Translations under genes and position numbers: made by a program | Assembly: GCA_902779615.1 (NCBI GenBank) | Contig: CACZCM010000011.1 | Coordinates: forward strand, 25,710 to 59,595 | From: an uncultured Ruminococcus sp. | GTDB taxonomy: Bacteria > Bacillota > Clostridia > Oscillospirales > Acutalibacteraceae | Length of the DNA: 33,886 nucleotides | Direction of reading: 5' to 3' | The notes under the pieces: generated by a model | What the model saw: only the letters and a program-made list of their open reading frames with translations | What the model was told of the DNA's origin: nothing | Databases searched by the model: none | Shown here: positions 1 to 33,886 of the stretch, in pieces | Layout: every line of letters begins with the position of its first letter | How positions within the stretch are numbered: the first letter of the stretch is position 1

Positions 1-81
1 ACCTCGGCGTCGCAGAAGCACCGACCGACGCGGTTGGGAACCGTCCCCGACGGCAGCGGAGACCTCTGCCTTTGGAAACCG

Positions 82-104
82 CAATCTTTTTTGAAAAAAG
101 ATTG
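82..104. repeat. perfect palindrome at left edge
   Basis: Eleven bases (82-92, CAATCTTTTTT) are followed after one G by their exact reverse complement (94-104). It sits in a gene-free stretch (1-231) whose composition resembles the dispersed intergenic repeats of Ruminococcus-like genomes; that resemblance is from memory. Positions 1-80 are GC-rich and show no supported coding frame. The A/T-rich arms could act as a weak bidirectional terminator for a gene beyond the window edge. Confidence 0.5.
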
Positions 105-145
105 ATCAAAAAACTTTAGATAGGGCTTAGTTCATATTTTGTTAA

Positions 146-155
146 CTCGTTCAAA
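146..155 (+). promoter_or_regulatory. CTCGTTCAAA motif upstream of the VanY-like gene promoter
   Basis: This 10-mer ends exactly 26 nt before the -35 box at 182-187. The same motif (CTCRTTCAAA) occurs at the same 26-nt distance from the -35 boxes of the hisZ and M50-protease promoters. The extended match with the copy near 33785 is CTCGTTCAAARGCCGTGG. It could be an activator site centred near -67, but no binding protein is known from this sequence. Confidence 0.4.
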
Positions 156-181
156 AGCCGTGGTAAAATTCAATACAAGTA

Positions 182-210
182 TTGCAAAAAAGTTACAAAT
201 GATATACAAT
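182..210 (+). promoter_or_regulatory. sigma-A-type promoter, VanY-like gene
   Basis: TTGCAA (182-187) and TACAAT (205-210) are separated by exactly 17 nt. Transcription would start near 217, only just ahead of the GGAGG ribosome binding site at 218-222, so the leader would be very short. A weaker alternative is TTGTTA (139-144) with TAAAAT (164-169), spacer 19 nt. Confidence 0.45.
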
Positions 211-231
211 AATAAGCGGAGGTGTATGAAA

Positions 232-1035
232 ATGTCAAAGAAAAACAAGCGGCAAAAAGTCAACCGCAGCTATGACGGGATCGACCGAGAAGAAAGCACG
301 GCAGGTCTGATGGCGCTGCGGGTTTTTGTTGTGATAGTCATTATAGTGTTTATCGCAGGTACGGCAATGCTTTTTGCGTATAATTTCAGCAAGGAAGCGG
401 AAAACGTGACAGTACGCCCCGCTGACATACAAACCGACACTGACGGAGTATATTATCAGATATACGACAGGGACGTATCGGCGGAGCTGCTTCAGTACTA
501 CAGCAAATATTACCCCGCAGCAGAGAATGTCGAACCAAAGCTGACCGAGGCCGAGGGCGTTCGGGTGAATGAGCTGATGGGCGAAAGTCTGAGGAGAATG
601 TGTGAAGCTGCGGCGCATGACGGTATTCGCATTGAGCCGATTCGAGGCTACATGACGCACGAGGAATGTGAGGGGTATTTCAAGTCGCTTGCGCTGCAAT
701 TTGAGGACGAGGGTGACAGTACTCCCGTTGCGCAGAACAAGGCTGCTGATATTTTTCCTCCTGCAAAGGAGAATGAGTACCGCACGGGAATGCTGATAAA
801 GATCTCCGACGAAAGCAGCGATGAATTTGAGATCGGACGTGTATATAAATGGATGTATAAAAATGGCGTAAACTACGGTTTTATCAACCGATATACCGAG
901 GAAAAAGAACCGCTGACGGGTATTTCTGCCGATCTCACCGTATACCGTTTTGTAGGAACGGAAAACGCAAGAAAAATGCGGGAATTCGGAATGTGTCTTG
1001 AGGAATACTCCCAGTATGCGGCAAGCCGCAGCTAA
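232..1035 (+). CDS. membrane-anchored VanY-like (M15) protein, zinc ligands lost
   Basis: A 267-residue protein with a basic N-terminus, one membrane segment (about residues 28-50) and an extracellular part resembling the VanY D-alanyl-D-alanine carboxypeptidase fold (about 110-260). The fold is recognised from YGFINRYTEEKEPLTGI and YRFVG, which match the family pattern of a GFI-R segment followed by a RYVG strand. The family metal motif SxHxxGxAxD reads NEYRTGMLIK here (181-190), so His and Asp are Tyr and Lys. The later ExxH reads DLTV. I infer a pseudoenzyme that may bind peptidoglycan or a partner but not hydrolyse it. Start: the ATG at 232 lies 9 nt after GGAGG (218-222). ATGs at 226 (3 nt from it) and in-frame codons further upstream are less likely. 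The gene stands alone on the plus strand. Confidence 0.72.
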   Translation: MSKKNKRQKVNRSYDGIDREESTAGLMALRVFVVIVIIVFIAGTAMLFAYNFSKEAENVTVRPADIQTDTDGVYYQIYDRDVSAELLQYYSKYYPAAENVEPKLTEAEGVRVNELMGESLRRMCEAAAHDGIRIEPIRGYMTHEECEGYFKSLALQFEDEGDSTPVAQNKAADIFPPAKENEYRTGMLIKISDESSDEFEIGRVYKWMYKNGVNYGFINRYTEEKEPLTGISADLTVYRFVGTENARKMREFGMCLEEYSQYAASRS

Positions 1036-1079
1036 TGCCGTTAGTACTTTATCTTTGCGCGGCTTATTGAGTCAAACCC

Positions 1080-1103
1080 GCCGGCAGATTTCGTCCGGCT
1101 TTA
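1080..1103 (+). terminator. weak terminator-like hairpin after the VanY-like gene
   Basis: GCCGG (1080-1084) pairs with CCGGC (1095-1099) across a 10-nt loop and is followed by TTTAT. The stem is short and the U-tract poor. The rest of the gene-free stretch 1036-1250 shows no supported gene; a GGCGGGGGATTCC segment near 1194 resembles part of the structured element at 29740-29770, but the match is too short to call. Confidence 0.3.
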
Positions 1104-1251
1104 TCGTTAACGAAGTTATCCCCCGCACAATTTTTTCATTCTCCCGACAACCAAGCAGCGGGAACATGATCTGCGGTCATAGACGATTGAAAGGCGGGGG
1201 ATTCCTGCTCATATTACCGTTTTGCCACCATACCTCCGGTATAATATCCGA

Positions 1252-1286
1252 CAAAAAATCCCATCTTCATTTCAAGAAGATGGGAT
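1252..1286 (-). terminator. intrinsic terminator of the his operon
   Basis: On the minus strand an 11-bp perfect stem (1276-1286 with 1258-1268) and a 7-nt loop are followed by six T residues (1253-1258 read as complement). It lies about 100 nt downstream of the hisK stop, in the correct orientation to end the histidine transcript. Confidence 0.85.
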
Positions 1287-1383
1287 AATTCATATTATTA
1301 CTCCGACAATTGAAAGTCGTATTTTATCTTAACAAAATCACGCACCGCAAGAGAAATGAACGCTGCGCTTGTTTGAGGCTCTT

Positions 1384-2214
1384 TCATAATTCGATCGAGC
1401 GGAATTTATCTGCGCCGCAGCTGTTCTCCGTCAGCTCATACCGTTTCTTAAACCCGCACTGCTTGGCGTAGTATTCCATGTCCTCAAGCTTATAATTTAC
1501 CGTGTCTGCGCTGTGAGAATCGCTCGACAACGTGATCCTGCCGCCGCATTTGCAGATATACCTTAATATATCATCATGCGGATACGGATAGTCTGTGTAC
1601 CCTCTCGACATTGCGCCCGTATTGATCTCGAATATCATGCCCTGAGCTGCAAGCTTGTCAACCGCAGCTTTGAATGACGATATATACTCACCGGAATTGC
1701 GGTCGAACAGCTCGCCGGTGCGGTTGAATTTTTCGCATAGATCAATGTGCCCCACAATATCGCAGCCGGTTTTATCGTGAATTCTCGACACAAGACTGTA
1801 ATACTCACACAAAAAAGCGTAAATGTCGCCGCCGTACAATTCATGCACAGCGCGCTCGATGTCATCTCTCGTTTCGTCAACAGGAGTAAATACGCCAGAC
1901 TTTTCAACATAATGAACCGAGCCGATCAAATAATCAGTCGTGATAGTCGGTTCAACAGAAAAATAATCCTGCTCCAGTCCGAGAAAAATTCCAAGGCTAC
2001 CCTTATACTTTTCCCTCGCTACAAGCACCGCGCCGCGATAATTTTCGTAATCATCAAGCTTCATGCAATAAGACGTGTCGTGCGGAGTGAAGGCGTGCGA
2101 CGAAAAACCGAGCGACGAAAGACCTGATTTGATCGCTGCCTGAGCCATTTCTTCAACCGTATTATTGCCATCACAGAACGTTGTATGCGTATGAAGATTC
2201 TGACCCGTATACAT
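1384..2214 (-). CDS. hisK: histidinol-phosphatase, PHP family
   Basis: Dephosphorylates histidinol phosphate to histidinol, the penultimate intermediate before HisD. It belongs to the PHP (HisJ/HisK) phosphoesterase family: N-terminal HTH metal motif (NLHTHTTFCDG), a second His in GFSSHAF, VGHIDL mid-protein and a DSHSAD motif near the C-terminus. The length (276 aa) is normal. It is the last gene of the operon. The upstream hisIE stop overlaps the start region: the ATG at 2214 shares one base with TGA, and a GTG at 2217 would overlap it as GTGA, so translation is probably coupled. I chose ATG because AAGGA lies about 9 nt ahead of it. The presence of this gene explains why hisB is the short monofunctional form. 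Confidence 0.92.
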   Translation of the reverse strand: MYTGQNLHTHTTFCDGNNTVEEMAQAAIKSGLSSLGFSSHAFTPHDTSYCMKLDDYENYRGAVLVAREKYKGSLGIFLGLEQDYFSVEPTITTDYLIGSVHYVEKSGVFTPVDETRDDIERAVHELYGGDIYAFLCEYYSLVSRIHDKTGCDIVGHIDLCEKFNRTGELFDRNSGEYISSFKAAVDKLAAQGMIFEINTGAMSRGYTDYPYPHDDILRYICKCGGRITLSSDSHSADTVNYKLEDMEYYAKQCGFKKRYELTENSCGADKFRSIEL

Positions 2215-2879
2215 CACTGATCGTCCTTATCGGAAGCCATTTTCTCCTGCTTGACCTTGTGGTCGATAACGTGGCGCGAAGCAAGCTCCGTCATAACATC
2301 ATCGATCGTGATACCCATTTCGATCATCATAACCATAACGTGGTACGTCAGGTCGGCGATCTCATAAATCGTTTCCTTCTTGTCATTGTCCTTTGCGGCG
2401 ATAATGACTTCGGTGGATTCCTCGCCGACTTTTTTCAATATTTTGTCGATACCCTTCTCAAAAAGGTAGCTCGTGTAGGAGCCTTCCTTCATCTCGGTTT
2501 TTCTGCCGACAAGCATCTCCATCAAGGCTTCAAGCGAGAATGCGCTAAGTGTATCGCTAACATAAACATCATCGTTGAAGCATGAGTCCGTACCCAAATG
2601 ACAAGCGGGACCGTCTTTCAGCACATAAACGGTCAGCGCGTCACGGTCGCAGTCTGTCTGAATGTTCACAATATGCTGGAAGTTGCCCGATGTTTCGCCC
2701 TTGCGCCAAAGTTCCTGTCTTGAACGCGACCAAAAGCAGGTCTTGCCCTCTTTGATCGAAATTTCGAGACTTTCTTTATTCATATATGCAACGGTCAGGA
2801 CTTTTTTGCTCACTGCATCGATAACAACAGCGGGAATAAGCCCTTTTTCGTCGAATTTCAGATTATCTATATCTATCAT
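2214..2879 (-). CDS. hisIE: bifunctional phosphoribosyl-AMP cyclohydrolase / phosphoribosyl-ATP pyrophosphatase
   Basis: Catalyses steps 2 and 3 of histidine synthesis: pyrophosphate removal from PR-ATP (HisE half) and ring opening of PR-AMP (HisI half). The HisI half occupies roughly residues 1-110, with [15 protein letters not shown] and the zinc-binding cysteines in TDCDRDAL and CHLGTDSCF. The HisE half (about 120-221) has GKGxxK-like and [12 protein letters not shown] motifs. Length is 221 aa. The start is set at ATG 2879: GAGGTGA lies about 7 nt upstream, and the earlier in-frame GTG (2888) is inside that ribosome binding site. It follows hisF by 21 nt and its stop overlaps the hisK start. 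Confidence 0.94.
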
Positions 2880-2900
2880 TATAATCACCTCAGTAATAAT

Positions 2901-3659
2901 TTACAAACGAACATTGATCCTGTTATCGGCAAGCTCTTTTTTCAGCGTTTTGATCTCAACCTCGCCGAAGTGAAAAATTGACGCCGCAAGACCCGCATCA
3001 ACCTCGGGCAGCGTTTTGAACAGTGTAACGAAATCCTCGATGCAGCCCGCGCCGCCCGACGCGATAACCGGAACTCTTGCGATATCGCACACAGCTTTCA
3101 GCATCTCAAGGTCGAACCCTTTCTTCACGCCGTCAGTATCCATCGAATTCAGCACGATCTCGCCCGCACCGGAATCCTGCCCGTGCTTTATCCACTCGAT
3201 AGCGTCCAGCCCGGTATCCTCTCTGCCGCCCTTAGCGAACACATGGAACTTGCCGTCAACGCGCTTTACGTCCACCGACAGCACGACGCACTGATCGCCG
3301 TAACGCTTTGCGGCGTCACCGATTATCTTTGGATCGCGAATCGCGCCCGAATTCACGCTCACCTTATCCGCGCCGCATTTCAGCACACGATCGAAATCAT
3401 CGAGCGTATTGATTCCTCCGCCCACTGTCAGCGGAATGAACACAGAACTTGCGGCTTCGCACAGAATATCGGTAAAGATACCTCTCCCCTCAGCCGAAGC
3501 CGTGATGTCGTAAAACACAAGCTCATCTGCGCCGCAGTCGGAGTAATATTTTGCAAGCTCCACCGGCGAATTTACATCGGCAAGCCCCTTAAAATTGACG
3601 CCCTTCACTACCCTGCCGTTTTTAACGTCAAGGCACGGAATAATTCTCTTTGTTATCAT
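2901..3659 (-). CDS. hisF: imidazole glycerol phosphate synthase cyclase subunit
   Basis: With HisH it converts PRFAR and ammonia from glutamine to imidazole glycerol phosphate and AICAR. It is a (beta/alpha)8 barrel of 252 aa. The two catalytic aspartates are present at D11 (IIPCLDVKNGRVVKG) and D130 (VVLSVDVKR), matching the family numbering, together with the phosphate-binding segments LTVGGGI and IASGGAG. Its ATG overlaps the hisA stop by 4 nt (ATGA), and GAGGTGAG lies just upstream within hisA. Confidence 0.97.
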   Translation of the reverse strand: MITKRIIPCLDVKNGRVVKGVNFKGLADVNSPVELAKYYSDCGADELVFYDITASAEGRGIFTDILCEAASSVFIPLTVGGGINTLDDFDRVLKCGADKVSVNSGAIRDPKIIGDAAKRYGDQCVVLSVDVKRVDGKFHVFAKGGREDTGLDAIEWIKHGQDSGAGEIVLNSMDTDGVKKGFDLEMLKAVCDIARVPVIASGGAGCIEDFVTLFKTLPEVDAGLAASIFHFGEVEIKTLKKELADNRINVRL

Positions 3660-4378
3660 ACGCTCACCTCTGCCGCTTTTATCGCCTGCGCAAGATCGAC
3701 TGCGCCCGTGTAGAGTGCTTTACCCAAAATTGCGCCGTACATATTCATTTTAGCAAGAGTTTTCACGCTCTCCAAGTCGGACACGCCGCCCGAAGCAACG
3801 ATATCCATAGTAAATCTCTCCGACATACGTTTATACAACTCGATATTTGTACCAGACATTACACCGTCTTTCGATATATCGGTACAAATAACCGTTTTAA
3901 CTCCAAGGTTTTGAAGCTTCTCACAGAACTCAAAGCAGCCGAGTTTTGATGTTTCAGTCCAACCCTTAATTGCGACAAACCCATCTTTGATATCGACACC
4001 GACAGCAACACGATCTCCGTATTTTGCAATTGCAGCTTTCAGAAAATCCTCATCGGTAACGGCAGCCGTGCCGAGAATGACCCTCATCACGCCGAGATTG
4101 AGGTATTTTTCAATCGATTCCATAGAGCGGATACCGCCGCCGATCTCAGCTTTAAGACCGCTCTCTGAAACGATTTTTGCAACAACGTCAAGATTGGCAT
4201 TCGAACCATCTCTTGCGCCGTCAAGATCGACGATATGAATGTACTGCGCGCCTGCGCTTACAAACGATTTTGCAACATCAACAGGCGAATTGCTGTAAAC
4301 GGTTTTTTGTGAATAATCGCCTTTGAACAAGCGCACGGCACAGCCGTCGATGAGATCAATTGCAGGAAATATTTTCAT
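3656..4378 (-). CDS. hisA: ProFAR isomerase
   Basis: Isomerises ProFAR to PRFAR, the substrate of HisF. It is a 240-residue barrel with the two half-barrel aspartates D8 (FPAIDLIDG) and D129 (VGVDIKDG) and the phosphate sites EIGGGIR and VASGGV. The start is the ATG at 4378, which has GAAAGGGAT about 8 nt upstream and gives the typical MKIFPAIDL N-terminus. A TTG at 4399 would add seven atypical residues and is rejected. A 48-nt gap separates it from hisH, the longest internal gap in the operon. Confidence 0.96.
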   Translation of the reverse strand: MKIFPAIDLIDGCAVRLFKGDYSQKTVYSNSPVDVAKSFVSAGAQYIHIVDLDGARDGSNANLDVVAKIVSESGLKAEIGGGIRSMESIEKYLNLGVMRVILGTAAVTDEDFLKAAIAKYGDRVAVGVDIKDGFVAIKGWTETSKLGCFEFCEKLQNLGVKTVICTDISKDGVMSGTNIELYKRMSERFTMDIVASGGVSDLESVKTLAKMNMYGAILGKALYTGAVDLAQAIKAAEVSV

Positions 4379-4426
4379 ATCGTAAATCCCTTTCAACAAT
4401 AATATTTATATTCAGAACAAACAACT

Positions 4427-5044
4427 TTATTTCATCTCGCAAAATGCCCTGAGTATTTTCAGTCCCACTTCACCGCTCTTCTCCGGGTGGAACTGCGTGC
4501 CGTAAACATTGCCGCTCCCTACTGCCGCAGTTACGTCAAAGCCGTATTCGGTCACCGCAAGCAGCGACTTGTCACATTCCGCGCCGTAATACGAATGTAC
4601 AAAATATACACAGTCTCCGTCATTTGTGTACTTAAACAGCGGACAATCTTTCTTTACTATTCTGAGCGCGTTCCAGCCTATCTGCGGAATCTTATACTTT
4701 TTCGTGTCAACACGCTCCGATATCGGTCGAATGCTGCCCTCGATAAAGCCTAAACCCTTGTGCTCGCCGTACTCATAACTACGCTCAAAAAGCAGCTGCA
4801 TTCCAAGACATATACCAAGAATCGGCTTGCCCGCAGCGGCAGCATCTTTGAGCACGTCCGCCATACCGCTGTCAAAAAGCTTCTTTGCAGCGTCACCGAA
4901 TGCGCCGACGCCGGGGAGAATTATTCTGTCGGCATTCATGATCTCATCGGGGTCATTAGTCACGACCGCCTTTTCGCCGATATACGCAAACGAGCTTTTC
5001 AGCGAAAACAAATTGCCTACGCCGTAATCAATTATCGCCGTCAT
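4427..5044 (-). CDS. hisH: imidazole glycerol phosphate synthase glutamine amidotransferase subunit
   Basis: Class I glutaminase that supplies ammonia to HisF. The catalytic triad is visible: nucleophile C79 in GICLGMQ, and H186 and E188 in GTQFHPEKS. The oxyanion segment PGVGAFGD is also present. Length is 205 aa, normal for the family. The hisB stop codon (TAA) directly abuts the ATG of this gene with no spacer. hisH and hisF are separated by hisA, the usual arrangement. Confidence 0.96.
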   Translation of the reverse strand: MTAIIDYGVGNLFSLKSSFAYIGEKAVVTNDPDEIMNADRIILPGVGAFGDAAKKLFDSGMADVLKDAAAAGKPILGICLGMQLLFERSYEYGEHKGLGFIEGSIRPISERVDTKKYKIPQIGWNALRIVKKDCPLFKYTNDGDCVYFVHSYYGAECDKSLLAVTEYGFDVTAAVGSGNVYGTQFHPEKSGEVGLKILRAFCEMK

Positions 5045-5632
5045 TTACAGCACTCCCTTCGTTGAAGGAATCTCTTCCCTGAACCTTTCGTCGATCGCCG
5101 CCGCCGTCTTCATCGTCCTTCCGAACGCCTTAAACATACCCTCGGCGATGTGGTGCGAGTTCTTTCCGCAAATTTTTCTGATATGAAGCGTGACGCTGCT
5201 TGTGCGCACAAACGCCGCAAAGAACTCCTCCACAAGCTCGGTATCGAACGTACCGATCTTCTCGCTCGTAAATTCGCCCTCGAATCCGAGGAACGCCCTG
5301 CCCGATATATCAACGGCACACAAAATCAGCGTTTCGTCCATCGGCAGCGTAACATCGGCGTAACGGTTTATCCCTCGCATATCGCCCAAAGCTTCGCGAA
5401 ACGCCTGCCCCAAGCAAATTCCGATGTCCTCAACAGAATGATGATCGTCAACGTATGTATCGCCGTCGCATTTTACGGTAAGATCGAATCTTCCGTGACG
5501 AGAAAAAAGAGTGAGCATGTGATCGAGAAATCCGACGCCCGTATCGATATCGGACTTTCCGCTGCCGTCAAGATTCAGCGACAGAGAAATTTTCGTTTCA
5601 GCCGTTTCACGCTCGATATGTGACTGCCGCAT
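5045..5632 (-). CDS. hisB: imidazoleglycerol-phosphate dehydratase
   Basis: Dehydrates imidazole glycerol phosphate to imidazole acetol phosphate, using manganese. The two diagnostic His clusters are present: HHSVED (64-69) and SHHIAEGMFKAFGR (from about 159). The N-terminal FLDHML motif is at 35-40. At 195 aa this is the monofunctional form without the phosphatase domain of enterobacterial HisB; that activity is supplied by hisK. The ATG follows the hisC stop after 2 nt. Confidence 0.96.
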   Translation of the reverse strand: MRQSHIERETAETKISLSLNLDGSGKSDIDTGVGFLDHMLTLFSRHGRFDLTVKCDGDTYVDDHHSVEDIGICLGQAFREALGDMRGINRYADVTLPMDETLILCAVDISGRAFLGFEGEFTSEKIGTFDTELVEEFFAAFVRTSSVTLHIRKICGKNSHHIAEGMFKAFGRTMKTAAAIDERFREEIPSTKGVL

Positions 5633-5634
5633 AA

Positions 5635-6699
5635 TTACACCTCGCTCAGAATTTTTTCCGTTTTCTCGAACAGCACGTCCATCTGCGCCCTCGTGCCAAC
5701 CGTGATCCTAACATAATCGGTAATTTTTTGGTCGGAAAAATGACGCACCAGCACGCCGTTTTCTTTCAGTTTCAAATAGTAATCCTCACCGCTGATCTTA
5801 TCATTGCGCGCAAAGATAAAATTGGCGTCGCTGTCGAGATATTCGAATCCCAGTTCCGAAAGTCTGCGCTTTGCATACTCTCTCGTTTCGGCTACAGTTT
5901 TGCAGCAATTGTTGTAGTATTCGCTGTCGTCTATCGCAGCCGCGCCCGCCAAAAGCGTAAGGCGGTTTATATTGTACGGATTTGTCGAATATTTTATTCT
6001 GTTAAGATCATCGATAACCGCCTTTGACGAGATCGCAAAACCGAGCCTTGCTCCCGCCATAGACCTCGATTTCGAATATGTACGAACGATCAAAAGGTTA
6101 TCATACTTTTTCAGAAGAGGCAGGCAGGTCAGCCCGCCGAAATCTATGTACGCTTCGTCGATCAAAACCACATTGTCGGGATTGCTCACAAGAATTTTCT
6201 CGATATCATCAAGCGATATCGAAAGCCCCGTAGGCGCGTTCGGGTTAGCAATAACTACCGTTTTATTAACATTCAGATAATCGTTCACATCGATCGTGAA
6301 GTCGCTCTTGAGAGCAGCCTGCGTGTAATCCACGTTGTACAAATCGCCGTAGACCTTATAAAAGCCATACGAAATATTCGGGAACACCGCGCCGGTCTGT
6401 TCGCCACAAAACGCCATAAACGCAAACGACAATATTTCGTCAGAGCCGTTCGATACAAAAATGTTCTCGTACTCAACGCCGTAATACTCGGCTAACTTCA
6501 GCTTCAGCTCCCTGCACTCCGGGTCGGGATACAGATTGAGCTTTTCGATCTGCTCTGCGCTTATGCTGTCAACAACCTTTTTTGACGCAGGATACGGCGA
6601 TTCATTTGTATTGAGCTTTACGTATTTCATGTCGCGCGGCTGCTCACCGGGAGTGTACGCTTCAAGAGATTTGTATTTATCTATCAAAAATTTACTCAT
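5635..6699 (-). CDS. hisC: histidinol-phosphate aminotransferase
   Basis: PLP-dependent fold-type I aminotransferase of 354 aa that converts imidazole acetol phosphate to histidinol phosphate with glutamate as donor. Visible motifs: substrate loop KLNTNESPYP (28-37), NPNAPTG (152-158), DEAY (181-184), PLP-binding lysine K210 in RTYSKSRSMAG and an ARLGF phosphate-binding Arg. It starts 12 nt after the hisD stop. The position inside the operon supports HisC rather than an aromatic aminotransferase. Confidence 0.95.
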   Translation of the reverse strand: MSKFLIDKYKSLEAYTPGEQPRDMKYVKLNTNESPYPASKKVVDSISAEQIEKLNLYPDPECRELKLKLAEYYGVEYENIFVSNGSDEILSFAFMAFCGEQTGAVFPNISYGFYKVYGDLYNVDYTQAALKSDFTIDVNDYLNVNKTVVIANPNAPTGLSISLDDIEKILVSNPDNVVLIDEAYIDFGGLTCLPLLKKYDNLLIVRTYSKSRSMAGARLGFAISSKAVIDDLNRIKYSTNPYNINRLTLLAGAAAIDDSEYYNNCCKTVAETREYAKRRLSELGFEYLDSDANFIFARNDKISGEDYYLKLKENGVLVRHFSDQKITDYVRITVGTRAQMDVLFEKTEKILSEV

Positions 6700-6711
6700 T
6701 TTCAGCAGACC

Positions 6712-7998
6712 TTACTCATTATTATTTTTTCTTGCGACTGCGCTTCTTGCGTGAGCCTCAAGCTGCTCCTTGCGTGCAAAATATGCGACCTTATCTGCAA
6801 CAGCGTCAAGGGCATTTTCGGTAAAATATGTAAACTGCGACTTCTTCACATAATCATCGACCGACAAAGGACTTGAAAAACGCGACGTGCCGTTTGTGGG
6901 CAATGTGTGATTTGGTCCCGCGAAATAATCGCCGAGCGGTTCGGGACAATTCTTTCCAAGAAAAATACTGCCGGCATTTTTTACGTCGTTGAGATAATCG
7001 AAGGGATTGTCAACGCAGATTTGAAGGTGCTCGGGGGCGATCAAATTTGCGATCTCCACCGCCCTGTCAAGCGTATCGGCAACGATTATCATACCGTTAT
7101 TGTCTATGGACGCTCTTGCGATCTCCTGCCGCGGAAGAACGGCAAGCTGCTTTTCGATATTCTCGGCAACCTCGCAAGCAAATTTCTCATCTGTCGTAAC
7201 GAGAACGGCAGACGCAAGCTTATCGTGTTCCGCCTGCGAAAGCATATCCGCAGCGATCACAACGGGGTCGTTCGTATTGTCGGCGATAACGCAAATATCA
7301 CTCGGACCTGCGATCATATCTATACCGACCTTACCGAAAACCTGCTTCTTCGCCTCTGCAACAAAAGCGTTTCCGGGGCCGACTATCTTATCAACACCGG
7401 GGATACTCTCCGTACCGTATGCAAGAGCCGCCACAGCCTGCGCGCCGCCAACCTTGAAGATTCTGCCAACGCCTGCGATCTTAGCTGCGGCAAGAATTAC
7501 CGGATTAACCTTGCCCTCACGGTTCGGAGGAGTAGTCATGACTATCTCGGAGACACCCGCAATGACAGCCGGAATGACCGTCATCAAGACCGTAGACGGC
7601 AGCGGCGCAGTACCGCCCGGCACATACACGCCAACCTTCTCAATAGGAATTATCTTCTGCCCCAAAACAACGCCGTTTTTGTCATTGACAACAAAATTAT
7701 TCCTGATCTGTCTTTTGTGGAACTCGTAAATATTCTCTTTGGCTTCCTTGAGAATATCGATAAATTTATCGTCAACAGCATTGAAAGCCTCGGCGACCTC
7801 CTCATCGGTCACCTCAAAGCTATCAAGCTCCGTTTTATCAAATTTCAAACTGTATTCTTTAAGCGCACTGTCACCGTTTGTGCGAACATTTTCGATGATA
7901 CCGGAAACGATCTGCTCGATCTCGCCGCTTGTTTTGTTCAGATCACGGCTTATTATCTCGCTGATCGGATCCGTATTGTCGTTATAGACCCTTATCAT
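6712..7998 (-). CDS. hisD: histidinol dehydrogenase
   Basis: Zinc- and NAD-dependent enzyme that oxidises histidinol to histidine in two steps. The 428-residue protein retains all key residues: zinc ligands Q255 and H258 (SQAEH), D357 (GDYFAGPNH) and H416 (LEAH), and the catalytic pair E323-H324 (APEH). Those positions agree closely with the well-studied E. coli enzyme. AAGGAAGG upstream of the ATG gives a ribosome binding site. Three nucleotides separate it from hisG. Confidence 0.97.
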   Translation of the reverse strand: MIRVYNDNTDPISEIISRDLNKTSGEIEQIVSGIIENVRTNGDSALKEYSLKFDKTELDSFEVTDEEVAEAFNAVDDKFIDILKEAKENIYEFHKRQIRNNFVVNDKNGVVLGQKIIPIEKVGVYVPGGTAPLPSTVLMTVIPAVIAGVSEIVMTTPPNREGKVNPVILAAAKIAGVGRIFKVGGAQAVAALAYGTESIPGVDKIVGPGNAFVAEAKKQVFGKVGIDMIAGPSDICVIADNTNDPVVIAADMLSQAEHDKLASAVLVTTDEKFACEVAENIEKQLAVLPRQEIARASIDNNGMIIVADTLDRAVEIANLIAPEHLQICVDNPFDYLNDVKNAGSIFLGKNCPEPLGDYFAGPNHTLPTNGTSRFSSPLSVDDYVKKSQFTYFTENALDAVADKVAYFARKEQLEAHARSAVARKNNNE

Positions 7999-8001
7999 CG
8001 T

Positions 8002-8649
8002 CTATCCTTCCTTTCTCAACTCGCTGCAAAGCTGCTCAATCTTTCTTTCGAGCGAAGTGATTTCTTTATGCTTAAATTTGTAGCTCACTTTATTTGCGAT
8101 AAGCCTTGCGCTGATAGGCACGATCGTTTCGATCGGTTCAAGATTATTCTCCCTAAGCGTAGTGCCTGTTTCGACAATATCGACAATAACGTCCGTCATT
8201 TTCAGCACGGGCGCGATCTCGATAGAACCGTTGAGCTTAACAATATCGATATCTCTGCCCTTTTTCGCATAGTAATTTCCCGCAATATTAGGGAATTTTG
8301 TCGCAACTCTAAGCGTGCGCTCGGTATTGTCCCTAAAGCCCTTGCACGCAGCCACAGCCATTCGACATTTGCCAATATCGAGATCGTAAAGCTCATACAC
8401 ATCAGGCTCGTACTCAAGCAGAATGTCCTTGCCGGCTACGCCGATATCAGCAGCCCCTCTCTCAACATATATCGACACGTCCGATGGCTTCACCCAAAAA
8501 TAGCGAACTCCGACGGCTTCATTTTCAAAAATAAGCTTTCTGTTCTGCTCGTGGATAGCGGGGCAGTCGTAACCCGCCTTTTCGAAAATATCGAGAACCT
8601 TCTCGCCGAGTCTGCCCTTCGGCAGCGCGACATTAAGCATTGTTTTCAA
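8002..8649 (-). CDS. hisG: ATP phosphoribosyltransferase, short form catalytic subunit
   Basis: First step of the pathway: condenses ATP and PRPP. At 215 aa it lacks the C-terminal allosteric domain of long HisG, so it must work with the HisZ subunit encoded just upstream. Typical segments are ALPKGRLGEKV, VSIYVERGAADIGVAGKD and the PRPP loop DVIVDIVETGTTLREN. Start choice is unusual: a TTG at 8649 lies 9 nt after GGAGG, whereas the ATG at 8640 lies 18 nt away. I prefer TTG. Either start lies inside the 3' end of hisZ (17 or 8 nt overlap), suggesting translational coupling of the two subunits. Confidence 0.94.
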   Translation of the reverse strand: MKTMLNVALPKGRLGEKVLDIFEKAGYDCPAIHEQNRKLIFENEAVGVRYFWVKPSDVSIYVERGAADIGVAGKDILLEYEPDVYELYDLDIGKCRMAVAACKGFRDNTERTLRVATKFPNIAGNYYAKKGRDIDIVKLNGSIEIAPVLKMTDVIVDIVETGTTLRENNLEPIETIVPISARLIANKVSYKFKHKEITSLERKIEQLCSELRKEG

Positions 8650-9754
8650 CTGTTTCTACCTCCGTGCCGTTAATCTTCATCAGCTTTTTATACCTTACGC
8701 TGCCGCAGGTCTTCTGCGTCCTGACGCTCATTCCCTGCGCTGTCAGCTGTGATACGGTCTTAGACAGCACATCGAGGCTAGAATCATCGTCATAGATCAG
8801 CAGCACGTCTGCGTCGTACTCCTCATCATCTCTCATCAGGCGCGACAGCTGATCGAGATACACAGCAAATCCCACAGCGCCCGAACGCTTGCCGAATTTT
8901 TTCATGAGGTTGTCGTATCTGCCGCCCGACAGAATGCTGTTCGGAACGCCGTCAATAAACCCGTGGAAGATCACGCCGTTATAGTAATCGAGGTCGCTGA
9001 CGATCGAGAAATCCAGATTCACGCCGTTTTCGCACCCGCAGCCCTCCAGAAACGAATAGACGTTTTCAAGCTCGCTGACCGCCCTGCGGCAGTCGTCATT
9101 AACGGCGATCTCTTTCAGTTCCACGATACATTTTTTAAACGTTCCGTATATGCCGGTAAGCTTCACCAAAGCATTTTTAGCGTTCTCGCTGACGCCGTAA
9201 CGTGTACAGCGTTCCTCCATCTCGGCGGTATTTTTGGATCGAATACAATCTATAAGCTTATCGATTTTTCTGCGGCTCAAATTTTCTCCGTCAAATATTC
9301 CTCTTAAAAAGCCCATATGTGACATATCGAGGATATTGCGTTCGCACACGGCGTCAAGACTCTTTTTGGCAAGGAGAATCACCTCACTTACACTGTAATC
9401 ATCAATGTCGCCTATAAACTCAAGTCCGATCTGCATGATTTCTTTAAAGCGGTGAGTACCCTTATCGATACGGTAAACATTCTCACTGTAATATACCTTC
9501 TCGGGTTCGGTGAAGGTATCGTTTGAATTTTTCACGATAGACAAGGTAACGTCGGGCTTCAAAGCCATCAATTTACCGTTTGTATCGGTAAAAGTGATAA
9601 CGCTGCTGCCCAGCAAAAAGTCCTTATTTTGGGAGTACAGATCATACTCCTCGAACTTACTCATTTTAAAATGCTTATAGCCGTACTGCCTGTACATACG
9701 GCTCAGCTCCATTACCGCCGCTTCTTCATTGGCAAAACCGATAACGCTGCTCAT
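8633..9754 (-). CDS. hisZ: ATP phosphoribosyltransferase regulatory subunit
   Basis: Histidyl-tRNA synthetase-like protein (373 aa) without tRNA charging role. In the hetero-octameric enzyme it activates short HisG and carries the histidine feedback site. Class II core segments are visible: ALKPDVTLSIVK (motif 2 region), RFKEIMQIGLEFIG and, near residue 250, a YYNGVIFHGFI segment followed by SGGRYDNLMKKFG. First gene of the operon, 62 nt downstream of the predicted transcription start. It is not a true HisRS because of length and the adjacent short hisG. Confidence 0.93.
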   Translation of the reverse strand: MSSVIGFANEEAAVMELSRMYRQYGYKHFKMSKFEEYDLYSQNKDFLLGSSVITFTDTNGKLMALKPDVTLSIVKNSNDTFTEPEKVYYSENVYRIDKGTHRFKEIMQIGLEFIGDIDDYSVSEVILLAKKSLDAVCERNILDMSHMGFLRGIFDGENLSRRKIDKLIDCIRSKNTAEMEERCTRYGVSENAKNALVKLTGIYGTFKKCIVELKEIAVNDDCRRAVSELENVYSFLEGCGCENGVNLDFSIVSDLDYYNGVIFHGFIDGVPNSILSGGRYDNLMKKFGKRSGAVGFAVYLDQLSRLMRDDEEYDADVLLIYDDDSSLDVLSKTVSQLTAQGMSVRTQKTCGSVRYKKLMKINGTEVETVENNA

Positions 9755-9823
9755 AGCTTCCCCACCATTCTATATAAAATCTTATTTTCCGTGTTAAGAA
9801 AAGGGATATAAACACATAGTGTC

Positions 9824-9852
9824 ATTATATCACACTTTAACGAATTAGTCAA
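9824..9852 (-). promoter_or_regulatory. sigma-A promoter of the his operon
   Basis: On the minus strand TTGACT (9852-9847) and a consensus TATAAT (9829-9824) are separated by exactly 17 nt. Transcription would start near 9817, leaving a leader of about 62 nt. That leader is too short for a T-box, and no His-rich leader peptide is seen. Confidence 0.85.
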
Positions 9853-9878
9853 ATAATACCGAAGAAGCGAACCGGGTT

Positions 9879-9888
9879 TTTGAATGAG
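9879..9888 (-). promoter_or_regulatory. CTCATTCAAA motif upstream of hisZ promoter, inside an inverted repeat
   Basis: The minus-strand motif ends exactly 26 nt before the hisZ -35 box. It forms the left arm of a perfect 11-bp inverted repeat (TTTTGAATGAG at 9878-9888 and its complement at 9909-9919) with 20 nt between the arms. Two other promoters carry the same motif at the same distance. Possible operator for a dimeric regulator; unproven. Confidence 0.4.
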
Positions 9889-9942
9889 CAAAAAGCTTTT
9901 ATTTGTTACTCATTCAAAAGCCGCAGGAAACAGACCTTGCAA

Positions 9943-9990
9943 AAAACAGCACCGTCCCCTTTTTTCGCATTCGGAAAACGGTGCTGTTTT
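9943..9990. terminator. bidirectional intrinsic terminator (after nfo)
   Basis: A perfect 13-bp stem, AAAACAGCACCGT (9943-9955) with its complement (9978-9990), encloses a 22-nt loop. Both outer flanks give U-tracts, so it can work both ways. It lies about 50 nt beyond the nfo stop codon and separates nfo from the his promoter region. Confidence 0.85.
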
Positions 9991-10042
9991 ATTATTGTAA
10001 AAAAACTACGCCTCCCGGCGGCTGTGCCCCGCTTAGAGCCGG

Positions 10043-10873
10043 TTACTCGCATGCCGCTCGCAGCATAGCGATCTCTTCTTTGTAGCCGGCAATATCGTTA
10101 GGCGTTTCCAATACTATCGGCAGCTTTTTGATCTCGGAACGGGATATGAACGATACGAGCGCCTGAACGCCTATCCCGCCTTTGCCTATCAGCTCGTGGC
10201 GGTCTTTGTGGCAGCCCAGCGTATTCTTGCTGTCGTTCAGATGCACCGCATAAAGGCGGTCAAGCCCGATCACTTTATCGAACTGCTCCATCACTCCGTC
10301 CGCATCATTAACTATGTCGTATCCGCCGTCAAAAATATGACACGTATCAAGACACACTCCGAGCTTCTCGCTTAGCTCCACTCTGTCGATTATCGCCCGC
10401 AGCTCCTCAAAAGTCCTGCCGATCTCGCTGCCCTTGCCCGCCATTGTTTCAAGCAGCACGATCGTATTCTGTTCCGGCTTGATTATATCGTTCAAAAGCT
10501 GCACAATATAATCCGTGCCGATTTCCACGCCCTGCTTTACATGGCTGCCCGGGTGAAAATTGTAGTACACTCCGCCGATGTGCTCCAGCCTGTCGAGATC
10601 ATCGCTCATGATCATGTGCGCAAGCTCTCGTATCTTAGGGTCGGCAGAGCAGGCATTGAGTGTGTAGGGAGCGTGCGCCACGATCTTTCCGCCGTCATGC
10701 GCCGCCCAGTATTCGTTGAACGCCTCGCAGTCGGCGATATCGAGCGCCTTTACCTTGAAGCCCCGAGGATTCCTTGTGAAAAATTGAAAAGTATTTGCAC
10801 CTATCGAAACGGCCTCTTTGCCCATGCTGAGGTAGCCGTTCGATGCAGAAAGGTGGCAGCCTAACGTCAGCAT
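10043..10873 (-). CDS. nfo: endonuclease IV (AP endonuclease)
   Basis: Cleaves the backbone 5' to abasic sites in base excision repair. All nine trinuclear zinc ligands of the family can be placed: H67, H107 (NFHPGS), E142 (LLETMAGKG), D176 and H179 (LDTCH), H211 (HLNDSK), D224 and H226 (HKDRHE) and E256 (LETP). Length is 276 aa. The start is the ATG at 10873, with GAGGAGA about 6 nt upstream. A longer frame reaching 11098 is a read-back into the aminopeptidase gene and is rejected. It follows the M18 aminopeptidase after 13 nt, so the two are probably co-transcribed. Confidence 0.96.
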   Translation of the reverse strand: MLTLGCHLSASNGYLSMGKEAVSIGANTFQFFTRNPRGFKVKALDIADCEAFNEYWAAHDGGKIVAHAPYTLNACSADPKIRELAHMIMSDDLDRLEHIGGVYYNFHPGSHVKQGVEIGTDYIVQLLNDIIKPEQNTIVLLETMAGKGSEIGRTFEELRAIIDRVELSEKLGVCLDTCHIFDGGYDIVNDADGVMEQFDKVIGLDRLYAVHLNDSKNTLGCHKDRHELIGKGGIGVQALVSFISRSEIKKLPIVLETPNDIAGYKEEIAMLRAACE

Positions 10874-10886
10874 ATCGGCTCTCCTC

Positions 10887-12296
10887 TCACATTTCAAAGA
10901 ATGCTGCAAACGCCAGATATGCCATGTAAACATCGACCTTTGTAACCACCTCGAACGGAGCGTGCATCGAAAGCACCGGTACGCCGAGATCGACCACATC
11001 GACATTGTAATTTGCAACGTACTTGGCGATAGTTCCGCCGCCGCCGCCGTCGACCTTGCCGAGTTCGCCCGTCTGCCAGAGGATCTTTTTGTCTTCAAGC
11101 ATTCTGCGAATGCGCCCCATATACTCCGCAGAAGCGTCCGATGTGTCGTATTTGCCGCCTGCGCCTGTGTATTTCGTGATGATAACGCCGCCGTTCAAAT
11201 AGCTTGAATTACGCTCTTCAAATGCGCTCGCATAAGTCGGATCAAACGCTGCGTTTACGTCTGCAGAAAGGCACATCGATCTTGCAAGAACATGACGAAG
11301 CTTCATTCCGTCAGCCTCCGCCAGATCTTCGATAAACGTATTGAGGAAGGTGGACTGCATACCGGTATTGCCGTCCGAGCCGATCTCTTCTTTGTCGCAC
11401 AGGAAGGTGATAACAGTGCTGTCGGGTTCTTTTGCCTCGATAGCCGCCATCACGCCGGGATATGCGCACACCTTGTCGTCATGTCCGTATGCGCCGATAA
11501 GACTTCTGTCAAAACCGATATCACGCGGCGGGAACGCCGGCACAAGATCAAGCTCCGCAGAGAGAAAATCGGATTCGGTAATTCCGTATTTCTCAAACAG
11601 AATATTCAGTATATTGAGCTTTACCTGTTCGCTTTCCTTATCTTGATTAAACGGGCGGCTGCCGATAAGGACATTGAGATTTTCGCCGGCTATCGCCTTC
11701 GCCATAGGCTTTGTTGCCTGTTCACGGTCGAGATGCGGCAGCAGGTCGGATACAACGAAACACGGGTCGCCCTCGTCCTCGCCAACGCATACGTCAATGC
11801 ACTCGCCATCGAGACGAACGATCCTTCCGTGGAGAGCAAGCGGTATCGCAGTCCACTGATATTTCTTTATGCCGCCGTAATAGTGGGTCTTGAACAGAGC
11901 AAGATCTGCAGCCTCGTAAACGGGGTTCGGCTTGAGGTCAAGGCGGGGCGAATCGATATGAGCGATAACAAGGCGCACGCCGTTTTTCGTACCGTTTTTG
12001 CCGATAACGGCCAGTCCGATATTTTTCCCCCTGTTGACAACGTAAACTCTATCGCCGGGCTTATACTGCGCGCCCTGTTCGTATTTAACGAAGCCGTTGT
12101 CCAAAGCAAGCTTTTCGGCGGTGCGCACAGCCTCGCGTTCAACCTTGGAGCTTTTCATGAACGTCTTGTAGCCTTCGCAGAACTCGTCCGCCTTAGCGAT
12201 AGTTTCACCGTCAAGCGACAGCGCGCCCGAAGGCTTTTTTGCGGCAAGCTTCTCTTTAAGCAGCGCCGCTTCGGTTTTCTTTTCGGTATCAGCCAT
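10887..12296 (-). CDS. M18 family zinc aminopeptidase
   Basis: Cytosolic metallo-aminopeptidase of 469 aa that removes N-terminal residues from peptides. The M18 pattern is clear: first zinc ligand H113 with D115 in IAHIDSPRLDLKP, the acidic pair in CDKEEIGSDG (bridging and catalytic glutamates), a zinc-ligand Asp near DDKVCAYPG, and the C-terminal VPVLSMHAPFE histidine. The family includes aspartyl and broad-specificity aminopeptidases; I cannot assign the preference. The ATG at 12296 has AAGGAA about 10 nt upstream. First gene of a two-gene unit with nfo. Confidence 0.92.
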   Translation of the reverse strand: MADTEKKTEAALLKEKLAAKKPSGALSLDGETIAKADEFCEGYKTFMKSSKVEREAVRTAEKLALDNGFVKYEQGAQYKPGDRVYVVNRGKNIGLAVIGKNGTKNGVRLVIAHIDSPRLDLKPNPVYEAADLALFKTHYYGGIKKYQWTAIPLALHGRIVRLDGECIDVCVGEDEGDPCFVVSDLLPHLDREQATKPMAKAIAGENLNVLIGSRPFNQDKESEQVKLNILNILFEKYGITESDFLSAELDLVPAFPPRDIGFDRSLIGAYGHDDKVCAYPGVMAAIEAKEPDSTVITFLCDKEEIGSDGNTGMQSTFLNTFIEDLAEADGMKLRHVLARSMCLSADVNAAFDPTYASAFEERNSSYLNGGVIITKYTGAGGKYDTSDASAEYMGRIRRMLEDKKILWQTGELGKVDGGGGGTIAKYVANYNVDVVDLGVPVLSMHAPFEVVTKVDVYMAYLAFAAFFEM

Positions 12297-12355
12297 GTAT
12301 GATCATTCCTTTTCATAAAATTTACAATATCATTGTGCTTTGCAGACACATCTTT

Positions 12356-12361
12356 ATTATA
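12356..12361 (-). promoter_or_regulatory. possible -10 box of the M18-nfo unit
   Basis: A consensus TATAAT on the minus strand lies about 60 nt ahead of the aminopeptidase start, but I find no good -35 box at 16-18 nt (TCCATT at best). The gene-free stretch 12297-12663 otherwise holds only this box and the divergent promoter at 12582; no gene or strong hairpin is seen. Confidence 0.35.
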
Positions 12362-12581
12362 TCACGAATTTGTAAAAAATGGAATACAAATACACAGAAT
12401 TTACAGAAATCAATTTTACGATCAATTTTAACAACATAAAGCTTTCTTCAAAGGACTTGCGAAGGCGTGAGATGAACAGCCGCACTGACGGGATTTATTT
12501 ATGGATCGTCAATACTGTTCGACATTTCATGATAATGTAATAATTGGTAAGATCATACAAAAAATCATTTTAAATTTCTAC

Positions 12582-12610
12582 TAGACATAAATTACTTGTT
12601 ATGGTAAAAT
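12582..12610 (+). promoter_or_regulatory. probable promoter of the dockerin protein gene
   Basis: TAGACA (12582-12587) and TAAAAT (12605-12610) are separated by 17 nt. The start of transcription would be near 12617, giving a leader of about 47 nt that contains the GGAGG ribosome binding site at 12651-12655. It is divergent from the aminopeptidase promoter. Confidence 0.5.
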
Positions 12611-12663
12611 TATCATATTGAATCAATGTTGATTTCAAATACAATATATAGGAGGAATTAAAT

Positions 12664-14604
12664 ATGTTAAAAAAAGCTGCCTGTATAGCGATCGCTGCGG
12701 CAATGCTTGCGGGAATGGCGTGTGCGCCGATCAAAGCTTCCGCTGCCAAAACAAATACCGCCGAAAATGGCTTTTTACCGGAGCAAAGCGGGTCTGACTC
12801 CGAATCCGTTCTTCGAGGCGACATAAATCATGATGGGACGCTTACTTCCTCGGACGCGCTGACCATTCTCTGTGCGTCTGTTGGTTTAATACGCCTTGAA
12901 CGAGAATACGAAGCAGATATTGACGGCGACGGAGAAGTGACGTCCGCCGATGCGCTGGAAGTATTGCGCGCAAGCGTTTATCTTAACGATCTTATTCCGC
13001 GAGAAAGCGATCCCTTGACGCCTCAAGGCAGTGACAGCGGAGAGATCAGGTACAAAGCAGGAGATACCGTTACCGTTTCTGTTCAGTTCGGCAATATCAC
13101 CGAGGGTTCAGTCGGCGCATTTAACTACAATGTTTATTACGATCCCGAATATCTTGAGCCTGTGACAGATGAACGCGGCAGAATTCAAATCGAAGATCTG
13201 ATGGTTGAGGACTATTCTAGCCCTTACCTCGCTTGCAATGATTCATATCCCGGATCGGTTTATTTGGCTATGTCTGCGGTGGAGGGCATTGATAATGATA
13301 CATCGGGAGCTCCTGCCGATCTTGTGAAAATCAACTTTAAAGTATTGAAGGACGCTTCGGAACTCGGCATTGAAGGAAAGTGTGCGTCACTGTCGACTGT
13401 AATCATAAGTAATCACAATTATAATGCAAAGGACATCATTGGCCCGGATATCGTATCGGAGGATCTGTATACAAATTTGGCAGTACCGGAGTATACCTAC
13501 GAACCTGAACCCGTTTCCGAACCTGAACCCGCTCACAGTGAACCGGCTGTATACGACCCGCCGGAGTACACCTACGAAGGGTATACGTATAAATATGTAA
13601 ATAATTACAGTGTTGGCGAAATAAAGATAATACGATACACCGGTGATGCTTCGGAAATAACCATTCCTTCGGAGATAAACGGCAGCACCGTTACATATAT
13701 CGACGATAATGCTTTTTCGGACTGCACAAGCATAAAGAGCATAACGATCCCCGACTCCGTGACAAATATTTCGCTTTCTGCTTTCTCAGGCTGCACATCG
13801 CTGACAAGCATTACTGCCGGAATGGGCATCGCAGGAAACTATGGTCATAGCTACAGAACTTCGGTTCGTTCAATTCATTATGGGAACGTGTTTGCCGTGT
13901 GTGATAATCTGAAAACAGTTATCCTTCCGGAAAAGCTAACTGCTATTGCAGATGATACGTTTATGGATTGTAAGAGCTTGACCGAGATCTCTATCCCCGA
14001 AGCCGTGACTCACATAGGCACATCGGCATTTGAGGGCTGTACAAACCTTACCAAAGTGACCATTTCAAAATGGGTAGTACATATCGGAGCCGACGCTTTC
14101 AGCGGCTGCCCAAATTTAAAAATCTACGGCAGTGAAGGATCGTATGCGCAGATATATGCAAAAACATACAATATACCTTTTGTCGCTTTGGACGACCCCC
14201 AGACTCCCGCCCCGTCTTCCAAAGATCAAAAGCCTATACTTGAACCTACTCCCGAACCTACTCCCGAACCTACTCCCGAACCTACTCCCGAACCGGCTCC
14301 CGAACCGGCTCCCGAACCGGCTCCCGAGCCTACTCCCGAGCCTGCTCCCGATCAAACATCAGACTCGACGCCAAAGCCATCAGCCCCTGCATTCTACGGC
14401 GATATGGACGGTGACGGGACTATCACCTCGGGTGACGCTCTGAACATCCTGCGTGCAAGCGTTCAGCTGAACGATCTCACTCCCGAACAGTTCAAGCTTG
14501 CTGATATAGATAATGACGGTACGCTAACTTCGAGCGACGCGCTCTCCGTTCTGCGCGCAAGCGTCGGTCTTGGCGGCGGGAGCATAGTCGGCAAGCAGGC
14601 ATAA
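12664..14604 (+). CDS. secreted protein: dockerin-like, cohesin-like, BspA-type LRR, Pro-Glu linker, dockerin-like
   Basis: A 646-residue exported protein of unknown function. Residues 1-28 are a signal peptide (cleavage near ASAA). Residues 51-111 hold two calcium-loop/helix repeats (GDINHDGTLTSSDAL and ADIDGDGEVTSADALEVL), a dockerin-like pair. Residues 127-272 resemble a cohesin or related beta-sandwich (AGDTVTVSVQFGN, GAFNYNVYYDPEYLEPV). An acidic Pro-rich linker (275-300) follows, then BspA-like leucine-rich repeats (about 305-505; ITIPDSVTNISLSAFSGC). A Pro-Glu repeat linker covers 527-561. A second dockerin-like pair (577-635) ends the protein. The N- and C-terminal dockerin-like pairs share the SSDAL...LRASV pattern. 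Dockerins bind cohesins in cellulosome-type assemblies; an adaptor or adhesin role is my inference. GGAGG lies 8 nt before the ATG. Monocistronic, closed by its own hairpin. Confidence 0.8.
   Translation: MLKKAACIAIAAAMLAGMACAPIKASAAKTNTAENGFLPEQSGSDSESVLRGDINHDGTLTSSDALTILCASVGLIRLEREYEADIDGDGEVTSADALEVLRASVYLNDLIPRESDPLTPQGSDSGEIRYKAGDTVTVSVQFGNITEGSVGAFNYNVYYDPEYLEPVTDERGRIQIEDLMVEDYSSPYLACNDSYPGSVYLAMSAVEGIDNDTSGAPADLVKINFKVLKDASELGIEGKCASLSTVIISNHNYNAKDIIGPDIVSEDLYTNLAVPEYTYEPEPVSEPEPAHSEPAVYDPPEYTYEGYTYKYVNNYSVGEIKIIRYTGDASEITIPSEINGSTVTYIDDNAFSDCTSIKSITIPDSVTNISLSAFSGCTSLTSITAGMGIAGNYGHSYRTSVRSIHYGNVFAVCDNLKTVILPEKLTAIADDTFMDCKSLTEISIPEAVTHIGTSAFEGCTNLTKVTISKWVVHIGADAFSGCPNLKIYGSEGSYAQIYAKTYNIPFVALDDPQTPAPSSKDQKPILEPTPEPTPEPTPEPTPEPAPEPAPEPAPEPTPEPAPDQTSDSTPKPSAPAFYGDMDGDGTITSGDALNILRASVQLNDLTPEQFKLADIDNDGTLTSSDALSVLRASVGLGGGSIVGKQA
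14242..14350 (+). repeat. 12-bp coding tandem repeat (Pro-Glu linker)
   Basis: About nine copies of a 12-bp unit, GAACCTACTCCC and near variants (GAACCGGCTCCC), encode repeating E-P-T-P or E-P-A-P. The first four units are identical and variants are grouped rather than mixed, as expected from slippage or unequal exchange. Copy number is likely to vary between strains. Confidence 0.9.
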
Positions 14605-14630
14605 ATTTTTTATATTGACAAAAAATAGCA

Positions 14631-14672
14631 AAAGCGCCGTTTCCCGAATGCACATCGGGAACGGTGCTTTTT
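14631..14672 (+). terminator. intrinsic terminator after the dockerin protein
   Basis: AAAGCGCCGTTTCCCGA (14631-14647) pairs with 14655-14670 with few mismatches and a short loop, followed by a T-run (14668-14672). The upstream A-tract would let it act on the minus strand too. It lies 27 nt after the stop codon. Confidence 0.85.
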
Positions 14673-14754
14673 GAAAAAATGCGAATAATCATCTCCGAAT
14701 GGGGTACAATATTTTCAACGCAATATTTACAGTCTATAACCGTACTCCACTCGT

Positions 14755-14770
14755 GAATAATGCGTTATTC
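14755..14770. promoter_or_regulatory. palindrome upstream of the DUF1540 gene
   Basis: GAATAA-TGCG-TTATTC is a perfect 6-bp inverted repeat about 10 nt ahead of the AGGAG ribosome binding site. Preceding it, TTTTCA and TATAAC (spacer 17 nt, near 14712-14740) could be a promoter. The palindrome could be an operator or a small hairpin in the leader. Confidence 0.3.
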
Positions 14771-14796
14771 CGAAGATCTAAGGAGATGAATTCATT

Positions 14797-14991
14797 ATGG
14801 AAACAAATGTTAAACCGAATCACAGTATACACTGTACCGTCAATGAATGCACAAACCACTGCGGAAACGAGAATTACTGCTCACTCGGCGTTGTAACTAT
14901 CGGCACACATGAGCCTGACCCCACATTGTGCCAGTGCGTTGACTGCGAAAGCTTCAGCAGAAAAGACCACGAGTATCTGTCGTTCAGATAA
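14797..14991 (+). CDS. DUF1540 cysteine-rich small protein
   Basis: A 64-residue protein with seven cysteines (C13, C18, C22, C28, C45, C47, C50) in the DUF1540 pattern: CTVNECTNHCGNENYCSLG followed by VVTIG and CVDCESF. The domain is common in spore-forming firmicutes; its function is unknown and metal binding is a plausible inference from the cysteines. AGGAG (14781-14785) precedes the ATG by 11 nt. The gene stands alone between two terminators. Confidence 0.85.
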   Translation: METNVKPNHSIHCTVNECTNHCGNENYCSLGVVTIGTHEPDPTLCQCVDCESFSRKDHEYLSFR

Positions 14992-15005
14992 ATTCGGTCA
15001 ATACG

Positions 15006-15047
15006 ATCAAAGCCGCAGCGCCTCGAAAAAGGTACTGCGGCTTTGAT
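15006..15047 (+). terminator. terminator hairpin after the DUF1540 gene
   Basis: A perfect 13-bp stem, ATCAAAGCCGCAG (15006-15018) with its complement (15035-15047), encloses a 16-nt loop with an extra CCT/AGG pairing. The U-tract is weak (TTTGATTAC). It begins 14 nt after the stop codon. Confidence 0.7.
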
Positions 15048-15335
15048 TACATAGAAAATTTCCTTTAGAAAGAACTCCGAAGGGGTTAAGCGCCGACCTC
15101 TGACCGTCCTTAGGGATACAGTTTAGACGCGGGTACAAAATCATAGCTTTCGATAAACTTTGTGCGCGTGTTTGCCTGCGGCCGCTTGGCCGCCGACCGA
15201 AAAGCCCCTTGCGATCTGCCAATAATAAAAATTAACGGTAAATATTTATTGTTGTTGACTATAAGTTCGAATGCAGCGGTATCTGACACTGCGAACAAAG
15301 TAGGACGGAACTTGCCCGCAGGCGCACGCCTGCCG
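15048..15335. other. gene-free stretch between convergent genes
   Basis: No supported reading frame. It holds two small GC hairpins: GCGGCC-GCTT-GGCCGC near 15178-15193 and GCAGGC-GCAC-GCCTGC (15318-15333) immediately after the dapL stop. The second may help end dapL transcription, but there is no U-tract. Confidence 0.5.
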
Positions 15336-16520
15336 TCAGATATCGTTTTCCAAAGCAAGTATGCGCTCCATCGCCTCGGCAGTCGCTTCATATGCTGCAA
15401 AAGACGTAAATCTCATATAGCCCTTGCCGCATTCGCCGAAGCCCTCGCCCGGAGTCGCAACAACGTTCGCCTTTTTAAGCAGATAGTCGAAATATTCCCA
15501 GCTGCTCATAGCGTTCGGGCATTCGACCCAGATGTACGGTGAATTTGTGCCGCCGGTGTAGGAATAATTCAGGCGGTCGAAGGTATCGGTGATGAGCTTT
15601 GCGTTTCGCTTGTAGTACTTGATGTTCTCCCTCGTCTGACGCTGACCCTCCGGCGTGAATACCGCCTCTGCCGCGCGCTGCACAGGGTACGACACACCGT
15701 TGAACTTCGTAGACTGACGCCTGTACCACAATTTGCCGATATTGTGTCCATCGCGGCAAAGCTCCTTCGGGATAACCGTATATCCGCAGCGCATTCCCGT
15801 GAAGCCCGCCGTCTTTGAAAGCGAACAGAACTCTATTGCACATTCTCTCGCGCCCTTTACGGCAAAAATACTCCTCGGCTTTCCGTCAGAGATAAACGCC
15901 TCGTAAGCGCTGTCATAGAGAATGACCGCATCATTTTTGAGCGCATACTCAACCCATTTCTCAAGCTGCTCGTAAGTATATGCAGCTCCCGTGGGATTAT
16001 TCGGCGAGCAAAGATTAATTATATCTGCATGAACGCTCTCATCGGGCATGGCGCAGAAAGCGTTCTCCTTCGTGCCCCTTGCATAAACAATACGCCTGCC
16101 CGCCATCATATTGGCGTCAACATAAACGGGATACACCGGGTCTGTCACAAGCACGGTGCTGTCAAGCGAAAATATATCGCCGATATTGCCGCAGTCGCTC
16201 TTTGCGCCGTCATTGACAAAAATTTCGTCAGCGCCAACATCAACGCCGAACGATCTATAATAGCCGCTGATCGCACTGCGCAGAAATTCGTATCCCTCGT
16301 AGCTTGGGTAGCCCTTGAACGTTTCACGATCAAGCATCTCATCGGCGGCAGCCTTCATCGCATCGACAACGACCGGCGCAAGCGGCAGCGTCACATCGCC
16401 TATTCCCATTTTTATGATCTTCTTATCGGGATTTTCGGCAGCAAATTTTTCGGTGCGCTGCGCTATCTCGGCAAAAAGATAGCTTTCGGCAAGATCATCT
16501 ATGCATCTGTTTATCTTCAT
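15336..16520 (-). CDS. dapL: LL-diaminopimelate aminotransferase
   Basis: PLP enzyme that converts tetrahydrodipicolinate directly to LL-diaminopimelate with glutamate as donor, the short route to lysine and peptidoglycan. The 394-residue protein shows the family-specific MGIGDVTLPLAP start region (38-49), FVNDGAKSDCGN, SPNNPTG (172-178), DSAYEAF (203-209) and PLP lysine K236 (CSLSKTAGFTG). It lies 6 nt downstream of dapF, and the next enzyme in the pathway is DapF, which supports the assignment over other class I aminotransferases. Confidence 0.96.
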   Translation of the reverse strand: MKINRCIDDLAESYLFAEIAQRTEKFAAENPDKKIIKMGIGDVTLPLAPVVVDAMKAAADEMLDRETFKGYPSYEGYEFLRSAISGYYRSFGVDVGADEIFVNDGAKSDCGNIGDIFSLDSTVLVTDPVYPVYVDANMMAGRRIVYARGTKENAFCAMPDESVHADIINLCSPNNPTGAAYTYEQLEKWVEYALKNDAVILYDSAYEAFISDGKPRSIFAVKGARECAIEFCSLSKTAGFTGMRCGYTVIPKELCRDGHNIGKLWYRRQSTKFNGVSYPVQRAAEAVFTPEGQRQTRENIKYYKRNAKLITDTFDRLNYSYTGGTNSPYIWVECPNAMSSWEYFDYLLKKANVVATPGEGFGECGKGYMRFTSFAAYEATAEAMERILALENDI

Positions 16521-16526
16521 ATATTA

Positions 16527-17336
16527 TTACACCTCGGTTTCACCGTCAAATACAAATTCTGCAGGACCGGTCATCAAAACTTTACTTCCGTCATAATTGA
16601 TTTTCAGCGTGCCGCCCCGCAGCTCCACACTAACGTCCTCGCCGGTTTTCACGATCCCGTTTGCCGCAGCAGCCGCAGTAACAGCGCACGAACCTGTGCC
16701 GCAGGCAAGCGTTTCGCCGCTTCCTCTCTCCCACACACGCATTTTCAGATGGTTATCACCCAGAATGTTTACAAATTCGACATTCGCCCTATCGGGGAAA
16801 AACGAATGATTCTCAAGAGGTCTTCCTATCACATCAAGCGGCAGATCGTCAACATTTTCATCGGTAAATACAACGCAGTGCGGATTGCCCATATCAACGA
16901 ACGTGTATTTATAGCTGCCGAGATCCGTATTTATCATCTCGCTGACAGCGCCGAATCTCGGTTCGCCCATATCCACCGTAACGCTTGCTGCCGTGCCGTT
17001 TTCGGCGGTGATATCAAGCTTTTTTATGCCCGAAAGTGTTTCGAGAGTTAAAGACGTTTTATCGGTCATTCGGCGGTCATACACATATTTTGCGATACAG
17101 CGGGAAGCATTGCCGCACATAGCGCCCTCGCTTCCGTCCGCATTGAACATTCTCATACGGAAATCGGCGCAGTCGGAAGGCATAATGAGGACGATACCGT
17201 CACCGCCAATACCGAAATGCCTGTCGGATAGTTTAACGGCAAGCTTGCCGGGATCATTCGGAGCGGGATTGGAAATACAGTCGAAGTATATATAATCGTT
17301 GCCGAGTCCCTGCATCTTTGTAAATTTCATAGTCAT
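16527..17336 (-). CDS. dapF: diaminopimelate epimerase
   Basis: Interconverts LL- and meso-diaminopimelate. The two catalytic cysteines are visible: C74 in GAMCGNASRC and C212 in ETLACGTGSC, each in its signature. Length (269 aa) is typical. The start is the ATG at 17336 with AAAGGAG 8 nt upstream. It is the first gene of a dapF-dapL pair. A possible promoter upstream (TTGAAA, 18 nt, TTAAAA) is weak. Glutamate for DapL would come from the neighbouring gltBD products. Confidence 0.96.
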   Translation of the reverse strand: MTMKFTKMQGLGNDYIYFDCISNPAPNDPGKLAVKLSDRHFGIGGDGIVLIMPSDCADFRMRMFNADGSEGAMCGNASRCIAKYVYDRRMTDKTSLTLETLSGIKKLDITAENGTAASVTVDMGEPRFGAVSEMINTDLGSYKYTFVDMGNPHCVVFTDENVDDLPLDVIGRPLENHSFFPDRANVEFVNILGDNHLKMRVWERGSGETLACGTGSCAVTAAAAANGIVKTGEDVSVELRGGTLKINYDGSKVLMTGPAEFVFDGETEV

Positions 17337-17477
17337 GGTATCAGCTCCTTTGAGATCAATAGTTTTTCGTTATTCGAACACACGAAAATCAATTTTTAAT
17401 TTGTTCTGCAGTACCGCTTTCAAATGGACGGAGTATGCCTTCCGAGAAAGGCTTTACGAAAACTTTACGCTTCTGAC

Positions 17478-18965
17478 TTACAGCATATTCGTATAGTGCA
17501 TCAGGTAATTGTCGACCTCTTTCGCCGCCGCGCGCCCCTCGGCTATCGCCCATACAACAAGACTTTGCCCTCTTCTCATATCGCCGGCTGCAAATATTTT
17601 CTCCGCACTTGAAGAGTACCCGCCGTCCGCCGTCTTGACGTTTCCTCTTGCGGTCAGCTCCGTGCCAAAAGCTTCTGCAGTGTATTCGTCTGCGCCCAAA
17701 AAGCCCGCCGCTATCAGTACCATCTCACATGGGATCATTCTCTCGCTGCCCTCGATCGGCGTCATAACTGTCCTGCCGCTTTCCTCGTCTTTCTTCGGTG
17801 TGAGCGAGATAAGCTCCGCCGCCGTCAGATCGCCGTTCTCATCGCCGATGAGCCGCTTGATAGTCGTCTGATACTCCCTCGGGTCATGCCCGAATACAGC
17901 TGCCGTTTCCTGCTGACCATAATCGGTCTTGCACACTCTCGGCCACTGCGGCCATTCATTTCCGGGCGCTCTCTCGTCGGGCAGCTTCGGCATCATTTCC
18001 AGCTGTGTGATCGAACTGCAGCCATGGCGCATACACGTTCCTATGCAGTCGTTGCCGGTGTCGCCGCCGCCGACTACTATTACATTTTTTCCTTTTGCGC
18101 TGATGTAACCGCCGTTCTCATACGAACCATCCAGCAGCGCCTTTGTAGTTGACTTCAAAAAATCCACCGCAAAATACACTCCGTTAAGCTGCCTGCCTTC
18201 AACGTTCAGATCACGGGGCTTTGAAGCGCCGCAGCACAGAACTACTGCGTCATACTCCGCCGTCAGCTCATCCGCAGAAATATCTTTCCCGACGTCAACG
18301 CCCGTTTTGAACACGACTCCCTCCTGCTCCAGCAGCGAGATCCTCCTCGCTACAACGCTCTTGTCAAGCTTCATATTCGGGATACCGTACATCAAGAGTC
18401 CTCCCGCGCGATCGGAACGTTCATATACGGTTACAGAGTGCCCACGCTTGTTCAGCATATCGGCGCAGGCAAGCCCCGCAGGACCCGAACCAATGACCGC
18501 CGCCTTCTTACCGGTGCGTACTTCGGGCGGAGCCGGTTTGATAAATCCATGTGAAAAACCATACTCTACGATCGCAAGCTCGTTGTCGTGTATCGTGACC
18601 GGCGTGTCGTTCATTCCGCAGGTACAGGCAGCCTCGCATAAAGCCGGGCACACCCGCCCCGTGAATTCGGGGAAGTTATTGGTCTTCAAAAGTCTGCTCA
18701 GCGCATGGCGGCGGTGTCCGCTGTAGAGTTCATCGTTCCATTCGGGGATCAAGTTGTGAAGAGGGCAGCCCGACACCATGCCGTTGAGCTTCATCGCAGA
18801 CTGGCAGAACGGAACTCCGCAGTTCATGCAGCGCGCCGCCTGCTGCGTTCTCTTCTCCATATCAAGCGGTTTGCGGAACTCGTCAAAGCTTTTGATCCTC
18901 TCTGTAGGATCGAGAGTTTCGTTGTTCTCTCTGTTATATTCAAGAAATCCTGTTGGCTTTCCCAT
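17478..18965 (-). CDS. gltD: glutamate synthase small subunit
   Basis: FAD- and NAD(P)H-binding subunit that passes electrons to GltB. The 495-residue protein has the N-terminal iron-sulfur cysteines C46, C49, C54, C67 (CMNCGVPFC) and C106, C110, C114, C116 (CPALCEAACTC), an FAD fingerprint (VIGSGPAGLACADML, about 160) and an NADPH fingerprint (VVGGGDTGNDCIG, about 300). It follows gltB after 14 nt. The C-terminus has the GDMRRGQSLVVWAIAEGR FAD-contact motif. Confidence 0.97.
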   Translation of the reverse strand: MGKPTGFLEYNRENNETLDPTERIKSFDEFRKPLDMEKRTQQAARCMNCGVPFCQSAMKLNGMVSGCPLHNLIPEWNDELYSGHRRHALSRLLKTNNFPEFTGRVCPALCEAACTCGMNDTPVTIHDNELAIVEYGFSHGFIKPAPPEVRTGKKAAVIGSGPAGLACADMLNKRGHSVTVYERSDRAGGLLMYGIPNMKLDKSVVARRISLLEQEGVVFKTGVDVGKDISADELTAEYDAVVLCCGASKPRDLNVEGRQLNGVYFAVDFLKSTTKALLDGSYENGGYISAKGKNVIVVGGGDTGNDCIGTCMRHGCSSITQLEMMPKLPDERAPGNEWPQWPRVCKTDYGQQETAAVFGHDPREYQTTIKRLIGDENGDLTAAELISLTPKKDEESGRTVMTPIEGSERMIPCEMVLIAAGFLGADEYTAEAFGTELTARGNVKTADGGYSSSAEKIFAAGDMRRGQSLVVWAIAEGRAAAKEVDNYLMHYTNML

Positions 18966-18979
18966 TGTTCTGCTCCTCC

Positions 18980-21900
18980 CTACTTCGTGACTGCGTAAAA
19001 TGCTTCAAGCACTGCCTGTTCATGGGGAGTCCCCTTCTCTTCAAAGTGTCCGACTGCGCTCAGCATTCTGTTGTAATCGTTCGGCATGATCTTCTTAAAA
19101 TTCGGCAGATATTCATTGAAGTTTTTCAGCATTTTTGCTGCAAGCGGCGAACCTGTCGCCTCACTGTGCTTCTCGATCATGCCTTTAAGCTCTTCGATAT
19201 CGTGCTTTTCCGTAAGCTCGCTCATCGTGACAAATTCCTTGTTAAGCTTCAGATACAGATCGTGATGCTCATCATACACATACGCAATACCGCCGCTCAT
19301 GCCCGCTGCAAAATTGCGCCCCGTTGCTCCCAGAACAGCAACTCTTCCGCCTGTCATGTATTCGCAGCCGTGGTCGCCAACGCCCTCGCATACGGCGTAT
19401 GCGCCCGAATTGCGCACGCAGAATCTCTCGCCCGCGATACCGTTGATGTACGCCTCGCCTGCCGTTGCGCCATAGAGAGCTACATTTCCGATAATGATGT
19501 TTTCTTCCGCCTTGAATCTGCTGTCTTTCGGCGGGTACACTATCAGCTTGCCGCCCGAAAGTCCCTTGCCGAAGTAGTCGTTCGAATCGCCCTCAAGCTT
19601 CAGCGTCAGCCCCTTGGGGATAAAAGCTCCGAACGACTGTCCGCCGCCGCCCGTACACATGACCGTATACGTATCGTCATCGAGAGATGAACCGAATTTC
19701 TCGTTGATGACCGAACCGAAAACCGTACCAAGCGTTCTGTCGGTACTGCTTACGTTTACACGAACCGTCTTCTTTGTGCGGTTCTTCATCGCTTTTGCAA
19801 ATTCGGGCAGCAGTCTGCGGCAGTCGATAGTTTTTTCAAGTTCAAAATCATAAACGTTGTCGGGATCGAAGCGAGTGTTGTCTGCGTTTGCATATTCACG
19901 ATCCAAAATGCCCGAAAGATCGACCATCTCTGCTCTGTCGGTAAGAAGATCCTTTTTAACGCTCAGAAGGTCTGTCCTGCCAACAAGCTCTTTGACAGTA
20001 CGAATGCCCAGCTTAGCCATGATCTCCCGCAGCTCCTGCGCAATAAATCTCATGAAATTGACGATATATTCCGGCTTTCCCGCAAAACGTTTTCTTAGCT
20101 CCGGATCCTGCGTTGCAATCCCCACCGGGCAGGTGTCGAGGTTGCATACCCTCATCATGACGCAGCCCATAGTAACAAGCGGCGCAGTCGCAAAGCCAAA
20201 CTCCTCTGCGCCCAGCATCGCTGCTATGGCAACGTCCTTACCGCTCATCAGCTTGCCGTCCGTTTCGATTATTACTCTTGAACGCAGACCGTTTTTGATA
20301 AGCGTCTGATGAGTTTCTGCAAGTCCAAGCTCCCACGGCAGTCCCGCATTGTGGATCGAGCTTGCAGGCGCTGCGCCTGTACCTCCGTCATACCCCGAGA
20401 TCAAAACGACCTGCGCGCCCGCCTTTGCAACGCCCGCTGCGATCGTACCCACTCCCGCTTCGGACACCAGCTTTACCGAAATTCTCGCACGGCGGTTTGC
20501 GTTTTTCAGATCGTAGATAAGCTGCGCAAGATCCTCGATCGAATATATGTCGTGATGAGGCGGAGGCGAAATAAGCGATACGCCCGGCGTTGAATATCTG
20601 TTCTTCGCTATCCATGGGTATACCTTTTTCCCCGGAAGATGTCCGCCCTCGCCGGGCTTTGCGCCCTGCGCCATTTTGATCTGTATCTCCTGCGCGCTCA
20701 GAAGGTATTCGATAGTCACGCCGAATCTGCCCGAGGCTACCTGCTTGATCGCGCTGTTGCGGTCTGTTCCCAGGCGTTCTCTCATTTCGCCGCCTTCGCC
20801 GGAATTTGACTTGCCTCCGATCATATTCATCGCCTTCGCCATACACTCGTGAGCCTCCTGGGAGATCGAGCCGTAGCTCATTGCGCCCGTTTTGAAACGC
20901 TTCACTATCGACTCAACAGGCTCCACCTCATCGAGCGGGATCTCGCTGCATTCGCTGAAATCAAGCTCCATCAGCCCTCTCAGCGTATGAGGCACACTGC
21001 CGCTGTCCACCATGGCGGTGTATTCCTTGAACCTCTTGTAATCGCCTGTTCGTGTCGAGTCACGAAGCGCAATTATTACCTCGGGAGAGTACATATGATC
21101 TTCTTTGTCTGCGCCGGAACGCAGCTTGTGGCTGCCGACGCTGTCGGTCGTCGTGTCAACGCCCAAGCCCAGCGGGTCGAACGCGTGATCGTGGCGCCAC
21201 TCAACGCCCTCGTCTATCTCCTCAAGCCCGATACCGCCCACACGGCTTACGGTATTTGTAAAGTATTTATCGATCACGTCCTGCTTGATACCGACCGCCT
21301 CGAAGATCTGCGACGACTGATACGAATGTATCGTGGAGATACCCATCTTAGAAGCGATCTTCACAATGCCATGCAGAACAGCGTTGTTATAATCATCTAT
21401 GGCCGTATGATAATCCTTGTCGAGAAGCCCCTTGTCGATCAGCTCACTGATGCACTCCTGCGCCAAATACGGATTGACGGCTCTTGCGCCGTAGCCCAGA
21501 AGCGCCGCAAAGTGATGTACCTCGCACGGCTCTGCGCTCTCGAGGATAATGGACACCGCCGTGCGCTTTTTCGTCCTTATCAGATACTGCTCAATTGCAG
21601 AAACAGCAAGCAGCGAAGGAATGGCCACATGGTTTTCGTCAACGCCTCTGTCGGACAAAACGATGATATTGGCTCCTTTCCTGTACTCCCTGTCACACGA
21701 CACGAACAGCCTGTCAAGCGCACGCTCCAAAGGCGTATTTTTATAATACAGAAGCGACACTTCAGCCACCTTGAACCCCGGGCGGTCGATCGCCTTGATC
21801 TTCATCAGATCGACAGACGTCAGTATCGGATTATGGATCTCAAGCATATTGCAGTTTTCAGCTTTTTCCTCAAGAAGGTTGCCGTCAGAACCTACGTACA

Positions 21901-23515
21901 CTGTTGTGTCGGTCACTATTTCTTCACGGATAGCGTCGATCGGCGGGTTAGTCACCTGCGCGAATATCTGCTTGAAATAGTTGAACAGCGACTGGTGCTT
22001 TTCCGACAAAACCGCAAGCGGGATATCTGTTCCCATCGCCGCAGTTGCCTCGCCGCCGTTTTTCGCCATTGGCAGGATAGATTCCCGTATCTGCTCATAG
22101 CTGTAGCCGAACGCCTTGTACAGGCGGTCACGCTGCTGCTCAGTGTGGTTCTTGACCTTGTGGTTCGGAATAGGCAGATCATGCAGACTTACAAGATTGC
22201 CGTCAAGCCACTCGCCGTAAGGACGCGCAGCGGCATAGCGCAGCTTACATTCCTCATCGGAGATAACACGCTTTTCATTCAGATCGACCAGCAGCATTTT
22301 ACCGGGACGAAGGCGGTTTTTCTCAACGATGCTGTCAGAGGCTATCGGCAGCACGCCGACCTCGCTTGAGAGGATAAGCATATCGTCATTTGTGATGTAA
22401 TATCTTGACGGACGAAGACCGTTTCGATCAAGCACAGCTCCCACAGTGTCGCCGTCTGTAAAGAGTATAGCCGCAGGGCCGTCCCACGGCTCCATCATAG
22501 TGGAATAGTAACGATAGAAATCACGCTTTTCACGGCTTATAGTTCTGTCATTCTTATACGGTTCAGGTATAGTCACCATGACAGCCTTCGGCAGATCCAT
22601 ACCGTTCATCATAAGGAATTCAAGCGTGTTGTCGAGCATTGCGGAGTCCGAACCTTCCGCATTTATAACAGGCAGGATCTTATCGATATCGTCCTGCATT
22701 ACGGGCGAAGTCATGGTTTCCTCACGGGCAAGCATTCTGTCGGCGTTGCCTCTGATAGTATTGATCTCGCCGTTGTGAAGGATCACTCTGTTGGGGTGTG
22801 CGCGTTCCCATGACGGGTTTGTGTTTGTCGAGAAGCGGGAGTGAACAAGCGCAAGCGCGCTTTTGTAGTCGTCCTGCTGCAGATCGAGATAGAAGCGGCG
22901 AAGCTGCCATACGAGGAACATACCCTTGTATACGATCGTTCTTGACGAGAATGAACATACATAGGTGTTGTCGTTGCTCTGTTCAAACTCACGTCTTATC
23001 ACATACAGCCTGCGGTCAAAATCTATGCCCGCTTTAAGATGATCCGGCTTTTCAACGAAGCACTGCATGATGCAAGGCATACAGTCAAGGGCTTTTTTGC
23101 CGATAGCTGCGCTGTCGGTGGGCACCTCACGCCAGCCCAGAAAACGCACGCCCTCTTTTTCGCAAATGATCTCAAGCATTTTTTTCGCCTGACTGCGCTT
23201 TAATACGTCCTGCGGAAAAAAGAACATTCCCACGCCGTATGTGCGTCTTTCGCCGAGATCTATTCCCAGCTTTCCGGCTGTCTTCTTAAAGAAGTCGTGA
23301 GATATCTGCACGAGTATACCGACGCCATCGCCCGTTTCGCCCGCAGCGTCCTTGCCGGCGCGGTGCTCCAGCTTTTCAACAATCGACAATGCGTCATTCA
23401 CGACCTTGTGGCTTTCTTCACCCTTTATGCTGACGACCGCGCCGATACCGCAGGCGTCATGTTCAAATTCCGGGCGGTAAAGCGTATGCTCCTGATCATT
23501 ACTGAAATTTTTCAT
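18980..23515 (-). CDS. gltB: glutamate synthase large subunit
   Basis: Transfers the glutamine amide nitrogen to 2-oxoglutarate, yielding two glutamates. The 1511-residue precursor has a 21-residue propeptide before C22 (HDAC-GIG), the class II amidotransferase nucleophile. Domain order: amidotransferase, central domain, FMN barrel and a C-terminal GXGXG helix. The 3Fe-4S cysteines fall at C1118, C1124 and C1129, with the 6 and 5 residue spacing of the E. coli enzyme. FMN-region motifs include GGKSNSGEGGE and GYDGGTGAAPASS. It begins 11 nt after the pyrG stop. Confidence 0.97.
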   Translation of the reverse strand: MKNFSNDQEHTLYRPEFEHDACGIGAVVSIKGEESHKVVNDALSIVEKLEHRAGKDAAGETGDGVGILVQISHDFFKKTAGKLGIDLGERRTYGVGMFFFPQDVLKRSQAKKMLEIICEKEGVRFLGWREVPTDSAAIGKKALDCMPCIMQCFVEKPDHLKAGIDFDRRLYVIRREFEQSNDNTYVCSFSSRTIVYKGMFLVWQLRRFYLDLQQDDYKSALALVHSRFSTNTNPSWERAHPNRVILHNGEINTIRGNADRMLAREETMTSPVMQDDIDKILPVINAEGSDSAMLDNTLEFLMMNGMDLPKAVMVTIPEPYKNDRTISREKRDFYRYYSTMMEPWDGPAAILFTDGDTVGAVLDRNGLRPSRYYITNDDMLILSSEVGVLPIASDSIVEKNRLRPGKMLLVDLNEKRVISDEECKLRYAAARPYGEWLDGNLVSLHDLPIPNHKVKNHTEQQRDRLYKAFGYSYEQIRESILPMAKNGGEATAAMGTDIPLAVLSEKHQSLFNYFKQIFAQVTNPPIDAIREEIVTDTTVYVGSDGNLLEEKAENCNMLEIHNPILTSVDLMKIKAIDRPGFKVAEVSLLYYKNTPLERALDRLFVSCDREYRKGANIIVLSDRGVDENHVAIPSLLAVSAIEQYLIRTKKRTAVSIILESAEPCEVHHFAALLGYGARAVNPYLAQECISELIDKGLLDKDYHTAIDDYNNAVLHGIVKIASKMGISTIHSYQSSQIFEAVGIKQDVIDKYFTNTVSRVGGIGLEEIDEGVEWRHDHAFDPLGLGVDTTTDSVGSHKLRSGADKEDHMYSPEVIIALRDSTRTGDYKRFKEYTAMVDSGSVPHTLRGLMELDFSECSEIPLDEVEPVESIVKRFKTGAMSYGSISQEAHECMAKAMNMIGGKSNSGEGGEMRERLGTDRNSAIKQVASGRFGVTIEYLLSAQEIQIKMAQGAKPGEGGHLPGKKVYPWIAKNRYSTPGVSLISPPPHHDIYSIEDLAQLIYDLKNANRRARISVKLVSEAGVGTIAAGVAKAGAQVVLISGYDGGTGAAPASSIHNAGLPWELGLAETHQTLIKNGLRSRVIIETDGKLMSGKDVAIAAMLGAEEFGFATAPLVTMGCVMMRVCNLDTCPVGIATQDPELRKRFAGKPEYIVNFMRFIAQELREIMAKLGIRTVKELVGRTDLLSVKKDLLTDRAEMVDLSGILDREYANADNTRFDPDNVYDFELEKTIDCRRLLPEFAKAMKNRTKKTVRVNVSSTDRTLGTVFGSVINEKFGSSLDDDTYTVMCTGGGGQSFGAFIPKGLTLKLEGDSNDYFGKGLSGGKLIVYPPKDSRFKAEENIIIGNVALYGATAGEAYINGIAGERFCVRNSGAYAVCEGVGDHGCEYMTGGRVAVLGATGRNFAAGMSGGIAYVYDEHHDLYLKLNKEFVTMSELTEKHDIEELKGMIEKHSEATGSPLAAKMLKNFNEYLPNFKKIMPNDYNRMLSAVGHFEEKGTPHEQAVLEAFYAVTK

Positions 23516-23526
23516 TTTATCTTACC

Positions 23527-25122
23527 TCACTTTGAAACAGCCGCTTCGACAAGCCCCTTAAACAGCGGGTGAGCCTTGTTCGGTCTGCTTTTGAATTCGG
23601 GGTGAAACTGTACTCCGACATAGAAACGGTTCTTCCCGACCTCAACGGTCTCAACGATACTTCCGTCGGGAGACGTTCCGCTGACCGTAAGTCCGTTTTC
23701 GCTGAGGATCTCTTTGTAGTCGTTATTAAATTCGTAGCGGTGGCGGTGACGCTCCGATATCTCGTCCTGCCCGAAGCAGTCGTACAGGCGGGTGCCTTTT
23801 TTCACTTTGCACCTGTACGCCCCGAGCCGAAGCGTACCGCCCTTGTCGATATCACTGCTCTGGTCGGGCATGAAATCGATGACCTTATTCGGCGACAGCT
23901 CGTTAAACTCACGTGAATCGGCGTCCGCAAGCCCGCAGACACTTCGCGCAAATTCAATGACGGCGATCTGCATACCAAGACATATTCCCAGGTACGGAAG
24001 ATCGTTTTCTCTTGCAAATTTTGCGGCTGATATCATTCCGGGGATACCTCTGCTGCCAAATCCTCCCGGTACAATGATCCCGTCACAGTCCTTTAGTTTT
24101 TCGGCGGCATTCCGGTCGGTGATCTCCTCGCTGTCGATCCAGAGGATCTCCGTGTTGACTCTGCATTCGTAACCCGCATGACGAACCGCCTCGGCGACCG
24201 ACAGATAAGCGTCATGCAGCTGGACATATTTCCCGACAATCCCGATATTTACCGTTTTATCCCTATTTGCAATATTCGAAAGCATTGTGTTCCACTCGTC
24301 AAGCTTCGGCGGGGGCGCTGTGATCTTCAGCTTTTCGCACACAACATTTGAGAAATTGGATTCCTCAAGCATGATCGGCGCTTCATAGAGGATCGGCACG
24401 TTTGTATTTTGGATAACGCAGTTTTCCTTGACATTGCAAAACAACGAGATCTTTTTGAATATCTCCCGTTCAAGCGGCTCATCGCACCGCAGAACGATTA
24501 TATCGGGCTTTATGCCCATTCCCTGAAGCTCCTTTACGGAGTGCTGAACGGGCTTTGTTTTATGTTCATTTGAGCAGTGAAGATACGGCAGCAGCGCCAC
24601 ATGGATATAACAAACGTTATCCTCGCCCGCCTCAAGTCCGACCTGACGTATCGCCTCGATAAACGGCTGACTTTCGATATCGCCCGTAGTGCCGCCGATC
24701 TCGGTAATAACAACGTCAGCGCTGCTCTTTCTGCCGACATTATATATAAAATGCTTTATTTCGTTTGTAACATGAGGAATGACCTGAACCGTTTCTCCCA
24801 AGAACTCGCCTCTGCGCTCCTTATTCAGGATATTCCAGTAGACCTTGCCCGTGGTGAGATTTGAATATTTATTCAGATCCTCATCGATGAATCTCTCGTA
24901 GTGTCCGAGATCGAGATCGGTTTCCGCACCGTCCTCGGTAACGAAAACTTCGCCATGCTGATATGGGCTCATCGTTCCGGGATCGACATTTATATACGGA
25001 TCCAGCTTCTGCGCGGCGACTTTAAGTCCCCGTGCTTTCAGCAGTCTGCCAAGCGACGCAGCGGTAATTCCTTTTCCCAACCCCGAAACAACGCCGCCGG
25101 TCACAAAAATATATTTAGTCAT
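23527..25122 (-). CDS. pyrG: CTP synthase
   Basis: Makes CTP from UTP, ATP and glutamine. The 531-residue protein has the N-terminal synthetase P-loop ([17 protein letters not shown]), [11 protein letters not shown], and a C-terminal class I amidotransferase with nucleophile C381 ([10 protein letters not shown]) and the [10 protein letters not shown] His/Glu pair. AAAGGACG precedes the ATG. It sits between the ANTAR gene and gltB, an unusual place for pyrG, with only 11 nt to gltB, so a glnA-ANTAR-pyrG-gltBD transcript is likely. Confidence 0.97.
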
Positions 25123-25201
25123 TTTTTATCGTCCTTTATAATTAGAATTTATGCAGATATTCAAGATCTCAACACTACAAGTTGCTATATGGTTCGATAG
25201 A

Positions 25202-25278
25202 GCACAGCGAAAAGCTTTCGCTATGCCTTTTTTCATGTGTAAACGTTGCTTACTGCTGTTCTCGCCGCCCTTGCGGCG
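25202..25278. other. two hairpins in the pyrG leader
   Basis: Between the ANTAR gene and pyrG lie AGCGAAA-AGC-TTTCGCT (25206-25222, extended by an outer GCA/TGC pairing) and CGCCGC-CCTT-GCGGCG (25263-25278). On the plus strand the first is followed by six Ts (25228-25233), a terminator-like arrangement, yet no plus-strand gene reads into it. On the minus strand neither has a U-tract, so read-through into pyrG is expected. Confidence 0.5.
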
Positions 25279-25293
25279 ATGTGACTGCTTGAG

Positions 25294-25875
25294 TTAACAC
25301 GAACAGACATCACCGTCAAGCACCCGCCTTGCGGCGTCCGCTTTTTTCAGTCCGTTGTCCATCGCTAATTTTTCAATGTACCTGTGTGACTGCTCCTCGC
25401 TCATGCCGTCCCGTTCAATAAGAACGCTCTTCGCTTCATTCACTAATTTCAGTTCCAAAAGCTTCTGCTCCAGTCTTTTGGCGTTTTGCTCAAGCTGCCT
25501 GATCTTCTCGTCAGATGCGGCGATCACCTTCAGGCTTTGATACAGCATCGCCTTCGTTACCGCCTTTGACAGTGTAAGCACTCCGAACGGCTCCAGCTTG
25601 TATACAGCCTTTTCGTACATATCGGGCTTTACAAGCACCATAACTCCGCAGCTTTTGGAACAGTCCTGCGCAAGCTTCGCTCCGAATTCGTCCGCCAGCG
25701 GAATGTTTATCACAATAATGTTTATCGGAGTTTTTCGAAGTGTTCGTCTTGCTTCGGCGGCATTCCCGACTGTATGCACGGGATAAAATTCGCTCTGCGG
25801 CATTGCGCCTTTGATGAACTCCTCTGCCCGCTGATCCTTCGAAACGATCAGCACGCTTTTCTGCCCCCACAGCAT
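25294..25875 (-). CDS. ANTAR-domain RNA-binding regulator with degenerate receiver
   Basis: A 193-residue protein: receiver-like domain (1-115), a charged coiled coil (about 120-145) and a C-terminal ANTAR domain (about 145-188). ANTAR proteins bind paired RNA hairpins and block termination. The receiver looks inactive: the phospho-acceptor position reads VIN57IP instead of an Asp, and the acidic pair is IVSKD. In Clostridium saccharobutylicum a comparable gene (glnR) follows glnA and precedes the glutamate synthase genes, so nitrogen control through the glnA leader is a reasonable inference. GGAGGTGA precedes the ATG by 4-7 nt and directly follows a copy of the structured repeat. Confidence 0.85.
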   Translation of the reverse strand: MLWGQKSVLIVSKDQRAEEFIKGAMPQSEFYPVHTVGNAAEARRTLRKTPINIIVINIPLADEFGAKLAQDCSKSCGVMVLVKPDMYEKAVYKLEPFGVLTLSKAVTKAMLYQSLKVIAASDEKIRQLEQNAKRLEQKLLELKLVNEAKSVLIERDGMSEEQSHRYIEKLAMDNGLKKADAARRVLDGDVCSC

Positions 25876-25887
25876 AGACTCACCTCC

Positions 25888-25940
25888 TTAAAAGCTCTGT
25901 TTTCAACACGCGCGCACAACCCATAGGCTTGTGCGGTTAT
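25888..25940 (-). ncRNA. structured repeat element, deleted copy (R4)
   Basis: On the minus strand it starts ATAACCGCA and ends CAGAGCTTTTAAG, the end sequences of the full copies at 30602-30879, but lacks the middle. It retains a CAAGCCTAYG segment. A stem of GCACAA with TTGTGC remains. Its 3' end abuts the GGAGG of the ANTAR gene. Confidence 0.55.
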
Positions 25941-25967
25941 TTTTCTACGCTCAGACCGCTTTCGCTG

Positions 25968-27164
25968 TTATCTCAAAAAACCAAGCGGCAGATATTTCTT
26001 CACAAAGTCGCTGCTCATCGCCTTGGCTCTGGCTTCTGCATAACTGCCGGGCAGGCGTTCGAGCGTTTTTGCAAATTCCTCGTCTATTGTATATAGATTT
26101 TTGTCGATCGAATCCGGCGGCTGCTTATCGTTCTCGATCCCCTCAAGCGCCGCATATATCAGCAATCCATACGCTACATAAGGGTTGATCGTCGGATCGG
26201 GCGACCTGAGTTCCATTCGCTTCAGCTCACCCTTCGCCGCAGGTATCCTGACAAGCTGCGAACGGTTCTGGTGCGACCATGTAATGTACTTCGGCGCTTT
26301 GTCCTCTCCAAGCCGTTCATACGACTCGTCACACGGATTCAAAACTGCGGTGATCTCCGCAATTCTGTCGAGTATTCCCGCAAGCATTTGTTTTGAATAG
26401 TCTTTTCCGTCCTCCGACTTGACCGAAATATTTATATGCAGTCCGCTGCCGCTTTTTCCCTTTATCGGCTTCGGTGAAAAATCCGCATACAAACCGTTCA
26501 TATCACAAACCGAACCCACCACCGACTTAAACGTAACAGCGTTATCTGCCGATGCGATCGGGTCGCTGTATTTGAAGTCGATCTCGTTCTGACCGGGTCC
26601 CATTTCATGATGAGATGTTTCGGGCATTATATTCATATTCATAAGTGTGAAGCAGATCTCCCTGCGGATATCCTCGCCTTTGTCCTGCGGCGCAATGTCC
26701 ATATAGCCTGCGTTGTCGAACGGGATCTTTGTAGGCTGACCGACCTCATCACATTTAAACAGATAAAACTCAAACTCTGCGCCGAAATTAAAAGCGATCC
26801 CCTTCTCTCGTGCGCACTTCACTGCATTTTCCAAATATTTACGGCTGTCAAGCTCGAAAGGCGTCCCGTCCGGCTTCACGATATTGCAAAACATACGCAC
26901 AACTCTGCCCTCGGAAGGACGCCAAGGCAGTATCTCGATAGTTTCGGGGATAGGCTTTAAGAAAAGATCGGAGCTGACCTCATCTCCAAAGCCTTTGATA
27001 CTTGACGCATCAAAAGCGATCCCGTCCTCAAATGCTCTTTTCATTTCGGAGGGCATAATTGAAATATTTTTTTGTTTTCCTGCAATATCAACAAAAGCGA
27101 GCCTAATAAATCCAACGTCTTCATCTTTGTTGAATTTCATGATCTCATCATATGACCTATACAT
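25968..27164 (-). CDS. glnA: glutamine synthetase, type I, short form
   Basis: Makes glutamine from glutamate, ammonia and ATP. Type I signatures are present: VGFIRLAFVDIAGK (N-terminal), the metal and glutamate sites GAEFEFYLF, HHEMGPGQNE and GLHINIS, the ATP-site NRSQLVRIP and the C-terminal RSPDPTINPY. At 398 aa it is shorter than the usual 440-470 of GSI; the loss appears spread over loops in the C-terminal half. NLYTIDEE aligns with the E. coli adenylylation-site region (NLYDLPPEE), but no adenylyltransferase gene is seen here. The ATG has AAAGGAG 9 nt upstream and a leader of about 300 nt. First gene of the nitrogen cluster. Confidence 0.95.
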   Translation of the reverse strand: MYRSYDEIMKFNKDEDVGFIRLAFVDIAGKQKNISIMPSEMKRAFEDGIAFDASSIKGFGDEVSSDLFLKPIPETIEILPWRPSEGRVVRMFCNIVKPDGTPFELDSRKYLENAVKCAREKGIAFNFGAEFEFYLFKCDEVGQPTKIPFDNAGYMDIAPQDKGEDIRREICFTLMNMNIMPETSHHEMGPGQNEIDFKYSDPIASADNAVTFKSVVGSVCDMNGLYADFSPKPIKGKSGSGLHINISVKSEDGKDYSKQMLAGILDRIAEITAVLNPCDESYERLGEDKAPKYITWSHQNRSQLVRIPAAKGELKRMELRSPDPTINPYVAYGLLIYAALEGIENDKQPPDSIDKNLYTIDEEFAKTLERLPGSYAEARAKAMSSDFVKKYLPLGFLR

Positions 27165-27470
27165 TTTTTGCTGCTCCTTTCCGGTGCTTCATATACGCTG
27201 CCGCTCTGACAAACAGCCATTGATTCTATCCTCACAGAACCGTACATTTTTCCGTATTTGTTCGAATTTCTTCAAGATGCAAACAGCATTAAGCCGGCAT
27301 CTTTTTACATATTTGTCAAGTATTTGCGATTATTTATCATTTTTATATGCAATGTTAATAACACTAATTAATTATTATTTTTGTTAGTATGCTGTTTTTA
27401 AATTAAAATAGCGTTCACCGAAAAGAGGGTATACCCCTCAGTTCAATGAACGCCCTTGCTCATTTCTCAA
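27165..27470 (-). promoter_or_regulatory. long glnA 5' leader with attenuator-like hairpins
   Basis: Read on the minus strand from the predicted start near 27471. A GAGGG-CCCTC hairpin (27425-27439) is followed by four Us and is enclosed by a longer GCGTTCA/TGAACGC stem (27411-27453). Downstream are AAGATGC/GCATCTT (27274-27303) and a GGTTCT/AGAATC stem near 27224-27243. The first is terminator-like. I could not identify the paired hexaloop ANTAR motif with confidence. Confidence 0.5.
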
Positions 27471-27477
27471 TGTATAT

Positions 27478-27506
27478 ATTTTATAGAATTACGACCGATT
27501 TGTCAA
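27478..27506 (-). promoter_or_regulatory. sigma-A promoter of glnA
   Basis: Consensus TTGACA (27506-27501) and TAAAAT (27483-27478) on the minus strand with a 17-nt spacer. The next best candidate, a TTGACA near 27320, lacks a -10 box. This placement implies a leader of about 300 nt. Confidence 0.8.
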
Positions 27507-27647
27507 GATATCATTTGCTGAAATAGCGACGTTAAGACGACTGTTTTTTGTCATATTAGCTATATTTCAAATTCTCATTTTGCAGGATTTGATTTTTGAT
27601 TATTCATTTTTGTCGTTTGAGGCAGTATTTAAGCCTCAAGATCCCCT

Positions 27648-27681
27648 AAAAAAAGCACACAGCCGTATCTCGACCGTGTGC
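27648..27681 (-). terminator. intrinsic terminator of rluB
   Basis: On the minus strand GCACAC (27681-27676 read as complement) pairs with GTGTGC (27660-27655) and is followed by seven Ts (27654-27648), about 14 nt after the rluB stop. A second stem, TTGAGGC/GCCTCAA (27617-27639), follows. The stretch 27540-27617 is A/T-rich and holds nothing I recognise. Confidence 0.9.
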
Positions 27682-27694
27682 GGTTATGCAAAAA

Positions 27695-28450
27695 TTATTT
27701 GTAATTCTCGGTGATGACAGTGGTGTTTGGCTGAGCCGTCAGTCGGCGCACCTCATCTCGTGTAAGCTCTCTCCACTTCCCCTGAGGAAGCATTCCCAAC
27801 TTGACCTGTCCTATCATCGTCCTTTTCAGCCTTGCGACTTCAAGACCCAGCTTTGCGCACATCTTGCGTATCTGACGATTTCTGCCTTCACGCAAAATGA
27901 TCTCAAGCACCACTCTTCCCTCGTCGCGTTTGATAACATGAACCTCGCAGGGCTTGGTTCGTCTGCCGTCGATCACAATACCATCGCACATCTGCTGCAC
28001 CTGTTCCTTTGTGATATCCGGGCGTACCGTAACTCTGTAGACCTTCGCTACGTGCTCCGACGGGTGCGTTACCTTGTTGGCAAAATCGCCGTCGTTCGTC
28101 ATCAGCAGCAAACCCTCGCTTTCACGATCCAGTCTGCCCACAGGGTAAACTCTCGCGGGAACGTCCCGAACAAGTTCCGCTACACAGTGCCGCCCTTTTT
28201 CATCGTCCATAGTTGTGACAAAGCCCCTCGGCTTATGCAGCATTATGTAGTAGTACTTATTTTTTGCCGCAGCGCTTACGCGTCTGCCCTTGACCGTGAT
28301 CTTATCTTTTTTGGGATCGACCTTGTCGCCAAGCTGCGCAGTTTTACCGTTGACCTTCACGCTGCCCTGAACGATCAGCTCCTCCGCTTTTCGTCTTGAA
28401 GCAACGCCGCACTGCGCAAGTACCTTCTGAAGCCTGATTTTATCTTCCAC
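27695..28450 (-). CDS. rluB: RsuA/RluB-family rRNA pseudouridine synthase
   Basis: Isomerises a uridine in rRNA. The 251-residue protein has an N-terminal S4 RNA-binding domain (RLQKVLAQCGVASRRKAEELI, about 6-55) and the catalytic domain with D108 in VGRLDRESEGLLL, the RsuA/RluB/RluE/RluF signature. GRNRQIRKM and the final RRL-rich tail fit RluB. Firmicutes usually carry rluB downstream of the scpAB region as here; the exact target base is not provable from sequence. It ends the cluster at a strong terminator. Confidence 0.9.
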   Translation of the reverse strand: MEDKIRLQKVLAQCGVASRRKAEELIVQGSVKVNGKTAQLGDKVDPKKDKITVKGRRVSAAAKNKYYYIMLHKPRGFVTTMDDEKGRHCVAELVRDVPARVYPVGRLDRESEGLLLMTNDGDFANKVTHPSEHVAKVYRVTVRPDITKEQVQQMCDGIVIDGRRTKPCEVHVIKRDEGRVVLEIILREGRNRQIRKMCAKLGLEVARLKRTMIGQVKLGMLPQGKWRELTRDEVRRLTAQPNTTVITENYK

Positions 28451-28501
28451 TTTTCTTTCCTCCGAAGCATTTTCAGATCAAATACGCCATACGTCCCAAG
28501 G

Positions 28502-28560
28502 GTCATAAAGCCATTATGACAGACCAATGCGCCAAGCTGCCGGCTTGTGGCTCAGCAGCC
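28502..28560 (-). other. three consecutive small hairpins between dacF and rluB
   Basis: In the 112-nt gap lie GTCATAA-AGCCA-TTATGAC (28502-28520), CAAGC/GCTTG (28533-28547) and GGCT-CAGC-AGCC (28549-28560). None has a U-tract in the gene direction, so they are not ordinary terminators. They may be a processing or mRNA-stability element. Confidence 0.45.
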
Positions 28561-28562
28561 GA

Positions 28563-29705
28563 TCATCTGAAAAAGCTGATTATATTTTCAATAAAAGATG
28601 TTTCACGTTCCGACAATTCGACATCGGAAGCCGCTGAAATATCTGTCTTTCCTGCGTATACGCCGCCTGTATAATATTTCAGTACACCGATCTGCTGACC
28701 GTTTTTCACAGGCGCATATAAAAACGGCGGTATCTCATACTTTACCTGGACGTCCCCGGAGCCTTGACACACAAGCGGCGGCTCGCCCACATTTGCCGTT
28801 ACACTCTCGCTTTCACCGCCGACAACGCTTATTTCGACAGCCGCACTCCCGGCATTTGCCTGTGACATATTCATTTTATCGAATCCGTAATCAAAAAGCT
28901 CTGCATGATCGTTCCAGTCGTTCGGATCGTTGAGCGTCACGCAAATAAGCCTTACGCCGTCCTTTTCGGCGCAGGACACGAGAGTTCTCCCCGCCTTATC
29001 GGTGTAACCCGTTTTTCCTCCGACACAATATTCATATCGGCTGAGAAGTTTGTTTTCATTGTAATATGTCTGCGATTTACCCTGAGGTTCAACGAAATCG
29101 ACCGTCACACTGCTGCCGGATACGATCTGCCTGAACGCATCGTTTTCCATACAGTGCGCCATCAGTCGGGCAAGATCGAACGCAGTGGTAAAGTGACCGT
29201 CTGCGTCAAGACCGGAAGGCGTCACAAAATGAGTATCAAAAAGCCCCAGGCTGCCCGCCTTCTCGTTCATCATGTCGGCAAAGCCCTCGCTGTTTCCGCC
29301 GAGCGTTTTTGCGATAGCGTTGGCGGCATCGTTGCCGGAAACCATCATCATTCCTCCGACCAGATCGCTAAGCCGCACGATCTCTCCGCTGTTCAGATAC
29401 ATTGACGAGCCTTCGGCGTACATATCCTCGGTGATCTCGATCTGCATATCATCAGCCGCCTGTATCGCTTCAATTCCCAATATCGCAGTCATGATCTTTG
29501 TCGTGCTTGCAGGCGGAAGGCGGACATTCTCGTTTTTTGCGGCCACCACCTGCGCGTTATTGGCGCAGTAAAGGCAATAGGCATATGCGCTCGCTGCGTT
29601 CTCCTCGTTCTCATCTGAATTTACCGCAAGAGTCAATGCAGCAGCCAAAACGCACCCCGCCGCAGCGCCTGCAATTATTTTCAGAAACACTCTTGTCTTA
29701 CTCAT
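28563..29705 (-). CDS. dacF: D-alanyl-D-alanine carboxypeptidase (S11, DacF type)
   Basis: Exported penicillin-binding protein that trims the terminal D-Ala of peptidoglycan. Signal sequence at 1-27, then the catalytic motifs S67-x-x-K70 (PASTTKIMTA), S123-G-N and K231-T-G (VGGKTGYTDKAGR). The C-terminal domain is a PBP5-associated beta domain and ends in an amphipathic ETSFIENIISFFR that may tether it to the membrane. Length is 380 aa. The start is the ATG at 29705, 8 nt after AAAGGAG. Frames further upstream run through the structured repeat and are rejected. In firmicutes dacF/dacB genes near spore genes often act in spore cortex or sporulation; that is inference here. Confidence 0.93.
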   Translation of the reverse strand: MSKTRVFLKIIAGAAAGCVLAAALTLAVNSDENEENAASAYAYCLYCANNAQVVAAKNENVRLPPASTTKIMTAILGIEAIQAADDMQIEITEDMYAEGSSMYLNSGEIVRLSDLVGGMMMVSGNDAANAIAKTLGGNSEGFADMMNEKAGSLGLFDTHFVTPSGLDADGHFTTAFDLARLMAHCMENDAFRQIVSGSSVTVDFVEPQGKSQTYYNENKLLSRYEYCVGGKTGYTDKAGRTLVSCAEKDGVRLICVTLNDPNDWNDHAELFDYGFDKMNMSQANAGSAAVEISVVGGESESVTANVGEPPLVCQGSGDVQVKYEIPPFLYAPVKNGQQIGVLKYYTGGVYAGKTDISAASDVELSERETSFIENIISFFR

Positions 29706-29728
29706 TGTGACCGCTCCTTTGAATCCAT

Positions 29729-29980
29729 ATATAACCGCACAGGGAATTCCCCCCGCCTTTAAGGCGAGTTCCATTCTGCGTTCAGCAAGAGTTATAGTCA
29801 ACGACATTAAAAATACCCCTTTTACTGATTCTTGACTGATTGCGGGGGTCTTTCCGGTCGCCCCCTGCACCCCTTCGGAATACTCTCTAAGAAAAATTAT
29901 CTATGTCGCTTACTATAAATACACTGCCGAACGAACAAACCTGCGGCTTGTTTCTGCTTGTAGAAAGCAGAGCTTTTTAA
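29729..29980 (+). ncRNA. structured repeat element with long insert (R3)
   Basis: On the plus strand, opposite to dacF, it starts ATATAACCGCA and ends CAGAGCTTTTTAA like the copies at 30602-30879. It keeps the CGCCTTTAAGGCG hairpin, a CGTTC/GAACG stem (29779-29783 with 29929-29933) and the final hairpin CTGCTT-GTAGA-AAGCAG. About 138 nt are inserted in the loop of the second stem, including a GGGGG/CCCCC hairpin near 29840. No coding frame is supported in the insert. Confidence 0.6.
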
Positions 29981-30012
29981 CAATATATGAATACGGGCGG
30001 CGGTTCATGCTA

Positions 30013-30084
30013 AATAACAAGCAGGATATGTGAATACTGTTTAACGATCGTTATTATTCAGACTCAAAATTCCCGCTTGTTTAT
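30013..30084. repeat. concentric nested inverted repeats
   Basis: Three inverted repeats share nearly one centre: AACAAGC/GCTTGTT (30016-30022, 30075-30081), TGAATA/TATTCA (30031-30036, 30055-30060) and AACGATCGTT (30043-30052). Together they can fold into a 70-nt cruciform or hairpin just downstream of gerW. It may end the gerW transcript, though the U-tract is poor. Confidence 0.55.
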
Positions 30085-30115
30085 CGATCTCCCCCTGATT
30101 CAAGGCACTATTATT

Positions 30116-30586
30116 TCAGAATACCTCGCCGTCAATATCGGCTGCTTCCTCGTCCTTATCCAAAGTCGGCTTCCTGCGGGTCGGCTTAGCCTCGGGGATC
30201 TCGTCGTCCTTTTTCTTTGCCTTGGTCTTCTTAAAAAGTTCGCCGACTTTATCCGTAATATCGGGGATCATGGATATAACTCTGTCCACTGCGCCGTCAA
30301 ATTCCATATTAAGCATTTTTACATTGCCATTATTCACAACCAGAAACGCCACCGGCTGGATCGAAACGCCTGCGCCGCTGCCGCCCGCAAAATTATCCTT
30401 TGAGTTGCCGTTTTTATTCGGCAGATCGGAGCCGCCCGACGCAAATCCATAGCTCACCTTCGACACGGGGATTATGACCGTGCCGTCCGGACATATGACC
30501 GGTTCGCCGATGATGGTATTAACGTCCACCATCTGGCGAATTTTCTCCATAGTAGTATCCATCATATTTTCAAGATGATTTGCCAT
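30116..30586 (-). CDS. gerW: GerW-family sporulation protein (YtfJ)
   Basis: A 156-residue protein of the YtfJ/GerW family, needed in Bacillus for normal spore germination. The conserved core is visible: MMDTTMEKIRQMVDVNTIIG, VIIPVSKVSYGFASGGSD, a Gly-Ala-rich GGSGAGVSIQPVAFLV and a charged, Lys-rich tail. The start is the ATG at 30586, with GTGAGGTTGA about 10 nt upstream; a GTG at 30601 lies in that site and is rejected. It follows DUF2953, the same neighbour (ytfI) as in Bacillus, but two copies of the structured repeat separate them. Confidence 0.92.
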   Translation of the reverse strand: MANHLENMMDTTMEKIRQMVDVNTIIGEPVICPDGTVIIPVSKVSYGFASGGSDLPNKNGNSKDNFAGGSGAGVSIQPVAFLVVNNGNVKMLNMEFDGAVDRVISMIPDITDKVGELFKKTKAKKKDDEIPEAKPTRRKPTLDKDEEAADIDGEVF

Positions 30587-30601
30587 TATTATCAACCTCA
30601 C

Positions 30602-30732
30602 TTAAAAGCTCTGCTTTCAACAAGCAAAGACATGCCTTCAGCGTGTACGTTCGGCAGGAATCTATACCCTGCTTAACGTAAGATGGACCCGCCGTCTGTA
30701 TGAGGCGGATGACATCTCCTCTGCTGTTATAT
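30602..30732 (-). ncRNA. structured repeat element, full copy (R1)
   Basis: A 131-nt minus-strand element. Stems: CCGCC/GGCGG in the first hairpin; ACGTT/AACGT with inner GCAGG/CCTGC (30647-30679); and a final CTTTGCTT/AAGCAGAG hairpin. The final hairpin contains a U-G wobble on the minus strand that would be an A-C mismatch on the plus strand, so the RNA is probably minus-strand. The 3' end runs straight into GTGAGG, the gerW ribosome binding site. Confidence 0.65.
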
Positions 30733-30750
30733 TCGGAATGCAATATATTC

Positions 30751-30879
30751 TTAAAAGCTCTGCTTTCTACAAGCAGAGATAAGTCGTAGGCTTGCACGTT
30801 CAGTAGGGGATCTTAACCCCTGAACGTTAGGTGAAACCCGCCGCCTTAAAGGCGTGGGACATCTCCTCTGCGGTTATAT
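30751..30879 (-). ncRNA. structured repeat element, full copy (R2)
   Basis: A 129-nt direct neighbour of R1, separated by 18 nt. Stems: CGCCTTTAAGGCG; ACGTTCA/TGAACGT enclosing GGGG/CCCC (30796-30827); CTCTGCTT-TCTAC-AAGCAGAG (30758-30778). The inner second stem differs in sequence from R1 but pairs equally well. It starts about 31 nt after the DUF2953 stop. Family guess: HEARO/IscB omega-RNA or IS200/IS605 end; not verified. Confidence 0.65.
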
Positions 30880-30910
30880 CAAAGCTGCCGTGCCTATTTG
30901 AACCTTACAC

Positions 30911-31684
30911 TCAGAGTTCGCCCCGCAGCTTGTATTTTACAAAACCAACTAATGCCTTCACTGCCCCGATCACCGCCGCCCATGGGATCAACGATACCTC
31001 TGCGGCAATATCGGCTTCCATTTCCGTTTTATTGAAATCGGGGCGAATATTTATATTATAATCATCATATTTGACTACATTGAGTATTACGGCAAGCGCA
31101 GGATATATCCCGGCGCACAGTTTACCGTAGTTCACCGCCGTATCGGCGGCGTTATCGGAAGCCGCAGCGATATCAATATTCAGCGTTCGTATACGCAGCG
31201 ACTGAAATATAGGCTTCAGCAGACCGCTCACAAGCTCCGCTATACGCTTGAACGCTGTTATTATAGCTTCCAGCCGACCTTTTTTCCAAAATCCCTTCAG
31301 CCATTTAAGAATTGGATTTGTTTTTTTGGGTTTTTTGGGCTTTTTTCGCTTTTGAGTTCCGGGCGGCTTTCCTCGTTTCCGCGTACCGTCAGCAGCCTTT
31401 GCCCGGCTTTTCAGCAGTGTATTTCTCTCTGCCGGGCCTTTGTTTTGTGACTGTTCGTCAGGCTTTTTTTTGCCAAAACGCCTCGGCTTTTCGGACTTCT
31501 TTTTCTGCTGCGCTGCCTTTTGTTCTTCATTGATAGGAATATTTATTTTCAGAAATAAGTATCTGATTTGCAAATATATATCATCAGTATAATGTACAAA
31601 CAATCTTGTCGGCACAGCCAGCGCAGCCGCTATTATTATCAGCACCGCAAGCAGAGTCCACAGTATTATTTTTAAAACTATCAA
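30911..31684 (-). CDS. DUF2953 protein (YtfI-like)
   Basis: A 257-residue protein with an N-terminal membrane segment (about 5-25), a very basic, Lys/Pro-rich middle (about 56-125) and a C-terminal DUF2953 region (LCAGIYPALAVILNVVKYDDYNINIRPDF). Its place between scpB and gerW matches the ytfI-ytfJ pairing of Bacillus. The start is a TTG at 31684 preceded by AAGGGTGAG; no ATG precedes the membrane segment. Function unknown, presumably membrane-associated and linked to sporulation. Confidence 0.85.
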   Translation of the reverse strand: MIVLKIILWTLLAVLIIIAAALAVPTRLFVHYTDDIYLQIRYLFLKINIPINEEQKAAQQKKKSEKPRRFGKKKPDEQSQNKGPAERNTLLKSRAKAADGTRKRGKPPGTQKRKKPKKPKKTNPILKWLKGFWKKGRLEAIITAFKRIAELVSGLLKPIFQSLRIRTLNIDIAAASDNAADTAVNYGKLCAGIYPALAVILNVVKYDDYNINIRPDFNKTEMEADIAAEVSLIPWAAVIGAVKALVGFVKYKLRGEL

Positions 31685-31704
31685 TACCGCTCACCCTTTG
31701 ATAA

Positions 31705-32241
31705 TTACTGCTCCCGGCCGCCGTCGCCGGAGTCCTTTTTCTGCTCGATAGGCGGCAGCCCTTCCAGATCCTCGATGCCAAAGCATCTCAAAAAATGCTC
31801 GGTAGTACCGTAGACCAGCGGACGCCCTGGCAGTTCCAATCTGCCTTTCTCCTCAACAAGCCCCTTCTGACACAGGCTCGTCATAACTCCGGAGCAGTCA
31901 ACTCCTCTTATCTGCTCAACGAAAGCTTTCGTTACCGGCTGATTGTACGCCACCACAGCCAACACCTCCATCGCTGCCTGCGACAAAGGGGTATTTTTCT
32001 TCATATCCATGACCCTGCGGACGTACTGTCCATACATTTTGTCGGAGCACATCTGCAGACTCTTGTTAAGGCGAATGATCTTTACGCCGTGACCCTTATA
32101 TTTTTCAATAAGCTCATCGGCAGCGTCGCGAACCGAAGCGGTATCCAGCTCCAGCGCTGCCGCAATTCTCTCGACCTCCACCGGCGTACCGCTTGCAAAC
32201 AGTATTGCCTCGATCGCCGCAGCTGTTTCTTCTTTAGTCAT
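31705..32241 (-). CDS. scpB: chromosome segregation protein ScpB
   Basis: Partner of ScpA and SMC in the bacterial condensin that compacts and segregates chromosomes. It is a 178-residue protein with tandem winged-helix domains; family segments AIEAILFASGTPV, LSQAAMEVLAVVAYNQPVTK and LVEEKGRLELPGRPLVYGTT are clear. The ATG at 32241 lies 9 nt after GGAGG and overlaps the scpA stop by 8 nt; a TTG at 32265 would sit in front of that ribosome binding site and is rejected. The Lys/Asp/Glu-rich tail is variable in the family. Confidence 0.96.
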   Translation of the reverse strand: MTKEETAAAIEAILFASGTPVEVERIAAALELDTASVRDAADELIEKYKGHGVKIIRLNKSLQMCSDKMYGQYVRRVMDMKKNTPLSQAAMEVLAVVAYNQPVTKAFVEQIRGVDCSGVMTSLCQKGLVEEKGRLELPGRPLVYGTTEHFLRCFGIEDLEGLPPIEQKKDSGDGGREQ

Positions 32242-32956
32242 TTTGCGGCTCCTCCTTTTTGACAAGCTTCACCACTGCGTCATCACCGTCGCCCTCGACC
32301 CTGATACGTTTTCCCTTTACAAGTTCAAGTATCGCCAAAAAAGTTGCGACTAATTCAGGCTTGTCCTCACATTCGTAAAAAAGCCTGCTGTAGGTCGACG
32401 TACCGCTGCGGCGCAGTGTTCTCAGAACTCTGACAATCCTTGAACCAACGGGAACGATCCGCCTTGCAACGATTCCCCGAAAGGACTCCGCAGACGGCGG
32501 CAGCTTACGCTTTCCCCGCCCGGCCGCTCTGAGATAAGCCTGAGCAAGCACAATGGCGTTGTGGGTTCGGGTATATGTCATGTCGTAATCCACCTTTGAG
32601 GGTTCGCGGCAAAAATTATCGAAGGACACCAGCCCCGCCATCACAGCGGCAATACGCTTGCACTCACGATATTCAAGAAGCTGACCCGTCAGCTCCTTTT
32701 TCATCTCCTCCACTTCCTCTTCATGCTTTGGCAGCAGCATGGTTGACTTGATATACACAAGCCGCGACGCCATTTCGAGGAATTCCGAGGCTATCTCCAT
32801 TTGCTCTTCCTGCATTTCTTTTATTTTTTCGGTATACTGTTCCAGCAAAAGGGATATTTCTATATCATATATATTAAGTTTGTTCTTTGCTATCAATGTC
32901 AGCAGCAGATCCAGCGGCCCTTCAAAAACGGGCAGCGAATAAGTTATCTGTTCCAC
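32234..32956 (-). CDS. scpA: segregation and condensation protein ScpA
   Basis: Kleisin that bridges the SMC heads and binds ScpB. N-terminal YSLPVFEGPLDLLLTLI and the ASRLVYIKSTMLLP segment identify it, and the C-terminal winged-helix end is present. Length is 240 aa from GTG 32956, which gives the typical MEQITY start and has GGGTG 7 nt upstream. A TTG at 32974 that overlaps the M50 stop as TTGA would add six residues; both starts are possible. It is coupled to scpB by overlap. Confidence 0.95.
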   Translation of the reverse strand: MEQITYSLPVFEGPLDLLLTLIAKNKLNIYDIEISLLLEQYTEKIKEMQEEQMEIASEFLEMASRLVYIKSTMLLPKHEEEVEEMKKELTGQLLEYRECKRIAAVMAGLVSFDNFCREPSKVDYDMTYTRTHNAIVLAQAYLRAAGRGKRKLPPSAESFRGIVARRIVPVGSRIVRVLRTLRRSGTSTYSRLFYECEDKPELVATFLAILELVKGKRIRVEGDGDDAVVKLVKKEEPQND

Positions 32957-32970
32957 AGCCTGACACCCGA

Positions 32971-33660
32971 TCAAAACAGCGTAAACGGCAGCATGGCAAC
33001 AGTATAGAGAAGCGTTGTCAAAAGTGCTGTCGGCAGCGCCATGATCTTGTCTACTATATTAGTCATAACAAGTATCACAAGTATCCAAGAAAGCTTTTGT
33101 TCGTTCATAAGCTGTTTTTGATACAGATCCTCCGGCAGAAATGCGCCGAGTATCTTCGAGCCGTCAAGAGGCGGCAGCGGGATAAGGTTAAACACGGCAA
33201 GCCCAATATTCACGCTGACATAATAGCCGAAAAAAGCATCTACCGCCTGAAACCATATCGTATCGCCGAAATTGACCGCTAAAAACCACGACCAGCAGAC
33301 CTCAAGGATACAGCCGACAAACGCAGCGATGATATTGGCGGCAGGGCCTGCCAAAGCGACTAAAGCCATATCACGCTTGGGATTTTTCAGCTTGTACATA
33401 TTGACGGGAACGGGCTGCGCCCAGCCGAACCCAACAAGCAGCAAACAAAGCGAACCCATCGGATCGATATGCTGAAACGGATTAAAGGTAAGGCGGCCTG
33501 CACGTTTGGCGGTATCGTCGCCGAGCTTATTCGCCACGAATCCATGGGCAAGCTCATGAAACGGCAAAACAATAAATATTACGGTCAGCGTTGCAAGTAT
33601 GTGCATAATAATATCCACAAAATCGATATGACCGCCGCTGTTCAGAATTGAATATAGCAT
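32971..33660 (-). CDS. M50 site-2-type membrane metalloprotease
   Basis: A 229-residue membrane protein with several hydrophobic segments. The zinc motif HELAH (residues 35-39) and the second ligand motif NLIPLPPLDGSK are present, along with a GPAAN loop. It resembles the YwhC/RseP-like short M50 group, which cleave or chaperone substrates within the membrane; no substrate is known. AGAAAGGAAAT precedes the ATG. First gene of the scpAB-gerW-dacF-rluB cluster. Confidence 0.92.
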   Translation of the reverse strand: MLYSILNSGGHIDFVDIIMHILATLTVIFIVLPFHELAHGFVANKLGDDTAKRAGRLTFNPFQHIDPMGSLCLLLVGFGWAQPVPVNMYKLKNPKRDMALVALAGPAANIIAAFVGCILEVCWSWFLAVNFGDTIWFQAVDAFFGYYVSVNIGLAVFNLIPLPPLDGSKILGAFLPEDLYQKQLMNEQKLSWILVILVMTNIVDKIMALPTALLTTLLYTVAMLPFTLF

Positions 33661-33720
33661 AAGATTTCCTTTCTCACAATAGAAATGGCAGTAATTGAAA
33701 ACAGTCCCTCTATTCTATTT

Positions 33721-33749
33721 ATTATATAATATCCCGAGGAAAAATACAA
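33721..33749 (-). promoter_or_regulatory. sigma-A promoter of the M50-scpAB cluster
   Basis: TTGTAT (33749-33744) and a consensus TATAAT (33726-33721) on the minus strand with a 17-nt spacer. Transcription would start near 33714, giving a leader of about 54 nt. Between 33661 and 33720 nothing else is seen. Confidence 0.75.
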
Positions 33750-33775
33750 GATATAATAAAAAAAATCCCACGGCC

Positions 33776-33785
33776 TTTGAACGAG
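33776..33785 (-). promoter_or_regulatory. CTCGTTCAAA motif upstream of the M50-scpAB promoter
   Basis: Minus-strand 10-mer ending exactly 26 nt before the -35 box, followed by GGCCGTGG. The first 18 bases match the motif at 146-163 with one difference (CTCGTTCAAARGCCGTGG). Confidence 0.4.
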
Positions 33786-33815
33786 TAAATAATTTTTGAA
33801 CAACACTTCTTTTTT

Positions 33816-33875
33816 GGGGACATTCTCTGCCAGAATGTCCCCTCTTTCAAAACAGTCCACCGGACTGTTTTGAAA
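33816..33875. repeat. two adjacent perfect palindromes at the right edge
   Basis: GGGGACATTCT (33816-33826) and its complement (33832-33842) form an 11-bp hairpin with a 5-nt loop. Two nt later TTTCAAAACAGTCC (33845-33858) and its complement (33862-33875) form a 14-bp hairpin with a 3-nt loop. Neither has a proper U-tract. They look like dispersed intergenic palindromes rather than gene ends; the window stops 11 nt later. Confidence 0.7.
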
Positions 33876-33886
33876 TTCACCCCTTA

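Follow-up and report, generated by a model that had tools for sequence, protein, structure and literature searches.

Four short intergenic repeats, R1 to R4, lie in a 33,886-nt stretch of a contig from an uncultured Ruminococcus sp. (hereafter, the window), and raise the question of what kind of genetic element they represent and whether their apparent secondary structure is that of an RNA or of a mobile DNA.

Four copies in the window and a dispersed family in the genome

All four repeats were recovered at essentially the positions given by a previous sequence-only reading. Their coordinates, together with the key elements of R2, are as follows, with P1 to P5 denoting the helices of the modelled strand:

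30751..30878, minus strand: R2, full copy including the left TATAA (30874-30878), the element proper being 30751-30873
30866..30871, minus strand: 5′ strand of P1 in R2 (GCAGAG), pairing with CTCTGC at 30773-30778
30751..30778, minus strand: right end of R2, comprising the P5 hairpin (CTCTGCTT..AAAGCAGAG) followed by CTTTTAA
30602..30731, minus strand: R1, full copy with TATAA at 30727-30731
29730..29980, plus strand: R3, copy in the opposite orientation with TATAA at 29730-29734
25888..25941, minus strand: R4, short form with an AATAA left end followed by P4 and P5 only

The boundary of R2 was deduced from empty sites of a related family (family E, see below) and from the other copies in the same genome. 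The covariance model, which was built with R1 and R2 included, scores these two copies at 110 and 125 bits, respectively; R3, which carries ~120 additional bases within the P3 arm, is matched in two pieces (45 and 28 bits), and the match to R4 is weak (18.8 bits, E = 0.013). The right end of R1 adjoins the ribosome-binding region of a YtfJ-like gene (30116-30583, minus strand), provided that this gene starts at the ATG at 30583, and R3 begins 25 bases from a divergent D-alanyl-D-alanine carboxypeptidase gene if the latter starts at the ATG ending at 29705. R4 is located between a glutamine synthetase gene and the start of a gene for an ANTAR-domain protein.

R1 to R4 are members of a dispersed family with ~150 left and right ends in the genome. 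Allowing at most one mismatch, the end patterns match the 2.8-Mb genome 159 times (left) and 156 times (right), compared to 13 and 1 matches for the respective reversed-pattern controls. The genome-wide copies that the sequence-only reading had proposed to look for are thus abundant: R2 alone yields 46 blastn matches, far above chance, and the covariance model yields at least 85, the number scored out of 941 candidates. Among 86 copies, the boundaries that could be anchored are sharp (76 on the left and 80 on the right). The mean identity is 76% over 35 copies, as opposed to 95-96% within a young subfamily, and 98 identical element bases are common to three contig ends. The standard unit is ~130 nt long, units with internal deletions are 45-97 nt (short copies other than R4 are also present in the genome), and those with additional hairpins in the P2 arm reach ~180-220 nt.

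R1, R2 and R3 occur only in the ytfJ locus of this genome: the family model matches none of 20 other loci from the same genus, one of which (L229) begins too near a contig end to reveal the spacer, and the ytfJ-locus spacers of 18 relatives proved on inspection to lack the element. Elsewhere, relatives of the element were identified in 14 other assemblies, including those of other Clostridia, and on one phage contig, which was found among the searched viral contigs with one right-end pattern and carries its copy between phage tail genes. Three P2-core patterns produced no match in the viral contigs, and blastn searches of plasmid and phage record collections with one family A and one family C sequence were likewise negative. 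Eight families were observed altogether. The element matches no family in the libraries searched; within the open-licence literature, the titles and abstract openings searched contain no mention of it, and a term search of PMC12558985 gave no match.

A four-way junction and its conservation

All families except F, seven out of eight, are able to adopt a four-way junction (P1-P4); family F (three loci) is devoid of P1 and P4. The junction appears to be maintained by compensatory change across families, which is documented for its helices P1 and P3. From one family to another, the closing helix P1 is swapped wholesale with pairing preserved: all seven inner P1 pairs are changed on both sides, and for seven of eight P1 variants, the native partner strand gives the best pairing. 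This exchange supports the structured strand seen by the sequence-only reading. Two of its more specific observations hold as well: the second stem is not the same in R1 and R2 but is paired in both sequences, and the T-G wobble in the last hairpin of R1 can pair on the minus strand only.

The anticipated covariation is strong across families, whereas within this genome the signal is mixed. Among the 35 copies compared, 39 cells show a double change versus 22.9 in shuffled alignments, and the covariation score is 0.180 versus 0.156; in neither case did any of 500 shuffles reach the observed value. By contrast, the number of pairs with a double change in the same copies (13) is within the shuffled range (10.9 ± 2.2; 115 of 500 shuffles reach it), and further pair types are not above the shuffles (283 of 500), as is also the case for pair types beyond the first in the cross-family alignment (410 of 500). 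The latter alignment (A3) consists of 31 chosen rows from families A-E and G and leaves out family F, most copies from this genome, and those that contain inserts or are cut at an end. Its register is shifted for P3 in family B and for P4 in families A, C and D, so that the counts for these helices are lowered. When applied to the 35 copies from this genome, RNAalifold predicted the P5 hairpin alone; the helices were therefore named by hand from the sequences and subsequently counted.

Unconstrained folding of the P1-P4 segments recovered the junction in families B, C, D, E and G, with z-scores from -4.9 to -10.6. With the right end included, the junction was obtained in families C, D and E and was absent in A, B and G. 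In family A, P1 and P5 are mutually exclusive because the 5′ strand of P5 contains the same CTCTGC that is used by P1. In the folded representatives, hairpins are found near both ends, namely, P2 on the left and P5 or another hairpin on the right. The reverse strands are about as stable in folding as the modelled strand, which is favoured by the wobble counts over the five helices (111 G-T versus 71 A-C; p = 0.004, for cells that are not independent). Given that G-T or G-U pairs on one strand are permitted both in RNA and in single-stranded DNA, wobble has no power to separate the two, and the folded strand might be either.

Insertion next to TATAA and the search for a transposase

Sister genomes provide three clean empty sites with five empty alleles, all for family E. 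The empty allele reads TATAA followed directly by the flank, and in the filled allele, the element is situated between the two. Family E is thus inserted directly 3′ of TATAA, a motif found in three of the five sites compared; of the remaining two, one has a homologous empty sequence without TATAA and the other is too diverged. No target duplication longer than two bases is present at the three clean sites, although a duplication of AA remains possible because every family ends in AA, as does the target. Among the copies from this genome anchored at the left end (76 of 86), ATAA is found in 96-98% and the preceding T in 85%, with the caveat that the anchor itself favours ATAA. In 8 of the 52 copies with an upstream neighbour on the same strand, the stop codon of that neighbour is exactly the TAA of TATAA, as expected if the target predates the insertion. 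Inspection of the ends revealed no terminal inverted repeat. A DDE-type MITE is not supported, given the lack of both a terminal repeat on inspection and, at the empty sites of family E, a duplication of more than two bases.

IS200/IS605 elements are described as having no terminal repeats, as inserting 3′ of a tetra- or pentanucleotide that is not duplicated, and as recognizing their target by base pairing (PMC7290912, PMC4227781). The insertion mode of family E is that of IS200/IS605. An IS200/IS605-type origin, raised by the sequence-only reading in the form of end remnants, therefore agrees with insertion 3′ of TATAA but not with the gene content of this genome, in which searches for the Y1 transposase and for TnpB gave 0 matches each. 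In the 14 other host genomes, Y1 exceeds the cut-off in five (seven at E = 0.001) and TnpB in four. The searches revealed no autonomous element sharing these ends. A superfamily model covering P1-P4, searched against 16 Y1 and 9 TnpB loci from host genomes, produced one strong match, which is a separate nearby copy located beyond an IS605 and on the other strand, and two weak matches at TnpB loci (L271, 18.7 bits; L278, 13.2 bits). It is possible that the source of Y1 lies outside the assembly.

Taken together, we consider it probable that R1 to R4 represent a mobile element that resembles IS200/IS605, is non-autonomous and has one strand with a conserved fold. The unit would extend from the C immediately following the TATAA target to the terminal TTTTAA and would insert immediately 3′ of TATAA with a duplication of at most two bases, as seen at the empty sites of family E and presumed by extension for family A. 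The enzyme that mobilizes it in trans would most likely be a Y1 (HUH) single-strand transposase, because insertion 3′ of TATAA without duplication of more than two bases is as in IS200/IS605. One strand could fold into the P1-P4 junction plus a terminal hairpin; within P1, a GTT near the right end would pair with the target's AA and the initial C of the element. Such a fold may unite the left and right cleavage sites in a single-stranded intermediate, and the GTT strand may aid the reading of the target. The AAC/GTT pairs joining target and element are nearly invariant and hence contribute no covariation. A broader proposal, which we put forward as a tentative and rather doubtful one, is that the elements form a superfamily of parasitic nucleic acids united by their fold and not by any gene. 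P1, made up of target bases as well as element bases, would then contribute its 3′ strand as a guide for reading the target within a synaptic complex shaped as a four-way junction, the active form being either folded single-stranded DNA or a guide-like RNA used by an unknown enzyme.

Alternative readings and known systems

The HEARO or IscB omega-RNA (RF02033), a structured RNA tied to IS200/IS605-type elements, was one of two affiliations considered by the sequence-only reading. In a stand-alone version, the element would serve a TnpB- or IscB-type nuclease as a mobile guide-RNA scaffold; TATAA would then be the left motif, and the guide would come from the right flank. The strand is indeed conserved and highly structured, and the retention of TATAA on the left together with the sharp, structured right end fits the TnpB/IS605 layout. 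The HEARO model, however, has no match in the window or the genome; at gathering score, no Rfam model matches the window or 19 related loci, and relaxed Rfam searches of three short stretches returned 1, 1 and 3 matches, all far below that score. Considering also that TnpB has no match in this genome and exceeds the cut-off in four of the 14 other hosts, and that the element was not seen as the locus's own right end at any of the nine TnpB loci, the superfamily-model matches being the separate copy and the two weak ones mentioned above, we regard an omega-RNA as unlikely.

A cis-regulatory leader RNA, that is, a riboswitch or attenuator, would account for the mutual exclusion of P1 and P5 in family A and for the terminator-like right end. 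Consistent with this possibility, tandem contexts are sense in 29 and antisense in 9 cases among 56 clean copies from this genome with both neighbours (p = 0.0017), and a same-strand gene lies downstream of 10 of the 11 family E copies tested. However, antisense and convergent placements are frequent, and the downstream genes are functionally unrelated (20 proteins from families A-G, 19 with a Pfam match), which disfavours a riboswitch. The promoter evidence is similarly divided: a strong promoter-like site is located 3-9 nt upstream of 6 of 12 family E copies, but promoter-like stretches (score 11 or more) precede 7 of 12 family E copies versus 5 of 12 on the reverse strand, with no clear enrichment in this genome (14 of 84 upstream versus 8 of 84 on the reverse strand). 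Identity within four orthologous pairs amounts to 95-99% for the element and 84-92% for the stretch 45-345 bases downstream, yet three of these pairs match as closely over the 45 bases upstream as over the element itself. Along with the absence of the element from the empty sites of sister genomes, these observations make a leader RNA quite improbable. Finally, the repeat might have spread by another route, such as a rolling-circle Y2 transposase, a site-specific recombinase or a reverse transcriptase, with a duplication of zero or two bases. Y1 is not alone in leaving no long target duplication, no enzyme was identified and AA might be duplicated at the empty sites; against this stands the combination of insertion 3′ of a fixed AT-rich pentanucleotide with subterminal hairpins, which is the pattern of IS200/IS605, and we deem such a route very unlikely.

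With respect to known systems, the IS200/IS605-like reading brings the element closest in kind to the palindrome-associated transposable elements (PATEs), which section 3.8 of PMC7290912 describes as short, devoid of genes and movable in trans. Like these and other ends-only derivatives of IS200/IS605, the element is short and gene-less, lacks terminal repeats and inserts 3′ of a pentanucleotide. Unlike PATEs, which keep recognizable IS ends, it has no matching IS or Y1 gene that we could find, and it stands out by its ~150 ends and by an element-spanning four-way junction kept by covariation across families. Group A IStrons, which combine IS200/IS605 with a group I intron, are likewise reported to have a conserved fold and to enter the DNA downstream of a T-rich pentanucleotide, which is not duplicated (PMC4227781). 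They target TTGAT, ATTAT or TTTAT, whereas the present element targets TATAA, is ~130 nt long and encodes no genes; no group I intron was matched at Rfam gathering score in the window or in the 19 related loci, and the IStron assignment is not supported. REP/BIME sequences are extragenic, hairpin-containing and present in high copy number, and are linked to Y1-type enzymes (RAYT; PMC2817692), with REPs being palindromes of 20-40 bp that mostly fall into GTAG- or CGTC-tagged groups (PMC3733652). The present element shares with them the high number of extragenic copies and the hairpins but has larger units with a multi-helix junction.

Given that several ends coincide exactly with stop codons or lie beside ribosome-binding sites, the element may affect gene expression and genome plasticity in its hosts. 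The fold recurs in assemblies from other clostridia and, on the phage contig, between tail genes, which points to a possible route of spread. If the fold-spanning helix indeed reads the target, this would represent a new arrangement of single-strand transposition, one that lends itself to experiment, as matched changes can be introduced into the target motif and the strand that pairs with it.

Copies in the window and across the genome

The window derives from contig C11 of a 2.8 Mb genome in 281 contigs (G000). Direct reading and a repeat search both bore out the four-copy family of structured intergenic elements proposed in the sequence-only reading (family A):

R1, 30602-30731, minus strand: full copy in the spacer between a DUF2953 gene and a YtfJ-like gene
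R2, 30751-30878, minus strand: full copy in the same spacer
R3, 29730-29980, plus strand: copy with about 120 extra bases within one arm
R4, 25888-25941, minus strand: short form with the left end and the last two hairpins only

The ribosome-binding region of the YtfJ-like gene adjoins the end of R1. Within 25294-27164 (minus strand), a glutamine synthetase gene is directly followed by the gene for an ANTAR-domain protein, and R4 occupies the spacer between the two. Elsewhere, the window encodes a protein (12664-14604, plus strand) that combines BspA-type leucine-rich repeats with a cohesin and with dockerin matches, which suggests a cellulosome-type surface protein.

Further copies are present throughout the genome: R2 as blastn query returned 46 matches, and 35 aligned copies yielded a covariance model of family A. 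This model matched at least 85 sites, namely every one of the 85 that were scored among 941 first-look candidates. The end patterns, which count copies better than the covariance-model matches, gave 159 left and 156 right ends with at most one mismatch; their reversed versions gave 13 and 1. Partial copies are frequent and include both-ended forms of 45-97 nt and right-end-only forms, and long forms of ~180-220 nt carry additional hairpins within the P2 arm. Together with a young subfamily of 95-96% identity, versus a mean of 76% over the 35 copies, and with 98 identical element bases that terminate three contigs, these forms are signs of repeated movement of the element, including recent movement.

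Hairpin modules, such as the CGTCGGGGACGG / GGYTCCCARCCG unit, sit in the P2 arm of long family A copies (L070:274-454, L086:262-479, L085:257-456); family B copies from another genome (L155, L170) carry small modules too, and some occurrences in the window's own genome lie outside any recognised full element. These small modules seem to be shuffled between loops. At four loci of the same genome (L115, L118, L126 and L134), another dispersed repeat, with CAAGCCTTTTTCAAAAGGCTTG in either orientation, breaks into partial copies or lies directly beside them. At two others (L136 and L142), right-end palindromes of the AAAAGCTCTGCTTTCAACAAGCAGAGCTTTTAA type stand alone, and are possibly element-derived bidirectional terminators.

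Junction fold and covariation

The element can fold into a four-way junction (P1-P4) closed by helix P1, with a right-end hairpin, P5. Among 31 sequences chosen from six families (A-E and G), all seven inner P1 pairs show change on both sides. Double-change cells number 122, compared to 43 +/- 7 in shuffles, none of 500 of which reaches 122, and the paired fraction is 86%, versus 42-51% in slid controls. In the same set, 7 of 12 P3 pairs vary on both sides, P2 shows no covariation, the outer AAC/GTT pairs hardly vary, and further pair types show no excess over shuffles (410/500). When P1 strands were exchanged between variants of families A-E, G and H (E counted twice, its two variants not crossed), the 5' strand paired best with its own 3' strand in seven of eight variants, the sole exception being family A, with its weak P1.

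Unconstrained folding of the P1-P4 segments of families B, C, D, E and G returned the same junction (z -4.9 to -10.6). With the right end included, the junction still forms in C, D and E and is absent in B and G. In a full family A copy, the arms form and P5 replaces P1 (z -7.4); CTCTGC, the partner strand in P1, doubles as the 5' strand of P5, so that the two helices are mutually exclusive in this family. The selection for structure that had been proposed from the copies in the window is supported by the P1 double changes between families, but covariation is weaker within the window's own genome alone, where pairing is disrupted in many copies, as their decay would lead one to expect. The modelled strand carries 111 G-T wobbles against 71 A-C mismatches, an excess that would appear with RNA and single-stranded DNA alike.

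Insertion sites and gene context

Across the genome, conservation stops abruptly at TATAA on the left and TTTTAA on the right (anchored in 76 and 80 of 86 copies, respectively). The flanking sequences of seven copies, spliced together with the element removed, served as queries against three related genomes (UBA7217, UBA3329 and one CANARN assembly), which are 86-96% identical over the compared stretches and hold 6, 4 and 7 copies, respectively; some orthologous copies are common to these species. Five sites were comparable. At three of them (L279, L282 and L288; five empty alleles), TATAA runs directly into the right flank in the empty site, and in the filled site the element stands between the two, with a drift of up to about one base at the right edge. 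No target duplication longer than AA was found at these three sites and five empty alleles; an AA duplication is compatible with the data because element and target both end in AA. No TATAA is present in the empty homolog of L292, and the homologs of L291 have diverged too far for an empty site to be judged. The same search gave no continuous match for the C-type copy L289 and returned only L293 itself for L293. Among 52 copies whose upstream neighbour lies on the same strand, eight have the TAA of TATAA exactly as that neighbour's stop codon, which fits a target pre-dating the insertion.

By a simple longest-ORF scheme, 60 of the 86 copies are free of overlapping gene calls. Of the 56 among them that are flanked by genes on both sides, 29 lie in sense and 9 in antisense between tandem genes (sense bias, p 0.0017), 10 between convergent and 8 between divergent genes. 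For family E, the neighbours of 11 of 17 copies were considered, orthologous duplicates and damaged copies being excluded, and in eight a same-strand gene begins 62-102 nt after the copy. In 6 of 12 family E copies, the element is preceded by a strong promoter-like site that lies 3-9 nt away; at a score cut of 11, the AT-rich upstream stretches yield 7/12, versus 5/12 on the reverse strand. Because TATAA resembles a -10 box, these sites may reflect insertion preference. A riboswitch with a shared ligand is unlikely, since the downstream genes are of unrelated function (fucosidase, GDPD, FGGY kinase, YchF, sulfatase, GlgB, PNPase and others). Four orthologous pairs show 95-99% identity over the element and 84-92% over the stretch 45-345 bases downstream, but in three of them the 45 bases upstream equal the element in conservation, so that this is at most a hint of a retained role.

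Kinship, distribution and spread

The element shows insertion features described for the IS200/IS605 family in PMC7290912 and PMC4227781. Nevertheless, neither the Y1 transposase nor the TnpB nuclease of such elements has a match in the window's own genome (99.4% complete, fragmented). Among 14 other hosts, Y1 exceeded the cut-off in five and TnpB in four, and at 25 Y1/TnpB loci no shared ends were recognised, one neighbouring opposite-strand copy and two weak matches being found besides. The missing proteins and shared ends count against a simple IS200/IS605 assignment, and given the insertion features, we infer that a Y1-type enzyme would move the element in trans. We propose that the element is a variant of a kind resembling palindrome-associated transposable elements (PATE-like), rather than a member of any named family. 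P1 can take in two target bases, and the helix that closes the fold may thus also read the target; the near-constancy of the AAC/GTT pairs leaves no covariation by which to judge such reading.

The distribution is patchy. The family A model matched 8 of 39 other genomes, all eight among the 21 of the same genus, and none of the 18 from outside it. At the ytfJ locus, it finds R1-R3 in the window's genome and no copy in 20 other loci, one of which (L229) starts so close to a contig end that its spacer is not covered; the element is absent from the spacers of 18 relatives. Among these loci, the P1-P4 superfamily model gave one weak match (23 bits), outside the spacer in the relative L228. A search of the genome_contigs collection for exact matches to the P2 core returned 43 loci, spread over 14 assemblies that bear the names Clostridia, Oscillospiraceae, Ruminococcus, Mogibacterium or Firmicutes. 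The loci sort into family A and families B-G; one of them (L177) holds hardly more than the left end and P2. Families A-G have in common a left ATAAC (mostly TATAAC), the P2 core and a P3 arm, and on the right a hairpin with a following sequence that ends in AA, and are otherwise divergent; as the exact pattern selects identical P2 cores, it is the remaining shared features that constitute evidence. Family F lacks P1 and P4.

Family H comes from a phage contig (L326, IMGVR_UViG_3300037400_003070) encoding tail sheath, baseplate, tape-measure and endolysin proteins. Its two similar copies (9221-9336 and 859-974, minus strand) lie one amid the tail genes and one past the endolysin gene, and both point in the same direction as the genes; in the second, the GTT that pairs with AAC has been lost. 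Phages may transfer the element between hosts.
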